Assembly: GCF_003987275.1 (NCBI RefSeq)
Contig: NZ_PIQF01000005.1
Span: 1 to 64,000 of the forward strand
Length of the DNA: 64,000 nt
DNA from: Idiomarina seosinensis
Lineage (GTDB): Bacteria > Pseudomonadota > Gammaproteobacteria > Enterobacterales > Alteromonadaceae
Direction: 5' to 3'
Shown piece by piece: positions 1 through 64,000 of the stretch (positions are counted from its first letter, which is position 1; every line of letters begins with the position of its first letter). The notes beneath the pieces are model-generated. The model searched no databases. It saw only the letters and a list, made by a program, of their open reading frames with translations, and had not been told where the DNA came from. The position numbers and the translations under genes are program-made.

Positions 1-110
1 GCCATAGCGGTATGGCACCACCTGGCTCCATCCCGAACCCAGTAGTGAAACATACCAGCGCCGATGGTAGTGTGGGGTCTCCCCATGTGAGAGTAGGACA
101 CCGCCAGACT
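1..110 (+). rRNA. rrf: 5S ribosomal RNA, 5' end cut off by the window
   Basis: The sequence matches the bacterial 5S rRNA pattern from about base 10 to the 3' end. It contains the CCGATGGTAGTGTGGGG and CCATGTGAGAGTAGG blocks and ends in CGCCAGACT, which would pair with the missing 5' end. About nine 5' bases lie outside the window. It is presumably the last gene of an rrn operon whose 16S and 23S genes lie upstream. A terminator follows about 10 bases later. Confidence 0.95.
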
Positions 111-120
111 TCAAATTAAG

Positions 121-151
121 AAGCCCCAAGCTAACGCTCGGGGCTTTTTTT
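121..151 (+). terminator. Rho-independent terminator of the rRNA operon
   Basis: AAGCCCC-A-AGC, loop TAAC, GCT-C-GGGGCTT forms an 11-pair stem with one mismatch, followed directly by a run of seven T. Its place just after the 5S gene fits the end of an rrn transcript. Confidence 0.9.
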
Positions 152-154
152 ATG

Positions 155-306
155 CCCGTCGGCAAGCCAACGGGTACCCACGATATGAACGATATCCCGG
201 AGCCCGAAAATATCGATTTTTGAACACCGATTGGTGTTAAATGCTCGGATGTCCATGGCTACCGGAAATCCCTTCATATCGTAGGTAGCCTTCGGCTTGC
301 CGAAGG
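155..306. repeat. REPIN/BIME-like inverted pair of REP sequences
   Basis: Two related segments of about 44 bases face each other (about 157-200 and 262-306). The reverse complement of the left one, read from CCGGGATATCGTTCATATCG, aligns with the right one (CCGGAAATCCCTTCATATCG) at roughly four of five positions. Each outer end has its own small hairpin: CCCGTCGG/CCAACGGG with one mismatch on the left, and a perfect CCTTCGGC-TT-GCCGAAGG on the right, preceded by GTAG. The spacer has a third hairpin, AACACC-GATT-GGTGTT (223-238). A GTAG head, a palindrome and an inverted pairing are the layout of REP doublets mobilised by RAYT (TnpA_REP) transposases. The family assignment is inference, and no transposase gene is in the window. 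Confidence 0.6.
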
Positions 307-388
307 GGCGAATGTTCAATGGTGTCCCTGATAGCTAGATCCGTAGGGTCCGTGGTACAATTTTCGTATCATTAGTTTGGATTTTGCT

Positions 389-1390
389 ATGAGCGTCGAT
401 CTACAACCTTTACACACATTCCGATTACCGAGTCGTGGATTACGTCTATTAAAGATACGTAATGCTGAAGACGTGCAACAATTAGCGGATATTGAACGAT
501 ATATTATTCTCGCCGACGGTAGTAACACATTGTTTTTGGAAGACTATGATGGGGTTGTGGTACAGCCGGAATTCTATGGAATTGAGATTAAGGAACAAGA
601 AGCTCATTTTGAGATAACTGTTGGTGCATCTGAAAACTGGCATCAGTTAGTCGTTTTTTGTTTAGACAAAGGCATTTTCGGCCTCGAAAATCTTGCTTTA
701 ATTCCAGGTAGTGTTGGCGCGGCCCCGGTGCAGAATATTGGTGCTTACGGTGTTGAGGTTTGTGATTTTATAGACTCCGTTGAATGCATTGACTTAGACA
801 GTGGAAACCCAATTACCTTAACCAATGAGCAATGCCAATTCTCATACCGCGACAGCTTGTTTAAACGAAACCCCGAACGTTGGTTGATCAGCAAAGTTCA
901 TTTTGTCATCAACAAAGACTGGCAACCTAACCTTAAATATCCTGCGCTTACGGCGCTACCGGACAACGCCACAGCAAAGCGAGTGTTCGAACATGTGGTT
1001 GCGACTCGACAAAGCAAACTTCCGGATCCTATAGACATACCGAATGCAGGAAGTTTTTTTAAAAATCCAGTGGTTAGTGTTGAGAAGTTGGAAGAGTTGC
1101 AATCGATTTGGCCAGATATCGTTTATTTTAAAACGACAGGTGGAATTAAATTAGCCGCTGGTTGGCTTATTGAGCAGCTTGGGTTAAAGGGTTTACAAGT
1201 AGGGGCTGCGTCGGTACACACTCAACAAGCTTTGGTCTTAGTTAATAACGGATCAGCGACAGGTAACGATGTATTAGCGCTCTGCCGACACGTGCAACAA
1301 CAGATACAACAGCAATGTGGTATCGAGCTTGAGCCCGAAGTTAGGTTAATAGGCCACGAGGGTCTAAAACAGGAACTGTATCCAAAGTGA
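389..1390 (+). CDS. murB: UDP-N-acetylmuramate dehydrogenase MurB
   Basis: FAD enzyme that reduces UDP-GlcNAc-enolpyruvate to UDP-MurNAc with NADPH, the second committed step of cytoplasmic peptidoglycan precursor synthesis. The 333-residue product has the FAD phosphate loop DGSNTLFLED (about 43-52), the NLALIPGSVGAAPVQNIGAY block, YRDSLFK (catalytic Arg), NAGSFFKNP (proton-donor Ser) and LEPEVRLIG (catalytic Glu). These mark the type I enzyme of enterics, and the length is normal. The ORF track opens at a TTG four codons upstream. The ATG at 389 is preferred because E. coli MurB starts at the same distance from its LxPxxTF motif. No strong Shine-Dalgarno is visible. The stop overlaps birA by four bases, as in the E. 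coli murB-birA pair. Confidence 0.96.
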   Translation: MSVDLQPLHTFRLPSRGLRLLKIRNAEDVQQLADIERYIILADGSNTLFLEDYDGVVVQPEFYGIEIKEQEAHFEITVGASENWHQLVVFCLDKGIFGLENLALIPGSVGAAPVQNIGAYGVEVCDFIDSVECIDLDSGNPITLTNEQCQFSYRDSLFKRNPERWLISKVHFVINKDWQPNLKYPALTALPDNATAKRVFEHVVATRQSKLPDPIDIPNAGSFFKNPVVSVEKLEELQSIWPDIVYFKTTGGIKLAAGWLIEQLGLKGLQVGAASVHTQQALVLVNNGSATGNDVLALCRHVQQQIQQQCGIELEPEVRLIGHEGLKQELYPK

Positions 1391-2370
1391 CGCGACAAGA
1401 AAATTTTCGAATTAATGATGTACTCGAATTATTGGCCGATGGTGGGTTTCACTCCGGACAAAAGCTGGGTGAGGCACTTGGCGTTAGTCGTGCTGCGGTC
1501 AATCAACACGTACACAAGCTGATTGAGTTGGGCGTGGATATTTACTCGGTACAAGGTAAGGGTTATCGCTTAGCCAAGCCGATAGAGCTATTGCAGCTGC
1601 ACAAAATTGCTTCGGCAGCCAAAGTCGATCCTCAGCGGATCGCAGTGAAGCCAGTTGTCGGCTCTACTAATGATGAGATTAAAAATGACCTGCTGAGTGT
1701 TACCTTGAACCCCGGTTATGGGTTGTTTTCCGAAGCGCAAACGGCAGGACGAGGCAGGCGCGGGAAAAGTTGGCATTCGCCTTTTGGCAGTAATCTTTAT
1801 ATTAGTATCTATTGGCCTCTTAACGAGGGCATAAACCGCGCTATGGGCCTCAGTCTAGCCGTAGGTATTGCGGTCGCGGAAGGTTTGATTGAACTGGGTA
1901 TGGAAGACGTCGGTCTTAAATGGCCAAACGATGTTTATGTTGCGGGCCATAAAATTGCCGGTATTCTGGTGGATATAGAGTCGTGTTACGATGGATCTGC
2001 AAGTTGCGTTATCGGTATAGGTGTAAATGTAAACATGCCAGATAGCGTTGGCCAAAAGATTGATCAATTATGGACAGACGTTGCAAAACAGCTCACCGGG
2101 CAATGGTCGCGTAATGAAATTGCCGGGGTTATCTACCGACATGTGATAGAACAATTAACCTTGTTTTCGGCGGAGGGTCTGGAAACTATGCGTAAGCGCT
2201 GGGCAGAGTTGGATGTTTTTATCAATAGATCAGTAAAGCTGTTAATGGGCGAAAGGATTGTTCAGGGAACCTGTCGGGGCATTGATGAAAATGGTGCGAT
2301 CCTTATTGAAAGCGACAACAATATTGTGCGGTATTTTGGTGGCGAAATATCTCTCAGGGCAGCGACTTAA
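1387..2370 (+). CDS. birA: Bifunctional biotin--protein ligase / biotin operon repressor BirA
   Basis: Makes biotinyl-5'-AMP and attaches biotin to the carrier protein of acetyl-CoA carboxylase; biotinyl-AMP-bound BirA also represses biotin synthesis genes. The N-terminal winged helix (about 1-65, SRAAVNQHVHKLIELG) shows it is the regulatory form. The catalytic domain has the biotinyl-AMP loop GRGRRGKSWHSPFG, LKWPNDVY with the ligase lysine region, and KIAGILVDIE. A small SH3-like C-terminal domain follows. The start is GTG at 1387, inside the GTGA overlap with murB, so translation is probably coupled. The end shares one base with the coaX start (TAATG). No biotin synthesis genes are in this window. 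Confidence 0.96.
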   Translation: MTRQENFRINDVLELLADGGFHSGQKLGEALGVSRAAVNQHVHKLIELGVDIYSVQGKGYRLAKPIELLQLHKIASAAKVDPQRIAVKPVVGSTNDEIKNDLLSVTLNPGYGLFSEAQTAGRGRRGKSWHSPFGSNLYISIYWPLNEGINRAMGLSLAVGIAVAEGLIELGMEDVGLKWPNDVYVAGHKIAGILVDIESCYDGSASCVIGIGVNVNMPDSVGQKIDQLWTDVAKQLTGQWSRNEIAGVIYRHVIEQLTLFSAEGLETMRKRWAELDVFINRSVKLLMGERIVQGTCRGIDENGAILIESDNNIVRYFGGEISLRAAT

Positions 2371-3140
2371 TGCTATTAATTGACAACGGTAACACGCGTA
2401 CAAAATTCGCTGTCTATAGCGACGGAAAACTGTGCTTTGAGGATAAAATCGTGAACTCAGAGTTGAGTTCAGCTATGACTCCTGCCTGGCTAAGAAAAAT
2501 AGCGGATGTTCGTGGGGCTAGAGAGCGTTGTTTCGGATGCAGCGTCGGCGAAAAGCAGTCCGCGTTATTTATCGAACAGCGGCTACAAAACTATGTAGGG
2601 CCAATCACCTGGTTACACACCGAGCGCCATTTTGGCGGTATACAAAATGCTTATGGTGACGACTATTATCGACTGGGAGCTGATCGATGGTTTGCGTTAG
2701 TTGGTTATCGTAACCTGGCCCGCGATAATGCGGTAATTATAGATGCAGGTACCGCATTGACCATTGACTGGCTTGAGGCCAGCGGAAATCACCTTGGCGG
2801 GTGGATTGTTCCGGGTAGACGTTTAATGCAGGAATCTATGCATAATGGCACCGCGAACCTTAACGAACAACTTACCGAAGAATGCTATCGACAGCCTGCA
2901 ACCTCTACTCAACAGGCGATGAGTTACGGTGCCCATTACGCCTTGGTCGGCGCTATTGCACAAGCGTTGAGCGCATCAGCAGAACTGTTTGCTAATAAAC
3001 CCTACTCAGTAGTGGTTACCGGTGGCGATGGGGAACGCTTAGTAAAGTCATTACAGACAGTGCAATCAATTAATTATTGCCGTATTGATGACTTAGTATT
3101 TAAGGGTTTGGCTGTCGCTGCCGATAACCTTGATAACTAG
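2370..3140 (+). CDS. coaX: Type III pantothenate kinase CoaX
   Basis: Phosphorylates pantothenate with ATP, the first step of coenzyme A synthesis. It belongs to the ASKHA fold: phosphate-1 motif LLIDNGNTRTKFA at the N-terminus, the LGADRWFALVGY block near residue 105, phosphate-2 motif VIIDAGTALTIDW (about 126-138), GGWIVPGRRLM, and the C-terminal adenosine motif VVVTGGDGE. Length 256 is typical. Type III enzymes are not inhibited by CoA, unlike E. coli CoaA. Whether the genome also has coaA cannot be seen. birA-coaX adjacency is common in Gammaproteobacteria. The ATG overlaps the birA stop by one base. Confidence 0.95.
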   Translation: MLLIDNGNTRTKFAVYSDGKLCFEDKIVNSELSSAMTPAWLRKIADVRGARERCFGCSVGEKQSALFIEQRLQNYVGPITWLHTERHFGGIQNAYGDDYYRLGADRWFALVGYRNLARDNAVIIDAGTALTIDWLEASGNHLGGWIVPGRRLMQESMHNGTANLNEQLTEECYRQPATSTQQAMSYGAHYALVGAIAQALSASAELFANKPYSVVVTGGDGERLVKSLQTVQSINYCRIDDLVFKGLAVAADNLDN

Positions 3141-3159
3141 GTTAAGCAGGAACTAGACA

Positions 3160-3798
3160 ATGACATTGGCGCGTACCTCAATTTTGGCAGGCAGCTTGGT
3201 TTTGGCAGGCTGGCATCAATCAGCACTGGCACAGGAAGAAGAGTTGGAAGCCGTGCAGTTATATAGTGATGAACGCTTGGTTGAAATGTTTGAGGCTAAT
3301 ACTCACCTGCGCCAAGTAGAGGACGTTGATCGTTGCCAGCTGGTTATGGATATAGAGGCTCAAGCGGAGCTGGAACGTCGTCCAACCTACCAGTTTTTAT
3401 ATGGCGATATGCTGGCTCAGGGAGTCTGCTACGAACAAGACGTTGAACTTGGCCTGCACTATATGAAAATAGCCGCTGATCAAGGGCTTGTTCAGGCGTT
3501 AGAGCAACTTGGACGATACTACCATGAAGGTAAGTTAGTTCAGCCTGACACTGAGCGTGCGATTCTTTATCTGCGTGAAGCTGCGTCACTTGGCAATCTT
3601 ACAGCGCAGAAACGCTTTGCTGATATTATGTTAGCCGGAAATGGCAGTCCGTATGACTTTACGCACGCCTATCACTGGCTGCACAATTCGGTAACCGGTG
3701 ACGACCAGGAGCATGCCGCAATTGAGCAGCGGCTTGATGCGTTGGCGAAGCTGATGCCCGAGTCGGCGATAGAAAAAGCCCGGCAACCTGTTTTATAA
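3160..3798 (+). CDS. motX: Sodium-type polar flagellar stator protein MotX
   Basis: Periplasmic T-ring protein which, with MotY, holds PomA/PomB stators around the sodium-driven flagellar motor. The product has a signal peptide (about 1-24, ending ALA-QEEE) and Sel1/TPR-like repeats from about residue 80. It carries MotX-like segments, including CQLVMDIEAQAE, YQFLYGDMLAQGVC and LEQLGRYYHEGKLVQ, close to Vibrio MotX in content and length (212 residues). Two cysteines in the mature part (CQLV and GVCYEQ) could form a disulfide. AGGA lies 8 bases before the ATG. It follows coaX by 19 bases and may share its transcript. No other flagellar gene is nearby, which is usual for motX. Confidence 0.88.
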   Translation: MTLARTSILAGSLVLAGWHQSALAQEEELEAVQLYSDERLVEMFEANTHLRQVEDVDRCQLVMDIEAQAELERRPTYQFLYGDMLAQGVCYEQDVELGLHYMKIAADQGLVQALEQLGRYYHEGKLVQPDTERAILYLREAASLGNLTAQKRFADIMLAGNGSPYDFTHAYHWLHNSVTGDDQEHAAIEQRLDALAKLMPESAIEKARQPVL

Positions 3799-3805
3799 CC
3801 GGGCT
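3777..3805. terminator. Possible terminator hairpin between convergent motX and nspC
   Basis: AGCCCGG (3777-3783) pairs perfectly with CCGGGCT (3799-3805) around a 15-base loop that contains the motX stop codon. There is only a T-rich stretch after it (GTCGTTATTTATTG), no clean U-run, so its strength is uncertain. Confidence 0.4.
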
Positions 3806-3828
3806 AGTCGTTATTTATTGCGGCAACT

Positions 3829-4962
3829 TTAGGATAGACGGTTTCGAAAGTCCTGGTAAGTAAATTGGCGAACACAGTCGAACTCGCCAGTTTCTCGTAG
3901 AATCCCAATAGCGGGATGTTGTACACCATTAAAGAAACTGGTCTTAACCATGGTGTAATGCATCATATCTTCAAATACTAAACGGTCACCAACCGCCAAT
4001 GGCTGGTCAAAGCTGTAGGTGCCAATGACGTCACCTGCCAGGCAGCTATTACCGCCCAAACGGTACACAAATGGTTTGTCATTGGGGAGGCCTGCCCCTG
4101 TGATCTCCGGACGATATGGCATTTCCAGAACATCTGGCATGTGGGCTGTGGCAGAAATATCAAGTAACGCAATCTTTCCGTCATTTTCCACCACATCAAC
4201 AACTTCGCAAATTAATGGCCCAGTTCGCCAGGCGACCGCGGATCCAGGCTCGAGAATAATCTTAAGGTCATACCGATCGGCTAGTGAACGGAGCAGTTCT
4301 ATTAGGTGCTCAACATCATATCCTTCGCGCGTCATTAGGTGACCACCACCTAAATTAAGCCATTTCACCTGCTTGAGGTAGTTGCCAAAACGTTTCTCGA
4401 CCGCAGCCAGGGTACGCTCTAAAGCATAGGAATCACATTCGCAGAGATTGTGTACATGTAAACCTTCCACACCGGTTAAATCAACTCCCTCGAGGCTGGA
4501 TGCCCTTACGCCAAGGCGTGAGCCCGGAGCACTTGGGTCATAAAGCTCTGTATCGGCCTCTTGATGTTCTGGGTTGATTCGTAAACCGACAGATACCCCA
4601 GCAGCCTGGGCCTGTTCGCGATAGCGTTGCCACTGGCTTAAGCTATTAAATGAAATATGGTTAACGAGAGGTATTAGCTCATCAATATCCTGTTGCTTAT
4701 AGGCCGGAGCATACGCATGCACCTCGCGGGCAAATTCTTTTGCAGCGAGTTCTGCTTCCCATACAGAGCTAGCAGTACAGCCTTTAAGGTATTCGCGGAT
4801 GATCGGAAAAGCCGACCACATCGAAAAGCCTTTAAGCGCCAAAATAATATCGGCGCCGCTTTGTTGTTGTACTCGCTCCATTAACTGCAAGTTTTTCCGC
4901 AGTAAGCCCTCATCTAAAACGTAACAAGGCGAAGGAATAGAGGATGAGCTGTAGTTAGCCAT
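3829..4962 (-). CDS. nspC: Carboxynorspermidine / carboxyspermidine decarboxylase
   Basis: PLP enzyme of the alanine-racemase-fold (fold III) decarboxylases. It removes CO2 from carboxynorspermidine or carboxyspermidine to yield norspermidine or spermidine. Visible marks are PCYVLDEGLLRKN at the N-terminus, the PLP lysine segment ILALKGFSMWSAFP (about 41-54), LHVHNLCECDSYALE, the glycine-rich phosphate site WLNLGGGHLMT, EPGSAVAW, and near the C-terminus LGGNSCLAGDVIGTYSF with the catalytic cysteine. The length of 377 fits the family. It starts two bases after the dehydrogenase gene, so the two form one operon for the last two steps of the aspartate-semialdehyde route to spermidine-type polyamines. 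Confidence 0.93.
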   Translation of the reverse strand: MANYSSSSIPSPCYVLDEGLLRKNLQLMERVQQQSGADIILALKGFSMWSAFPIIREYLKGCTASSVWEAELAAKEFAREVHAYAPAYKQQDIDELIPLVNHISFNSLSQWQRYREQAQAAGVSVGLRINPEHQEADTELYDPSAPGSRLGVRASSLEGVDLTGVEGLHVHNLCECDSYALERTLAAVEKRFGNYLKQVKWLNLGGGHLMTREGYDVEHLIELLRSLADRYDLKIILEPGSAVAWRTGPLICEVVDVVENDGKIALLDISATAHMPDVLEMPYRPEITGAGLPNDKPFVYRLGGNSCLAGDVIGTYSFDQPLAVGDRLVFEDMMHYTMVKTSFFNGVQHPAIGILRETGEFDCVRQFTYQDFRNRLS

Positions 4963-4964
4963 AA

Positions 4965-6164
4965 TTATTTACCAAACGGTTGGTCACATTCCATGACCTG
5001 CCAGGGTAGTCCATATTGGTTTAACCGTTTCATAAACTCGTCAGGATCGAACTGTTCCATGTTCCATACGCCTGGCTGCATCCACTCTCCCTGCAACATC
5101 ATAGAAGCTGCAATCATGGCCGGAACACCCGTGGTGTAAGATACTGCCTGAGCGCCCACCTCTTTGTTGGTTTCTGCGTGGTCACAGTTGTTGTAAACGA
5201 AAATAGTTTTCTGTTGACCGTCTTTAACGCCAGTGACGTAGCTACCGATACAGGTTTTACCGGTATATCCCTCAGCTAGTGAACCGGGGTTTGGTAACAC
5301 GGCTTTTAAAAACTCGAGAGGAACAATTTCCTGGCCCTGAAATTTAACCGGTTGAATAGACGTCATGCCGACGTTCTCCAACACTCTCAGGTGAGTAAGG
5401 TATTCATCACCAAAGGTCATCCAAAAGCGCGCACGCTTAAGCGTTGGAAAGTGTTTAACCAAAGATTCAAGTTCTTCGTGGAAGAGTAGATAAGATGGGC
5501 GAACACCTACGTTCGGGTAGTCTAAATCTTTGCGAACACTGATTGGATCGGTTTCGTGCCATTCACCGTTTTCCCAGAATTTACCGCGTTGGGTAATCTC
5601 GCGGATATTAATTTCTGGGTTAAAGTTGGTGGCAAATGCCTGACCGTGATCGCCACCGTTACAATCGACGATATCGAGATAGTGAATTTCGTCAAAATAG
5701 TGCTTAGCGGCATAAGCTGTGAACACGTTGGTGACACCCGGGTCAAAACCGGCTCCCAGCAGTGCCATTAAACCTTGCTCTTTAAAGCGTTCTTGGTAGG
5801 CCCACTGCCAGGAGTACTCAAATTTAGCTTCATCTTTCGGTTCATAGTTGGCGGTATCCAGATAATGTACGCCAGTCTCCAGGCAGGCATCCATAATTGG
5901 TAGATCCTGATAGGGCAAAGCGACATTAATAACCAACGATGGTTTTACTTTGCGGATTAAGTCGGCAACTTTTGCTGCATCGTCCGCATCAACCTGATAA
6001 ACACCAACCACCCGATCTTTACCGGCGGTTTCCTGCAGTGCTTCACACTTTGAAAGTGTACGGCTTGCTAAGTGAATTTCGGAAAAAACTTCGGGTAACT
6101 TAGCACATTTTTGAACGACTACACCGGCGACGCCACCAGCGCCAATAACTAAAACTTTTGACAT
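4965..6164 (-). CDS. Carboxynorspermidine/carboxyspermidine dehydrogenase, saccharopine dehydrogenase family
   Basis: Reductively condenses aspartate semialdehyde with a diamine (1,3-diaminopropane or putrescine) to give the carboxylated triamine used by NspC. The product has an N-terminal Rossmann fold, VLVIGAGGVAGVVVQKCA, the SRTLSKCEAL segment, and a long saccharopine-dehydrogenase-like C-terminal domain with GAGFDPGVTNVFTAYA. Length 399 matches this family and is shorter than fungal saccharopine reductases. Pairing with nspC makes this role much likelier than lysine metabolism. An AAAGG lies about 8 bases before the ATG. The Vibrio diaminobutyrate aminotransferase/decarboxylase fusion gene is absent here, so putrescine may be the diamine and spermidine the product. 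Confidence 0.9.
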   Translation of the reverse strand: MSKVLVIGAGGVAGVVVQKCAKLPEVFSEIHLASRTLSKCEALQETAGKDRVVGVYQVDADDAAKVADLIRKVKPSLVINVALPYQDLPIMDACLETGVHYLDTANYEPKDEAKFEYSWQWAYQERFKEQGLMALLGAGFDPGVTNVFTAYAAKHYFDEIHYLDIVDCNGGDHGQAFATNFNPEINIREITQRGKFWENGEWHETDPISVRKDLDYPNVGVRPSYLLFHEELESLVKHFPTLKRARFWMTFGDEYLTHLRVLENVGMTSIQPVKFQGQEIVPLEFLKAVLPNPGSLAEGYTGKTCIGSYVTGVKDGQQKTIFVYNNCDHAETNKEVGAQAVSYTTGVPAMIAASMMLQGEWMQPGVWNMEQFDPDEFMKRLNQYGLPWQVMECDQPFGK

Positions 6165-6249
6165 AAAACCAACCTTTTAGGCGATTGAAATTGAACGTAT
6201 TAATGTGGCGAAAGATAGCACATTTTTGCGAAACCATCATTGCCAACCT

Positions 6250-8406
6250 TTATTCGGCCGGCAATTTTTTTAACCAGTCGACGCCAAGCTGGTTAAGTGC
6301 AAAGCTCCATTGTTTGCTGGTTTGCTCAATTTCCATCCAGGTAGGGTTTTTAGTTCCGTGCCCTGCATCTTTGGCAATATCTAAGATGATTGGCTGCGGG
6401 CAGCCTTGAGCGTACTGTAACTGAGCCGCAAATTTATAGCTGTGCCAGGGTGCTACTCGCTGGTCTTGCAGGCCGGTACTGATCAAGGTAGCGGGATAAC
6501 ACTGACCGTATGTCACGTTGTGTAAGGGGGAGTATGCGTAGAGAGTTCTGAAGTCATTGTCATTACTACTAATACCAAATTCATTTTGCCACCCCAGCGC
6601 GTTCGAATTGGCCGTGTGATAGCGCAGCATGTCGTATAGACCGACTTCCGGCAGCGCCGCCGCAAACAATCCTGGATAACGGGTCATGGCTGCAGCCACA
6701 ATCAGGCCGCCATGGCCACGCCCGTGAATGGCCAGCTTGTCGCTAGCGGTATAATCGTTGTCTATTAACCAACGGGCAGCGGCGACAAAATCTTCGACAG
6801 CGACAGTTTTACGATGCTTAACAGCTGCCTGATGCCAGCCGCTACCGAACTCGCCGCCTCCCCTGATATTAGGGATCGCGAGTACGCCCCCCAGTTCCAG
6901 CCAAGCCATAAATTCTGCGTGATAGGCTGGTGTTAAAGATTGGCCAAAACCACCGTACCCGTGCAATAAAGTCGGATTTTTTCCATTTAGCAGAGTGTCT
7001 TTGGCAGACACCAGAAACATTGGAATGCGAGTACCGTCGTTAGCGCGATAAACCACTTGTTGAGTCTGGTAACGCTCCGGATCTACTGGTAATGGTTCGT
7101 CGCGCCACAAGCTGGTGTGTTGGTCGGCAACGTGATAGCGATAAATTTTCCCCGGTTGGGTAAAGCTGGAAAATTTAAAGAAGGTTTGTTTAGCACTGGT
7201 ATCGCCGTTAAATCCTGAAATGGTTCCTAGCCCGGGTAACGCTAGTTCGCGTAAAAACTTGCCTGATAAATCAAAAGTAATAAGGCGTGAATGGGCGTCA
7301 TCTAAATAGTGGGCGAAAATTTGCTGGCCAATAATTGAAGCTGATTGCAGCTTGTAATCTTGCGCGGCAACGACTTGCTCACTGGCTTGCCAGTTATCTG
7401 CTGAAACTCGAATGATTTGACCCAGACCGCCATCGGCTACGCTGTGAAAATATAAATGTCCGTCATAGCTAGCGAGATATTGATGATTGCCGACTTGCTG
7501 CTCTAAAATCAACTGAAAAGGACGCTTGGTTTTATTTAATGGTCGAATATAAAACGCGTTGCGGGTAGGACCTTGTTGAACCCTCAACATTAGGTATTTA
7601 CCGTCGGAGCTGACTTCGGGATAAGGGTTTTCTCCCGGGTGTTCGGTAATTTCTGTTACCTGAATATCACTGTGCTGGTCACTGTTTAATGAATGATAAT
7701 AGACTTCGACGGATTCTTGATCGTCGTAACCATTATCAGTTTTCGGATAGCGGCTATAATAAAACCCTTTACTATCAGGGTACCAACTGATGTTGGTAAA
7801 TTTGGTGCCGGTTATTGCTTCATCCAATAATTGCTGCCGGTTTAGATCTTTAATTCGCCAAGTTTTCCAGTCCGTTCCATTGGACGATAACGCATACGCC
7901 AAATACCTACCGTTGGGTGATACACTAAAGTCAACCATCGCTGTAAGCCCTGTCGGATCGATTGCATTTGGATCTACCGCGATTTTAGGTGCTGCGTTGA
8001 GGTCTTCCTGTAGATACAAAATAGGCTGGTTTTGCAGCCCATTATTGCGTAAATAAAAGATTTTTCCGCCACGCTCAATCGGTGCCGTTGTTTGTTCCAC
8101 ATTCCACAGCTCGGCCAGACGCTCCTTGATAAATCGGTTGGCTGAAAGTTGTTGCAGGTAGTTGTCGGCAAACTTAGTCTGCGCAGAAGTCCACTGACTG
8201 ACACTAGCCTTGTGACCCGCCTCTAGCCAGCGATACGGTTCTTCAACCGCGATACCGTGATAGTTTTGGCTGTGCTGCTGGCGTTCCGTCTGCGGATACG
8301 CATAGCCCTGGTCGAGTTTGGGTTCAGCCTCTGGTGGGGACTGGGTGGAACAGGCGGTTAACAATAAACTAAAGGTTAAAGCGACACGGCGGTTAAGCTG
8401 TTTCAT
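6250..8406 (-). CDS. Prolyl oligopeptidase-like (S9) lipoprotein lacking the catalytic serine
   Basis: A 718-residue S9A-family protein with a lipoprotein signal (LLLTAC, Cys about 19), an N-terminal segment, a seven-bladed propeller (roughly 90-450) and a C-terminal alpha/beta-hydrolase domain (GYGGFGQSLTP, then IRGGGEFGSGWH). The nucleophile motif, GGSNGG in active enzymes, reads GRGHGG here (LAIHGRGHGGLIVAAAM), so position 564 is Gly (codon GGC, 6717-6715) instead of Ser. The partner Asp (QDQRVAPWHS, about 648) and His (DAGHG, about 683) are kept. By family rules it should not cleave peptides by the normal mechanism. It may be a peptide-binding pseudoenzyme or act otherwise. It stands alone, 85 bases upstream of the polyamine operon on the same strand. 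Confidence 0.9.
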   Translation of the reverse strand: MKQLNRRVALTFSLLLTACSTQSPPEAEPKLDQGYAYPQTERQQHSQNYHGIAVEEPYRWLEAGHKASVSQWTSAQTKFADNYLQQLSANRFIKERLAELWNVEQTTAPIERGGKIFYLRNNGLQNQPILYLQEDLNAAPKIAVDPNAIDPTGLTAMVDFSVSPNGRYLAYALSSNGTDWKTWRIKDLNRQQLLDEAITGTKFTNISWYPDSKGFYYSRYPKTDNGYDDQESVEVYYHSLNSDQHSDIQVTEITEHPGENPYPEVSSDGKYLMLRVQQGPTRNAFYIRPLNKTKRPFQLILEQQVGNHQYLASYDGHLYFHSVADGGLGQIIRVSADNWQASEQVVAAQDYKLQSASIIGQQIFAHYLDDAHSRLITFDLSGKFLRELALPGLGTISGFNGDTSAKQTFFKFSSFTQPGKIYRYHVADQHTSLWRDEPLPVDPERYQTQQVVYRANDGTRIPMFLVSAKDTLLNGKNPTLLHGYGGFGQSLTPAYHAEFMAWLELGGVLAIPNIRGGGEFGSGWHQAAVKHRKTVAVEDFVAAARWLIDNDYTASDKLAIHGRGHGGLIVAAAMTRYPGLFAAALPEVGLYDMLRYHTANSNALGWQNEFGISSNDNDFRTLYAYSPLHNVTYGQCYPATLISTGLQDQRVAPWHSYKFAAQLQYAQGCPQPIILDIAKDAGHGTKNPTWMEIEQTSKQWSFALNQLGVDWLKKLPAE

Positions 8407-8493
8407 GATACTGAAGCCTGATTAAGTAATGGAATGAAGTTAGCATAATTGCTCACCTGGTCTGAATGCTCTTTACCCTTTGTTAACGTTATT

Positions 8494-10242
8494 TTAACCT
8501 AGCTGCTGGCGAAGTACATCGGTAAGTTGCTGACGACTTTCCACATTCAGTTGCTGCTTTAATTCTGCCAGCGGTAATGGTGACTGACGAAATAACTTTT
8601 TGATGTTGGTCGGCAACACGGATTGCGATGATAGCGAGAATTGCGCGGATGCGATGCTCAAACGACCGCTGATAAAGCCATTGAGAACATCTTGCATCAC
8701 CGAGTCATCGGCTATTATTGGTGAGCTGTCAGCAACAAGCCACTGCAGCTCAGCGTTGCCGTAAGCCGTTAATTCCGACCACTGCGTTTCTAACTGGTTA
8801 CACAGCCTCTGACCCATAAGCATTGGATGACGAGCACTGACGCGGTCAACGGCAGTACTAATGCGCAGTGGTTGATAGTTATTTTGTTGCCAGAAGGCGT
8901 AAAGCGATGACTCGAACCCAAAGCTTGTGCCGATAAAGCCACAACGACGACTCTGTGCCCATTCTTTAGCCTGGCTAAGTAATTGAGAGCCAACTCTTTG
9001 GCGGCGACAATTTATCGCGACGGCAACCCGGACAACGCGACACCATTGCTGCGCCATTGCCCAGCGTTGCTGTAGAAAGTAGCCGAGTGCCTGCGGTAGT
9101 AAATTACCCTTAGGTCGCCGTTTCCCGTGCATAACAGGATCGAGTAAATCCTCTGCTAAGGGACCTTCTAACGCCAGCCAGGCAACGCCAATAACTTGCT
9201 GGCCATGGTAGTTAATTAGTAGCCACTGGTTTGGGTCATCAAGCAGTAGCGCCAGGTCGTTGGGGCTGCTCTGATAGTGAGCTTCCAGCAGTAGCTCAAA
9301 CGCCTGGTGAAGGTGCGCTTCGGGCAGTTCACTTGCGTGAAACACGCCATTTTCAAATGGGCCGGGCAATGTCTGCGGGGCTGGCTTGAGTAGCAGCGCG
9401 TTGCTTAGCCAGCTTTCTAGAGGGTCACCCTCCGGCCAGCGGATCGGCTGGTGTAGCTGGTGCTGTTTTACCCGTTGATAACGCTTACACACCCAATCTC
9501 GAAAATGCACAGCAAAACCACGTCCGCAGCCTTCGTAGCCATTAACGGTGGTGGCTAAGATCCAGGGAGTGTATTTATCACAAAGCTTTTGTGTGGCCCA
9601 TAGTGGAATTCCTGCTGCCTCGTCAATAACTAGCAGTGCGTCGCTGGGCTGGCTGTCTAGCAATTTATCCCAGGCAACGAAGGTTGCGTTATCGGCGATG
9701 TTTAACAGAACCTTCGCATTAGCGCGCCGGGGCGCCGTAATCAATACTGATGTTTGGTTGTCAGCTTTCGCTAACAGCTGCTTAACCGCAGTACCCACAA
9801 TATGGCTTTTACCCCGGCCCCGATCAGCAATGAGCAGATGAGTAGTTTTAGTATCGGTGAGTTGTTCTAATACTGCGGTTTGTGCCGCTGTAGGTAGTTC
9901 GGGCAGAGACGCTGTGAGAGCTGTTGGTGTAGGTTGCCAATGATTGATTAAACGCTGCAACATAACGGAGCGTTGCTCGCCGACTAGCAAACTGAGTTGG
10001 CCACCGGCTACTACTGTTCCGCATAATGCGGCAATGGCGTCTACGTGCAGCTGCTGGCGACAATCAATGATCACGTGTTTAAATTCGTGACCCAGATAAT
10101 CCCGGTATCGGCTTAATGCTGCGTCCGCAGTTTTTGATTGGTCAGAGAGGAATAAACGACTTGAGCAACGAACCGGCAGCGATTGCTGCCAGTTCGCAGT
10201 ATGCTCAACAACTTCTAATTGTCGATACAGTGGCTGTGTCAT
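8494..10242 (-). CDS. tmcA: tRNA(Met) cytidine acetyltransferase TmcA
   Basis: Uses acetyl-CoA and ATP to form N4-acetylcytidine at the wobble base of elongator tRNA-Met, which prevents misreading of Ile AUA codons. Order of domains: a short N-terminal DUF1726-type domain, a RecD-like helicase module with Walker A ADRGRGKSH (about 140) and Walker B LLVIDEAAGIP, a GNAT domain (VAVAINCRRQRVGSQLL is the acetyl-CoA loop), and a C-terminal tRNA-binding tail. At 582 residues it is about 90 shorter than E. coli TmcA, mainly before the Walker A motif and at the C-terminus. The ATG overlaps the stop of the upstream transporter gene by one base (TAATG). Confidence 0.93.
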   Translation of the reverse strand: MTQPLYRQLEVVEHTANWQQSLPVRCSSRLFLSDQSKTADAALSRYRDYLGHEFKHVIIDCRQQLHVDAIAALCGTVVAGGQLSLLVGEQRSVMLQRLINHWQPTPTALTASLPELPTAAQTAVLEQLTDTKTTHLLIADRGRGKSHIVGTAVKQLLAKADNQTSVLITAPRRANAKVLLNIADNATFVAWDKLLDSQPSDALLVIDEAAGIPLWATQKLCDKYTPWILATTVNGYEGCGRGFAVHFRDWVCKRYQRVKQHQLHQPIRWPEGDPLESWLSNALLLKPAPQTLPGPFENGVFHASELPEAHLHQAFELLLEAHYQSSPNDLALLLDDPNQWLLINYHGQQVIGVAWLALEGPLAEDLLDPVMHGKRRPKGNLLPQALGYFLQQRWAMAQQWCRVVRVAVAINCRRQRVGSQLLSQAKEWAQSRRCGFIGTSFGFESSLYAFWQQNNYQPLRISTAVDRVSARHPMLMGQRLCNQLETQWSELTAYGNAELQWLVADSSPIIADDSVMQDVLNGFISGRLSIASAQFSLSSQSVLPTNIKKLFRQSPLPLAELKQQLNVESRQQLTDVLRQQLG

Positions 10243-11666
10243 TAAAACAAGGCATATTGAGGCCCAAAGAACTTGGCTAGCACAGTATTAATAAACACGA
10301 CCGCTAAAATAAACGGAATAAAAGTACTGATAGAGAAACGAACATACTTAGCCAGAAGGGTGGATGGGTAAGCATGGTTCCCGTGCGTAAGTTCTTGCTC
10401 AAGGCCTTTATTGCGCCAGTGCAACCAAACAAACAGACAAATTAGTAATCCGTTTAACGGTAAAATGGTGTCGTAAAAGACATCATAGATAACATCGAAT
10501 ACCGATTTTGACTGGCCGGCATAGCTGACGAACTCAGTAAACGCCGGAATAAAGCCGAATGAGGTTGCTGCGATAATGGTCAAAATAGAGTTAGCGATGA
10601 CCATAAACAATAGCGCTTTTTTACGACTAACCTTTTTCTGCTCAATGATAGCTGCTGTTGGTACTTCCAAAATAGAAACCAGTGACGTAATTGCAGCAAT
10701 AAAGGTCAACAAGAAGAAAATAGAAGCAGCAATGCTGGCGCCTACATAGCCAACAGAACTTTGTAGCTCCATAAAAATTTGTGGGAAGAAAGAGAATATC
10801 ATTCCGACTGAGGATTCACTCAGTTCTGCCGGGTTAGTATCAGGATTTATCGCGAAAATTGCCGGTAAGGTCATCAGGCCAGCAGTAAAAGCCACGGCAG
10901 TATCGGTTAGCGCTACCAATTTACCCGAGGTAACAATATCGTCTGAGCGGCTAAAGTAAGAGCCATAAGTAATCAGAATTCCCATCCCTAATGAGAGCGA
11001 GAAGAACGCTTGAGATAAAGCACCACTTACTACTGAGCCGTCAATCTTGCTAAAATCTGGAACTAGATAAAATTCTACACCAAGAGCTGCATTGTCCAAT
11101 GATAGAACAAAAATAACCAACAAAATCAGCATTACAAAAAGAGCGGGCATCAAAAATTTTGCCGCCTTTTCGATACCCTGACGAACACCGCCCAATAATA
11201 TCACGTTAATGATGACGGTTACGGCGACCAGGAAACCAATAAACCAGTAGTCATTGACGAATTCGGTAAAGTAACCCGGTTGAGCGAGTTGGTCGAGGTT
11301 GCCGGTTACGGCGTAAAATAAGTAGCCAAAAATCCAAACCGTGATAACCATGTAAAATATGGCAATCATGAATGGCGTTAGTACCGCAAGAAAGCCTGCC
11401 AGGCTCCATATTTTTTTACCGTTGCCAAGGCTTAGGTATGAGCCCAGAGGATTCTTTTGCGCATGTCGGCCAACGCCCATTTCAGCCAACATGATCGGCA
11501 CACAGATAAAGGCGACAAACAGTGCATAAATTAATAAAAACGCACCACCACCATTTTTGGTGGCAGCCACCGGAAAGCCAACTAAGTTTCCGATTCCTAC
11601 CGCTGAACCAGCGGCGGCCAGAATAAAGCCTATTTTAGAGCTAAATTGATCACGTTGCTCGCTCAT
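10242..11666 (-). CDS. Sodium-dependent transporter, neurotransmitter:sodium symporter (NSS) family
   Basis: Inner-membrane LeuT-fold symporter that probably imports an amino acid or related amine with sodium. The N-terminus has the NSS signature SKIGFILAAAGSAVGIGN (TM1, sodium and substrate ligands) and FPVAATKNGGGAFLLIY (TM2). About eleven hydrophobic segments follow, including FFSLSLGMGILITYGSYF in TM6. Length 474 agrees with bacterial members such as MhsT, which have 11 rather than 12 segments. The substrate cannot be read from sequence. A sodium-coupled carrier fits a marine organism with a sodium flagellar motor. It is co-transcribed with tmcA. Confidence 0.9.
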   Translation of the reverse strand: MSEQRDQFSSKIGFILAAAGSAVGIGNLVGFPVAATKNGGGAFLLIYALFVAFICVPIMLAEMGVGRHAQKNPLGSYLSLGNGKKIWSLAGFLAVLTPFMIAIFYMVITVWIFGYLFYAVTGNLDQLAQPGYFTEFVNDYWFIGFLVAVTVIINVILLGGVRQGIEKAAKFLMPALFVMLILLVIFVLSLDNAALGVEFYLVPDFSKIDGSVVSGALSQAFFSLSLGMGILITYGSYFSRSDDIVTSGKLVALTDTAVAFTAGLMTLPAIFAINPDTNPAELSESSVGMIFSFFPQIFMELQSSVGYVGASIAASIFFLLTFIAAITSLVSILEVPTAAIIEQKKVSRKKALLFMVIANSILTIIAATSFGFIPAFTEFVSYAGQSKSVFDVIYDVFYDTILPLNGLLICLFVWLHWRNKGLEQELTHGNHAYPSTLLAKYVRFSISTFIPFILAVVFINTVLAKFFGPQYALF

Positions 11667-11808
11667 GGTTTTCCTTTTTTAGTCATTATTATTATCAGGC
11701 GACAGACTCGCTGCGCGGAAAATTCCAGCAATCCTAGCAAGGGGCTTGCAGGTCGGCAAGCATGGGCTGACTGTTTATGCGTTGAAAGGTGTAAATATTT
11801 CGCTCAGT

Positions 11809-12870
11809 TTACCAATTTTGCATTTCTATGAGGCGGGATATACTGCGCTGAAATGGGAACTTGAGCAATTCTGCTTGGTACAGTTGTTCGATGTCTGTGG
11901 CCGCGGAAATAATAAGTAGACAGCCACGGTCGTAACACTCATCCACTAATGCAATAAAACGGCGGGCTTCGTTATCAAGATGGCTTAAATGGGGCAGGCT
12001 TTGGCGCTGATAGCCATCCTCGGTACCTTGCGTTGTTTGGTCTGAAGTCGTATAAGTGAACGCTGGAACATTGAGTAGCACTAGACTCTGATAGCGACCC
12101 GCCAGTTCCATATAGTCTCGTTGACTGCGGGGGCCGGAACAAAGCGCCCAAAAATCAAAGCCGATGACTTTATCATTTTTCCATAGACAAGGAACTTGCC
12201 GGTTCATCACGGTCTCGGATTCTGTGTTATCAAGTGCTCCAAAAAGTTGATTAGCCAGTTGACGCAGACTTTCTTGCTCGCCGTTAATAAAGTAGTAAGG
12301 AGTGCCGTTTTCATTTAAACGTCGATAATCAATACCTGAGTCGAGACTCATGATAAGACATTGCTGCTCAATTAGTTGGATAAAAGGTTCGAATCGATGC
12401 CTGGCGAGCCCACCACGATAAAGTTCCTTCGGCGGTGTGTTGGATGTCGTTACTAGAACGACATCACGGGCAAATAATTCAGACCAGAGCGTGGCTAGTA
12501 TCATGGCATCACCAATATCCTCGACAATGAATTCGTCAAGGCAGATCACCCGATATTGGTGTGCCCAGTCGTCGGCAAGCGCTTGCATGGGGTTAGCAAG
12601 ACCTTGCAGCTCGTTTAATTGGCGGTGAACGCGCTGCATAAAGTGGTGATAATGTAGGCGGATTTTGGCCGTTGTTGCTATCTGTTGCTCAAATAAATCC
12701 ATTAGCATCGATTTACCGCGTCCAACAGGACCGTATAAATAAAAGCTCTTGGTTGTCTCTTGCCGCTCGATTTTAGGGCATAAAGCGGTTAACGCTTCCC
12801 ATGCCTTTAATTGCTGAGAATCGTGGATTAACTGTTTCTGCTCGAGCAGTTGCTGATAACTTTGCTGCAT
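11809..12870 (-). CDS. zapE: Cell division protein ZapE (AFG1-like AAA ATPase)
   Basis: Cytoplasmic ATPase which in E. coli joins the Z-ring late in division and destabilises FtsZ polymers in an ATP-dependent way. Motifs: Walker A YGPVGRGKSMLMD (about 47-59), RLHYHHFMQRVH, Walker B YRVICLDEFIVEDIGDAMI, the ATSNTPPKELYRGGLAR(H)RF block typical of the AFG1 family, and FWALCSGPRSQRDYMEL. Length 353 is close to the E. coli 375. It is preceded by the cnoX terminator, so it is likely transcribed from its own promoter. E. coli zapE neighbours (rplM-rpsI) are not here. Confidence 0.93.
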   Translation of the reverse strand: MQQSYQQLLEQKQLIHDSQQLKAWEALTALCPKIERQETTKSFYLYGPVGRGKSMLMDLFEQQIATTAKIRLHYHHFMQRVHRQLNELQGLANPMQALADDWAHQYRVICLDEFIVEDIGDAMILATLWSELFARDVVLVTTSNTPPKELYRGGLARHRFEPFIQLIEQQCLIMSLDSGIDYRRLNENGTPYYFINGEQESLRQLANQLFGALDNTESETVMNRQVPCLWKNDKVIGFDFWALCSGPRSQRDYMELAGRYQSLVLLNVPAFTYTTSDQTTQGTEDGYQRQSLPHLSHLDNEARRFIALVDECYDRGCLLIISAATDIEQLYQAELLKFPFQRSISRLIEMQNW

Positions 12871-12899
12871 AAAAAAACGGCCGGCAGAGGGTGCCGGCC
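12871..12899 (-). terminator. Rho-independent terminator after cnoX
   Basis: Read on the minus strand, GGCCGGCA and TGCCGGCC form a perfect 8-pair stem with a 5-base loop, followed by seven U (complement of AAAAAAA at 12871-12877). It lies between the cnoX stop and the zapE start, the U-run abutting the zapE start codon. Confidence 0.88.
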
Positions 12900-12923
12900 A
12901 AACTAGTAGCTAGTGAACAGCCA

Positions 12924-13775
12924 TTAATACATCATGCTGTAAAGAATTCTACGCGCCTTCGACGCCAGCGGATCACCATCAGGCAGTGCGTTGATAATAT
13001 CCATGGCGTAACGTTTTGCGTCGGCATTTGCCGGTTCCTTACGTAGCACAGTAAACGCGTGATCCAGAGCCTCTTCGTCTCGGTGTGCCTGCTGTAATTG
13101 CAGTGCAAGTTTAAGTCGTAATTCGTGATCGTCAGGGCTCTTCTCAACCTGTTCTTGCAGGGCTCGTAGCTCTGGTGAGTCAGCTGCCTCAGCAGCTAAT
13201 TCTATTTTACTAAGGATACGTTGGTAATCGTTATCGTGCTCGACCATAGGGATTGTGGCAACGAGCTCCCGCGCCTGCTCTAAACGACCGTTATCAACTG
13301 CCGCTTCGGCGAGAAGCTTCAGCGCTTGCATATTGTTACCGTCAATATCGTACGCCTGTTTCGCAAAAGTGTACGCATCAGCGGCGCTACTTTCGGCCAT
13401 CGCCTGTTGTGCCTTTTTAATAAGCTCGTCGGCGGGACCCGGTAAATGTTGGCTAAGCATCTCTTTGATTTCAGCTTCGGATTTTACGCCGGTAAAGCTA
13501 TCAATCGGCTGACCGTCTTTAAACAACGCTACGGTTGGCAGACTGCGGATACCAAATTGCATTGCCAGTTCCTGCTGCTCATCGCAATTTATTTTGGCCA
13601 GGGTGACTTGTTCCGGGTATTGGCTGGCAATACGCTCTAAGGTAGGCATCAATTGTTTGCAGGACTCACACCAATCCGCCCAAAAGTCGATAATGACGAG
13701 TTTTTCCTGGGAGCCTTCTAACAGAACTTGTTGAAAGTTTTGAATAGTTACGTCGACAATATTTTCGGCAGCCAT
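12924..13775 (-). CDS. cnoX: Co-chaperone CnoX/YbbN: thioredoxin domain plus TPR repeats
   Basis: Thioredoxin-fold holdase that binds unfolding proteins under oxidative stress and passes them to GroEL or DnaK. The N-terminal thioredoxin domain (about 1-110) has IIDFWADWCESCKQLMP and the cis-proline region IRSLPTVALFKDG. The remaining 170 residues are TPR-like helices, ending in the conserved DPLASKARRILYSMMY tail. The active-site pair is CESC, whereas E. coli YbbN has only one of these cysteines (SQHC), so this version may be redox active. Length 283 matches the family. It stands alone and ends at a clear terminator. Confidence 0.92.
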   Translation of the reverse strand: MAAENIVDVTIQNFQQVLLEGSQEKLVIIDFWADWCESCKQLMPTLERIASQYPEQVTLAKINCDEQQELAMQFGIRSLPTVALFKDGQPIDSFTGVKSEAEIKEMLSQHLPGPADELIKKAQQAMAESSAADAYTFAKQAYDIDGNNMQALKLLAEAAVDNGRLEQARELVATIPMVEHDNDYQRILSKIELAAEAADSPELRALQEQVEKSPDDHELRLKLALQLQQAHRDEEALDHAFTVLRKEPANADAKRYAMDIINALPDGDPLASKARRILYSMMY

Positions 13776-13857
13776 AGTTGGCGCGTGCTCCTTTTAATTC
13801 GTTTGGTATTAATCAGTGACTAACTGAGATATGCAGGCACTAAAACGGAAATTCAAT

Positions 13858-13889
13858 GGTTGGAAGTTAAGAGATTAACTAAACCAACC
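13858..13889 (-). terminator. Hairpin at the end of the aldehyde dehydrogenase gene
   Basis: GGTTGG and CCAACC enclose AGTTAA-GAGA-TTAACT, giving a two-part hairpin that overlaps the stop codon at 13875-13877. There is no good U-run on the minus strand beyond it, so it may be a weak or factor-dependent end, or an mRNA-protecting hairpin. Confidence 0.35.
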
Positions 13890-15245
13890 CAACACCTTGT
13901 CTTTTAGGCGGCTATAGGGAGGATAACGCAGCGCGATATCAAGCATAAATCGGCGTGTCATTACGGGTTTTAAATGACTAAAGGTGTCAAAACCCCAGCG
14001 CCCGTGATACCGGCCCATGCCGCTGCGGCCAACACCACCAAAGGGGAGCTTAGGATTAAGCATAAACATTAGAGTATCGTTGTAGCAAACATTACCGGCG
14101 GAAACCTGTTCGGTAAACTGACGTAATAACCGTTTGTTTTTGGTAAACGCATAGAGAGCTAATGGTTTTGGCTTTTTCTGAATAATGCTAATAGCTTCAG
14201 CGGCTGAAGATATTGTAACAATCGGTAAAATGGGGCCGAATATTTCTTCTGTTAACAAAGGGTGCTCAGGGTCGACTGAGTCCACCAATGTTGGAGATAT
14301 ATAGCGCTCACGCTTAGAATAGTCGCCGCCGTATAGGATATTTTGCTGATCAAGCATATCGACCAGTCGTTGCCAATGTTGCTGGTGAATAATACGGCCA
14401 TAATCGTCACTGTTTTGTGGCTCGTCGCCGTAAAACTCAGTAATTGCTACGCGCATGGCAGTAACTAGTTGCTCTTTGACGGAGTCTTCTACCAGTAGGT
14501 AATCTGGAGCGATACAGGTTTGTCCTGTATTGAGGAATTTACCCCAGACAATACGCCTCGCTGCTATTTGGATATCGCTATCTGCAAGCACCACTGCGGG
14601 ACTCTTTCCGCCTAACTCCAGAGTTACAGGGGTTAGGTTCTGTGCAGCAGAGGCTAAAATTGAGCGTGCTGCCCGCTCGCCCCCAGTGTAAAAAATATGG
14701 TCAAACGGTAATTCGGTTAATTGCTGCGAAGTTTCTACGGCACCGGTAATGACTGTATAGGCTGAGCTGTCGAGATAGTTGTTTAAATGCTTATGCATTA
14801 CCTCAGCGGTTACTGGAGCATGTTCGGACGGCTTCACAACCGCACAGTTGCCAGCAGCTATCGCTGCGATTAAAGGGGCTAGCAAAAGCTGCACTGGATA
14901 ATTCCAGGCTCCCAATATTAGAACAGTGCCTAATGGTTCTGGTATTAATTCGCTACGAGCGGGCCAGGCCAATAATGGTGTCGGAACACGTCGCGGTCGG
15001 TTCCAGTGGTTGAGGTAACTGATTGTGTGCTTAATGTCTGACAGTAAAAACTGTAACTCGGTTAATTGAGCTTCACTCGGGTGTTTACCGAGATCTTGTT
15101 GCAGAGCATCTAGCAGTTCTTGTTGATGATTGATTAAAAATTGCTTTAAGTTATTAAGTTGCTGTTTACGCCAAGCCACCGGGCGCGTTAGCCCGGTGCG
15201 AAAAGTGTGATTTAGGTCTGTTAACAGGTGTTGATGGGTCTTCAT
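13875..15245 (-). CDS. Class 3-type aldehyde dehydrogenase
   Basis: NAD(P)-dependent oxidation of an aldehyde to the acid. Motifs: LGAWNYPVQLLLAPL, AAGNCAVVKPSEHAP, HIFYTGGERAARSI, the catalytic glutamate in VTLELGGKSPAVV and the nucleophile cysteine in NTGQTCIAPDY. Length 456 and the long C-terminal tail (PPYSRLKDKVLGWFS) are typical of class 3 enzymes such as YwdH and coniferyl-aldehyde dehydrogenases, which favour medium to long chain or aromatic aldehydes. The substrate is unknown. It overlaps gabD by four bases, so both are made from one mRNA. Confidence 0.88.
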   Translation of the reverse strand: MKTHQHLLTDLNHTFRTGLTRPVAWRKQQLNNLKQFLINHQQELLDALQQDLGKHPSEAQLTELQFLLSDIKHTISYLNHWNRPRRVPTPLLAWPARSELIPEPLGTVLILGAWNYPVQLLLAPLIAAIAAGNCAVVKPSEHAPVTAEVMHKHLNNYLDSSAYTVITGAVETSQQLTELPFDHIFYTGGERAARSILASAAQNLTPVTLELGGKSPAVVLADSDIQIAARRIVWGKFLNTGQTCIAPDYLLVEDSVKEQLVTAMRVAITEFYGDEPQNSDDYGRIIHQQHWQRLVDMLDQQNILYGGDYSKRERYISPTLVDSVDPEHPLLTEEIFGPILPIVTISSAAEAISIIQKKPKPLALYAFTKNKRLLRQFTEQVSAGNVCYNDTLMFMLNPKLPFGGVGRSGMGRYHGRWGFDTFSHLKPVMTRRFMLDIALRYPPYSRLKDKVLGWFS

Positions 15246-16699
15246 CCAAGTCCGCCAAGGGTAACCGTTTTAATTTCCAGGTACTCATCTATACCGTATT
15301 TTGACCCTTCTCGTCCAACACCGGATTCTTTAATTCCGCCAAACGGATTATAGGCATGCGAAATTCCGCCAGTGTTAACACCAACCATGCCGTACTCTAA
15401 CGCTTCGCTGACTCTAAATATACGGGCCGTGTCTTTAGCGGCAAAGTAAGAAGCTAAGCCAAACGGCGTGTTGTTCGCTTTGTCGATAGCCTCTTGTTCG
15501 GTTTCAAAGGTGCTGATTGCAACAACTGGACCGAAGATCTCTTCGCTATCAATTTCCATTTCTTCGGTAACGCCGCTCAATACCGTTGGTGCGTAAAACA
15601 AATCTCCGATATCTGTCAGCACGTGGCCACCGGTTTCGACAGTAGCTCCGTCTGATTTAGCGCCAACAACAAGCCGTTGGACTTTATCAACTGCGTCCTG
15701 GTCAATTAGCGGTCCTAGCTCCACGCCTTCCTGATCGCCAGGGCCAACTTTTAGGGCACTGACTTTGCTTGTGATGGCTTTAACAAACTCGTCTTTGACG
15801 GATTCATGCACTATAACGCGGTTAGCCGCAATACAAGTTTGGCCACCGTTACGGAATTTACAGGCCATTAGCTGTTCAGCTGCTGCGTCGATATCAGCAT
15901 CCTCAAATACGATAAAGGGTGCGTTGCCACCTAACTCGAGAGATATTTTTTTGACGTTCTCTGAGCACTGCTGCATAAGTATTTTACCAACCCCGGTGGA
16001 GCCGGTAAACGACAGCTTACGTACTTGCGGCGAGGTTGCCAGAATCTTGCCAACAGTTTTCGCGTCACTGGTGGGGATTAGATTAATAACACCATCAGGA
16101 ATGCCCACTTCACTGGCAAGTTGAGCCAGCGCTAAACTCGACAGTGGTGTCAATTGTGGCGGCTTGACCACTATTGTACAGCCGGCAGCCAGAGCAGGTG
16201 CGATCTTACGGGTGATCATAGCATTGGGGAAATTCCACGGTGTGATAGCCGCACAAACCCCGATTGGCTGCTTCATCACAAAAACGCGTTTACTGTTATC
16301 AGCAACAGGCAAGATGTCACCATCAATACGCTCGGCCTCACTGGCGAACCAGTCGACAAAGCTGGCGCCATATTCAACTTCGCCGGCTGCTTCGGCAACG
16401 GGCTTACCTTGTTCGGCGCTCATTAATTCCGCAAGAGCTTGCTTATTATCCATCATGGCCTGATACCATTTACGCAATAGGTCACTGCGTTCTTTAGCGG
16501 TTTTTTTCGACCATTTTTTTAATGCCGTTTCCGCGACGTTTATCGCCCGGCGCGTAAGTTCTTCGTCGGCGTCGGAGACTTCGGTAATCAGTTCACCAGT
16601 AGCTGGATTGGTAACTTTAAAACGGTTGTCTGTCGGGACCCAGTGACCCTCAATAAAACAATCCTTTTTTGTAAGCGATGACATAGAATGCGCTGACAT
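15242..16699 (-). CDS. gabD: NAD(P)-dependent succinate-semialdehyde dehydrogenase
   Basis: Oxidises succinate semialdehyde to succinate, feeding GABA and related carbon into the TCA cycle. The 485-residue product has the full ALDH set: ITPWNFPNAMITRKIAPALA, TFTGST-like LSFTGSTGVGKILM, ISLELGGNAPFIVFEDAD with catalytic Glu, and RNGGQTCIAANRV with catalytic Cys. It ends GREGSKYGIDEYLEIKTV. These segments are close to E. coli GabD, although glutarate semialdehyde could also serve. AAGGAGG lies 5 bases before the ATG at 16699. No gabT is beside it; instead it is coupled to a second aldehyde dehydrogenase gene. Confidence 0.88.
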   Translation of the reverse strand: MSAHSMSSLTKKDCFIEGHWVPTDNRFKVTNPATGELITEVSDADEELTRRAINVAETALKKWSKKTAKERSDLLRKWYQAMMDNKQALAELMSAEQGKPVAEAAGEVEYGASFVDWFASEAERIDGDILPVADNSKRVFVMKQPIGVCAAITPWNFPNAMITRKIAPALAAGCTIVVKPPQLTPLSSLALAQLASEVGIPDGVINLIPTSDAKTVGKILATSPQVRKLSFTGSTGVGKILMQQCSENVKKISLELGGNAPFIVFEDADIDAAAEQLMACKFRNGGQTCIAANRVIVHESVKDEFVKAITSKVSALKVGPGDQEGVELGPLIDQDAVDKVQRLVVGAKSDGATVETGGHVLTDIGDLFYAPTVLSGVTEEMEIDSEEIFGPVVAISTFETEQEAIDKANNTPFGLASYFAAKDTARIFRVSEALEYGMVGVNTGGISHAYNPFGGIKESGVGREGSKYGIDEYLEIKTVTLGGLG

Positions 16700-16815
16700 A
16701 GTGCCTCCTTAAAATAAGTATCTATAACAATGTAGGCAATAAATCGGCTAATGGTTCAACTTTTTCGTAAAAAGCCTTCGCTTGTTGAAACTTTGGCCTA
16801 ATAAACCAAATTAAG

Positions 16816-16843
16816 TTGTAATTTACGCAGAAATGCGTAGAAT
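16816..16843 (+). promoter_or_regulatory. Probable sigma-70 promoter of csdA with a palindrome in its spacer
   Basis: TTGTAA (16816-16821), 16 bases, TAGAAT (16838-16843). The spacer and the first two bases of the -10 box form a perfect inverted repeat TACGCA-GAAA-TGCGTA (16824-16839). It could be an operator or chance. The promoter call rests on consensus alone. Confidence 0.5.
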
Positions 16844-17079
16844 GCGCACTTCTTCAAGGAAATCCGCTTACATCAGTGATAGACACTGAGTCAGAGAGGC
16901 TGCGGAAACCCTTGATTCACGGGGTTGAGCGCCTGATTCCAGATAATGGCAAAGTTTTAGCGACTATTCGTGCTACGAATAGCTGCACCAGCACTTATCA
17001 TTGATTCCTGTTGCCGGGCCAGACCCCCTTATTTTGTAGTTCGTTTGCCACAAGGCAAACAGGAATGAGTGAGATATTC
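16844..17079 (+). promoter_or_regulatory. Long 5' leader of csdA
   Basis: If the promoter at 16816 is right, the csdA mRNA has a leader of roughly 230 bases with no plausible gene in it. A perfect hairpin GTTTGCC-ACAA-GGCAAAC (17043-17060) sits just before AGGAATGAGTGAG, the ribosome binding region. Long structured leaders are known for csdA/deaD and other cold-shock genes, where they control stability and autoregulation. A regulatory role here is inference. Nothing else was recognised between 16700 and 17079. Confidence 0.45.
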
Positions 17080-18834
17080 ATGTCAAATAATTCTACTGGC
17101 ATGTCGTTTACCGACATGGCACTACCCGCTGATCTTTTCAATCAACTTGAAAAATTGGGCTTTACCCAACCAACACCTATTCAACAACAGGCGATACCAG
17201 CTTTGTTGGAAGGTAAAGATGTATTAGGTGAAGCGCAAACGGGTACCGGCAAAACCGCAGCGTTTGGTTTACCTGCACTGGCAGCGATCGACCCTAGTGT
17301 AAAACAAACTCAGGTATTGGTCGTTACCCCAACCCGCGAGTTGGCAATTCAAGTTGCAGAGGCAATTGAAGGTTTCGCCAAGCAAATGAAAGGCGTTGAT
17401 GTTGCAACAGTCTATGGTGGTGCTGCATTCGGTCCTCAAGTTCAGGCGCTAAAAAAGGGAACTTCTGTCATAGTCGGAACCCCGGGTCGATTAATTGACC
17501 TGCTTAACAAAAAAGTTCTGAAGCTGGATGCGTTGCGTGTAGCAGTGCTCGATGAAGCTGACGAAATGCTGAACATGGGCTTTATTGAAGACATCGAGAC
17601 TTTGTTAAGTGCGGTACCTGAAGGTGCACAACGCGCGTTGTTCTCAGCGACTATGCCTGCGGCAATCCGAAAGCTGGCAAAAACTTTCCTCGATAAGCCG
17701 ATGAACATTCAGATCGAAGCTATTGCGCGTGAAAAGGCGACAATAACTCAGAAGGCCTGGAAAGTTGCTGGTTTAACAAAAATGGCAGCATTGACGCGCT
17801 TATTGGAAGTGACGCCATACCAACGTGCTCTGATCTTTGTTAGAACCCGTCAGGATACAATGGATCTTGCCGAGTTGTTACAACGCTCGGGCTTTAAGGC
17901 ATCACCTTTGAGCGGTGACCTGAACCAGGCACAACGTGAGCAGACAGTTAGTCAGTTACGCAGTGGTCACATTGAAATACTTGTTGCGACCGACGTTGTA
18001 GCCCGTGGTCTGGATGTGCCAGAAATTACGCACGTCATTAACTATGATTTACCAGGCGATACGGAATCTTATGTTCACCGTATTGGTCGTACCGGCCGTG
18101 CCGGCCGTGAAGGCGAGGCAATTTTATTCTATCGTCCGAAAGAGCGTCATTTGTTACGTCACTACGAGCGTCTGACAAACTCATCAATTGAGTACTTTGA
18201 TGTACCAAACGCACAGCAGCTAAGTGAATATCGCCAGCAGAAACTGTTAGGCCAAATTGAGCAAAGCTTGCAGCAGGAAAATCACCAGCCGGTCGAGCAA
18301 TTACTGCAGAAATGGTTGAGTGAGACGGAGCTGAGTGCAGAACAAATCGCGCTGGCGCTGTTAAAGCAACAGCACAAACAGCAGCCGTTGTTCCTGAAAG
18401 AAGACCGTGTCGTGCGTGAACGTCCAGAGCGTTCTGAGCGTGCAGACCGTGGCGGAGATCGTCGCAAACCTCGCGCTGAGCGCAGTAATCGTGCTGCCGA
18501 TGTCGATTTTGATACTTACAAAATTCAGGTAGGCCGTGAGCATGGTGCTCGCCCAGGCGATATTGTTGGCGCTATCGCTAACGAAGGTTCAATGGATAGC
18601 CGCTTTATCGGTCAGATCCAGCTATTTGATCAACATTCGTTAGTGCAATTGCCTAAGGGTATGCCAGCAGAAGTGGTCAAGGTACTAAAACGTGCTCGAG
18701 TACGTCAGCATCCAATGTCGTTGGAGCTTTCGACTGAACAGGTAAGCCGTAGCCCTAAACCACCTCGTGGTGGCCGTGACGCTCGTAAACCTGCGGGGCG
18801 CCGCGGACAGGGTGCTGCCCGCCGCTTTAACTAA
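17080..18834 (+). CDS. deaD: DEAD-box ATP-dependent RNA helicase CsdA/DeaD
   Basis: Unwinds RNA in ribosome assembly and mRNA decay, most needed in the cold. Motifs in order: Q motif FTQPTPIQQQAIP, motif I AQTGTGKTAAFGLP, PTRELAIQV, GTPGRLIDLL, DEADEML, SAT, LIFVRTRQDT, VATDVVARGLDVP, HRIGRTGRAGREG. After the core come an arginine-rich stretch (RERPERSERADRGGDRRKPR), the DbpA-type RNA-binding fold (YKIQVGREHGARPGDIVGAI, in which the window has KIQV) and a basic Gly/Arg tail. The ORF track begins 23 codons upstream. The ATG at 17080 is preferred because GAGTGAG lies 6-9 bases before it and MSNN begins just ahead of the helicase fold. The product is 584 residues. It is divergent from gabD. Confidence 0.93.
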   Translation: MSNNSTGMSFTDMALPADLFNQLEKLGFTQPTPIQQQAIPALLEGKDVLGEAQTGTGKTAAFGLPALAAIDPSVKQTQVLVVTPTRELAIQVAEAIEGFAKQMKGVDVATVYGGAAFGPQVQALKKGTSVIVGTPGRLIDLLNKKVLKLDALRVAVLDEADEMLNMGFIEDIETLLSAVPEGAQRALFSATMPAAIRKLAKTFLDKPMNIQIEAIAREKATITQKAWKVAGLTKMAALTRLLEVTPYQRALIFVRTRQDTMDLAELLQRSGFKASPLSGDLNQAQREQTVSQLRSGHIEILVATDVVARGLDVPEITHVINYDLPGDTESYVHRIGRTGRAGREGEAILFYRPKERHLLRHYERLTNSSIEYFDVPNAQQLSEYRQQKLLGQIEQSLQQENHQPVEQLLQKWLSETELSAEQIALALLKQQHKQQPLFLKEDRVVRERPERSERADRGGDRRKPRAERSNRAADVDFDTYKIQVGREHGARPGDIVGAIANEGSMDSRFIGQIQLFDQHSLVQLPKGMPAEVVKVLKRARVRQHPMSLELSTEQVSRSPKPPRGGRDARKPAGRRGQGAARRFN

Positions 18835-18838
18835 GCTA

Positions 18839-19366
18839 TTACTTGAGTTTGGCCGGGTGATCAACTTCGATCATCTGGTCAATATCAAAGCCCCACTGGT
18901 TAGCTTTCGCAAGCGCAAGGTCTATATCACTCTGATCAACATTCGGTGAACGCGACAGTAGCCAAAAATAGTCGTGAGCATCGCTAGTCACTATAGCTAG
19001 TTGGTAATCGTCACTTAGCCAGCTCACATAATAACCGCCGTAAAACGGCCAGAAGAATGTCACTTGATATGCAGCGGTCATTCCCTCAACGGGTTCAGCT
19101 TTACCTATTGCTGTCTGCCACTCTTTATCGTTAACGTGCCAGCCGCGGTTAGTTACTTCTAATGAACCGTCACCATTTAGCCGATATTCCGCAGTTACAG
19201 CGATTAGGTTTTCCTCAAAACCATGTGGCATGCGTAAAATCTCATACCATTTTCCTAAATATTGGTCGGCATTAAACTGTTTAACCGGTGGCGCTACCGG
19301 TGTTGGCTCTGACTGGCAGCCAGCGAGAAAAATAACGAGTGCAGCACTAAGAAACCATTTTTTCAT
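18839..19366 (-). CDS. blc: Outer membrane lipocalin Blc
   Basis: Lipoprotein of the bacterial lipocalin family, thought to bind fatty acids or lysophospholipids at the outer membrane under stress. Signal and lipobox LVIFLAGCQSEP (Cys about 17), then the lipocalin signature NADQYLGKWYEILRMPHGFE (GxW) and the C-terminal YFWLLSRSPNV block. Length 175 matches E. coli Blc (177). It is only 14 bases downstream of the photolyase gene on the same strand, and its end is 4 bases from the convergent deaD stop with no clear terminator between. Confidence 0.93.
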   Translation of the reverse strand: MKKWFLSAALVIFLAGCQSEPTPVAPPVKQFNADQYLGKWYEILRMPHGFEENLIAVTAEYRLNGDGSLEVTNRGWHVNDKEWQTAIGKAEPVEGMTAAYQVTFFWPFYGGYYVSWLSDDYQLAIVTSDAHDYFWLLSRSPNVDQSDIDLALAKANQWGFDIDQMIEVDHPAKLK

Positions 19367-19380
19367 GAATTTTTCCTTGG

Positions 19381-20952
19381 TTATAAATCATCGAGGTGGT
19401 CTAAATAATAGTTGGCCTGTTCCAGTAATTGCTCGCGCTCTTGCTGTGACTTCTTATGCCATACAGAATACATCATACCCATCCGATGATTCGTTTTAAA
19501 TTGTTGTTGGTTGCGGTCAATGAAATGCCAGTACAGACTATTAAAAGGGCATGCTTTGTCGCCGGTTTTTTGGTCGTGCCGGTAATGACAGTTGCTACAA
19601 TAGTGGCTCATTTTTTGGATATAATTAGCGCTTGAGACATAAGGCTTGGTCGCTAACAGGCCACCATCTGCATACTGACTCATACCGCGCGTATTGGGTA
19701 GCTCAACCCACTCTAATGCATCGATATAAATGCCCAGGTACCAATCATCAACCTGGTCTGGGTCAACACCTGCTAATAAAGCGAAATTACCGGTTACCAT
19801 TAACCGTTGAATATGATGCGCATAGGCGTAATCCAGTGATTGTTGCACGGACTGCCTGACGCAGTTCATATTGGTCTTGGCATTCCAGTAGAACGCAGGC
19901 AGCGAGCGTTGATGATGCAGTTGGTTTTGATTTTTATACTCGGGCATAAAACGCCAATAGATTCCGCGTATATACTCTCGCCAACCGATAATTTGTCGCA
20001 CGAACCCTTCAATTTGATTCAACTCTATAGAGTCTGGGTTACGCTGCCAGCTCGCTACCGCCTGGTCAACAACTTCTAAGGGAGCTAGCATTTTGCTATT
20101 AAGAGCAAATGACAAACGAGAGTGAAATAGACTCCAGTAATGCTGATGGTGTTCAGGGCTGGTCATTGCATCTTGATAGGTACCAAAATAGGGAAGTAAA
20201 TATTCACAGAAATAGCTGAGTAGCTGCCGGGCCTGGTGTCTGGATGTGGGCCAGGACAGTTGTCTGGGGTCAGCATTGCCAATAGTATCAACTTTCATCT
20301 CAGTTAACATGATATCGATATCTTCGGCGTCGTTTTTAAAAATAAGAGGTTCACTGACAGCTAGCTTTTTAGGGAGCTTTTTGCGGTTTTTGCTATCAAA
20401 ATTCCATTGCCCTCCTATGGGCGAATCGCCATCCATTAATACGCCTAAGTGGCGGCGCATGTGGCGATAAAAGGTCTCCATCAGTAATTTGCTGTCACTA
20501 TCGAAGAGCTGTTCTAGAGAGTCGCGTTGCGTTAAAAAATGTTCACTATCAAACCACTCAATCGTTAGCTCTTGCTCGCCAGCCCAGCTTCTTAGTTGGT
20601 GGTCAACTCGGTATTCGTCGGGTAATTGGCACTGTAATCGAGCATTAGGATACTGCTTTAGGTAGCGGGATAAATTTTTCGTCAAGGATTGCTGATTGTT
20701 TTTGTCATCAAGTGTCAGGTAGGACACCTGGTGCCCTTTACTTGTGAGAGCTTTGGCAAAATTTCGCATGGCCGCAAAAAAAACCAATACTTTTTGCCGA
20801 TGATGACGAACATAGGATGTTTCCTGACCTATCTCCATCATTACATAAAGAATACTGTTGTCTTTTTCAGCTAACCAACTGTGGCTGGCATTTAACTGAT
20901 CACCCAATATCAAACGAAGGATCTGTGGTGAGGCTGATTTAGGCTCAGTCAT
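19381..20952 (-). CDS. Cryptochrome/photolyase-related protein of the iron-sulfur (FeS-BCP, PhrB/CryB) type
   Basis: A 523-residue flavoprotein like Agrobacterium PhrB, which repairs (6-4) photoproducts with light and carries FAD, a lumazine antenna and a 4Fe-4S cluster. The N-terminal domain starts LRLILGDQLNASHSWL. The C-terminal half has GWREYIRGIYW, the FAD-pocket segment QRLMVTGNFALLAGVDP, WYLGIYIDALEWVELPNT, and four cysteines: one in NMNC and three in HYCSNC and DKACPFNSLYW. These four cysteines are the cluster ligands in this family. It overlaps the upstream flavin-reductase-like gene by 8 bases, so both are translated from one mRNA, followed by blc. Confidence 0.92.
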   Translation of the reverse strand: MTEPKSASPQILRLILGDQLNASHSWLAEKDNSILYVMMEIGQETSYVRHHRQKVLVFFAAMRNFAKALTSKGHQVSYLTLDDKNNQQSLTKNLSRYLKQYPNARLQCQLPDEYRVDHQLRSWAGEQELTIEWFDSEHFLTQRDSLEQLFDSDSKLLMETFYRHMRRHLGVLMDGDSPIGGQWNFDSKNRKKLPKKLAVSEPLIFKNDAEDIDIMLTEMKVDTIGNADPRQLSWPTSRHQARQLLSYFCEYLLPYFGTYQDAMTSPEHHQHYWSLFHSRLSFALNSKMLAPLEVVDQAVASWQRNPDSIELNQIEGFVRQIIGWREYIRGIYWRFMPEYKNQNQLHHQRSLPAFYWNAKTNMNCVRQSVQQSLDYAYAHHIQRLMVTGNFALLAGVDPDQVDDWYLGIYIDALEWVELPNTRGMSQYADGGLLATKPYVSSANYIQKMSHYCSNCHYRHDQKTGDKACPFNSLYWHFIDRNQQQFKTNHRMGMMYSVWHKKSQQEREQLLEQANYYLDHLDDL

Positions 20953-21604
20953 CGCTGTCTGGACCCGCTAGTGGGATTTCGGTTGGCTCTTTATCCGGTT
21001 TGGCGTAACTAAGACGGCATAAGCCTTTGGTCGTGTGATAGCGATCTAATCCGGATACTGCCACGGTGCCGAGTGCCTCAAGGTCAATAAAACCATCATT
21101 TTGTACCGCCGCTTCGTCAGTGCGAACCCATTGTATCTCGCCGATAACAAATTCAGTGCCATTATGGGTAATGCTGGCCACCTCGACTAGTTTCAATCCT
21201 ATCGATAATTTACTTTCGGCCACATAAGGGGCATGAAAACCATCGAAACGCTCGGCGGTTAAACCGGTTTGCTCGAACTCGGATTGTTCCCGATGATAAC
21301 GAGCGGAGGTTTGGTGAGCCGCTTTTACGATGCCTGAATGCACGTGGTTTATGGTATAAACACCGGTTTCTTCGATATTTTCCAATGTATGCCGGTCGAC
21401 TGAATGAGGCCTCATGATAAACCCGATTAGCGGAGGGTTTGCACCCAGGTGAATCACAGAACTAATAATTGCTAAATTGTCATCATTGCGGCGACTACTG
21501 GTACCTACTAAATTGGCACTTTTAAAACCAGAAAGGGAATTGATGAACTTTACCCGATGCTCGTTTTTCATATTAGCGAGTTGTTGCTGGTCAAAATGTT
21601 TCAC
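20945..21604 (-). CDS. Flavin reductase-like, FMN-binding split-barrel protein
   Basis: Small flavoprotein of the flavin reductase domain family: NLVGTSSRRNDDNLAIISSVIHLGANPPLIGFIMRP resembles the flavin-binding entrance, followed by YTINHV and a C-terminal SGLDRYHTT segment. The exact reaction is unknown; it may reduce flavin with NAD(P)H or simply bind it. The ORF track opens 18 codons upstream, but a GTG at 21604 has AAGGAA 5 bases before it, and the extra residues (LLIISVNGQG) do not look like part of the fold. The product is then 219 residues. It is the first gene of the photolyase-blc operon, and similar pairs may supply flavin to photolyase (inference). Confidence 0.8.
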   Translation of the reverse strand: MKHFDQQQLANMKNEHRVKFINSLSGFKSANLVGTSSRRNDDNLAIISSVIHLGANPPLIGFIMRPHSVDRHTLENIEETGVYTINHVHSGIVKAAHQTSARYHREQSEFEQTGLTAERFDGFHAPYVAESKLSIGLKLVEVASITHNGTEFVIGEIQWVRTDEAAVQNDGFIDLEALGTVAVSGLDRYHTTKGLCRLSYAKPDKEPTEIPLAGPDSDD

Positions 21605-21724
21605 ATTAATTCCTTGCCCATTGACTGATATAATTAGCAGTACGTTGGAGCTCAGCAAGCAGATCTAATACCGAACAGATCGGTTTTGTGGCATTATGCG
21701 CAAATAGCTTGTGCAGGAGATGAT

Positions 21725-22477
21725 ATGGATAACACGGTTGAACAAGTAAACGTATTGTGTATTAAGTGGGGCGATAAGTACGGCTCCGATTATGTTAATA
21801 CGTTGTACTCCATGGTTAGTCGAAATTTAAGCCGGCCTTTTCGGTTTATTTGCTTAACGGACGAGGCCGGGGGTATTCGTGATGAGGTTGAAGTAAAAGA
21901 TATTCCTAAGATCGGCTTTAAAGACTTTGACGAGAAGCACCCATGGGCAAAAGCGCACGGCTGGTTAAAATTAACCTGCTTTGCTAATCCTCTGTATGAC
22001 CTGCAAGGGCCTACATTATTTTTAGATCTGGATATTGTTATTGTTGGCAGTCTGGATAAGTTTTTTGAGCCAGAAGGAGACTTTTTGGTCATCAAAGAGT
22101 GGGATAAGTCTGACGCCACTGGTAATACCTCTGTTTTTCGTTTTGAGGCTGGAGCGCACGAGGATGCGTTGGATTATCTTAAGCAAGATGCCAATAAAGC
22201 GACAGCTGATGTGCGTAACGAACAAGAATATATAACTCAGTTTGTGGACCGTCAAAATAAACTTAAATACTGGCCAGAACAGTGGTGTAGAAGTTTTAAG
22301 CGGCACTGCCTGCGACCATTTCCATTTAGTTTTTTCCAGCAACCGCGTATCCCTGAAGGCGCAAAAGTCATTATTTTCCATGGCAAACCGCACCCGGATG
22401 ATGCATTGCGTGGCCGCAGCGGCAAGTGGTACCGAAAGGTTCTGCCAACCGGCTGGATCGCCGAGTACTGGCGCTAA
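21725..22477 (+). CDS. Putative glycosyltransferase, LPS core region
   Basis: A 250-residue protein with a GT-A like N-terminal half: VLCIKWGDKYGSDYVNTLY, FICLTDEAGG, and the DxD-type metal motif in LFLDLDIVIVGSLD (about 99-112). Toward the C-terminus is VIIFHGKPHPDD, a His-containing segment common near the acceptor site in these enzymes. Sugar and acceptor are not known. Because the next gene is the Kdo transferase-kinase fusion two bases on, it probably adds a sugar to the lipid A core. The ORF track starts 13 codons earlier. ATG 21725 is preferred since AGGAGA lies 4 bases before it. Confidence 0.78.
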   Translation: MDNTVEQVNVLCIKWGDKYGSDYVNTLYSMVSRNLSRPFRFICLTDEAGGIRDEVEVKDIPKIGFKDFDEKHPWAKAHGWLKLTCFANPLYDLQGPTLFLDLDIVIVGSLDKFFEPEGDFLVIKEWDKSDATGNTSVFRFEAGAHEDALDYLKQDANKATADVRNEQEYITQFVDRQNKLKYWPEQWCRSFKRHCLRPFPFSFFQQPRIPEGAKVIIFHGKPHPDDALRGRSGKWYRKVLPTGWIAEYWR

Positions 22478-22479
22478 TC

Positions 22480-24480
22480 ATGTGGTTTAGGCTTTATGCG
22501 GTGTTAATGACCTTATTGACACCGCTAATGCTGGCATATTTTATCTGGCGCGGTCGCAAAGACCCCGGCTATCGCCAACATCTCAAGCAGCGACTTGGCC
22601 TTTTGCCCTATCAGGCTAGGTGGCAGGGCGGTTTGCTAATACACACTGTATCGGTCGGTGAGACACTGGCAGCGCGCTCGCTGATTGAGTCGCTTGTTGT
22701 CCGCTTGCCGAATTTACCGGTGACTATATCGTGCATGACGCCAACGGCTCGGCGGCTGATAGAGCAGCACTTCGGTGATCAGGTTCGTTGCGTCTACATA
22801 CCTTTGGATACCCCCGGTTGCTGTAGGCGTTTTTTAAAACGTTGCCGTCCTCAAGCGGTGTGGTTAATGGAAACGGAACTATGGCCTGTATTGTTGGATA
22901 ATTTGGCAAAAAGGGCGGTTCCGGTGGCTTTGTTAAACGCTAGGTTGTCAGCCAAATCAGCAGCGGGCTACCGACGTTTTTCTGGTTTAACCGCTCAGTG
23001 TTGGCGACAACTGGCAGTGGTATGCGCGCAAAGCCGGGCCTCGGCGTTAAGAATGAGAGCGTTGGGTGTTGCGCCAGAACGATTATTTGTTGATGGGAAT
23101 CTGAAATTTGATATCAGCATCTCAGATGCCCATATAAATCAGGCCGCGGAGTTGCAATCACAATTAAGCCGCCGAGCAGTCTGGTTGTGTGCAAGCACTC
23201 ACCCGGGTGAGCACGAATCAATAATCGAAGCTTTCACCAGAGTGCAAGCAGATGTGCCAAATCTATTGTTAATTATCGCACCTCGCCACCCGGAACAATT
23301 TGCAGCGGTAGCGGAGCTTTTAGTCAGATCTGGGTTGAGTTTTTGTCGTAGAAACACCATTGATCAAGTGACGAGTAAAACCGAAGTGATATTAGCTGAC
23401 AGCATTGGAGAAATGTCGGTTTGGGCCACCTTAGCTTCGGTTAGCTTTGTTGGTGGCAGTTTGATAGAACGTGGTGGCCACAACCCATTAGAATTAATTG
23501 CCGGAGGCGCAGCCGTAGTGACTGGGCCCTCGGTATTTAACTTTGCCGAGGTCTATCGGCAACTGAGTAAGGTTAACGGTGTACGTTGGGCCGACGGCTG
23601 CGGTATGCTGGCGGATCAGGTCGCAATACTGCTAACGGATGAGCGTCGGCGTAACGCACAAAATACATCGGCACAACAGGTGCTGACACAACATAAAGGT
23701 GCTACTGGACGCATGCTGGAGCACGCACAGGTAGCTACTCTAACAGGAAGTAGTATGGTAAAAACGAAGGCGAACGGGAAAGAGTTTATAAAGTTCGATG
23801 AAGCTATCTTGCCGGAGTGTGAGACCAAACATTTCTCTGCCAAGTACTGGCAGCAAAAAAAGGCGATAGCAGGAAATTCGACGGGTCGCTCAACCGTTTG
23901 GTTTATTCAACAAGATGACCATGGCATGTTGCTACGTCATTATTACCGTGGTGGATTGGTTGGTAAAGTTAACAAAGATCGGTTTTTGCGGGAGCCGGCT
24001 GAGCGCAGCCGCGCTGTTCATGAGTTTGATTTATTAGCAAAGCTACAGGAACTCGGACTACCAGTGCCAAAGCCGATCGCAGCACGAATGCTAAAAACAG
24101 GTTTATTTAGCTATCAAGCCGATATTTTAGTGGAAGTGATACCGGGAGCGGTTGATGTATTCCGGTTGCTAAGAGAACGCTCATTAACTGCTGATAATTG
24201 GCAGCAACTGGGAGCTGTGGTTAAAAAGCTGCACGACTACAATGTTTTTCACTCCGATTTGAACTGTCACAACTTGATGCTGGATGACACGGACAAAGCG
24301 TGGATTGTCGACTTTGATAAATGTGGCTTTAAAGAGCCCGGCGAGTGGAAAAAAGAAAATATCGCCCGCTTAAAACGGTCGTTGCTGAAAGAAAAGAATA
24401 AGTATGACAGGTTCTATTGGAAAGAAAGCAGGGATTGGCCTGAATTCTTGACCGGATATGAAAAAACCTGCTCAAAATGA
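22480..24480 (+). CDS. KdtA-KdkA fusion: Kdo transferase joined to Kdo kinase
   Basis: Residues 1-425 are a full-length Kdo transferase (WaaA/KdtA): N-terminal membrane segment, GGLLIHTVSVGETLAA, LMETELWPVLL, LWLCASTHPGEHE-like CASTHPGEHESI, FVGGSLIERGGHNPLELI. Residues 426-666 are a full-length 3-deoxy-D-manno-octulosonic acid kinase (KdkA): MLLRHYYRGGLVGKVN, HSDLNCHNLMLDD (catalytic loop) and WIVDFDKCGF (metal site). Together they would add Kdo to lipid A and phosphorylate it at O-4, the pathway known from Haemophilus and Vibrio. There is no stop between the two, and codon 426 is an ATG with its own Shine-Dalgarno. Start at 22480, not the track's 22426, because MWFRLYAVL is the usual KdtA N-terminus; it follows the previous stop by 2 bases. 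A frameshift error in the sequence could mimic the fusion. Confidence 0.9.
   Translation: MWFRLYAVLMTLLTPLMLAYFIWRGRKDPGYRQHLKQRLGLLPYQARWQGGLLIHTVSVGETLAARSLIESLVVRLPNLPVTISCMTPTARRLIEQHFGDQVRCVYIPLDTPGCCRRFLKRCRPQAVWLMETELWPVLLDNLAKRAVPVALLNARLSAKSAAGYRRFSGLTAQCWRQLAVVCAQSRASALRMRALGVAPERLFVDGNLKFDISISDAHINQAAELQSQLSRRAVWLCASTHPGEHESIIEAFTRVQADVPNLLLIIAPRHPEQFAAVAELLVRSGLSFCRRNTIDQVTSKTEVILADSIGEMSVWATLASVSFVGGSLIERGGHNPLELIAGGAAVVTGPSVFNFAEVYRQLSKVNGVRWADGCGMLADQVAILLTDERRRNAQNTSAQQVLTQHKGATGRMLEHAQVATLTGSSMVKTKANGKEFIKFDEAILPECETKHFSAKYWQQKKAIAGNSTGRSTVWFIQQDDHGMLLRHYYRGGLVGKVNKDRFLREPAERSRAVHEFDLLAKLQELGLPVPKPIAARMLKTGLFSYQADILVEVIPGAVDVFRLLRERSLTADNWQQLGAVVKKLHDYNVFHSDLNCHNLMLDDTDKAWIVDFDKCGFKEPGEWKKENIARLKRSLLKEKNKYDRFYWKESRDWPEFLTGYEKTCSK
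23745..23757 (+). promoter_or_regulatory. Internal ribosome binding site and start codon for KdkA within the fusion
   Basis: AGGAAG (23745-23750), 4 bases, ATG (23755). The ATG is exactly codon 426 of the fused frame and begins the kinase (MVKTKANGK). A separate kinase could therefore still be made. The +1 frame has TAG (23732) and TAA (23741) just before, where a separate kdtA could have stopped. Confidence 0.65.
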
Positions 24481-24492
24481 GCAGGTTTTTTT
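24461..24492. terminator. Bidirectional terminator between kdtA-kdkA and proA
   Basis: AACCTGCTCA-AAA-TGAGCAGGTT is a perfect 10-pair hairpin with A6 before and T7 after, so it serves both strands. The KdkA stop codon TGA lies within the stem. Confidence 0.92.
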
Positions 24493-24513
24493 ATTGGTGA
24501 AAAATTCGCGATA

Positions 24514-25767
24514 TTATTCGCGAATTTGACCATCACCGGTAACTACGAACTTCTCGGTGGTCAGGGCTTGCAAGCCCATTGGGCCATAAGCATGTAGTTT
24601 ACTGGTTGAGATGCCTATTTCCGCACCCAGACCAAGCTGGCCGCCATCAGAGAAGCGTGACGATGTGTTCGCCATCGTTACTGCCGAGTCTACCTCACGA
24701 ATGAAGCGTTCCGCAGTTTCCTGGTTTTCACTTACGATTACTTCTGTATGGCCACTACCGAACTGTTGAATATGCTCGACAGCGCCTTCAAAGTTATCGA
24801 CCGTGCGCACCGCAATTTCAAGCGCAAGGTATTCTTCGCCAAACTCGTCATCACCGATTTCGTCAGCACCGTCAAAGTATTTAACGGAACGCTTATCAGA
24901 GTGGATAGTAACGTCTTTTTCAGCTAAAGCTTTGGCTGCTATTGGTAAGAACTTATCGGCTACATCCTGATGCACTAACAAGCCTTCCAGTGCGTTACAG
25001 ACACCGGTACGTTGGGTCTTACCATTTAATAAGATAGCGAGAGCTTTATCCAGGTCAGCGTCTTTATCTACGTATAGGTGGCATACACCTTTATAGTGCT
25101 GTATGACTGGAATCTTACTGGTGTCACTAACATAATGAATCAGACCTTCGCCACCACGCGGAATGACCAAGTCGATATAATCCTTCTGTTGCAGCAGTTC
25201 TGTCATTAGCTCGCGATCAGGAGTAGGCACTACAGTAATAACGTCTTTTGGCAGACCGCTCTGTTCCAGCGCCTCGTGCAGCGCGGCTGCGATTGCCTTA
25301 CTGCTTTCAATCGCCTCGCGGCCACAGCGCAGAATAACGGCATTACCTGATTTAAAACATAATGCGCCTGCATCGGCGGTAACATTAGGACGAGCTTCGT
25401 AGATCATCGCAATAACGCCCAGTGGAATCCGCATTTTTTCAATTTTTATTCCGTTTGGACGCTCTTCTAACAGATAACGGTCGCCGACCGGGTCGGTTAA
25501 CTGAATAATTTCTTCGATGGCGGTAGCCATGCCTTCGACACGCTCGTCATTCAGTTGCAGGCGATCCATCATTGACTCGCTAAGGCCTTTTTCTTTGCCA
25601 GCGGCCATATCTTTTTTATTAACTTCCAGAATGTTGTCTTTGTGACTACGAATAGCGTCCGCCATTTTTTGCAGCACACTGTTCTTATCTTTTTCAGATA
25701 AGGTTGCTACCGCACGGGCTGCTTTTGCAGCGCGTTGTGAAATTTCTTGTGCTAGTTGTTGGCTCAT
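24514..25767 (-). CDS. proA: Gamma-glutamyl phosphate reductase ProA
   Basis: Reduces gamma-glutamyl phosphate with NADPH to glutamate semialdehyde, the second step of proline synthesis. It has the ALDH-like fold with IPLGVIAMIYEARPNVTADA, ALCFKSGNAVILRCG, the catalytic cysteine in KTQRTGVCNALE, and C-terminal RFSDGGQLGLGAEIGISTSKLHA. Length 417 matches E. coli. It is coupled to proB through a one-base TAATG overlap and ends at a strong shared terminator. Confidence 0.97.
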   Translation of the reverse strand: MSQQLAQEISQRAAKAARAVATLSEKDKNSVLQKMADAIRSHKDNILEVNKKDMAAGKEKGLSESMMDRLQLNDERVEGMATAIEEIIQLTDPVGDRYLLEERPNGIKIEKMRIPLGVIAMIYEARPNVTADAGALCFKSGNAVILRCGREAIESSKAIAAALHEALEQSGLPKDVITVVPTPDRELMTELLQQKDYIDLVIPRGGEGLIHYVSDTSKIPVIQHYKGVCHLYVDKDADLDKALAILLNGKTQRTGVCNALEGLLVHQDVADKFLPIAAKALAEKDVTIHSDKRSVKYFDGADEIGDDEFGEEYLALEIAVRTVDNFEGAVEHIQQFGSGHTEVIVSENQETAERFIREVDSAVTMANTSSRFSDGGQLGLGAEIGISTSKLHAYGPMGLQALTTEKFVVTGDGQIRE

Positions 25768-26879
25768 TAATCCTCCAAAATCATTAAATCGTCGCGATGG
25801 ATAACTTCAGTTATCGGGCTATAACCAAACTGCTCAGCAATATCTTCTGTTTGTTGCCCTTTAATGTGAAGCAGCTCGTGAGAGCTATATTGGCAAATGC
25901 CTTTCGCCAGCGCGTCGGCGTTATTTGCGCTACGAACGACCACAGCGTCACCGCGATCAAAGTCACCTTGTACGTCGACAATTCCAGAACTTAACAGCGA
26001 TGCACCGTTTTCCATCAACGCTTTCTCAGCGCCATCGTCAATCAATATCTCGCCCTGAGCTACCAGGGTATGACGCAACCAATGTTTCTTGTTACTGATT
26101 GGGTCCGACTGACGACGGAATAAGGTGCCCGGAATTTCGCCCTGTAACAGTGACTCAAAGGTTTCACCCTTGCGTCCGTTGACGATATAAGTATCGATGC
26201 CGTGCGACGTAGCTTTCTCCGCCGCTTCAACTTTAGTGCGCATACCGCCAGTGCCGACAGCACTGACCGATCCGCCAGCAAGGGAGAAAATACTCTCGTC
26301 GATTTGTTCAACGACAGGTATTTTCTTGGCATCTGGGTTTAGGTTCGGATCGGAGTCATATAGACCATCAATATCCGAACAGATAAATAGGGCATCGGCA
26401 TCAACCAAGGTTGCTACCATTGCCGATAAGTTGTCGTTATCACCAACTTTCATCTCATCCGTTGCGAGCGCGTCGTTTTCGTTTACGACAGGTAAAATGT
26501 TGTGCTCTAACAAACGGTTAAGGGTGTTTTTAATGCTGACATAGCGTGCTCTATCGCGTAAGTCGCTATGCGTCATTAGCAGCTGGGCGCAAGGAAAATC
26601 AAAAAAGCGCGACCAATATCCCATCATTTCATTCTGACCGACAGCTGACATCGCTTTGCGAACTGCTACCGGTACTTTTTTATGTTCAAAGTGGATATGT
26701 TTACGACCCGCAGCAACGCTACCAGAGGAGACGATGACCACTTCCTGTCCCCGTTCATGGCACTCGTTGATAAATCGAGCGATGGGTAGTAAATACTTTG
26801 TACTGACTCCGGTTTCATCTGGCGCGATGAGCGCACTACCTACTTTAAGTACGGCTCTTCGCCAGGATGGCGCTTTCAT
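25767..26879 (-). CDS. proB: Glutamate 5-kinase ProB with C-terminal PUA domain
   Basis: Phosphorylates glutamate, the proline-inhibited first step of proline synthesis. The amino-acid-kinase domain (about 1-255) starts RRAVLKVGSALI and has VIVSSGSVAAGRKH, PVVNENDALATDE, FGDNDNLSA-like VGDNDNLSAMVA and GTGGMRTKVEAAEKAT. The PUA domain (about 275-360) includes GASLLSSGIVDVQGDFDRGD. Length 370 is standard for the two-domain type. With proC (35394-36218) all three proline-synthesis genes are in this window. The 135-base region upstream has an imperfect inverted repeat near the start but no clear promoter was fixed. Confidence 0.96.
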   Translation of the reverse strand: MKAPSWRRAVLKVGSALIAPDETGVSTKYLLPIARFINECHERGQEVVIVSSGSVAAGRKHIHFEHKKVPVAVRKAMSAVGQNEMMGYWSRFFDFPCAQLLMTHSDLRDRARYVSIKNTLNRLLEHNILPVVNENDALATDEMKVGDNDNLSAMVATLVDADALFICSDIDGLYDSDPNLNPDAKKIPVVEQIDESIFSLAGGSVSAVGTGGMRTKVEAAEKATSHGIDTYIVNGRKGETFESLLQGEIPGTLFRRQSDPISNKKHWLRHTLVAQGEILIDDGAEKALMENGASLLSSGIVDVQGDFDRGDAVVVRSANNADALAKGICQYSSHELLHIKGQQTEDIAEQFGYSPITEVIHRDDLMILED

Positions 26880-26897
26880 AAAAACTCCCTATTGTTG

Positions 26898-26922
26898 AAT
26901 TCGTTAGTAGTCTAACAGAATT
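26898..26922. promoter_or_regulatory. Inverted repeat in the proB leader
   Basis: AATTCGTTAG-TAGT-CTAAC(A)GAATT forms ten pairs with one bulged base, about 20 bases before the proB start. It could be an operator or an mRNA hairpin close to the ribosome binding site. No known factor was matched. Confidence 0.35.
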
Positions 26923-27014
26923 GGCTTTTAAGCTCCAGCGAGGTTCATAAGCCAGAACTATTGTCAATATTTTAGTCAATAATTTAGCTTTTCCTGAGTT
27001 TTTTACGAAATATG

Positions 27015-27287
27015 TTAAGACTCAGGCGGCGTATACCCTTCAATTTCGACATCTTTGTGTTCAAATAGAAACGCCACCATGTTTTGTTCCAAAAATTTAC
27101 GGTCGTCTTCGGACATCATATTTAAGTGTTTTTCGTTAATTAGCATGGTTTGTTTCTTTTGCCATTCAGCCCATGCTTGTTTGGAGATGTGTTGAAAAAT
27201 ACGCTCTCCCAACTCACCGGGGTAGAGCTGAAAATCCAAACCCTCAGCTTCTTTTTGCAAGTATTCACAAAATACGGTTCGGCTCAT
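27015..27287 (-). CDS. yggX: Iron-trafficking / oxidative damage protection protein YggX
   Basis: Small 90-residue protein that protects iron-sulfur enzymes from oxidation and is proposed to carry Fe(II). The N-terminus [19 protein letters not shown] contains the single conserved cysteine; [20 protein letters not shown] and NEKHLNMM follow as in the family. It overlaps mutY by four bases, the same mutY-yggX order as in E. coli, where the pair is linked to oxidative stress. It lies downstream on the same mRNA. Confidence 0.96.
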
Positions 27288-28330
27288 ATCAATTCCCTAA
27301 GTTGCTTTATTAGTTTAACCGTGACAGCCGCTAATCCGACGTCGATATCGTTTTCGATGGAAAACCAGCGACACTGTTCTTCTGCGACAGCTTCATGCTT
27401 TTTACTATTGACCAAGACTGGAAAGCAGTCCAGATGGAAATGTGAAAAAGTATGCCGAAACGCTGGTAGTTCGGTGACCTGTTCCCGGTTAATCTGGGTC
27501 GCATCAACCAGCTGCTCGAGTGTTTCAAACTGAGGGAAGCTCCAAAGGCCCCCCCAAATTCCAGCGCTTGGTCTACGCTCGAGCAAAATCTCATTACCAT
27601 TCATTTGTATCTGTAAGAACGCAAATTTTACTGGTTTGGTTTTTTTTGGTTTTTTACCCGGATATTGTTCCGGGCTATTACTGGCCAACCCTTGACAGGT
27701 TGAAGCTAACGGACAGTTGTTGCAATCAGGAGAGGTACGCGTACACACCATCGCGCCCAGATCCATCATTGCTTGATTATAATCCGCGTGACGTTCACTC
27801 GGAGTTAACTCACTAGAGATTTCCCACAATCGTTTTGAGACAGCTGCTTTTCCAGGCCAGCCATCGACGGCAAAATGCCTAGCCAATACCCGTTTTACAT
27901 TACCATCTAAAATGGGAGCATAGTTCCCGCAACCCAACGATGTTATTGCTCCAGCAGTCGAACGTCCAATACCAGGCAAGCGGATTAACTGTTCGACGGA
28001 GCAGGGGAACACGCCCTGATGCTGTGCCACAACCTCTTGCGCGGCTCGATGAAGATTTCTGGCGCGGGCATAATAGCCCAACCCGGTCCACAAACTTAAA
28101 ACTTCATCCTGAGCTGAGTTGGCCAATGACTGAACGTTTGGGAAGCGAGCGATAAAACGTTCAAAATAAGGAATTACGGTGGTCACTTGAGTTTGTTGTA
28201 ACATAATTTCAGAAACCCAAACCTTATAGGGGGTTTTATCCTTTTGCCACGGCAGGTGTTTGCGACCGTAGCGATCAAACCAACCGAGAACCCGCTGGTT
28301 AAATTGCTCTCGTGGTAAGTTACTGCTCAT
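27284..28330 (-). CDS. mutY: A/G-specific adenine DNA glycosylase MutY
   Basis: Removes adenine paired with 8-oxoguanine. Motifs: [13 protein letters not shown]-like [24 protein letters not shown] (catalytic Glu), helix-hairpin-helix [15 protein letters not shown], catalytic Asp in [13 protein letters not shown], and the 4Fe-4S loop C-x6-C-x2-C-x5-C ([17 protein letters not shown]). The C-terminal NUDIX-like domain that reads 8-oxoG holds [12 protein letters not shown] and [10 protein letters not shown]. Length 348 agrees with E. coli (350). It is divergent from the ompA-like gene across about 200 bases. Confidence 0.97.
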
Positions 28331-28411
28331 TCAATCAGCGCCCCTTTAGATATCTGTCGCAGAGGGTATTACAACCTACTGGACTATTTCTGTAAATAAA
28401 TGCAAACGTTT

Positions 28412-28439
28412 CTGACAAATCTGAAAAAAGGATTATACT
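28412..28439 (+). promoter_or_regulatory. Probable sigma-70 promoter of the OmpA-family gene
   Basis: CTGACA (28412-28417), 16 bases, TATACT (28434-28439): five of six matches in each box with a tolerable spacer. The implied 5' leader is about 90 bases. Confidence 0.6.
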
Positions 28440-28536
28440 TACGGTCAAGAACAGTCCTATAGTGATCGTTATAGACAATTTGTCGTAGAACGGGGCATAG
28501 GATCTTATTTTCGTTTGCAAAAACAAGGAGCTTGCA

Positions 28537-29625
28537 ATGAAAAAATTAAATACGGTGTTACTAGCGCTGGTTAGTGTTGGTATGACATCTGTCGCCATGG
28601 CTCAACAAAGCGAAAAAGAACCCGGCGAATTCTACATTGGTGCTCGTCTGGGCGCGTTAAGTCTGGACTCAGATCGGGTTGGCTATAAAGAAGGTACACT
28701 GTACCCCGCAGATAGCGGTTTCAATACTCTGGATACTGGTTTAGAAGTCGGCTTTATGCTGACCGAATACTGGGAAACTCGTATTTATTACGATTATGTT
28801 CAGGCTGGCATTGATGGCGCGCCTGGCGACCTTTATGGTCAGTCGTTCGGTTCTGATTTCCTTTACCACTTTAACGATATGGTTTATGCCGGTATTGGTG
28901 TTAACGGTACCGAAGTCGGTGATTTGTCTGACGCCATGGTACGCGCAACAGTGGGTCATCGCGAATTTATTAATGACGACCTATCCTGGCGCGTAGAAGG
29001 TGGTGTTCAGCGCGGCTGGGAACTCGATCATACTGAATTCTTTGCCAACATTGGTTTGCAGTTATGGTTTGGTGAACCTACGGCTGTCGCACCGAAGCAG
29101 CGCCCTCAAGTGGCTCCTCAGCCCGCACAACCGGCTGAGCCAGAACCTGAACCAGTTGATTCCGATGGTGATGGTGTAGTCGACAGTAAAGACAACTGTG
29201 TGAACACACCGATGAACTACTCAGTTGATGCAAATGGCTGTGTGAAATATAAAGACGAAACAATCCGTGAGGAATTGTTAGTCGAGTTTGACCTGAACTC
29301 GTCGAAAGTTCGCGAGTCTGCCATGGGTGAAATCGAAGAAATGGCGATGTTCATGAAAGATCACCCGCAACTGGAGTTAACAGTCCACGGTCATACCGAT
29401 AGCACCGGTGAAGCAGATTACAACCAATGGTTGTCTGAGCGCCGCGCTCAATCTGTAGCAGACGCATTGGTCAAGCGCTTCGGTATTGCTAAAAACCGTG
29501 TTTCATATAAAGGGCATGGCGAATCGCAACTGAAAGTAAAAGAAAATAGTGCTGCTGATCGTCAAGAGAACCGTCGCATTGAAGCGGAATTAAAAGTCGT
29601 TAACCGAGTACCGGTAAAACGCTAA
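28537..29625 (+). CDS. OmpA-family outer membrane porin/anchor protein
   Basis: Abundant-type envelope protein: signal peptide (about 1-22, ending AMA-QQSEK), an N-terminal eight-strand-like beta-barrel (FYIGARLGALSLDSDR to GLQLWFG, about 30-180), a Pro/Glu hinge (APQPAQPAEPEPEPVDS), a TSP3-like calcium motif DSDGDGVVDSKDNC, and a C-terminal peptidoglycan-binding OmpA domain (VHGHTDSTGEADYNQWLSERRA). Length 362 is as in E. coli OmpA. AAGGAG lies 6 bases before the ATG, a strong site that fits high expression. A clean terminator follows, so it is a single-gene unit. Confidence 0.92.
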   Translation: MKKLNTVLLALVSVGMTSVAMAQQSEKEPGEFYIGARLGALSLDSDRVGYKEGTLYPADSGFNTLDTGLEVGFMLTEYWETRIYYDYVQAGIDGAPGDLYGQSFGSDFLYHFNDMVYAGIGVNGTEVGDLSDAMVRATVGHREFINDDLSWRVEGGVQRGWELDHTEFFANIGLQLWFGEPTAVAPKQRPQVAPQPAQPAEPEPEPVDSDGDGVVDSKDNCVNTPMNYSVDANGCVKYKDETIREELLVEFDLNSSKVRESAMGEIEEMAMFMKDHPQLELTVHGHTDSTGEADYNQWLSERRAQSVADALVKRFGIAKNRVSYKGHGESQLKVKENSAADRQENRRIEAELKVVNRVPVKR

Positions 29626-29660
29626 GCGTTGATTACAACCTTTAAAAAGCGCTAAAATTA

Positions 29661-29694
29661 AAGCGGGCCTGTGGAAGCAGGCCCGTTTTTTATT
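29661..29694 (+). terminator. Rho-independent terminator after the OmpA-family gene
   Basis: CGGGCCTG-TGGAAG-CAGGCCCG perfect 8-pair stem followed by TTTTTTATT. The ORF track start for trmB (29671) lies inside it and is therefore not the real start. Confidence 0.92.
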
Positions 29695-29727
29695 GTTCCG
29701 ACTATTCAACCTGGTGTTAACTATTTC

Positions 29728-30444
29728 ATGAGTCAGTTTAAAAGTGCTGAAGAAGCCGCCGCAGCGGGCAAGTATGTGCGTACCGTAAGAAGCTTTGTAA
29801 AAAGAGAAGGTCGCTTAACCAAAGGGCAGGCCGCAGCGATTGAGCGGCAGTGGCCAAAGATGGGCTTAAACCTGAACAATGGCTTGCTTGATTTTCAAAA
29901 AGTATTTGGCAATGACAATCCAGTAACTTTCGAAATTGGCTTTGGCATGGGCCATTCTTTAGTTGAAATGGCCGCTGCCGAACCAGCGCGTAACTTTATT
30001 GGAGTAGAAGTACACGAACCAGGAGTTGGCGCTTGCCTGATGGCAGCAGAGCAAGCTGGTGTTAATAACCTTCGGTTATACAATGACGACGCGGTCGAAG
30101 TGCTTAAACAATGTGTTGCCGATCAGTCACTGGATACGGTTCAAATTTTCTTCCCCGATCCATGGCATAAAAAGCGTCATCATAAGCGTCGTATTATTCA
30201 ACCAGAGTTCGTCCAGCAGTTGGTGCAGAAAATCCAGCTAGGTGGAACCCTGCATCTGGCCACCGACTGGGAAAACTACGCGGAACACATGCTCGAGGTG
30301 TTAAACAACACTCCTAACCTGGAAAATACCTCAACCACTAACGACTACGTACCACGCCCACAAAGTCGCCCCAGCACCAAGTTCGAACAACGTGGTGAAC
30401 GCAAAGGCCACGGCGTCTGGGACTTAGTATTCAAAGTCCGCTAA
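29728..30444 (+). CDS. trmB: tRNA (guanine-N7-)-methyltransferase TrmB
   Basis: SAM-dependent methyltransferase that makes m7G46 in the tRNA variable loop. Motifs: [14 protein letters not shown], the SAM loop [48 protein letters not shown] (the PDPWxKxRHxKRR family signature) and [14 protein letters not shown]. The ATG at 29728 gives 238 residues. It starts beyond the upstream terminator, and [11 protein letters not shown] is a typical family N-terminus. No strong Shine-Dalgarno is visible. In E. coli trmB is next to mutY-yggX; here the same genes are close but the orientation differs. Confidence 0.96.
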
Positions 30445-30480
30445 GTCTGGGAGCGAGCCGCGGGGCAATAATAAAGCTTT

Positions 30481-30655
30481 AGCCGAGTGGTGGTTCGAGA
30501 GAACGCTTCGGTCAGGCTTCGAGGCCTCTCATCCGGGAACCGCTGCAAGCACGTCCGTGTGGCTTGTTTCCGGCCATCCATGGCCTCCAACATTCCCGGA
30601 TGAGAGGCCTCAAATCCTAACGCGCGTTCTCTCGAACCACCACTCGAATCCGGCT
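30481..30655. repeat. Long nested palindrome, element A of a twin pair
   Basis: Outer perfect 22-base arms (30485-30506 and 30624-30645), a 14/12-base internal loop, inner perfect 19-base arms (30521-30539 and 30593-30611), and a 53-base apical region with two further small hairpins, including GGCCAT-CC-ATGGCC (30572-30585). AGCC/GGCT at the far ends can pair around a 6-base bulge. It starts 36 bases after the trmB stop. The apical region is homologous, inverted, to that of element B (30658-30804), while the arms are not. It has no coding capacity. I know no name for this family with certainty. Confidence 0.85.
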
Positions 30656-30657
30656 CA

Positions 30658-30804
30658 GTAGTAATAGCCTAGCGGCATAACACGGGTCCCCCAATCAGAG
30701 GGTGTCGAAGGCCAGGGATGGCCTGAGACAAGCGCACACGGACGTGCTCGTAGCGTCCCTCTGATTGGGGGACCCGTGTTATGCCAAAGCTAGGTTATTG
30801 CTAC
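30658..30804. repeat. Long palindrome, element B of a twin pair
   Basis: Perfect 29-base arms (30674-30702 and 30757-30785) extended beyond a 3-base AAA bulge by 16 more positions with 14 matches (30658-30673 and 30789-30804). The 54-base apical region contains AGGCCA-GGGA-TGGCCT (30709-30724) and GCAC-N6-GTGC (30734-30747). Reverse-complemented, it shares AGCACGTCCGTGTG, GCTTGT, GGCCATCC and TGGCCT in the same order with element A. It ends 6 bases before the hemW stop and so could end transcription from both sides, though there is no U-run. Confidence 0.87.
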
Positions 30805-30810
30805 CCACGC

Positions 30811-31968
30811 CTAAAGTAGTGTTTCGAGTACTGAGTTTAGGTAGCGGTGGCCGGTTGGGGTTAGTTGCCAGTGGCCGGGGGTTTCGGTTACCCAGCGCTG
30901 GGTTATGGCCTGTTGCAGTTTTAGCGAGGCTTGGCTTGCGGGTAGTCCGGTGGTTTGTTCGAAACGTTGTTTTGAGACAGGTTCTAATAGTCGTAATTGG
31001 TTCATGAAAAACTCAAAATAACGTTCTTCCGGAGTTATCTCGGTTAACTGATAGCGAAGCTCTCGGGTTAAATCTAAATAGCCCTGTGGGTGTTTGATCT
31101 TTTCACAGCGGATAATCCGATTGTCTTCCGCAACTGTCACTTTACTGTGTGCACCACAACCAATACCTAAGTAGTCACCGTATTGCCAATAATTGCGGTT
31201 ATGGCTGCTTTGATGGCCTGGCTTGGCGTAAGCACTGACTTCGTACTGTTGGTAGCCTGCTTGCTGCAATAACTCGTGGCCGGCCTGATAAATATCCCAG
31301 AGCGTATCGTCATCAGGTAACTCTGGCGGTTTACTGGCAAACGACGTGTTAGGCTCTATGGTTAATTGATACCAGGAAATATGTGGTGGCTGCAGTGCTA
31401 TTACTTGTTTCAGGTCATCTAACGCAGCTGCTAGCGTCTGATCCGGCAAACCATGCATCAAGTCCAGGTTAAAGCTATTTAGCGGCAGTTGGCTTGCGTG
31501 AGCGGCGGCGGCTCTTGCCTGGACCGGGTCGTGAATACGCCCCAGCGCGGTTAGCTGGTGTTGCTGTAAGCTTTGCACGCCGATAGATAAGCGGTTAATA
31601 CCGGCTTTTACAAAGTCGGCAAACTTTTCTGTCTCGAAAGTACCCGGGTTGGCTTCTAGCGTTACTTCGCAATCGGGGGCTAAGTGCACTCGCTGACGGA
31701 TACCGTCCATCAGACGCTGGATCGCATTGGCGGAGAAGACACTAGGTGTGCCTCCGCCAATGAATATGGAGTGAATCGAGCGCTGCTGAACCCACTCAAG
31801 ATCTGCGCTTAGATCGTCTAATAGGCGGCTTACGTACGCTTGTTCAGGAACGCTCCCTTTAAGCTTGTGCGAATTAAAGTCGCAGTAGGGGCATTTTTGT
31901 ATGCACCAAGGTATGTGCACATACAATGATAATTCGGGTAGTCGCAATGGTTCCTGATGCTGGCTCAT
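30811..31968 (-). CDS. hemW: Heme chaperone HemW (radical SAM, HemN-like)
   Basis: Radical SAM protein that binds heme and is thought to insert it into respiratory proteins; it was long annotated as oxygen-independent coproporphyrinogen oxidase. N-terminal SLYVHIPWCIQKCPYCDFNSH holds the CxxxCxxC cluster motif but lacks the extra cysteine of true HemN. FIGGGTPSVFSANAIQRLM, SIGVQSLQQHQLTALGRIHD, NLDLMHGLPDQT and the C-terminal winged helix follow. Length 385 fits HemW (378 in E. coli). It is coupled to rdgB by a one-base overlap, the same order as in E. coli. Confidence 0.93.
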   Translation of the reverse strand: MSQHQEPLRLPELSLYVHIPWCIQKCPYCDFNSHKLKGSVPEQAYVSRLLDDLSADLEWVQQRSIHSIFIGGGTPSVFSANAIQRLMDGIRQRVHLAPDCEVTLEANPGTFETEKFADFVKAGINRLSIGVQSLQQHQLTALGRIHDPVQARAAAAHASQLPLNSFNLDLMHGLPDQTLAAALDDLKQVIALQPPHISWYQLTIEPNTSFASKPPELPDDDTLWDIYQAGHELLQQAGYQQYEVSAYAKPGHQSSHNRNYWQYGDYLGIGCGAHSKVTVAEDNRIIRCEKIKHPQGYLDLTRELRYQLTEITPEERYFEFFMNQLRLLEPVSKQRFEQTTGLPASQASLKLQQAITQRWVTETPGHWQLTPTGHRYLNSVLETLL

Positions 31969-32588
31969 TAATAGCCTGCGGTTAGCTGGGTAAGTAACTG
32001 TGTTAACGCTTTACCGCGATGGCTTAAAGCCTGTTTATCGTCGCGACTTAGTTGCGCTGCGGAACATTGCTTGTCAGCGACCCAGAACACGGGATCATAA
32101 CCAAAGCCGCCATCACCCTGCGGCGCGTTAAGTATCTCGCCACGCCATTGGCCGTGGCAAATCAATGGTGTTGGATCAGCCGCATGAGCTAAATAGACCA
32201 GCACGCAATGGAAGGTTGCCTGACGCTGCTGTGAGCTAACATCTGATAACTCGTTAAGCAGCTTATTAATGTTGTCCTGATCGCTACAACCGACCCCTGC
32301 GTACCGGGCAGAAAAAACGCCAGGTTCGCCATCAAGTGCGTCTACGGCTAATCCCGAATCATCGGCAATAGCCGGCAGGCCGGTATGCTGGCAGGCGTGT
32401 CGTGCTTTAATAATGGCATTTTCGACAAACGCCAGACCGGTTTCTTCTGCTTCGGCGAAATCCCATTTAGACTGGGGGTGAACTTGCCAAGAGGCGGTGG
32501 TCGGGTGCTGGGCCAGCATTGCTTGTAGCTCTTTCACTTTGCCTAAGTTGCCGGTAGCCAGTACTATTTCTTTAGCTTTACGATTCAT
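31968..32588 (-). CDS. rdgB: XTP/dITP diphosphatase RdgB (non-canonical purine NTP pyrophosphatase)
   Basis: Hydrolyses dITP, ITP and XTP to monophosphates and keeps deaminated purines out of DNA. Motifs: EIVLATGNLGKVKELQAML, FVENAIIKARHA, GLPAIADDSGLAVDALDGEPGVFSARYAG, and GDGGFGYDPVFWV and LSHRGKAL near the end. The ORF track begins at 32621. I prefer the ATG at 32588 (206 residues), which has AAGG shortly before it and starts MNRKAKEIVLATGN, close to the family N-terminus. The upstream ATG would overlap the divergent antiporter leader and has no ribosome site, but it cannot be excluded. Confidence 0.93.
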   Translation of the reverse strand: MNRKAKEIVLATGNLGKVKELQAMLAQHPTTASWQVHPQSKWDFAEAEETGLAFVENAIIKARHACQHTGLPAIADDSGLAVDALDGEPGVFSARYAGVGCSDQDNINKLLNELSDVSSQQRQATFHCVLVYLAHAADPTPLICHGQWRGEILNAPQGDGGFGYDPVFWVADKQCSAAQLSRDDKQALSHRGKALTQLLTQLTAGY

Positions 32589-32662
32589 AACCTTAAATTC
32601 GTCGTATACAGTTTCAGCCATGATATCATGGCAAATAACAAATGGCAGGAACTCAATTGTTT

Positions 32663-32678
32663 AAGGAGAGCCAGTTTG
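32663..32678 (+). promoter_or_regulatory. Ribosome binding site that fixes a TTG start for the antiporter gene
   Basis: AAGGAG (32663-32668), 7 bases, TTG (32676-32678). The ATG offered by the ORF track at 32628 has no such site. The resulting N-terminus MGTANTLLLICG leads straight into the first membrane helix as in E. coli CvrA. Confidence 0.75.
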
Positions 32679-34403
32679 GGCACAGCTAATACGCTGCTAC
32701 TTATCTGTGGAGTGTTATTGGTCGTTAGTATTCTGGCCGGTGTTCTCTCGAACCGGCTTGGTGCTCCGATCCTATTGACGTTTCTGGTGGTTGGGATGCT
32801 GGCCGGCACAGATGGTGTTATTGGGCTGAGCTTCGACAACCCTGATATTGCCTTTTTCATTGGTTCTACCGCACTTGTAATTATTCTCTTTGATGGCGGT
32901 ATGCGCACCAACCCTCAGCGCTTTAGAGTCGCCTTATGGCCGGCCATAAGTCTTGCTACCGTGGGGGTGGCAATAACCTGTACCTTGGTCGCCTCGGCTG
33001 CCGTCTACTGGTTTAATTTACCCTGGCCGGCTGCGCTGCTGATCGGCGCTATTCTCAGCTCGACGGATGCAGCAGCAGTATTCGGTATTTTTCAGTCGCA
33101 GGGCTTACAAATCAAAGAGCGGGTTGGTGCTACTCTGGAAATAGAATCGGGTAGCAACGATCCAATGGCTGTTATTTTAACCCTGACAATGACTGCTGCG
33201 GTTGCTAACGGCACCTTTGATGTTTGGTACTGGATGATCGGTGAGGTTATCTGGCAGTTAGCGGGTGGTTTAGTGTTTGGCTTTGTTGGCGGTCGGCTAT
33301 TCATTATCGCGGCCCGAAAGCTGCCCTTGAGCTTTTCATTTTTTCCCCTGTTAGCGGTTGCCAGCGCGGTTATGATTTATGCCTTTACCGCTACACTAAA
33401 CGCCAGTGGCTTTCTAGCGGTGTATTTAATGGGTTTTGTGATCGGCAATGCCCGGCTACCCCAATTAGTTCATATTTTACATGTGCAGGATGGTCTGGCG
33501 TGGCTGGCGCAAATTACCATGTTCCTGATTTTGGGCTTACTGGTAACGCCATCACACTTGCTGGCATATGCTCCGGTTGCTTTAGGAATCGCCTTTGCTT
33601 TGATATTTATTGCGCGTCCGATCGCAGTGTTTATAAGCTTGTTACCATTTTCGTTCCCCTGGCGAGAACAGCTGTTTATGAGCTGGGTGGGGCTGCGCGG
33701 CGCCGTACCGATTATTTTAGCGTTATTCCCCTGGCTTAGCGGTGTCGAGCAGCAAGAGCTGTATTTTGACATTGCCTTCGTGGTGGTTATGGTATCGTTA
33801 TTGATTCAGGGTTGGACGATTGCGCCAATGGCGCGTTGGCTTAAGTTAGAAGTTCCCAAACGGCCGCAGCCACAGCAACGTATGCCATTATCCGCCGTGG
33901 CCAGTAAAGAATCGTTAGAAGTGTGGCTGTATCAAATTGATAAAGATTCACCAGCCTGTGATCATAACTGGAGTGAGCTAAAGCTAACCGCACCCGCCAC
34001 TTTTATGGGGTTAATTCGGGAGGGTGAATGGATCCAGCCTGAGACACAACCGCAAGTGGAAGAAGGTGATGGTTTGCTGGTTGCAGCGACCGTAAAAGAT
34101 ATCGATGAAGTGAGTCGGATCTTAGCTTCAGGTGGGCAAGGCTTAAAAATTAATGATAAAGGTTTCTTCGGCGACTTTAGTTTGCGCGGTGATTTAACCT
34201 TTGCTGAGTTATCCAATGTTTACCCGCTGGGTGATGTAAAGGACACATTGTTGGCCAAAACATTAACCGATTACTTTACCGAGAAGTTTCACCGGAGGGT
34301 TGTTATTGGAGATAATATTGCCGTTGGCGACGTTATTCTTACAGTGCGCGAAATTGATGATTCCGGCGAAGCTAAATCACTTGGCATTAAAGCAAAAGAG
34401 TGA
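32676..34403 (+). CDS. cvrA: Potassium/proton antiporter CvrA/NhaP2-type (CPA1)
   Basis: Inner-membrane cation:proton antiporter, in relatives mainly K+/H+, used for volume and pH control. About twelve hydrophobic helices occupy the first 390 residues. RLGAPILLTFLVVGMLAGTDG, LFDGGMRTNPQRFR, GAILSSTDAAAVF and TLEIESGSNDPMAV (ion-site acidic residues) are signature segments. Cytoplasmic TrkA-C-like and CorC/HlyC-like regulatory domains make up the C-terminal 190 residues. Length 575 from the TTG start is near the E. coli 578. It lies between rdgB and the DUF4426 gene on the opposite strand, splitting a gene block that is usually contiguous. Confidence 0.9.
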   Translation: MGTANTLLLICGVLLVVSILAGVLSNRLGAPILLTFLVVGMLAGTDGVIGLSFDNPDIAFFIGSTALVIILFDGGMRTNPQRFRVALWPAISLATVGVAITCTLVASAAVYWFNLPWPAALLIGAILSSTDAAAVFGIFQSQGLQIKERVGATLEIESGSNDPMAVILTLTMTAAVANGTFDVWYWMIGEVIWQLAGGLVFGFVGGRLFIIAARKLPLSFSFFPLLAVASAVMIYAFTATLNASGFLAVYLMGFVIGNARLPQLVHILHVQDGLAWLAQITMFLILGLLVTPSHLLAYAPVALGIAFALIFIARPIAVFISLLPFSFPWREQLFMSWVGLRGAVPIILALFPWLSGVEQQELYFDIAFVVVMVSLLIQGWTIAPMARWLKLEVPKRPQPQQRMPLSAVASKESLEVWLYQIDKDSPACDHNWSELKLTAPATFMGLIREGEWIQPETQPQVEEGDGLLVAATVKDIDEVSRILASGGQGLKINDKGFFGDFSLRGDLTFAELSNVYPLGDVKDTLLAKTLTDYFTEKFHRRVVIGDNIAVGDVILTVREIDDSGEAKSLGIKAKE

Positions 34404-34419
34404 GCATGTGCTCACTCTT
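34396..34419. terminator. Convergent hairpin containing both stop codons
   Basis: AAGAGTGAGC-ATGT-GCTCACTCTT is a perfect 10-pair hairpin. The antiporter TGA (34401-34403) is in the left arm and the DUF4426 gene's stop (TCA on +, 34412-34414) in the right. It lacks a long U-run, so it is a probable but not certain bidirectional terminator. Confidence 0.55.
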
Positions 34420-34846
34420 GATAAAATTGCTGTTCAAACTCCAGTGTGGGGTTTATTTTGCCTTGTTGTGGCAGGGTGATGTTAAAACGCATCCAGTCTT
34501 CATCACCAAAGATAAAGCTAGCGATGTAATAAACCGCATCACCTTCGGTGATTTCCTCAAACTCTAGCGTTTGCACCCCACCACGCGGATTACTGACAAA
34601 GCCTTTAGGTTTAACGCTCTGTGCGGCCCCGGTTTCTTTATCCAATATTGATAAATTAATCAGGCCGCGTTTTTCGCTCCGGGTAATGCCGTATTCAGCA
34701 GCTACTTCAGGCGTTAAAAAAGTGGAATTAAAGGCGCTATAATGCACCTCCCAAGGGCCTAACTGCTGCTTTTGTTCCGCCATAACCGGGCTGCTAAAAA
34801 GAGCGGTCAATAGCATCCCGCTGATTACCTGCTTAATTAACCCCAT
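34412..34846 (-). CDS. DUF4426 domain secreted protein
   Basis: A 144-residue protein with a cleavable signal peptide (MGLIKQVISGMLLTALFSSPVMA, about 23) and a single domain of the DUF4426 family: LGPWEVHYSAFNSTFLTPEVAAEYGI, then GLINLSILDKETG and EDWMRFNITLPQQG. No catalytic residues are recognised. Its function is unknown. The family is found beside yggT/proC/yggS and rdgB in marine Gammaproteobacteria, so the association is probably ancient. It is the last gene of the yggS-proC-yggT run, 11 bases after yggT. Confidence 0.8.
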   Translation of the reverse strand: MGLIKQVISGMLLTALFSSPVMAEQKQQLGPWEVHYSAFNSTFLTPEVAAEYGITRSEKRGLINLSILDKETGAAQSVKPKGFVSNPRGGVQTLEFEEITEGDAVYYIASFIFGDEDWMRFNITLPQQGKINPTLEFEQQFYQE

Positions 34847-34857
34847 TGTATCACTCC

Positions 34858-35385
34858 TTAAACACCAATTAGTACGCGTAAAAACTGCAACGCAATAATG
34901 ACAATAAGGACGGATAAATCCAGTCCACCGATAGGCGGTATAACCCTGCGTACAGGCGCTAATAAAGGTTCTGTTAATTGGTGAAGCATGGCTTCCATCG
35001 GGTTATAGCCTTGTGAAAACCAACTCAGTATCGCCCGAATAATCAGTATCCAGAACAGCATAGAAAGTAAGCTGCTAATGGTTGTTAGTACCCCCTGAAC
35101 AATAATTGGCAGGGCGGCTAAACCGTAGCCATTCAACCAGATTAAGGCGGTAATTTTTAACATTCCCAACGCCAGCGCAAGCGCAACGCTGGCAGTATCA
35201 AGCCTGCCCGCCATTGGCAACAGTTTGCGTAACGGCGCGATTACCGGTTGTGTTGCTTTAACCACAAACTGGCTCAATGGGTTGTAATAGTCCGCTTTTA
35301 CCAGTTGCATCCATACTCGTAATAAAACGATGATTAGATACAAATCGATAATGGTCGCGACCAAAAAGGTCATCGCGTTATTCAT
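34858..35385 (-). CDS. yggT: YggT family membrane protein
   Basis: A 175-residue integral membrane protein with two YGGT repeats. The first contains LIVLLRVWMQLVKADYYNPLSQFVVKATQPVIAPLRKLLP; the second, in the same pattern, contains ILSWFSQGYNPMEAMLHQLTEPLLAPVRRVIPP. Four to five hydrophobic helices are evident. The molecular role is not established; relatives are linked to osmotic tolerance in bacteria and to membrane complex assembly in plastids. It lies 8 bases downstream of proC, in the common order yggS-proC-yggT. Confidence 0.92.
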   Translation of the reverse strand: MNNAMTFLVATIIDLYLIIVLLRVWMQLVKADYYNPLSQFVVKATQPVIAPLRKLLPMAGRLDTASVALALALGMLKITALIWLNGYGLAALPIIVQGVLTTISSLLSMLFWILIIRAILSWFSQGYNPMEAMLHQLTEPLLAPVRRVIPPIGGLDLSVLIVIIALQFLRVLIGV

Positions 35386-35393
35386 CTCTGCTC

Positions 35394-36218
35394 CTAAAAC
35401 AGCTTAGCCATTTCTTGGTTACGGTTGACGGCTGCTTTGACCGCGTCGGCGGAAATATTGTGCAACTCGCGTTGCTGATAAGTTTCGACACCCTTAGCTG
35501 TCGAGCCGCCTTTGCTGGTGACTTGCTTACGCAGGTCTTCTAACGATAAATCGCTTTCTTTAGCCATTTGGGCTGCGCCTAAGCAGGTCTGTTGAACCAT
35601 CGCCCGGGCTTTTTCTGGATCAAAACCAAGTTCTACCGCGCCTTTGGCGAGACTGTCCATAAACTCGAAAAAGTATGCCGGACCGCTACCGGCGACCGCA
35701 CCCAATATATCCAGTTGGTCTTCATCGCTGACCCACAAGGTTTCACCGACCCCGTTAAAGGCTTCTGTCACATAACTTTTGTCAGCGTCATTAACGCTAT
35801 CGTCGGCAACTAGCCCAGACATCCCCTGGCCGACTAAAGAGGGTGTGTTTGGCATAACCCGGATAATTTTGATGTCGTCGCCTAAATACTGACGGTATTT
35901 AGGGATACGAATACCCGCTGCTATGGTAATAATGAGCTTATCGGCTAAATTGTCGATATGCTGTTTAAGGTGATCACAAACCTCGGCCATTAGCTGAGGT
36001 TTTACTGCCAAGACAATCGCGTCGGCTGCATTTACCACCTCTAAGTTATCCTGACTGGTGTTAACGCCCAACTCCGACTTCATTTTGTCTAACTTACCGG
36101 TACTAGGATTGCTAATCCACACTTTTTCAGCGGGGTAGCCACTTTTACACATGCCACCAACGATGCTTTGTGTCATATTTCCTGCGCCGATAAAGGCAAT
36201 ATTACGGATATCGTTCAT
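35394..36218 (-). CDS. proC: Pyrroline-5-carboxylate reductase ProC
   Basis: Reduces pyrroline-5-carboxylate to proline with NAD(P)H, the last step of proline synthesis. N-terminal Rossmann fold NIAFIGAGNMTQSIVGGM, then AVKPQLM, IRVMPNTPSLVGQGMSGL, and the C-terminal dimer domain GSGPAYFFEFMDSLAKGAVELG and VTSKGGSTAKGVE. The track starts at a GTG (36224) overlapping yggS. The ATG at 36218 is preferred because GGGAG lies 5 bases before it; the product is 274 residues. There is a 2-base gap to the yggS stop, so translation is likely coupled. Confidence 0.95.
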   Translation of the reverse strand: MNDIRNIAFIGAGNMTQSIVGGMCKSGYPAEKVWISNPSTGKLDKMKSELGVNTSQDNLEVVNAADAIVLAVKPQLMAEVCDHLKQHIDNLADKLIITIAAGIRIPKYRQYLGDDIKIIRVMPNTPSLVGQGMSGLVADDSVNDADKSYVTEAFNGVGETLWVSDEDQLDILGAVAGSGPAYFFEFMDSLAKGAVELGFDPEKARAMVQQTCLGAAQMAKESDLSLEDLRKQVTSKGGSTAKGVETYQQRELHNISADAVKAAVNRNQEMAKLF

Positions 36219-36220
36219 TA

Positions 36221-36928
36221 TCACTCCCGTTGTCCAAAAATTGCTGTTCCAATACGCACCATATTAGCACCCTCGAGTACCGCTTGTCGCATATCGCCAC
36301 TCATTCCCATGGACAAAGTATCCACCGAGTCACCGTAGCTGGCTTGCAGTTGTTGGTATAGCGCGCGCATTTGCGCGAAGCTTTGCTGTTGCTGGGCACT
36401 ATCTGTATTGGCTTTTAGTATGGTCATTAAGCCACGTAACTTAAGCTGTTGGCAATTATTCACATACTCTGCCAGCTGCTCAACCTGTGCCGGTGCTAAA
36501 CCTGACTTATTGTCGTCATCATCAATATTCACCTGTAGCAAGATATTGAGTGGCGGTAGGTCTGCCGGGCGCTGTTCATTTAAACGGCGGGCGATTTTTT
36601 CGCGCTCCACACTTTGCACCCAGTCAAAGTGGGTTGCGACATCTTTGGTTTTATTTGACTGTAAGGGACCAATAAAATGCCAGGTTAGCGTTTCGTCTTG
36701 TAACTCGGCTATTTTGGTAACACCTTCTTGTACGTAGTTCTCGGCAAACTGACGTTGTCCGGCATCAGCCGCAGCCCGAACCGCATCACTGCTGTGTCGT
36801 TTGCTGACGGCGACCAGCGTAACCTGGTTAACGTAGGCTGACTCATTTGCTAAGTTCGCCAATTGTTGCTCTATCTGAGTCAGGTTTTTTGCTATGGTCT
36901 CTGCCGTTTTCTCTGCTACCTTAGTCAC
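36221..36928 (-). CDS. yggS: Pyridoxal phosphate homeostasis protein YggS (PLPBP)
   Basis: PLP-binding, non-enzymatic alanine-racemase-fold protein that keeps vitamin B6 and amino acid pools balanced. Segments: VTLVAVSKRHSSDAVRAA with the PLP lysine (about 42), FAENYVQEGVTKI, WHFIGPLQSNKTKDVA, ILLQVNIDDDDNKSGLAP, LRGLMTI, and TLSMGMSGDMRQAVLEGANMVRIGTAIFG. Length 235 matches E. coli. It is divergent from pilT with only 31 bases between the two starts, as yggS and the pilT-like gene yggR are arranged in E. coli. Confidence 0.95.
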   Translation of the reverse strand: MTKVAEKTAETIAKNLTQIEQQLANLANESAYVNQVTLVAVSKRHSSDAVRAAADAGQRQFAENYVQEGVTKIAELQDETLTWHFIGPLQSNKTKDVATHFDWVQSVEREKIARRLNEQRPADLPPLNILLQVNIDDDDNKSGLAPAQVEQLAEYVNNCQQLKLRGLMTILKANTDSAQQQQSFAQMRALYQQLQASYGDSVDTLSMGMSGDMRQAVLEGANMVRIGTAIFGQRE

Positions 36929-36959
36929 ATCTATCGTCCTTAGCTTTTAGAGAATCACT

Positions 36960-37994
36960 ATGAATGTTACTGATTTACTAGCCTTTAGTATGAAACAATC
37001 CGCTTCGGATTTACATCTCTCTGCGGGCAGTGTCCCCATGATACGAGTAGATGGCGACATTAGGTCATTAAATCAACCTGCGCATGAGCCCGCTGAACTC
37101 AAGTCAATGTTATTTGATATTATGGCGGAACCGCAGCGCGAAGAGTATGAACGGGAGTTTGAATGTGATTTCTCTTTTACTCTAGAGAATATCGCTCGCT
37201 TCCGGGTCAATGTATTTACCCAACGTAAGGGCATTGCGGCAGCGTTTCGGATGATCCCGAACGACATTCTGACGTTAGATGACCTGGCGGCTCCGCCAAT
37301 ATTTAAGGATATTGTAGACGCACCGCGCGGATTGGTGTTGGTTACCGGGCCAACGGGGTCTGGTAAATCAACCACGCTGGCAGCGATGCTTGATCATATT
37401 AATCAGTCGCGTTCACAGCATATTCTGACGATTGAAGATCCCATTGAGTTTGTGCATAACAATAAAAAAAGTCTGGTCAGTCAACGTGAGGTGCATCGTG
37501 ACACTCGCTCATTTGAAGCCGCGTTGCGCTCGGCTTTACGCGAGGACCCGGATGTTATTCTAGTGGGTGAAATGCGTGATTTAGAAACTATTCGGCTGGC
37601 GATGACTGCTGCCGAGACCGGTCATCTGGTACTAGGTACTTTGCATACCACATCAGCGCCTAAGACGATTGACCGGATTATTGACGTGTTTCCTGGCGAT
37701 GATAAGCCGATGGTACGGTCGATGTTATCGGAGTCTTTGCGGGCAGTAATTTCGCAGACATTGTTGAAGCGTGTTGGTGGTGGCCGGGTTGCTGCACATG
37801 AAATTATGTTGAGTAATTCCGCAATAAAAAACCTGATCCGAGAAGATAAAGTCGCGCAAATGTATTCAGCGATACAAACTGGCGGAGAGAGAGGAATGCA
37901 AACACTCGATCAGGCATTAAAGAAATTGGTTGCGCGGGGCGATATAGAAGTTGATGAGGCGCGACGCTGCGCGGTGACTAAAGAGGATTTTTAA
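36960..37994 (+). CDS. pilT: Type IV pilus retraction ATPase PilT
   Basis: Hexameric cytoplasmic ATPase that depolymerises type IV pili for twitching and DNA uptake. N-terminal PAS-like domain with QSASDLHLSAGSVPMIRVDG, then Walker A VTGPTGSGKSTTLAAM (about 125), the Asp box LTIEDPIEFVH, Walker B DPDVILVGEMRDLETI, the His box TGHLVLGTLHTTSA, and AIKNLIRE, the PilT-specific AIRNLIRE motif needed for retraction. Length 344 is standard. pilU is not next to it; instead the next gene encodes a degenerate PhoD-like protein coupled by a one-base overlap. Confidence 0.95.
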   Translation: MNVTDLLAFSMKQSASDLHLSAGSVPMIRVDGDIRSLNQPAHEPAELKSMLFDIMAEPQREEYEREFECDFSFTLENIARFRVNVFTQRKGIAAAFRMIPNDILTLDDLAAPPIFKDIVDAPRGLVLVTGPTGSGKSTTLAAMLDHINQSRSQHILTIEDPIEFVHNNKKSLVSQREVHRDTRSFEAALRSALREDPDVILVGEMRDLETIRLAMTAAETGHLVLGTLHTTSAPKTIDRIIDVFPGDDKPMVRSMLSESLRAVISQTLLKRVGGGRVAAHEIMLSNSAIKNLIREDKVAQMYSAIQTGGERGMQTLDQALKKLVARGDIEVDEARRCAVTKEDF

Positions 37995-39046
37995 TGATAT
38001 CGAGGGTTGTTTCGGCGTTCATTATCGGTTTACTGCTGAGCGTATCCAGCGGGCCTGCTAATGCACAGCAGTCAACACGAGTTGCCTTTGGTTGTTGTTT
38101 TAATCATAGCGAACGGCAGCCGGTATTTGATGGACTGCATCGGTCAGACCCGGAAGTGTTTGTTTTTTTAGGAAACGTACTGGACGTCGATGCGGATGAT
38201 ATGGACGACATGCTGGAGGCCTACGAAGTATTTAACCGTTTTAGAGGTCCTAAAGTATTGCGCAGACAGTCGGCGGTGATGTCAGTATGGAACCTTACGG
38301 ATTATCGTATTGACGGTCATACTGGCGCTAATAACCCGGCCAAGCACGCGGTCAAAAATCATTTTTTGACCTACTGGCGTGAACCGATTTCATCACCAAG
38401 GATGTTCCAGGAACATGGCCTCGCAAAAAGCATTATTATCGGAAATGAGCCGCAACGAGTTCAGGTTATCGTGTTAGATGGCCGCTGGAACCGAGACGCC
38501 TTAACTCAGGTTGGCTGGTTTGAACGCGTCGCCAGGAGCATGGATGAGCAACTTGGACCCTATTTACGCAACCCAGCCGGACGTTTGCTGGGAGAAGCTC
38601 AGTGGCAATGGCTTGCCGAGCAGTTGCAAAAACCAGCTGAAGTCCGGGTGTTAATGAGTGCCACGCCTTTTTACGCGCCGGCAAACGGTTATGACAGTTG
38701 GGCAATGTACTCTCAGGAGCAACAACGTTTAGAACAGTTATTACAAGAATTACAGCCAGAAGGACTGGTATTAGCTGTCGGCGACCGTGGGTTTGGCGAA
38801 TTTTCTAAAGTAGAAGGTGTTGTTGATTACCCACTATGGCAGGTGACTGCGGGCTGGATGTCTGCTGAGAATCAGGATGCTTATAACTCTGATGTTCGGA
38901 ACGGGGCTGCCTATCCCAAATCTCGATATGGACAAATTGAGGTGTTGTGGAGAGACACGCCCGAGCTCAAATTGTCGTTAAGAGACGTTGATGGCCGGCC
39001 GTTGACTACTAAAACGCTGCTATTGCCTAAGGTTAGTCCGAACTAA
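37994..39046 (+). CDS. PhoD-like secreted protein with degenerate metal site
   Basis: A 350-residue protein with a signal peptide (cut after ANA, residue 24) and the overall plan of the PhoD metallophosphatases: CCFNHSERQPVFDGLHRSDPEVFVFLG, VQVIVLDGRWNRDAL, LLGEAQWQWLAEQLQKPAEVRVLMSATPF, YPLWQVTAGWM. The metal-binding motifs are altered: GDN/GDY is GNV (60-62), the DDHDYG motif is NLTDYR, and DRH is DRG (AVGDRGFGE). A working two-metal phosphatase is therefore unlikely. It may bind a ligand or a pilus part, but that is a guess from its TAATG overlap with pilT. Confidence 0.75.
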   Translation: MISRVVSAFIIGLLLSVSSGPANAQQSTRVAFGCCFNHSERQPVFDGLHRSDPEVFVFLGNVLDVDADDMDDMLEAYEVFNRFRGPKVLRRQSAVMSVWNLTDYRIDGHTGANNPAKHAVKNHFLTYWREPISSPRMFQEHGLAKSIIIGNEPQRVQVIVLDGRWNRDALTQVGWFERVARSMDEQLGPYLRNPAGRLLGEAQWQWLAEQLQKPAEVRVLMSATPFYAPANGYDSWAMYSQEQQRLEQLLQELQPEGLVLAVGDRGFGEFSKVEGVVDYPLWQVTAGWMSAENQDAYNSDVRNGAAYPKSRYGQIEVLWRDTPELKLSLRDVDGRPLTTKTLLLPKVSPN

Positions 39047-39132
39047 GCTGCGACAGTTTTGGCAGATTGACGATAAAAAATACGTTAAACTGTTGTCTTC
39101 TTGAGGTTATTGCGACAGAGCGCGAGTGAGTT

Positions 39133-40158
39133 ATGCGAGTATTGGGTATTGAGACGTCCTGCGACGAAACGGGTATTGCTATTTACGATACCGAAAAGGG
39201 GTTGTTAGCCCATCAGCTGTATTCCCAGGTAAAACTGCACGCCGACTACGGTGGTGTGGTGCCAGAGCTGGCGTCGCGCGACCATGTTCGAAAAACATTG
39301 CCGTTAATAACCGCCGCGTTAGAACAAGCGCAGCTTACACCGCAACAACTTGATGGGGTCGCTTATACAGTGGGACCTGGCTTAGTGGGAGCTTTATTGG
39401 TCGGTAGCTGTATTGGGCGCAGTTTAGCCTTTGGTTGGGATCTACCCGCGGTTGGTGTGCATCATATGGAAGGGCATTTGCTGGCGCCAATGCTCGAAGA
39501 ACATCAGCCAGAATTTCCTTTTGTCGCATTGTTAGTGTCTGGTGGACACACTCAGTTAGTTCAGGTCAGGGGGATTGGAGATTATCAGCTGCTGGGCGAG
39601 TCTGTGGATGATGCAGCTGGCGAAGCCTTTGACAAAACCGCTAAATTAATGGGTCTTGATTATCCGGGGGGGCCGCGCTTAGCGGCATTGGCAAGTAAAG
39701 GCCGAAGCGGTCAGTATAAATTTCCAAGGCCGATGACTGATCGTCCCGGATTGGATTTTTCGTTTAGTGGATTAAAAACGTTTGCGGCTAATACATTGGC
39801 CAGTAGCCCATCGGATCAGCAAACTCTGGCCGATATTGCACGGGCATTCGAAGATGCTGTGGTTGATACGTTAGTGATAAAGTGCAAACGTGCGTTACAG
39901 CATACCGGCTATCAGCGACTCGTCGTCGCCGGCGGTGTCAGCGCCAATCAGCATTTGCGTGAGCAATTGGCGGAGTTGCTGGGTAAGGTGAATGGGCAAG
40001 TGTATTACCCAAGAACTGAGTTTTGCACCGATAATGGTGCAATGATTGCTTTAGCGGGGGCGTTACGCTTACAGGCAGGAGAACGTGAGTCGCTTAGCAT
40101 TAAGACGTATCCACGCTGGCCGATGACAGACCTTAGCCCAATGGTTGATTACCAATAG
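39133..40158 (+). CDS. tsaD: tRNA N6-adenosine threonylcarbamoyltransferase TsaD
   Basis: Transfers the threonylcarbamoyl group to A37 of ANN-reading tRNAs, with TsaB and TsaE. ASKHA fold: [31 protein letters not shown], the metal motif [11 protein letters not shown] (two His), [36 protein letters not shown] and [12 protein letters not shown]. Length 341 is close to E. coli (337). In many relatives it is divergent from rpsU; here it is convergent with plsY, one base apart, and follows the PhoD-like gene by 86 bases. Confidence 0.96.
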
Positions 40159-40159
40159 C

Positions 40160-40750
40160 TTATTGGCGACGTCGAAAAGAGCTTTCCTGACCACTACTTA
40201 AGCGGGCTATGTTAGCTTGATGTCGCCAAAAGATAAGAACTGAAATCATGATCACAGGGACGGTATATTGCGGTTTTATCCAATACGCGTAAAAAGGGGC
40301 CAGGCTCACCGTAATTAAGGCCGCTAGTGAAGATACCTTGCTTACCTTAAATACCAGTAACCAGGTAGCCATCAGTAACAGTGCCATTTCCCAGGCAACA
40401 GGAAACATTGCACCAAGAGCCGTAGCAACCGCTTTACCGCCACGGAAGTTAAAGTAGAGCGGGAAAATGTGACCCAAGCATGCGGCAACCGCGATAAGTC
40501 CCAAATAGAACGGTTCAATGCCCAGAAAGTAGGAGCTCCAGACCGGTACCATCCCTTTTAATACGTCGAAAAACAGCGTTAGTATCGCTGGTGCTTTTCC
40601 GCCCAGACGGTAGACATTGGTTGTCCCTGGGTTGCCAGAGCCGTTTTGTCTGGGATCCGGTAAGCTAAATAGTTTACAAATAACAACGGCACTGCTTACC
40701 GACCCAAGTAAGTAGGCGGTTAAGATCATTAGCAAAGTCAGTGCGGTCAT
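40160..40750 (-). CDS. plsY: Acyl-phosphate glycerol-3-phosphate acyltransferase PlsY
   Basis: Inner-membrane enzyme that moves the acyl group of acyl-phosphate to glycerol-3-phosphate, the first step of phospholipid synthesis with PlsX. About five membrane helices; GSVSSAVVICKLFSLPDPR, GSGNPGTTNVYRLGGK (substrate loop), and HIFPLYFNFRGGKAVATALG are the three conserved motifs. Length 196 is normal. It is divergent from folB across 96 bases and antisense to tsaD's end, an arrangement also seen in E. coli (tsaD, plsY and folB clustered). Confidence 0.95.
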   Translation of the reverse strand: MTALTLLMILTAYLLGSVSSAVVICKLFSLPDPRQNGSGNPGTTNVYRLGGKAPAILTLFFDVLKGMVPVWSSYFLGIEPFYLGLIAVAACLGHIFPLYFNFRGGKAVATALGAMFPVAWEMALLLMATWLLVFKVSKVSSLAALITVSLAPFYAYWIKPQYTVPVIMISVLIFWRHQANIARLSSGQESSFRRRQ

Positions 40751-40846
40751 AGGGTACGATTCTCTTGGTCTTTGGTGTAGACTGCAATGATGTTAGCGCC
40801 TTCTAGAATAAGCGCTTTTTAATCGAAATACCAATGAAGGTTAGCA

Positions 40847-41230
40847 ATGACGACCACAGATTCCGATATTGTCAGTATAGAGGGTTTGAATGTCGATACA
40901 GTGATTGGCGTGTATGACTGGGAACAACGCCAGAGCCAACGTTTAGTTATCGACCTGCAGATGGCCTGCGACATTCAGACTGCCGCGAATAGTGATAACA
41001 TTGCAGAGGCTTTGGACTATGCTACCGTCAGCGAAGCAGTCACCAACTGGGTGCAGCAGCAACCAAGACAGCTTATCGAAACCGTCGCCGAAGGTATTGC
41101 AGAACTTGTTCTAAAAGAGTTTGCGGTGACTCAAGTCCAGGTGAAAGTGAGTAAACCGGGAGCTGTGGTTAATGCGACTAATGTTGCAGTAACCATAAAA
41201 CGCACCCAGTTTGACAGTCCTTTTGGTTAA
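40847..41230 (+). CDS. folB: Dihydroneopterin aldolase FolB
   Basis: Splits 7,8-dihydroneopterin to 6-hydroxymethyl-dihydropterin and glycolaldehyde in folate synthesis. SIEGLNVDTVIGVYDWEQRQSQ, LDYATVSEAV, LIETVAEGIAELVL (active-site Glu) and VKVSKPGAVVNATNVAVTIKR (catalytic Lys) are all present. Length 127 is typical. AAGG lies 6 bases before the ATG. folK starts 3 bases after its stop, so the next two enzymes of the pathway are encoded together. Confidence 0.95.
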   Translation: MTTTDSDIVSIEGLNVDTVIGVYDWEQRQSQRLVIDLQMACDIQTAANSDNIAEALDYATVSEAVTNWVQQQPRQLIETVAEGIAELVLKEFAVTQVQVKVSKPGAVVNATNVAVTIKRTQFDSPFG

Positions 41231-41233
41231 CTT

Positions 41234-41728
41234 ATGGCGCAAGTTTTTCTAGGTATCGGTTCTAATATCGATCGTGAACAACACATTATCAGCGGTCTTA
41301 TTGCTCTAGCGGAACATTTTGATTGGCGTCAGCGGTCACGAGTATTCGAAAGCAGGGCGGTAGGTTTTGACGGCAGCGACTTTTATAACCTAGTGGTTGA
41401 AGTGAGTACGACTCAGTCTGTTGCCGAGACATTCTCTGTCTGCAAGCACATAGAACAACAAAACGGTCGTGCGGCAAATAGCCCAAAATACAGCCCGCGT
41501 TCTTTAGACATCGATATGCTGCTTTATGACGACAGAGTTAATACTTACGAACCTCAGTTGCCGCGGGCCGAGATCACCGAAAATGCCTTTGTATTATGGC
41601 CGCTGGCGGAAATAGCACCGGACAAAATACATCCGTTGCAGGGAAAAACATTCGCAGAACTTTGGCGAAACTATCGCAGCGCACAACAACTTGCGCCAAT
41701 AGACGATGAGCGCTGGTTACCGTTTTAA
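41234..41728 (+). CDS. folK: 6-hydroxymethyl-7,8-dihydropterin pyrophosphokinase FolK
   Basis: Transfers pyrophosphate from ATP to the FolB product ahead of dihydropteroate synthesis. Marks: [18 protein letters not shown], the [18 protein letters not shown] motif with metal-binding aspartates, [20 protein letters not shown]. Length 164 agrees with E. coli (159). Its stop overlaps the convergent cca stop by four bases (41725-41728), leaving no room for a terminator between them. Confidence 0.95.
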
Positions 41729-42837
41729 GATCCCGGGAAATATTGCTCAAATGCCTGCTGGCGTTTCACCTGTAACGCTTCTCCCAGCTGTTTACCTTGC
41801 AAACCTTGTTGTTGAAGTTGTTTAGCACTTATCTGGGTCGTTTGTTTTGCTGCGAGTTCTATTCCAGTCGATAACTGCAAAGAATGATGACTAACCAGAG
41901 CTTCTCTTAGTTGCAAGAATTGCTGTAATCGCTGCGGGCGACGCCAGTAATCAATGTCCTTCAAAAGTTTAAAGTAGTCACTGCTGTCAATATTCGGCGC
42001 GGTGACCAACTGTCGTTGATAGAGCGCCATTTGCGCCGCGTCCCGGTAACGATTGGGAATTGCCAGCTGCCGGCAAAACTGGTTCAGGTTAAAGTCGCCG
42101 GACTGCTGAATGAAGATGCTGGCAAACCGTGTTTCGTGGTCATCGGTATGTTGCGCCGTTTGTCTAAGATGCTCTAGGCAGGCTTTGGTTACGATTAACT
42201 GCGGGAATACTTGCTCAGTGGCGTTAAGCTCTAATAATAACTGTAAGAACAGTTCCGGATTTCTGGTACCCAGCGCTTTTTGCCACTCTGTCCAGACTCT
42301 CTCTGGCGTCAAATGCTCTAACTCGCGAGAAGCTGTCATTTGTTGTAATAAACGATATGTATTGTCGGCAATACTAAAACCGAGGTGTGCGAAACGTGCC
42401 CAGAACCTTGCGATACGCAATACCCGCAAAGGGTCCTCACTAAATGCCGCAGACACATGCCGTAGCAGTCGTTGCTCGATATCCTTTTGCCCATTAAACG
42501 GATCGATTAGCTGACCTTCGGTGTCCTCGGCAATAGCGTTGATGGTTAGATCACGACGTTCTAAATCCTGTTCCAGGGTAACCTCTGGATCAAAACTTAC
42601 GCTAAAGCCTTTGTAACCTTTGCCGGATTTGCGCTCGGTGCGAGCTAATGCGTATTCGTCTCTTGTTTCAGGGTGCAAAAAAACGGGGAAATCTTTGCCT
42701 ACCTGTTGATAGCCGTCTGCCTCGAGTTCTGCAGGTGTTGCGCCTACCACAACCCAGTCGTGTTCATGGGGGGTTAGTCCCAATAATTTATCTCTGACTG
42801 CTCCGCCAACTAAGTAGGTTTTCAAGTCTGTCTCCAA
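41725..42837 (-). CDS. cca: CCA tRNA nucleotidyltransferase without an HD domain
   Basis: Adds or repairs the 3' CCA of tRNA. Class II nucleotidyltransferase head: [28 protein letters not shown], the [16 protein letters not shown] segment, [44 protein letters not shown]-like [16 protein letters not shown], and [17 protein letters not shown]. All align well with E. coli Cca. The C-terminal HD phosphohydrolase domain of E. coli (HDLGKG) is missing; the last 140 residues have no HD pair, so phosphatase and phosphodiesterase activities are not expected. Length 370 versus 412. It is divergent from gspA. Confidence 0.93.
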
Positions 42838-42922
42838 TTGTTTTTTTTCGATCTTGTCTAATCACTCGCAGTACTGCAAGCTACTAGTTACACTGACACA
42901 AAAAAAATTACTGCCAATCCTT

Positions 42923-44365
42923 ATGTATCAGAACTTTTTTGGTTTACAGGAACAACCTTTTTCCATTGCACCGGATCCGCACTACCTCTATATGAGTGAG
43001 CGACATCAGGAAGCGTTAGCGCATTTAACCCAGGGTTTGCAGGGCAGCGGTGGCTTTATTTTGTTGACCGGCGAGGTCGGTACCGGTAAGACGACCGTAT
43101 CGCGAGCGTTGCTTGATCAGTTGCCGGAAACGACGCGCACTGCTTTTATATTAAACCCAATGTTAAGTGAAGACGAATTACTCGCCACCTTGTGTGATGA
43201 GTTTGGTATTCGCTATCAAAAACGTTCGGCAACCCGTAAAACTCTGACCGATAAAATTAGTAAATTTTTACTGTCGGCTAACGAACAAGGTGAACAGTGT
43301 GTGGTGTTAATTGACGAAGCACAACACCTAAAACCACAAGTGCTGGAACAGTTACGCTTACTGACCAATTTAGAGACACATCAAAACAAATTGTTGCGAG
43401 TCATACTGATTGGCCAGCCGGAACTCCAGGATTTGCTAAGACGCCGAGAGTTGCGTCAACTGGCGCAACGGATAACCGCTCGCTATCACATATTACCGTT
43501 AACGCAGGCGGATACAGAACGTTATATTGCCTATCGGCTGCAGATAGCGGGAGCAAATCGCGCATTATTCAGCCATGCTGCATGTGTAGCAGCCCATAAG
43601 GCAACAGAAGGGGTTCCTCGACTATTGAATTTGGTCTGCGATAGGGCGTTACTGTCAGCCTATACCAGTTCGTCACAACAGGTTCAGCCAAAACACATAA
43701 AACAAGCAATCGCTGAATTAGAAGGAACCGACAGTCACCAAACTAAAGGAACCCTATTGAAAGTCACCGCTGCGATAACGCTGGCAGTGTGTTTGGTGGT
43801 ACTAGCAACAGTTGTCAGTTACTTCTTATTGCAACCGAACGAACCCGCGATGGGTGCTGTAGAGCAGAAACAAGACAAATATGCAGCGGTGGAACGGTTG
43901 GCCGTTGCCTGGCAATTGCCGCAACCACCCGTGGAACAAGCGTTCTGTGATTGGGTCAGAAATTATGAACTTGCTTGCTTGACCGACACACTCAGTGTTT
44001 CTCAAGTACAATCGATCAACTACCCGGCTTTGCTATTTAAAGACCAACGCCCGGCAGCATTAGTGGAAACCACTGACCGAGTTGATACTAATCAGTGGAA
44101 TGGTGAACTGTTGATGTTGTATCAACATCCGTTTTCATCCGGTAACTTGTCCGAAGATGAACAGAAACAGTGGTTGCAACAACAACTTAAGCAGCACTTG
44201 AGCGAAGCGGATGCGCAGCTCTCTTCACAGCAACAGTTTCGGCAATTACAGCGCCAGGCAGGGCTTCCTGTGACCGGTCGTTTAGATGCCGCGACGCTGG
44301 CATGGTTGAGTTCCCGGTATTATCAGTCAGGGCCGCGACTGCGCAATGAAGTAGGAGAAGGGTAG
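42923..44365 (+). CDS. gspA: General secretion pathway ATPase GspA/ExeA
   Basis: Inner-membrane AAA ATPase that with GspB helps place the type II secretin in the outer membrane. MYQNFFGLQEQPFSIAPDP is the family start; Walker A LLTGEVGTGKTTVSRALL, Walker B CVVLIDEAQHL, and LRVILIGQPELQDLLRR follow. A membrane helix lies near residue 280 (VTAAITLAVCLVVLATVVSY). The periplasmic part ends in a peptidoglycan-binding repeat (LQRQAGLPVTGRLDAATLAWL), as in Aeromonas ExeA. The ORF track opens at a TTG 23 codons upstream; ATG 42923 (480 residues) matches the family N-terminus. gspB follows after 4 bases. Confidence 0.92.
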   Translation: MYQNFFGLQEQPFSIAPDPHYLYMSERHQEALAHLTQGLQGSGGFILLTGEVGTGKTTVSRALLDQLPETTRTAFILNPMLSEDELLATLCDEFGIRYQKRSATRKTLTDKISKFLLSANEQGEQCVVLIDEAQHLKPQVLEQLRLLTNLETHQNKLLRVILIGQPELQDLLRRRELRQLAQRITARYHILPLTQADTERYIAYRLQIAGANRALFSHAACVAAHKATEGVPRLLNLVCDRALLSAYTSSSQQVQPKHIKQAIAELEGTDSHQTKGTLLKVTAAITLAVCLVVLATVVSYFLLQPNEPAMGAVEQKQDKYAAVERLAVAWQLPQPPVEQAFCDWVRNYELACLTDTLSVSQVQSINYPALLFKDQRPAALVETTDRVDTNQWNGELLMLYQHPFSSGNLSEDEQKQWLQQQLKQHLSEADAQLSSQQQFRQLQRQAGLPVTGRLDAATLAWLSSRYYQSGPRLRNEVGEG

Positions 44366-44369
44366 TCAC

Positions 44370-45077
44370 ATGTCATCGTTGTTAAAAGCCTTAAAGCAGC
44401 AACAGTCGCCGTTGGTGAATCGCGGCAGTCAGCTTGACCCGTTGTTAATGGATAATAAATCAAACAATTCTAAACCTTGGTTGATAGTGTTGGTGGCAGC
44501 AATGGCAATCGCCACGGCTGCGTTAATTATTTTGCTTGCTTTAGTAAAACCCTGGGTAACCGAGCAACCACTTCCCGGGCAACCCGAGCAATCACAAGAC
44601 TACTCTTTGGGCAACGCCAAAACAGTAAGCGCTATTGAGTGGGAAGCATCGCCTCAACCAGAGCCACCTCAGCCAGAACCTACGGTAGTTAATCAACAAC
44701 CGCAACAGCAGGATAGTGCCAGTCGGCAACCGCTCGATTTAAATAGTGTTTCTGAAGACCTGTTAGCGAAATTTGAGCAGGCGGTTAAAGAAAGTTCCTC
44801 TTCTGAGAGCCCATCACAAAGTTCTTCGGTGATGCCCGCTTTAGCTGATCTTGAACGTGAATTCCGGCGTCAGGTGCCTGAATTTAGTTACGACGGGCAC
44901 ATGTTTGTGTCGAACAGAGCCGACCGTTGGATCGAGTTGAATACTCAGCGGTTGTATGTTGGTGACAACTTCCAGGGGCTGACTGTTGAACGCATAGAGC
45001 CACAGCAAGTCGTGCTGTCACTGAGCGGGAAAGCTTTTACCGTTAGAGCTCTGGAAGACTGGAGGAAAGAGCCTTAA
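44370..45077 (+). CDS. gspB: General secretion pathway protein B
   Basis: TonB-like partner of GspA. A short cytoplasmic start (SSLLKALKQQQSP), one membrane helix (WLIVLVAAMAIATAALIILLALV, about 32-55), a Pro/Gln/Glu and Ser-rich periplasmic linker (PQPEPPQPEP, SSSSESPSQSSS), and a C-terminal GspB domain (FVSNRADRWIELNTQRLYVG). Length 235. The main type II secretion operon is not in this window, which is usual because gspAB form a separate locus in Aeromonas and Vibrio. A 96-base gap with a promoter and operator follows. Confidence 0.92.
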   Translation: MSSLLKALKQQQSPLVNRGSQLDPLLMDNKSNNSKPWLIVLVAAMAIATAALIILLALVKPWVTEQPLPGQPEQSQDYSLGNAKTVSAIEWEASPQPEPPQPEPTVVNQQPQQQDSASRQPLDLNSVSEDLLAKFEQAVKESSSSESPSQSSSVMPALADLEREFRRQVPEFSYDGHMFVSNRADRWIELNTQRLYVGDNFQGLTVERIEPQQVVLSLSGKAFTVRALEDWRKEP

Positions 45078-45089
45078 AAGGGATTGTGA

Positions 45090-45118
45090 TTGACATTATG
45101 AGACGAACTTTTTACTCT
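45090..45118 (+). promoter_or_regulatory. Probable promoter of the acyl-CoA dehydrogenase gene
   Basis: Perfect -35 TTGACA (45090-45095), 17 bases, weak -10 TACTCT (45113-45118). Its place just upstream of a PsrA-like operator supports it. Confidence 0.5.
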
Positions 45119-45131
45119 AAGCAGACTAAAT

Positions 45132-45145
45132 CAAACAGGTGTTTG
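45132..45145. promoter_or_regulatory. PsrA-type operator
   Basis: CAAAC-AGGT-GTTTG fits the PsrA consensus (G/C)AAAC-N2-4-GTTT(G/C). PsrA is the TetR-family repressor of fatty acid beta-oxidation genes in Pseudomonas and marine Gammaproteobacteria. The site begins 14 bases after the proposed -10 box and lies 29 bases before the acyl-CoA dehydrogenase ATG, a position suited to repression relieved by acyl-CoA or free fatty acid. The match is seen; binding is inferred. Confidence 0.7.
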
Positions 45146-45173
45146 AAATAACTGTTTAGCAAAGAGGTTTCCG

Positions 45174-46958
45174 ATGGCAGATTACAGAGCTCCGCGTGAT
45201 GACATGGACTTCGTTTTACACGATGTTTTTAATGTTGCGGCTGATTGGCAGCAAACTGAAGAACTGGCTGAGATGATGGACGTTGAGACGGCTAGCGCCA
45301 TTCTCGATGAAGCCGCTAAAGTCGCTGAGAACCTAATTGCTCCACTTTCCCGCGAGGCTGATGAGCAAGGCGTTAGTTTTGCCGACGGTGTTGTGACAAC
45401 TCCCGATGGTTATAAAGAAAATTTCCGGCAGTTGGCGGAAGGCGGCTGGGTCGGTGTTACCGCAAACCCTGATTTTGGTGGAATGGGTCTACCGAAGTCG
45501 CTATCGGCACAATACGAGGAGATGCTGTGTAGTGCAGACATTGCTTTCTCACTCTATTCAGGCTTAACCTCAGGCGCCATCATGGCGTTGGATCTGCATG
45601 GTAGTGATGAGCTTAAAAGTCATTACCTACCTAAAATGGCCAGTGGCGAATGGACTGGCAGTATGTGTCTTACGGAGCCGCATGCCGGCACTGATCTTGG
45701 TATTATCAAAACCAAAGCAACGCCAAACCATGATGACAGTTATTCAATAACCGGTACCAAGATATTTATTACCGGTGGTGAACACGATTTGGTCGATAAT
45801 ATTGTACACTTGGTACTTGCTAAATTACCGGATGCGCCCGCTGGTACGAAGGGTATTTCGCTATTCCTGGTGCCCAAAGTATTGTCAGATAGTAATGGCA
45901 ATTTAACTGAGCCGAACTCGCTCAGTTGTGGCTCTATTGAACATAAAATGGGAATACACGCGTCAGCTACTTGCGTGATGAACTTTGATGGTGCCAAAGG
46001 TTGGCTGGTCGGTGAACCACATCGGGGTTTACCGGCGATGTTCACGATGATGAATTATGAGCGGCTAGGTGTTGGGATACAAGGTCTGGGCGCAGCAGAA
46101 CGTTCGTACCAGAATGCACTGGAATATGCGAAAGACCGGACTCAGGGCCGGGGGGCAAAAGCAACTCGTAATGAGAGTGCCGAGGCGGACTCTATTTTAG
46201 TGCACGGTGATGTGCGTCGCATGTTGCTTACCATGAAAGCAATGAACGAAGGCGGCCGGGCTTTCTCTACCTGGGTGGGTCAACAACTGGACCGTGCTAA
46301 ATATGCATCAGACGCGCAGCAGCAACAACGGGCTGATGCCATGGTTGCGCTGTTAACACCGGTGGCTAAGGCTTTTCTAACAGATACTGGGCTGGAATCA
46401 ACGATTCACGGGCAGCAAGTGTTTGGTGGTCACGGTTACGTGCGTGAATGGGGTCAGGAACAACTTGTCCGCGATACTCGTATTGCGCAGATTTATGAAG
46501 GTACCAACGGAATTCAGGCGCTGGATTTACTGGGTCGAAAAGTCTGCGGCTCTGGCGGTAAATTGCTGCAGCCATTTACTGCTGAAATCGAAGATTTTAT
46601 CGAACAAATAGCACCGCATAAAGAGTGGACTAAGCAACGCGCTCAATTAAAACAGGCATTGGAATCACTAAATGGAGTGAGTGCCGAAGTGCTGGATAAG
46701 GCCGCTGCTGATGAAAACATCATCAATAGTGTTGCGGTTGAGTATTTGCACTTGCTAGGCTACGTCGCATACGCTTATTTGTGGCTGAGAATGGCGGTGG
46801 TTGCCGAAGAAAAACAGGCGGAACGTCCCTATTTAGCAACCAAGATTAAAACCGCTAAGTTTTATTATGCACGGATCCTGCCACGTATCCACTCGTTAGT
46901 AGCAAGTATTAAAGACGGAAGTGAGAGCCTTTACTTACATGACCAAGACGACTTCTAA
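45174..46958 (+). CDS. Acyl-CoA dehydrogenase, DmdC/long C-terminal type
   Basis: FAD enzyme that introduces the alpha-beta double bond into an acyl-CoA. Length 594 with an N-terminal extension and a C-terminal acyl-CoA-dehydrogenase-C domain puts it in the group with DmdC (3-methylmercaptopropionyl-CoA dehydrogenase) and medium/long-chain enzymes, not FadE. Motifs: SMCLTEPHAGTDLG, SITGTKIFITGGEHD, MGIHASATCVMNF, FGGHGYVREWGQEQLVRDTRIAQIYEGTNGIQALDLLGRKV with the catalytic Glu. DMSP-derived and fatty substrates are both possible. The upstream PsrA-like site favours fatty acid oxidation. Confidence 0.9.
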   Translation: MADYRAPRDDMDFVLHDVFNVAADWQQTEELAEMMDVETASAILDEAAKVAENLIAPLSREADEQGVSFADGVVTTPDGYKENFRQLAEGGWVGVTANPDFGGMGLPKSLSAQYEEMLCSADIAFSLYSGLTSGAIMALDLHGSDELKSHYLPKMASGEWTGSMCLTEPHAGTDLGIIKTKATPNHDDSYSITGTKIFITGGEHDLVDNIVHLVLAKLPDAPAGTKGISLFLVPKVLSDSNGNLTEPNSLSCGSIEHKMGIHASATCVMNFDGAKGWLVGEPHRGLPAMFTMMNYERLGVGIQGLGAAERSYQNALEYAKDRTQGRGAKATRNESAEADSILVHGDVRRMLLTMKAMNEGGRAFSTWVGQQLDRAKYASDAQQQQRADAMVALLTPVAKAFLTDTGLESTIHGQQVFGGHGYVREWGQEQLVRDTRIAQIYEGTNGIQALDLLGRKVCGSGGKLLQPFTAEIEDFIEQIAPHKEWTKQRAQLKQALESLNGVSAEVLDKAAADENIINSVAVEYLHLLGYVAYAYLWLRMAVVAEEKQAERPYLATKIKTAKFYYARILPRIHSLVASIKDGSESLYLHDQDDF

Positions 46959-47361
46959 GAAAATAGAATTCTATCGAGATAGTCGCCGTCCCCAAGGTTG
47001 GGGCGGCTTTTTTTTGGCTATTTGGGTAGCCATTCACATTGGTGGTGCGGTGCCATTATGGATTATTGCTATTGGTGCTTTAACAACCATGGCGATTGTT
47101 GCCGCCGTCATCATTAAGTTTCGGCCTAAACAACTGGCCGCAAGCTGGGACGGGCAGACATTGTTGGAAAAGCGATTTATCCTGCCACCGAGCTATCACA
47201 AATTGGACAACCCGCCGAAATTAGTCCGATACGAAGAGGATATTGCGGCTGTGCAGTTTCAGGATAACCAACGATTAGTAGAAATTTACGTGATATATGA
47301 TGATGATTTAGAGCAGCAGTTAGCGGACAGCGAGATCAAGATAGTAGACGAAAGAGACTAA
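46939..47361 (+). CDS. Small membrane protein of unknown function
   Basis: Not recognised. About 140 residues. A basic start (MTKTTSKKIEFYRDSRRPQGW) is followed by two adjacent hydrophobic stretches (GFFLAIWVAIHIGGAVPLWI and IAIGALTTMAIVAAVIIKF, about 24-62), likely a hairpin in the inner membrane, then an 80-residue acidic soluble part ending EIKIVDERD. The start ATG at 46939 lies inside the end of the acyl-CoA dehydrogenase gene (20-base overlap); the ORF track's GTG at 46921 is an alternative. The overlap suggests co-expression with that enzyme. A hairpin terminator follows. Confidence 0.7.
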   Translation: MTKTTSKKIEFYRDSRRPQGWGGFFLAIWVAIHIGGAVPLWIIAIGALTTMAIVAAVIIKFRPKQLAASWDGQTLLEKRFILPPSYHKLDNPPKLVRYEEDIAAVQFQDNQRLVEIYVIYDDDLEQQLADSEIKIVDERD

Positions 47362-47392
47362 AAAGCCGGAGTCGTCGAACTCCGGCTTTGCT
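47361..47392. terminator. Bidirectional terminator between the small membrane protein gene and putA
   Basis: AAAGCCGGAGT-CGTCGA-ACTCCGGCTTT is a perfect 11-pair hairpin. On the minus strand it is followed by UUUUU-AGU, better for putA; on the plus strand the U-run is only three long. Confidence 0.8.
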
Positions 47393-47410
47393 ATAAAACA
47401 ACCACTTTTA

Positions 47411-50400
47411 TTAGTCGTCTAAAGACAACAAGGTAGCATTACCACCTACCGCGGTGATGTTATCAGAGCGAGTTTTTTCGGTTACAAAACGGGTCAGGTA
47501 GTGTGGCCCGCCCGCTTTTGGCCCGGTGCCTGACATACCACGACCACCAAATGGTTGCACGCCGACGATAGCACCAATCTGGTCACGGTTGATGTAAACG
47601 TTACCCACATCGATGCGTCTTGCCACATCGTAAGCGAAGGTCTCGTTACGGCTGTGGATACCGAAGGTAAGACCAAAGCCGGTGCCGTTAATGCTGTCGA
47701 TAACTTCGTCGATGTTATCGGTGCTGTAGCGGATAACGTGCAAAATCGGGCCAAAGTTTTCTTTTACCAGTTGGCTGATGCTATCGATTTCAATCGCTGT
47801 TGGAGCAACGAAAGTACCGCCATTGGTATAGTCCGGCATTGGCGCCCGGGCAATCAACCGGCCTGCTTGTTGAATATCTGAAATGTGCTGCTCCAGATTA
47901 GTCTTAGCGATACCGTCAATCACCGGACCTACGTCGGTTTCATGCAGCATTGGGTCGCCTACGGTCAACTCTTCCATGGCTCCTCGTAGCAGGTCGATAA
48001 CGCGGTCGGCGACATCCTCCTGGACGAATAGTACACGCAGTGCGGAACAGCGCTGACCGGCACTCTGGAAGGCACTGGCTACAACATCGGTAACCACTTG
48101 CTCAGGCAGAGCGGTCGAATCAATCATCATTGCGTTTTGACCACCAGTCTCTGCAACTAATGGCACGATTGGCCCTGTGCGGGCTGCTAATGCACGGTTA
48201 ATGGCTTGAGCGGTGTAAGTAGAGCCGGTAAAGCAAACGCCAGCAATGTCTTCTTGCGAGGTTAGATAGCTACCCACTTCGGCACCACTGCCCGGCATAA
48301 AGTGCAGAACATTACCTGGAATGCCAGCTTCTAATGCAAGCTGGACGGCGCGATACGCAATAAGCCCGGTTTGCTCGGCTGGTTTTGCAATGACCGAGTT
48401 ACCGGTAACCAGTGCTGCCGCAACCTGGCCGACAAATATTGCCAATGGAAAGTTCCAAGGGCTAATACAGATAAAGGTACCACGACCCTCGACAAACAGT
48501 TTATTGTCTTCGCCGGTCGGCCCGGGTAACTGAATAGCTTCACCGGTTAGCTTACGAGCCTGCTTAGCATAGTAACGGCAGAAATCGACCGCTTCTCGAA
48601 CTTCGTCAATACCATCTTGTAAGCCTTTACCTGCTTCGATAGAGCACAAAGCAATTAACTCGTCGCGGTTGGCTTCCATTAAGTCCGCGAATTTTTCCAG
48701 GCTTTTGGCCCGGTCCTCGGTAGGAACCTCACGCCACGATTTGTACGCTTTGTTGGCGCTTATTAAGGCTTGCTCGGCCAGCTTTTTGTCGCCCCAGTAG
48801 ATGCGTCCGGCTTGTTTTGCCGTTTCTTGAGGGCTGGTGATACTTACGTGGTGGTCGGTTTCGACAGTTTTGCCGTCAACGATTGGACCACCTTGCCATT
48901 GTTTGTCACGATATTGCTGCACTGCAGCAATAAAATCATCTGCTTGTGAGTGAATATTCATATTCAATCCTAACGAATTTTTGCGATCCCCATAAATTTC
49001 CGGGGGAAGAGGAATCTTGCTGCTAGCGTATTTCTCGTAACCTGAGGCTGTTTCCATTGGGTGTTCAACCAATTCCATCACAGGTGTGTCAGAGTCCAGC
49101 AACTTGTGAACAAATGACGAGTTAGCACCATTTTCCAACAGTCGTCTGACTAAGTAAGGAAGTAGGTCACGATGTGGCCCTACCGGTGCGTAAATACGAA
49201 CCACCAACTCGGGGTCTTGCGCCATTAAAGTGTCATAAAGACTATCGCCCATGCCGTGCAAACGCTGAAACTCAATCCGGCGTTGCGCTACTTCGTTCAT
49301 GTGCTGTATCGACACAATGGTTTGCGCGTTATGCGTCGCAAACTGCGGATAAATGGCCCCATCCGTGTCGTCACTTAATAAGTACCGTGAGCAGGCTAAG
49401 AATGAAATATCGCTGTGCGATTTGCGGGTAAATACCGGGTACGCAGGAACGCCATTTTCCTGACTCCATTTAATTTCATTGTCCCAGTATGCGCCTTTAA
49501 CCAAGCGTACGGGAATTTCATCACCGCACTCCTTAGCCAGCGCTGATATCCAACAAAGTGTTGGTAGAGCCCGTTTAGAGTATGCCTGAACCACAAGTCC
49601 GAAGCGTGGCCAGCCTTTACAAACGCCGCTGCGATAAACTTTCTCGAACAACTCCAGCGACAGCTCGTGGCGATCTGCTTCTTCTGCATCGATCGTTACC
49701 CCGACGTCGGCCTCTTTAGCTAGCTTGACTAGCTCGGTTAAGGTTGTTGCCAGTTCCGTTAACACACGCTCGTGGTTAGAAGCTTCGTAGCGTGGATGCA
49801 GCGCCGATAACTTTATCGAAATCGTCGGCCGCGGCGCATCCGGGTTATTAAAGTCTTCTTTAGTAATCGTCTTGATAGAATTGACATATTGCTGTTTGTA
49901 GTACTCTGCGTCTTCTTCGGTCAGAGCTGCTTCGCCCAACATGTCATAAGCATGGGTATAACCCTTGTCGCGATTATCCCTACTTTCTTTTAAGGCTTCT
50001 TCAATGGAGCGTCCTAATACGAACTGCTTGCCCATAATCTGCATTGCCGTATAGGTGGCTTTGCGAATGACTGGTTTGCCCATTTTTCGAACCAGGCGGC
50101 GGAATGCGCCTCTAGGCGTTTCCATTGGAATGCCGGTTGGATTGATTACACTGTTGGTTAAAGCTAATCCCCAGGTACCGGAATTAACTAACCAGGATGC
50201 ACTTTGTCCCATATGCTTCTGCCAATCACCACCAGATAATTTATCCTGGATTAGCGCATCGGCGGTATAGGCATCCGGGACGCGTAGCAGAGCCTCTGCC
50301 AGACACATCAAAATAATACCTTCTTTGGTGTCCAGACTGTACTCTTGCAAAAACGCATCAACCACGCCGTTATCGGCGTTTTCTCTTACTTGCTCAACTA

Positions 50401-50578
50401 ATTTAGCTGCGCGATCGGTAACCGCGCTAACCGTATCATCATCGGCAGGAACCAGCGGCAATAGCTCACGCATGTAAGCATCTTCGTCGACCATATAATT
50501 GTCGGTTATTGCCTGCTGCAAGGACCTTAGGTCCTCAGCCTGATGCTGTTTGGATAGCACCTCACTCGCTTTAAACAT
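47411..50578 (-). CDS. putA: Bifunctional proline dehydrogenase / glutamate-semialdehyde dehydrogenase PutA, without DNA-binding domain
   Basis: Oxidises proline to glutamate in two channelled steps using FAD then NAD. N-terminal helical arm (about 1-140), proline dehydrogenase barrel with TISIKLSALHPRYE, DAEEADRHELSLELFEKV, VRLVKGAYWDNEIKW and ATHNAQT (about 260-440), then the ALDH domain with ICISPWNFPLAIFVGQ, VPLVAETGGQNAMMI and SAGQRCSALRVL (catalytic Cys). The ribbon-helix-helix repressor domain at the E. coli N-terminus is absent, so this form cannot autoregulate. Start at 50578 rather than 50623: AGGAG lies shortly before that ATG, giving 1055 residues. Confidence 0.95.
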   Translation of the reverse strand: MFKASEVLSKQHQAEDLRSLQQAITDNYMVDEDAYMRELLPLVPADDDTVSAVTDRAAKLVEQVRENADNGVVDAFLQEYSLDTKEGIILMCLAEALLRVPDAYTADALIQDKLSGGDWQKHMGQSASWLVNSGTWGLALTNSVINPTGIPMETPRGAFRRLVRKMGKPVIRKATYTAMQIMGKQFVLGRSIEEALKESRDNRDKGYTHAYDMLGEAALTEEDAEYYKQQYVNSIKTITKEDFNNPDAPRPTISIKLSALHPRYEASNHERVLTELATTLTELVKLAKEADVGVTIDAEEADRHELSLELFEKVYRSGVCKGWPRFGLVVQAYSKRALPTLCWISALAKECGDEIPVRLVKGAYWDNEIKWSQENGVPAYPVFTRKSHSDISFLACSRYLLSDDTDGAIYPQFATHNAQTIVSIQHMNEVAQRRIEFQRLHGMGDSLYDTLMAQDPELVVRIYAPVGPHRDLLPYLVRRLLENGANSSFVHKLLDSDTPVMELVEHPMETASGYEKYASSKIPLPPEIYGDRKNSLGLNMNIHSQADDFIAAVQQYRDKQWQGGPIVDGKTVETDHHVSITSPQETAKQAGRIYWGDKKLAEQALISANKAYKSWREVPTEDRAKSLEKFADLMEANRDELIALCSIEAGKGLQDGIDEVREAVDFCRYYAKQARKLTGEAIQLPGPTGEDNKLFVEGRGTFICISPWNFPLAIFVGQVAAALVTGNSVIAKPAEQTGLIAYRAVQLALEAGIPGNVLHFMPGSGAEVGSYLTSQEDIAGVCFTGSTYTAQAINRALAARTGPIVPLVAETGGQNAMMIDSTALPEQVVTDVVASAFQSAGQRCSALRVLFVQEDVADRVIDLLRGAMEELTVGDPMLHETDVGPVIDGIAKTNLEQHISDIQQAGRLIARAPMPDYTNGGTFVAPTAIEIDSISQLVKENFGPILHVIRYSTDNIDEVIDSINGTGFGLTFGIHSRNETFAYDVARRIDVGNVYINRDQIGAIVGVQPFGGRGMSGTGPKAGGPHYLTRFVTEKTRSDNITAVGGNATLLSLDD

Positions 50579-50801
50579 AGCATCTCCTGTAAAGCCAGGC
50601 CGAAGCTCGGCGTGCTTCCCCAACGATGGGAATCGGGCGCCAGTATAAATTACTTTTAGCGCCGGTAAAGACTTCTTTTGCTACTTCACGTTGCAACTTT
50701 TAACACCCCCTGTCAAGCCAGCGCAGAGAGGCTTTATATTGACCCGAGGCTAGCAAGCCTATACCTTTATCAGCACACCTTTCAGCACTGGAACATCATT
50801 T

Positions 50802-52313
50802 ATGTCGCACGAAATGTCGCAAGAGTTAGAGCTCAAATTAATGATTGAGCCTAAGCAACGCGAAAATGCCTTGCAAACATGCCGTGATATAGCGCAAAAC
50901 TTTTCAAAACAGCTTGATTATCAAGAGCTTGAACTTGAAAACGCCTACTACGACACGAGCGACTTACGTTTGCGGCAGTTTGATATGGGGTTACGTATCA
51001 GGCGCTCAGCGGATCAACTTGAACAAACAATAAAGTTGGCCGGTCGAGTGTTAGGAGGGATGCATGAACGTCCCGAATACAATGTGCCAGTGCTCGAAAT
51101 GTCACCAGATTTAACCCTATTTGAAGAAGATATATGGCCTGATGACTTCCCGGTATACGACATTCAACGTGACTTACAGCAGTTATTTGTTACTGACTTT
51201 ACTCGCCACCGGTGGATATTGCCCAGCGCGGACGGTCAAATAGAGTTGGTTTTAGATCTGGGTCAAATTAATGCTAACGGCGAAACCCAACAAATTGCTG
51301 AGATTGAGTTGGAGTTACAAGGCGGGGATGTCGAAGATATTTATTCCCTGGGAGAACAAATTGTCGAACAACTTAATGCCCGCATGGGATCGCTGAGTAA
51401 AGCAGCCCGAGGTTACTTATTGGCGGGGCGCAGTGTTTTAGAACCTTTTGTACAGACTCATTTTGTGGCAGTGAAAGCCGAACAAAGCCTAGCTGAAGCG
51501 CTCTACCGGTCACTTGAGTATGGCTTACGGCACTGGCAACATAACGAGGCCTGTCTTGATAATCATGCCAATGTGCGAGCCGCTCAAGGAATGGCCGACG
51601 GAATTTATTTGTGTCGGGCAGTGCTAGAACAACTGCAACGGATGGAAGTGGACATTGATGGTCTGGCGGAGCGACTGGGTCGTGTGCAAACTCATTTAAC
51701 CTGGTTGAAACGTTTTGAGGGCTTAGCAGAGCTGACTGCTGAGGATGGTGCTTACCATCGGGCGTTAAAGCGCTATAGCGGTTTATACGAGTTGCTAATG
51801 GATAACCAACAACAAGTGGTTCAGTTGCATCAGCTAGTAGAGCAAGTCCATTCTCATGACTACCAGTTACTATTGCTGGATCTGTCACGATTATTAATTG
51901 CTCGTCCGCAAACCGAGGAATTGCAGCAACCTTGCGAGCAATGGGCAACCACTCTGCTAAGAGACGATTGGCGCGAGGTTCAGCAAGAATTTGCAGAAAC
52001 CGAAGACTTGAGTGAAGAGCGGTACCTCAAATTGTTACCTAAGCTGCAGCATAGCCTGATGTTGGGCACCTGTTTTGGTATGCTATTCGATCCGGCAACG
52101 CGCGATAACTTCCGTTCCCCCTGGCAGGATTTGGCTCGTGGTATCCGAGAAATCACGGCTCTGCATATTTTGCACGAGATGGTTAAAAACAGTGATGATT
52201 TCAACGATCAAAAATTGATTGAATGGCAGCAGGTACAGCGAGAGTCGCTGTTAAAAGCGTTGGAATATTCTCGAAAAGCGGCACTGAAAAGAGAACCCTA
52301 CTGGCAAGTTTAA
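50802..52313 (+). CDS. ygiF: CYTH-CHAD domain protein, inorganic triphosphatase YgiF-like
   Basis: The N-terminal CYTH domain (about 1-200) has the ELELKL signature (Glu cluster that binds metal-triphosphate), then YYDTSDLRLRQFDMGLRIRR and EIELELQGG. The C-terminal CHAD domain (about 210-500) is helical with many His and Arg and should bind polyphosphate. E. coli YgiF hydrolyses inorganic triphosphate; this protein is longer (503 versus 433). A possible promoter (TTGACC, 15 bases, TATACC) lies about 40-60 bases upstream. glnE follows directly, as in E. coli. Confidence 0.9.
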   Translation: MSHEMSQELELKLMIEPKQRENALQTCRDIAQNFSKQLDYQELELENAYYDTSDLRLRQFDMGLRIRRSADQLEQTIKLAGRVLGGMHERPEYNVPVLEMSPDLTLFEEDIWPDDFPVYDIQRDLQQLFVTDFTRHRWILPSADGQIELVLDLGQINANGETQQIAEIELELQGGDVEDIYSLGEQIVEQLNARMGSLSKAARGYLLAGRSVLEPFVQTHFVAVKAEQSLAEALYRSLEYGLRHWQHNEACLDNHANVRAAQGMADGIYLCRAVLEQLQRMEVDIDGLAERLGRVQTHLTWLKRFEGLAELTAEDGAYHRALKRYSGLYELLMDNQQQVVQLHQLVEQVHSHDYQLLLLDLSRLLIARPQTEELQQPCEQWATTLLRDDWREVQQEFAETEDLSEERYLKLLPKLQHSLMLGTCFGMLFDPATRDNFRSPWQDLARGIREITALHILHEMVKNSDDFNDQKLIEWQQVQRESLLKALEYSRKAALKREPYWQV

Positions 52314-55154
52314 ATGGCGATGAAAAACTTACTAAAAGAATCTCCACAAACCGATCTATTGCAGTCTTCGCAGGCTATTTGGGAACGCATTGAAGAACGT
52401 CTGGACAGTGTTGTCGACGACTCAGAATGTCGTCATTTAGTGGCAAGCAGCGACTTTTTTGCGCAAACCATGGAGCGTTATGGACAAGCGGTTATAGAAA
52501 CATACCAGCAAGCGCTTGAAGCCAGTGACTATCGCTCGTTAATAACGGCAAAACTGAACGATTGTAGCTCGGAGTCAGAACTAAAAAGAACGTTGCGACA
52601 GTTTCGCCATGCCTGTATGGCGGCGCTACTTTGGCGGGAGATAAAAGGTCAGCTGAGTTTGTCTGATTCGCTGGCACACTATACGGCGTTGGCCGACGCC
52701 TGCGTTGCAGCAGCCTTAGCGTGGAGTACAGAAAACCTGAGCGATCGCTTTGGGTACGCGCTGACTGAGAATGGCGAGCGACAACCACTGTTGATCCTGG
52801 GGATGGGCAAACTAGGCGGCAGGGAGCTTAATTTTTCCTCTGACATCGACTTGATTTTTTTCTACCCTGAACAGGGTGAAACAAAAGGCGGTAAACGTTC
52901 TATCGAAAATAGCGTTTACTTTACCAAGCTAGCCCAAGCTTTGATTGCTGCATTGGATGAACAAACCGCAGACGGCCAAGTGTTTCGGGTTGATATGCGG
53001 TTACGACCATTCGGTACATCAGGACCGTTAGTGGCAAGTGTTAATGCGCTTGAACATTATTACCAGGAGCAAGGGCGCGACTGGGAGCGCTATGCCATGG
53101 TAAAAGCCCGAGTGGTTAATCAAGACTCGGCTTATGCCCAGGATTTCTATCAATTAATACGACCCTTTGTCTATCGTCGTTATATCGACTTTAGCGCTAT
53201 CGAGTCGTTACGCAAAATGAAACTGCTGATTACTCAGGAAACCCGTCGTCAGGGTGCTAAAAATAATATAAAACTTGGCGCAGGTGGCATTCGGGAAGTG
53301 GAGTTTATCGCACAGGCTCACCAGCTCATCCGTGGCGGTCAGCAAAAGTCACTACAAACTCAATCGTTGTATCAGGCTTATAAAGAAATAGAACGTTTAG
53401 ATTTGATGCCTGGGCCAACGGTTAAACAACTGATAACGGACTACGAATTTTTGCGCGTGGTCGAACACCGTTTGCAGCAACTGAATGATGAACAAACCCA
53501 GCAGTTGCCCGACGAAGAACTGAGGCAGCAGCAGCTCTGTTACTTGTTAGGTTACGACGATTGGTCAACTGTGATGACCGACGTTACCGCAGTGATGAAA
53601 CGTATTCATGATGAGTTCCAGCAGGTAGTGGGAGCGCATTCGGAAGAAGACGAAGAAGAGCAGGGCCTGCAAGTACTTTGGCAGGATATGCTTGAGGACG
53701 ATGCGGCGCTGGAAATTTTGACACAGGAAACTGACGCAGACGTCGATACTATTTGGCATCAGATTAAAGACTTTCGGCTAGAAACGCGGAAGCGCAGCTC
53801 TGGACCCAGAGGACGTTCCGCTCTAACCCGCTTAATGCCCTTGTTGTTACGCCAGATTTTGCAGCAACAACATCCGGTTCAGTTGCTGGATCGGGTGCTT
53901 TCGGTGATTCGAGCGATTATGAGTCGAACGGCCTACATTGAATTGCTGGCGGAAAACCCAGGCGCTCGTGAGCAGCTGTGTAAATTGTGCGCAGCCAGTC
54001 CCTGGATATCAGAAAAGTTAGCGCTCCACCCGATGTTGCTAGACGAACTTATTGACCCACAGCAGCTCTACCAACTGGCGGATCCTGATGACTATCCAGG
54101 CCTGCTACGAGATTACCTGGTCCGCATCCCGGAACAGGATATGGAACGGCAGATGGATGCGTTGCGTCAGGCAAAACAAGCATTGCAGTTAAAAATTGCA
54201 GCAGCCGATATCAGCGGTGCTCTGGAATTGATGAAAGTAAGTGATCACTTAAGTTACCTGGCCCAGGCCGTTATTGCCGAAGTGGTGACCATGGCGTGGG
54301 CACAGTTGACGCAAAAACATGGTGCCCCAACCGGACGTTCGATTGATGATACCGGTTTTGCCGTTCTCGGATATGGCAAGCTGGGTGGCCTAGAGCTTGG
54401 TTATGGCTCCGATTTAGATTTAGTTTTTGTATGTGATGCCGATTATCAAGCGCAAACCGATGGCCCGAAGCCGATAGAAGTACAACAGTTTTATTTGCGC
54501 CTCGCTCAGCGGATTTTACATTTGTTCACCACCCGTACTGTCGCCGGCGTGCTTTATGATGTTGATTTACGATTGCGGCCATCGGGCCAGGCCGGGCTGC
54601 TGGTGACTCAGGTAAGCTCCTTTGTACGCTACTTGCGGGAGGATGCATGGACCTGGGAAGTGCAGGCATTAGTAAGAGCTCGGTGTGTATATGGCAATCA
54701 CTATCTGTGCGCCGAGCTAGAGGACATACGGCAGTCGATGCTGTCGCGGCCGCGCGATCAAGAAGCGTTAAAAGAAGATGTGCTGAGCATGCGCAAGAAA
54801 ATGCGTGACCACTTAGCATCAAAGCCAGCGGATACCGAACAGCAGAGCTTTGATCTTAAGCAGGATCGCGGTGGTATTGCCGATATTGAATTTATCACTC
54901 AATACCTGGTGTTAGCTTATTCTGATGAATACCCCGAGTTATGTCGCTACAGTGACAACATACGAATATTGACAGTTGCCCAAGAGCTACAACTGATTCC
55001 CGAGGTTGATGTGCAAAATCTGATCAATGCGTTTCAAATTTTTCGTTGCGAAAGTCATTCACTGGCGCTTCAGGGTGAAAACGTATTGGTGCAACACGAT
55101 TTAACCAATGAGCGGCAGGCTGTTTTAGAATGCTGGCGACGACTTTTTGAGTAG
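52314..55154 (+). CDS. glnE: Bifunctional glutamine synthetase adenylyltransferase/adenylyl-removing enzyme GlnE
   Basis: Adds AMP to and removes it from glutamine synthetase in response to PII and glutamine. Two nucleotidyltransferase domains are evident. The N-terminal removing domain has GMGKLGGRELNFSSDIDLIFFY (about 160-185) and VFRVDMRLRPFG; the C-terminal adding domain has VLGYGKLGGLELGYGSDLDLVFVCD (about 682-706) and LYDVDLRLRPSGQAGLLVT. Each is followed by its helical regulatory bundle. Length 946 equals the E. coli protein. The ATG follows the ygiF stop with no gap. The end is convergent with lpxL, one base apart. Confidence 0.96.
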   Translation: MAMKNLLKESPQTDLLQSSQAIWERIEERLDSVVDDSECRHLVASSDFFAQTMERYGQAVIETYQQALEASDYRSLITAKLNDCSSESELKRTLRQFRHACMAALLWREIKGQLSLSDSLAHYTALADACVAAALAWSTENLSDRFGYALTENGERQPLLILGMGKLGGRELNFSSDIDLIFFYPEQGETKGGKRSIENSVYFTKLAQALIAALDEQTADGQVFRVDMRLRPFGTSGPLVASVNALEHYYQEQGRDWERYAMVKARVVNQDSAYAQDFYQLIRPFVYRRYIDFSAIESLRKMKLLITQETRRQGAKNNIKLGAGGIREVEFIAQAHQLIRGGQQKSLQTQSLYQAYKEIERLDLMPGPTVKQLITDYEFLRVVEHRLQQLNDEQTQQLPDEELRQQQLCYLLGYDDWSTVMTDVTAVMKRIHDEFQQVVGAHSEEDEEEQGLQVLWQDMLEDDAALEILTQETDADVDTIWHQIKDFRLETRKRSSGPRGRSALTRLMPLLLRQILQQQHPVQLLDRVLSVIRAIMSRTAYIELLAENPGAREQLCKLCAASPWISEKLALHPMLLDELIDPQQLYQLADPDDYPGLLRDYLVRIPEQDMERQMDALRQAKQALQLKIAAADISGALELMKVSDHLSYLAQAVIAEVVTMAWAQLTQKHGAPTGRSIDDTGFAVLGYGKLGGLELGYGSDLDLVFVCDADYQAQTDGPKPIEVQQFYLRLAQRILHLFTTRTVAGVLYDVDLRLRPSGQAGLLVTQVSSFVRYLREDAWTWEVQALVRARCVYGNHYLCAELEDIRQSMLSRPRDQEALKEDVLSMRKKMRDHLASKPADTEQQSFDLKQDRGGIADIEFITQYLVLAYSDEYPELCRYSDNIRILTVAQELQLIPEVDVQNLINAFQIFRCESHSLALQGENVLVQHDLTNERQAVLECWRRLFE

Positions 55155-55155
55155 C

Positions 55156-56082
55156 TTAATCGTAATAGCTGGGCATGTCTTTTTCGGGTCGGGTTTTAAA
55201 CCGCCGGTGTACCCAAAGATATTGAGTCGGAGCTTTTAAAACCGCCTCTTCGACCAAGCTATTAATATAAGCCGCATCAGCTTTGTCATCACCGCTCGGG
55301 TAGCCTGTTAATGCTGGCTCGTAATAAACATCGTAGCCGCTACCGTCATCGCGGCGAACACAGCGACTGACCAGCACATTGCAATTAGGATGCTGCGCAA
55401 ATAACGTGGTTCCGGTGGTCGTTGAGGCGTCTGCAACATTAAAAAAGGGGACAAACTCAACCCGTCTGCGGCCATAGTCCTGATCGGGCAAGTAACCAGC
55501 TATCTCGCCTTGTTTAATGGCATTAAGCATGCCTTTAACGTCACGTCTTTGAATCATATATTTATTGGAGCGACCACGCCCGCGTGTCTGCAAGAACTCC
55601 ATGACAGCGTTATTGTGTGGGCGGTACAAACCAACAGCAGGCTTGACCAGTCCATGTAGCCGGGCATGAACTTCTAAACTTAAGAAATGAAACAACAGCA
55701 TTAACACGCCCTTGCCATCTTTTTGCGCATTGTCTAAGTTTTCTCTGCCGTGAACATGCAGCTTGCGTTTAATTCGCCAGTTAGGCCACCACCAGGCAAT
55801 ACCTATTTCAAAATAGGCGATACCGGTATTTTCCAGATTCTTGGTGACTAGCTGTTCAATTTTTTCGGCTGAGTAGTCGGGAAAACACAGCTCTAAATTG
55901 CGTCTGGCAATGTTGACCCGGCGTGGCATGGCTTTCTTAAATAGTCGCCCCAGACCTTTGCCAAGCAGCAGTTGCAGACGGTATGGAAACCAGGAAACCA
56001 GGTATAGAAAAAGTACGCCCAGCCAGGTTAGCCAGAACTTAGGGTGTAGAAAATAGAGTTTGAATTTCGGCTTTTCGATCAC
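55156..56082 (-). CDS. lpxL: Kdo2-lipid IVA lauroyl-type acyltransferase LpxL
   Basis: Inner-membrane enzyme that adds a secondary acyl chain to lipid A after Kdo has been attached. One N-terminal membrane helix (WLTWLGVLFLYLVSWFPY), the HX4E catalytic motif in LLFHFLSLEVHAR, VGLYRPHNNAVMEF, LPDQDYGRRRVEFVPFF. Length 308 equals LpxL/LpxM. Wording of the motif and the YRPHNN segment favour LpxL over LpxM. Its substrate, Kdo2- or phospho-Kdo-lipid A, depends on the KdtA-KdkA fusion encoded at 22480. Confidence 0.9.
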   Translation of the reverse strand: MIEKPKFKLYFLHPKFWLTWLGVLFLYLVSWFPYRLQLLLGKGLGRLFKKAMPRRVNIARRNLELCFPDYSAEKIEQLVTKNLENTGIAYFEIGIAWWWPNWRIKRKLHVHGRENLDNAQKDGKGVLMLLFHFLSLEVHARLHGLVKPAVGLYRPHNNAVMEFLQTRGRGRSNKYMIQRRDVKGMLNAIKQGEIAGYLPDQDYGRRRVEFVPFFNVADASTTTGTTLFAQHPNCNVLVSRCVRRDDGSGYDVYYEPALTGYPSGDDKADAAYINSLVEEAVLKAPTQYLWVHRRFKTRPEKDMPSYYD

Positions 56083-56125
56083 GGTATGTTTTTATAACCA
56101 GCTAAGTTTTTCGGCATACTAGCAC

Positions 56126-56167
56126 AAAAATAAAAGGCATCGTGAACAGACCTGTTACGATGCCTTT
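56126..56167 (-). terminator. Terminator of tolC
   Basis: AAAGGCATCGT-(G)-AACAG-AC-CTGTT-ACGATGCCTTT makes a 16-pair hairpin with one bulged G. On the minus strand it is followed by UUUUAUUUUUG (complement of CAAAAATAAAA). Confidence 0.9.
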
Positions 56168-56190
56168 GTTACGCCATTTAAAAGAGTGTT

Positions 56191-57579
56191 TTAGTCAGCG
56201 GCTGTGCTGTCAACATTTTCTGATAGGCTGGCGTTTATCGAGTCTAAGTCGTTTGGAGTTAAGTCACCAATGGCTTGCTCTAAAGCCAGACGCTGGCGCA
56301 CGTATCCGTAGCGTGCTTCGGCTAAATTACGACGCGCATTAAACAGATTACGAGTACTGTTTAATACGTCAACGATGGTACGGGTACCCACTTCAAAACC
56401 GGCTTCAGTTGCTTTTAAGGCGCTTTCTGCTGAGGTTACCGACTGTTGAAACGCTTTAATGCTAGAAATCGATGCATTGACATCATAAAAGGCGTTACGA
56501 ACCTCACGCTCTACCGTGCGCTGAGTTTCTACCATGGTCTGACTGGAGGCAACGTAGTTGTCGCGAGCCTGTTTTGTTTGAGCTGAAACTCGGAAACCGG
56601 AGAAAATCGGTACACTGACGTTAAGTCCAATTGACTGATTATCCAGTCGTGGAGGATTGGTGGTCCGGTTAAAGCCGGCGCCTGTGGTATCGGTTTCGGT
56701 ATCAGCCGTAGAATATTGGGCTGATAATGAAACGGTCGGATAGTGGCCTGTTTGCTGCAGCCTGATTTGCTGGCTAGCGATGTCGACTGAAACCATGCTC
56801 TGCATTAGGCTTAGGTTGCCATTCTCTGCTTTTTTGACCCATTGCTGGATGCTTGCGGGAGTTGGCTCTGAAGGCGAAAAAGATTCAGTATTGAGGCCAG
56901 CGAGTGAATCAGGATACTGACCCGTGATTTCGCGGATGTTTTCCATCGCAATTTTAACCGCATTACGCGCCTGAATTTCCTGGGCGACTGCGGTGTCAAA
57001 CTGAGCTTGCGCTTCGTGTACATCAGTGATGGCGGTTAAGCCGACAGAGAAACGTTGTTTAGTTTGTTCCAGCTGGCGTTCAATGGCGCGTTTTTCTGCT
57101 TGCGCGAAGTCTAAATCATCTTGTGCTTGTAATGCTCCAAAATAGGCATTTACCACTCGCAGCATTAAACTTTGAGCGGCATCGCGATATCCTACTTCGG
57201 CACGATAAGCCTGCTTTTCGGCAATATCGGCTTGCTTCCATGTACTCCAGTCAAACACACTTTGGTTTAGAGTTAGACCAGCATTCCAGCCTGTTCGTTC
57301 GGAATCGAGTGTGACGTACGCATCCTGCGTCTCGAAATAGGTTTGTGATTCAGAAGTCGACTCTGAATACCCGAGTGAACCGGTCACCTGAGGCCAAAAT
57401 GCTGACTTTGCGATATCAATATTTTTCTGCGCAGCGTCGCGTTCAGCGGCAGCGCGCAATAATGCAGGATCGTTTTTAGTAGCAAGTTGATAGATTTGAG
57501 CCAAATCGTCGGCGCTTGACGTAAATGTAACTGCGGAAAGTGCTAAACCAACAGTTGCGGACAGTAAATGCTTTTTCAT
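56191..57579 (-). CDS. tolC: Outer membrane channel TolC
   Basis: Trimeric channel-tunnel for type I secretion and multidrug efflux. Signal peptide about 1-23 (TSSA-DDLAQ), then two outer-membrane-efflux repeats: YQLATKNDPALLRAAAERDAAQKN and TGSLGYSESTS in the first, and SLSAQYSTADTETDT and TEAGFEVGTRTIVDVLNSTRNLFNARR in the second. Length 462 is near E. coli (493 with its longer tail). It is divergent from nudF with about 180 bases between, the same tolC/nudF head-to-head order as in E. coli. Confidence 0.93.
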   Translation of the reverse strand: MKKHLLSATVGLALSAVTFTSSADDLAQIYQLATKNDPALLRAAAERDAAQKNIDIAKSAFWPQVTGSLGYSESTSESQTYFETQDAYVTLDSERTGWNAGLTLNQSVFDWSTWKQADIAEKQAYRAEVGYRDAAQSLMLRVVNAYFGALQAQDDLDFAQAEKRAIERQLEQTKQRFSVGLTAITDVHEAQAQFDTAVAQEIQARNAVKIAMENIREITGQYPDSLAGLNTESFSPSEPTPASIQQWVKKAENGNLSLMQSMVSVDIASQQIRLQQTGHYPTVSLSAQYSTADTETDTTGAGFNRTTNPPRLDNQSIGLNVSVPIFSGFRVSAQTKQARDNYVASSQTMVETQRTVEREVRNAFYDVNASISSIKAFQQSVTSAESALKATEAGFEVGTRTIVDVLNSTRNLFNARRNLAEARYGYVRQRLALEQAIGDLTPNDLDSINASLSENVDSTAAD

Positions 57580-57766
57580 CGTTTGTTATGTCCCGTAGCT
57601 ATAATTGAGCAATTGACGAATATTTTACATACAGTGCTGAATGAATACCAGTTTAACCTGAGATTGATGTAACTTTAAGCGAAAGATGGTTTCAGATCAC
57701 GCCTAAGTGTAACAGAATGTATGTTTATCGATGAATTGAACGAGAAATACGATAATAAGGATGACT

Positions 57767-58372
57767 GTGAAGGCAAAATTTCATAAAAAAGATGTACAGG
57801 TTGAAAAACGAGAAGCGTTACACAAAGGCTTTCTTTCTATTTTTCGTTACAGACTGCAGCACCGACTGTTTAATGGGGGCTGGAGCGAGACGATCGATAG
57901 GGAACTGATGGACCGCGGCGACGCGGTGATGGTTATTCCTTACGATCCAAAAACTAATGAGCTGGTCGTGTTGGAACAGTTTAGGGTCGGTGCAATGGAA
58001 AATGAGCACGGCCCTTGGTTGTTTGAATTTGTTGCTGGTATGTTCGATGCTGATGAGTCGGCCGAGCAAGTGGCCGAGCGAGAACTGATGGAAGAGGCTG
58101 GGCTAAAGGCCGAGCAACTGCAATACGCGTTAAGTTATTACTCGAGCCCCGGCGGCACTAATGAACGCCTTAGTATTTATATTGCCAAAGTAAACGCAGC
58201 TGATGCCGTTGAGCTAGGCGGTATTGCAGAAGAACATGAGGACATTCGGGTGAGCCGAATAGACTTTAATGAAGCAATTAGAATGTTAGAAAAAGGATAT
58301 TTTAACAATGCGGCAAGCGTGATTGGGCTACAATGGATGCAGTTGCACACCGAACGATTATTTAACGACTGA
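57767..58372 (+). CDS. nudF: ADP-ribose pyrophosphatase NudF
   Basis: Nudix hydrolase that cleaves ADP-ribose to AMP and ribose-5-phosphate. The Nudix box is intact: GMFDADESAEQVAERELMEEAGL (G-x5-E-x7-REUXEEXGU). Also LFNGGWSETIDRELMDRGDAV at the front, SPGGTNERLSIYIAKV and NAASVIGLQWMQLH at the end, as in E. coli NudF. Two starts are possible. The track's ATG at 57761 is touched by the AAGG, so it has no spacing. The GTG at 57767 has AAGGA 5 bases before it and is preferred (201 residues). It leads the nudF-yqiB-parE set. Confidence 0.93.
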   Translation: MKAKFHKKDVQVEKREALHKGFLSIFRYRLQHRLFNGGWSETIDRELMDRGDAVMVIPYDPKTNELVVLEQFRVGAMENEHGPWLFEFVAGMFDADESAEQVAERELMEEAGLKAEQLQYALSYYSSPGGTNERLSIYIAKVNAADAVELGGIAEEHEDIRVSRIDFNEAIRMLEKGYFNNAASVIGLQWMQLHTERLFND

Positions 58373-58382
58373 GGAGAGTGGC

Positions 58383-58841
58383 TTGAACGGACAAAAGCAG
58401 TATGTAGTTGATGTTGCTGCATTGCATCAGTTGCATGAACGCAACTACGCAGGGCTAGTAAACCTATTGCCTAACTCTGCAGATGTTCCGGTCACTATTC
58501 GTGCCGGTCAATTTCTTATGTTCGAGCTGACCATTAAAAGCGAGTCACGTTATACTACTGACGTTGATATTGTTCAGCAGCCCAGTCATTGGGCTGCAAA
58601 TTACTTACAGGCTAGCCTGGAAGTTCGTTTATACCACGATGTTCGCATGGCAGAGGTCATTGCTAGTCAGGGCGTTAGACGCTTGGCCGTGCATTATCAA
58701 CAACCTAACCAGGATATGCGTCATCGTGATGAAAAATTTCAGGTTAATCAGTTTTTGGCGGACTGGCTGACGCTTTGTCGAGAGCAGGGTCAGGTAAGAG
58801 CGGCGGTTACCGATAAATTTATGCCGCATGGCTTCAAATAA
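58383..58841 (+). CDS. yqiB: DUF1249 protein YqiB
   Basis: A 152-residue cytoplasmic protein of unknown function. ALHQLHERNYAGLVNLLP, YTTDVDIVQQ, LEVRLYHDVRMAEVIASQG and DEKFQVNQFLADWLTLC are conserved in the family. The start is a TTG at 58383 with GAGGAGAG four bases upstream, 10 bases after the nudF stop; the track's longer ORF overlaps nudF. In E. coli the order is nudF-yqiB-cpdA-yqiA-parE; cpdA and yqiA are missing between yqiB and parE here. Confidence 0.88.
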   Translation: MNGQKQYVVDVAALHQLHERNYAGLVNLLPNSADVPVTIRAGQFLMFELTIKSESRYTTDVDIVQQPSHWAANYLQASLEVRLYHDVRMAEVIASQGVRRLAVHYQQPNQDMRHRDEKFQVNQFLADWLTLCREQGQVRAAVTDKFMPHGFK

Positions 58842-58910
58842 GAAGCTGATAACGGTACATTGATGGCAGCCATTCGGCGTCTATAACAATAAAGCGCTAA
58901 GCGATAATAA

Positions 58911-60812
<1,902 letters not shown>

Positions 60813-60824
60813 CGGAGATTATAA

Positions 60825-63101
60825 ATGTCGACGGAAGTTACTGAACAGACACCGTTAAGCCGCTTTACCGAAGAGGCTTACCTAAATTATTCCATGTACG
60901 TGATAATGGACCGGGCACTGCCGCATATTGGCGATGGCTTAAAACCGGTGCAGCGACGTATTGTCTATGCGATGTCCGAACTGGGTTTATCAGCACTGGC
61001 GAAATATAAAAAATCAGCGCGTACCGTTGGTGATGTGTTGGGTAAGTTCCACCCACACGGCGACAGTGCTTGTTACGAAGCCATGGTGTTAATGGCTCAA
61101 CCTTTTTCCTATCGTTATCCCTTGGTCGATGGGCAGGGCAACTGGGGCTCCCCGGATGATCCTAAATCGTTTGCAGCAATGCGTTATACCGAAGCAAAGT
61201 TGTCACGTTTTAGCGAAGTTTTACTCAGCGAATTAGGGCAGGGCACCTCCGATTGGATACCGAACTTTGACGGTACCATGAAAGAGCCTAAAGTCTTGCC
61301 TTCGCGACTACCGCATATTTTGCTAAACGGTGTGACCGGTATCGCGGTGGGTATGGCAACGGATATTCCACCGCATAACGTGCGTGAAGTCGCCAATGCC
61401 TGTGCTTTATTACTGGATAAACCCAGTGCCGACTTGGATCAGGTGATGGAGCATTTACACGGGCCTGATTACCCGACGGATGCAGAGATTATTACCCCCG
61501 CGGCGGATATCAAAAAGCTGTATGAGAGCGGTCGTGGCACCATCAAAATGCGCGCTAAGTATTTTATGGAAGATGGGGAAGTGGTTATTACCGCACTACC
61601 GCATCATGCGTCGGGCGCCAAAATTCTGGAGCAAGTAGCGGCTCAAATGCAGGCTAAAAAGCTGCCGTTAGTGTCGGACTTACGTGACGAATCGGATCAC
61701 GAAAACCCAACTCGGCTGGTGGTTGTCCCACGCTCGAACCGAGTCGACGTAGAACAGTTGATGGCGCATTTATTTGCTACCACAGACTTAGAAAAACAAT
61801 ATCGGGTGAATCTGAATATTCTGGGTCTGGACGGCCGGCCTAAGGTTAAGCCGCTAGTCGGTATTTTAACTGAATGGCTGCAGTATCGACTGCAAACGGT
61901 TACTCGCCGCCTGCAGTACCGGTTAGACAAAGTGATGGCGCGGCTGCACTTGCTCGAAGGTTTGCTGATTGCTTACCTGAATATCGACGAAGTGATAGAA
62001 ATTATTCGTTACGAAGATAAGCCCAAGCAAGAGCTGGTCAAGCGCTTTGGATTAAGTGATAAACAAGCTGAAGCGATTCTCGAATTAAAACTTCGCCACT
62101 TAGCCAAATTGGAAGAGATGAAGCTAAAAGGCGAACAGGACGAGTTAGAGAAAGAACGGGAAAAGCTGGAAACTTTGCTGGGCTCTGATCGTCGCTTAAA
62201 AACCTTGATTAAGAAGGAGCTATTAGCGGATGCTAAAGCTTATGGCGATGATCGCCGCTCGCCACTGGTAACCCGCAGTGAGTCAAAAGCGCTAACAGAA
62301 CGAGAGCTGACCCCTGCTGAGTCAGTGACGGTAGTGCTGTCGAAAAAGGGCTGGGTACGCAGTGCTAAAGGGCATGATATCGATGGCGAAAAGTTAAGTT
62401 ATAAATCCGGCGACAGTTTTCTGGCATCGGCCGAAGGTAAAAGCAATCAACCGGTGGTGTTTGTTGATTCCTCCGGGCGCAGTTACTCGTGTGAAGCACA
62501 CCTGTTACCGTCTGCACGCAGTCAGGGGGAACCGTTGACCGGCCGCTTCAATATTGTCGGTGGTGAATCGGTTGAACATGTTTTAATGGGCAAAGAACCG
62601 CAACACTACTTATTAGCGTCTGACGCCGGTTATGGGTTTGTGTGTCAGTTTAATGATTTGGTTAGCCGTAATAAAAACGGGAAAGCTATTTTAACACTGC
62701 CAACTGGTGGCAAAGTATTAGCGCCAATAACGGTTAACGACGTTAATAACGATAGTGTGGTTGTCGTCTCCAATGAGGGCAGAATGCTGGTGTTCCCGGT
62801 TGCTGATTTGCCGCAGTTGAGTAAAGGCAAAGGTAATAAACTGATTAACATTCCGGCGTTACGAGCTCAAGGCCGCGAAGAATACGTAGTGGCACTAGCA
62901 ACGGTACCCGAAGGCGCTGTGGTGACTTTACAGGCTGGTAAGCGCAAGCTGACCTTAAAACCATCAGATATTGAACATTATCGTGGTGAGCGCGGACGTC
63001 GTGGCAACAAGCTTCCACGTGGCCTACAGCGAGTAGATGCTATTACTGTTGAGAATGCTGCAGAGAAAAATGAGGTGGTTGAGCCAACGGATGACGACTG
63101 A
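60825..63101 (+). CDS. parC: DNA topoisomerase IV subunit A, ParC
   Basis: DNA-cleaving subunit that unlinks daughter chromosomes. Catalytic tyrosine in [12 protein letters not shown] (about 121), the quinolone region [14 protein letters not shown] with Ser and Glu intact (equivalent to E. coli Ser80 and Glu84), [24 protein letters not shown], the tower and coiled-coil arms ([20 protein letters not shown]), and a C-terminal beta-pinwheel with GyrA-box-like repeats. Length 758 versus 752 in E. coli. GGAG lies 7 bases before the ATG. Confidence 0.97.
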
Positions 63102-63161
63102 TCGGACGTTTATCAGCATTAAAAAAGCTATACTAGCGGGACTCAATAACAAGGAGAAAAG

Positions 63162-63893
63162 ATGTTAGCTGCGTTTCGCTGGTTATTATTAGGGGTATTT
63201 GTTGTTCTTTTTGGTATTGGTGGCTGTTTGTTTTGCATCTTACGGCCATTCCATCGCAACAATACCTTTATATGGGCACGGGTTTTTGGTTGGGCGACCC
63301 GCATATTGGGGCTGAAACTTAGGGTGAAAGTACATTCTGATGTGCCTAACGGAGGGCCCTATGTCTATATATGTAACCACCAGAACAGTTGGGAAATATT
63401 TACGATAGCGGCAACTCTGCCGCCTAATACGGTCACGGTAGGGAAAAAGAGCCTGCGCTGGATACCGTTTTTTGGATGGCTGTATTGGCTGGCTGGCAAT
63501 ATCCTGATTGATCGCAAGAACAAAGGCAAAGCACACGGCACTATTGCGCAAACAGCTACCGCAATAAAAAAGAGAGATATTTCGGTGTGGATGTTCCCTG
63601 AAGGAACACGTAGTAACGGGCGTGGCTTGTTACCATTTAAAAATGGTGCTTTTCACACTGCGTTTCAGGCTGGCGTCGATATCGTACCGGTGTGTGTGTC
63701 TAACTTACATGATAAAATCAAAATGAACCGGTGGGATAATGGGGAGCTCCGAGTAGAGTTTTTACAACCGGTTAAAATAGCTAATTTTCGCAAAGAAACT
63801 CTGCGCGATTTAAGCAAACAGTGCCATCAGCAAATGGCGCATAAAATTGCTGAACTTGATAAACCACAGCAGTCAGAGAAGGAAAATGCATGA
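63162..63893 (+). CDS. plsC: 1-acyl-sn-glycerol-3-phosphate acyltransferase PlsC
   Basis: Second acylation of phospholipid synthesis, from lysophosphatidic to phosphatidic acid, at the inner membrane. N-terminal hydrophobic segment, the catalytic block YICNHQNSWEIFTIA (HX4E, not the common HX4D), the substrate motif MFPEGTRSNGRG, and PVCVSNLHDK. In E. coli plsC lies directly downstream of parC, and here too it follows by 60 bases. AAGGAG stands before the ATG and a -10-like TATACT at 63129. Length 243 is normal. Confidence 0.93.
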   Translation: MLAAFRWLLLGVFVVLFGIGGCLFCILRPFHRNNTFIWARVFGWATRILGLKLRVKVHSDVPNGGPYVYICNHQNSWEIFTIAATLPPNTVTVGKKSLRWIPFFGWLYWLAGNILIDRKNKGKAHGTIAQTATAIKKRDISVWMFPEGTRSNGRGLLPFKNGAFHTAFQAGVDIVPVCVSNLHDKIKMNRWDNGELRVEFLQPVKIANFRKETLRDLSKQCHQQMAHKIAELDKPQQSEKENA

Positions 63894-64000
63894 CGGTTAA
63901 TTTAGATGAGCTATTGCAACAAAGTCAGCAAACCATTGAGGCTCTGATTGATGATGGTGCTGACCCGTCGCAGCTTTATGAAATAGAGCACCATTTAGCC
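63890..64000 (+). CDS. rraB: Ribonuclease E inhibitor RraB, cut by the window end
   Basis: Only the first 37 codons are present. They read TIEALIDDGADPSQLYEIEHHLA, matching the start of E. coli RraB ([20 protein letters not shown]), an inhibitor that binds RNase E and changes mRNA decay. The ATG overlaps the plsC stop by four bases. The assignment rests on this short stretch. Confidence 0.82.
   Translation, partial: MTVNLDELLQQSQQTIEALIDDGADPSQLYEIEHHLA

Follow-up and report, generated by a model that had tools for sequence, protein, structure and literature searches.

A dispersed palindrome family of Gammaproteobacteria whose folded strand may present a two-site CsrA ligand

Introduction

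Two adjacent long hairpins, A and B, lie between trmB and hemW in the window, the 64,000-nucleotide stretch of the Idiomarina seosinensis genome analysed here. The best explanation as a whole, which we favour with modest confidence, is that A and B belong, as two diverged copies, to a family of MITE-type long palindromes dispersed across Gammaproteobacteria. On the same footing, we regard the family as old, related to the Rfam motif TwoAYGGAY and mobile in at least one genome, that of Methylotuvimicrobium buryatense, and we propose that RNA of its GGA-containing strand would present a candidate two-site ligand for CsrA, with transcription, CsrA binding and any regulatory effect inferred. The explanation starts from a repeat family, its insertion polymorphism, the strand that folds, covariation, the loop consensus and mobility in one relative, all of which we observe.

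Results

Two hairpins with homologous heads

The features of the site are listed below, with the strand given for whole elements, heads, loops and genes.

29671 to 30444, plus strand: trmB, convergent neighbour (TIGR00091)
30484 to 30646, folded (GGA) strand minus: hairpin A, whole element
30484 to 30506: A outer stem, left arm (23 of 23 pairs with 30624 to 30646)
30521 to 30539: A inner stem, left arm (19 perfect pairs under the head)
30540 to 30592, minus strand: A head, 53 nt, two mini-hairpins
30552 to 30559, minus strand: A loop 2 on the GGA strand, CACGGACG, fits CANGGANG
30575 to 30582, minus strand: A loop 1 on the GGA strand, CATGGATG, fits CANGGANG
30593 to 30611: A inner stem, right arm
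30624 to 30646: A outer stem, right arm
30657 to 30804, folded (GGA) strand plus: hairpin B, whole element
30674 to 30702: B stem, left arm (29 perfect pairs)
30703 to 30756, plus strand: B head, 54 nt, two mini-hairpins
30713 to 30720, plus strand: B loop 1, CAGGGATG, fits CANGGANG
30737 to 30744, plus strand: B loop 2, CACGGACG, fits CANGGANG
30757 to 30785: B stem, right arm
30811 to 31968, minus strand: hemW, convergent neighbour (TIGR00539)

An earlier note on this DNA had described two adjacent near-perfect long hairpins between convergent genes, with homologous heads in opposite orientation, and arm search, folding and alignment agree on each count. The arms of A pair over 23 nt at 100% (30484-30506/30624-30646), with a longer arm pair of 29 nt at 90% (30511-30539/30593-30621, 26 of 29 pairs), and those of B pair over 29 nt at 100% (30674-30702/30757-30785). 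Against 200 dinucleotide shuffles, fold energies reach z about -12 (-12.0 for A; -11.3 and -12.6 for the strands of B). A and B are 148-163 nt long, and their heads can be aligned over the full 53/54 nt with A read on the plus and B on the minus strand. That the stems are unrelated is true of A against B; the A stem, however, shares positions with A-type copies of sister species, and stems are thus specific to subfamilies and contain hypervariable paired segments, without being unrelated in all copies. At the window's edge lies a 5S rRNA gene (RF00001; window 1-109).

A family spread over dozens of genera

The window's genome contains the exact core three times, and a covariance model built from five copies recovers eight copies there. 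Covariance-model searches find the family in 14 of the 19 genomes of the genus, with 8-32 copies each, and detect no copy in the other five congeners, so the element is dispensable. Across 220 copies the anatomy is constant: a perfect inner stem of about 20 bp, an irregular asymmetric zone, and an outer stem of about 20-25 bp. Core matches within the genus have paired flanks and their stems are not identical in all copies, which sets them apart from an ordinary dispersed repeat; the stems of a subfamily are related, yet hypervariable segments change on both arms together. These observations support the proposal of a repeat that doubles as a structured nucleic acid, its head constant and its stem variable but self-complementary.

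Beyond the genus, a degenerate exact head pattern has matches in Stenotrophomonas, Xanthomonas, Rheinheimera, Microbulbifer, Marinobacter, Shewanella, Methylotuvimicrobium and other Gammaproteobacteria. Paired arms surround 91 of 127 such wider heads, the remainder being degenerate or not resolved by the ungapped arm test; the head is mostly 52 nt, and stems are unrelated between genera. A model from 66 diverse copies places the family in 71 of 369 sampled gammaproteobacterial genomes and 64 of 272 genera, the positive genomes often having at least 12 candidates each. There is one match among 2.9 million viral contigs, and blastn returned no plasmid or phage copies.

Insertion polymorphism and mobility

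Between trmB and hemW, one congener carries a single A-type hairpin and the others have no long hairpin of this kind; because the site is empty in most congeners, it is polymorphic for insertion. Similarly, at the orthologous gene ends of acnB, ispB and mdh the hairpin type differs by species or a hairpin is missing. Mobility is plainest in M. buryatense, where near-identical copies, 148-299 bp long, have CAGCAATTCCCARTTTG inverted repeats at their ends and 9-bp duplications on either side (e.g. TGGTGACTG, TAGTTATGT, AATTCTAAT, GCTTTATTG and CCGTAGCCG); that genome holds about 318 such inverted-repeat ends and none of a control pattern. At loci L341-L358 of M. buryatense, other short palindromes are nested in the first mini-hairpin, giving the 148-299 bp range with the second hairpin and the stem intact. 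Ends and duplications of this kind mark an ordinary inverted-repeat element, so the structure-recognising insertion enzyme invoked by the earlier note is unneeded. Copies in the window's genome are old, with no readable target duplication; at the window site the congeners are too diverged to resolve one.

The elements resemble MITEs in being short, non-coding and multi-copy with long inverted repeats, and in M. buryatense also in their many near-identical copies, terminal inverted repeats and 9-bp duplications; in the window's own genus the long arms and the copy number (8-32) match. They differ in that the genus copies are mostly old, have differing stems and lack a recognised target duplication, and in that the head is common to unrelated stem families. 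Capture, or rapid divergence with compensation, may have put one head on so many unrelated stems. With the REP/BIME elements of RAYT systems they share a palindromic structure, a position downstream of genes and inverted pairs (PMC3733652). REPs, however, are 20-40 nt long with a GTAG/CGTC-tagged foot, whereas our elements measure about 150-165 nt and are conserved in the head; as size and anatomy differ and the conservation profile contains no such foot, we rejected RAYT-type and CGTC-tagged REPs (PMC3733652).

Further arrangements were seen around hairpins. One congener (G014, L138-L145) has about a dozen near-identical larger mosaic repeats that contain hairpins and have AATTCTTTACTGCGGC inverted ends, one copy occupying the acnB site, at which the hairpins of congeners are of other types. 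Downstream of acnB in another genome (G015, L183), the hairpin is interrupted by a different palindrome, CCTGACATTCATGTCAGGTGGGATATCTCACCTGACGTAAACGTCAGG, parts of which also stand beside hairpins in neighbouring species, and at L001 an extra 17-bp perfect palindrome, CCTAGGGCCTTGCGTC...GACGCAAGGCCCTAGG, adjoins one element copy on its right side. We considered an autonomous element inside pairs spaced 0.9-1.1 kb apart, but the enclosed ORFs look like a small toxin-antitoxin pair rather than a transposase. In several congeners one two-gene unit (110 aa plus 86-90 aa; L072:6107-6709 and L075:17910-18524), toxin-antitoxin-like by eye, is apparently inserted between the hairpins that occupy the acnB/DUF885-like convergent site. 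At acnB the right arm seemed to have copied host 3' ends, but this was confined to one orthologue group and is not general.

Covariation and wobble bias identify the folded strand

In our alignment of copies (A3), every outer-helix pair has changed on both sides. Double-changed cells number 659, where shuffles give 243, and slid partners reach a covariation score of at most 0.285, compared with 0.752 for the paired positions; the arms therefore covary strongly, the check that the earlier note had called for. All four Watson-Crick types occur at stem positions within one subfamily.

The mismatches in turn reveal which strand folds. Among 69 non-redundant copies, the first 18 pairs below the head hold 38 A.C and 4 G.T mismatches (p=6e-8) when read on the strand described in the earlier note, and copies from other genera replicate this bias (35 A.C against 9 G.T, p=1e-4). 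An A.C on that strand is a G.U wobble on the opposite one, so the molecule kept folded is the GGA-containing strand, opposite to the one first described. The GGA strand also has the stabler fold in 57/69 and 50/69 elements, and one head pair is always G.U or G-C and never A-U (66/66 sequences). G.T wobble is tolerated in single-stranded DNA as well, and the wobble test alone thus does not separate RNA from single-stranded DNA; the conserved object is most likely RNA of the GGA-loop strand (minus in A, plus in B).

Mismatches in the outer stem have no strand bias (83:80), and a different process may maintain its pairing, be it inverted-repeat ends, shared descent or template switching. The hairpin-templated repair suggested earlier is thus possible for the outer stem, and it is unneeded for the inner stem, because strand-specific wobble and the loop signature point there to selection on the folded strand.

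The head loops fit the CsrA consensus

The second hairpin on the GGA strand reads [A/T/C]-C-A-N-G-G-A-N-G-[T/A/G]; all distinct heads (140/140) have the same C, A and GGA, and both N positions are free. Two CANGGANG motifs lie 14-18 nt apart in 129 of 145 distinct heads, as compared with 0.02 motifs per shuffled head, and close CANGGANG pairs occur within the 64-kb window only at A and B. The loops are AUGGAU and ACGGAC in A, and AGGGAU and ACGGAC in B, within a family consensus of ANGGAN.

The published RsmA/RsmE consensus is A/U-CANGGANG-U/A (PMC4353343), and in RsmE structures ANGGAN forms a hexaloop, with a CsrA dimer bridging sites 10-63 nt apart (PMC7652899). The GGA hexaloop hairpins of the family fit this consensus, as expected of CsrA-binding sRNAs, and their 14-18 nt spacing could, by analogy, be bridged by one CsrA/RsmA dimer. 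Both loops of A fit AYGGAY, and one of the two in B does, its first loop being AGGGAU.

Relation to known structured RNAs

The nearest described motif is TwoAYGGAY (RF01731, clan CL00106), found computationally, with gammaproteobacterial members (PMC2864571), and proposed on motif grounds to bind CsrA (PMC4333381). Its model scores 26.2 bits on the minus strand of A and 37.6 bits on a relative (L045), against a gathering threshold of 43, and does not match B; the aligned region takes in the two hairpins with GGA, the AAG that links them and the outer stem. Both A and B have the long external stem enclosing two hairpins by which TwoAYGGAY is recognised, and the likeness extends to poor conservation of that stem, GGA in both hairpin loops, an intervening AAG and a GCGUC that follows, all on the same strand. 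The difference is that TwoAYGGAY has been presented as a candidate RNA, which Rfam annotates as cis-regulatory, and not as a dispersed mobile repeat with a hypervariable stem. The elements are probably homologous to TwoAYGGAY, judging by these shared features; because the score is below gathering, we file them as a variant and not as members. The earlier description of the system as undescribed holds only in part, since the GGA strand resembles RF01731.

Repeated ANGGAN hairpin loops and a plausible titration of CsrA are shared with the CsrB/CsrC/RsmX/Y/Z sRNAs, from which the element differs in having two sites in each copy, in occurring as many dispersed copies, in its long stem and in lacking a visible promoter or terminator. 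The CsrB model (RF00018) exceeds its cut-off in 0/19 genus genomes; the clearest CsrB-like match in the genus (L315, G012) scores 31.7 bits, below cut-off, in a genome with no detected element. Matches to Rfam microRNAs were dismissed as chance matches to a long hairpin.

Genomic context

All 150 genus sites with both neighbours called are convergent (84) or tandem (66), none being divergent; a broader set, annotated with a crude ORF caller, gave 17 convergent, 42 tandem and 7 divergent sites. Multi-copy sites in the genus have the order (+,-) in all but three cases, an order in which read-through from each gene meets the non-GGA face first. Among tandem single copies, the GGA strand is antisense in 30, against 13. 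The head follows the orientation of the upstream gene in 184 of 220 copies, a trend that we set aside as trivial, because any hairpin at a convergent site has a same-strand upstream gene and the tandem single copies split 30:13. Clustering had suggested an integron-like cassette array, but these clusters consist of core housekeeping genes whose convergent ends carry the hairpins.

The suggestion that the site is a terminator was not borne out: there is no U-tract, no terminator-like site at A or B and no enrichment in the flanks. We saw no promoter-like site around A and B either, and the flank conservation profile of the elements yields no conserved promoter or U-tract, nor any promoter or terminator logo. 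With no promoter or terminator visible, expression of the GGA strand is presumed, and it is the weakest step of the explanation.

Discussion

We propose that, whenever the neighbouring genes or the element itself are transcribed through the GGA strand, the head would capture putative CsrA. The head would offer two short hairpins, each with an ANGGAN hexaloop, to one CsrA/RsmA dimer, and the long stem, free to vary as long as it stays paired, would present and protect it. Many copies together could form a dispersed CsrA sink, the eight copies here offering at most 16 sites, and could tether neighbouring transcripts to CsrA at their 3' ends. Such a sponge or tether function is the best-supported hypothesis. 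Speaking against the explanation are the lack of promoter- or terminator-like sites, the more frequent antisense position of the GGA strand at tandem sites, the (+,-) order, the unbiased outer stem, the first loop of B, the five congeners in which no copy was detected and the fact that single-stranded DNA also tolerates G.T wobble. A bolder form, plausible but rather doubtful, is distributed titration: each insertion would add a two-site ligand to a gene's 3' region, and copy number would set CsrA buffering and mark CsrA-held transcripts, doing the work of CsrB-type sRNAs.

The strand-specific fold might instead be needed as single-stranded DNA, for transposase recognition or replication-coupled insertion, in which case the GGA loops would be enzyme contacts and CsrA irrelevant. 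The element is indeed mobile in at least one genome and insertion-polymorphic, its pairs stand in a fixed order, and, as single-stranded DNA also tolerates G.T wobble, the strand bias by itself need not mean RNA. The mobility that is visible, however, with inverted-repeat ends and 9-bp duplications, is what a DDE transposase acting on double-stranded ends would leave; REP tags (GTAG/CGTC) and the 20-40 nt REP size do not fit, and eight positions of the loop consensus agree with CsrA, N being free exactly where CsrA allows. We consider this reading unlikely. Slightly less probable still is that the elements serve as 3'-end insulators or mRNA stabilisers, long post-stop hairpins that block exonucleases or convergent read-through beneath a passive cap. 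The 0/150 divergent sites, beside 84 convergent and 66 tandem, and the different hairpin types at orthologous 3' ends across species are in keeping with such a role, but avoidance of promoters is equally expected of any tolerated insertion, no terminator feature was found, and a cap would require neither a strand-specific fold nor loops in which A and GGA never vary and N is free.

An improbable account is a mutational process only, in which template switching keeps the arms complementary and the functionless head is conserved as a hinge. It would accommodate the hypervariable paired segments and an outer stem that stays paired while lacking strand bias (83:80), but leaves unexplained the inner-stem bias as well as the compensated head mini-hairpins and the loop signature across 64 genera.

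We therefore return to the mobile palindrome with a candidate CsrA ligand. TwoAYGGAY has been an RNA motif of unknown function since 2010, with only a motif-based CsrA hypothesis. To this we add the folded strand, identified from covariation and wobble bias, the exact fit of the loops to the CsrA consensus, and a TwoAYGGAY-related family that is scattered over dozens of genera and has in places moved recently. Should the RNA prove to be expressed and bound, a global regulator would be drawing its sponge sites from transposable elements, and the variation in copy number between species would make this idea directly testable.
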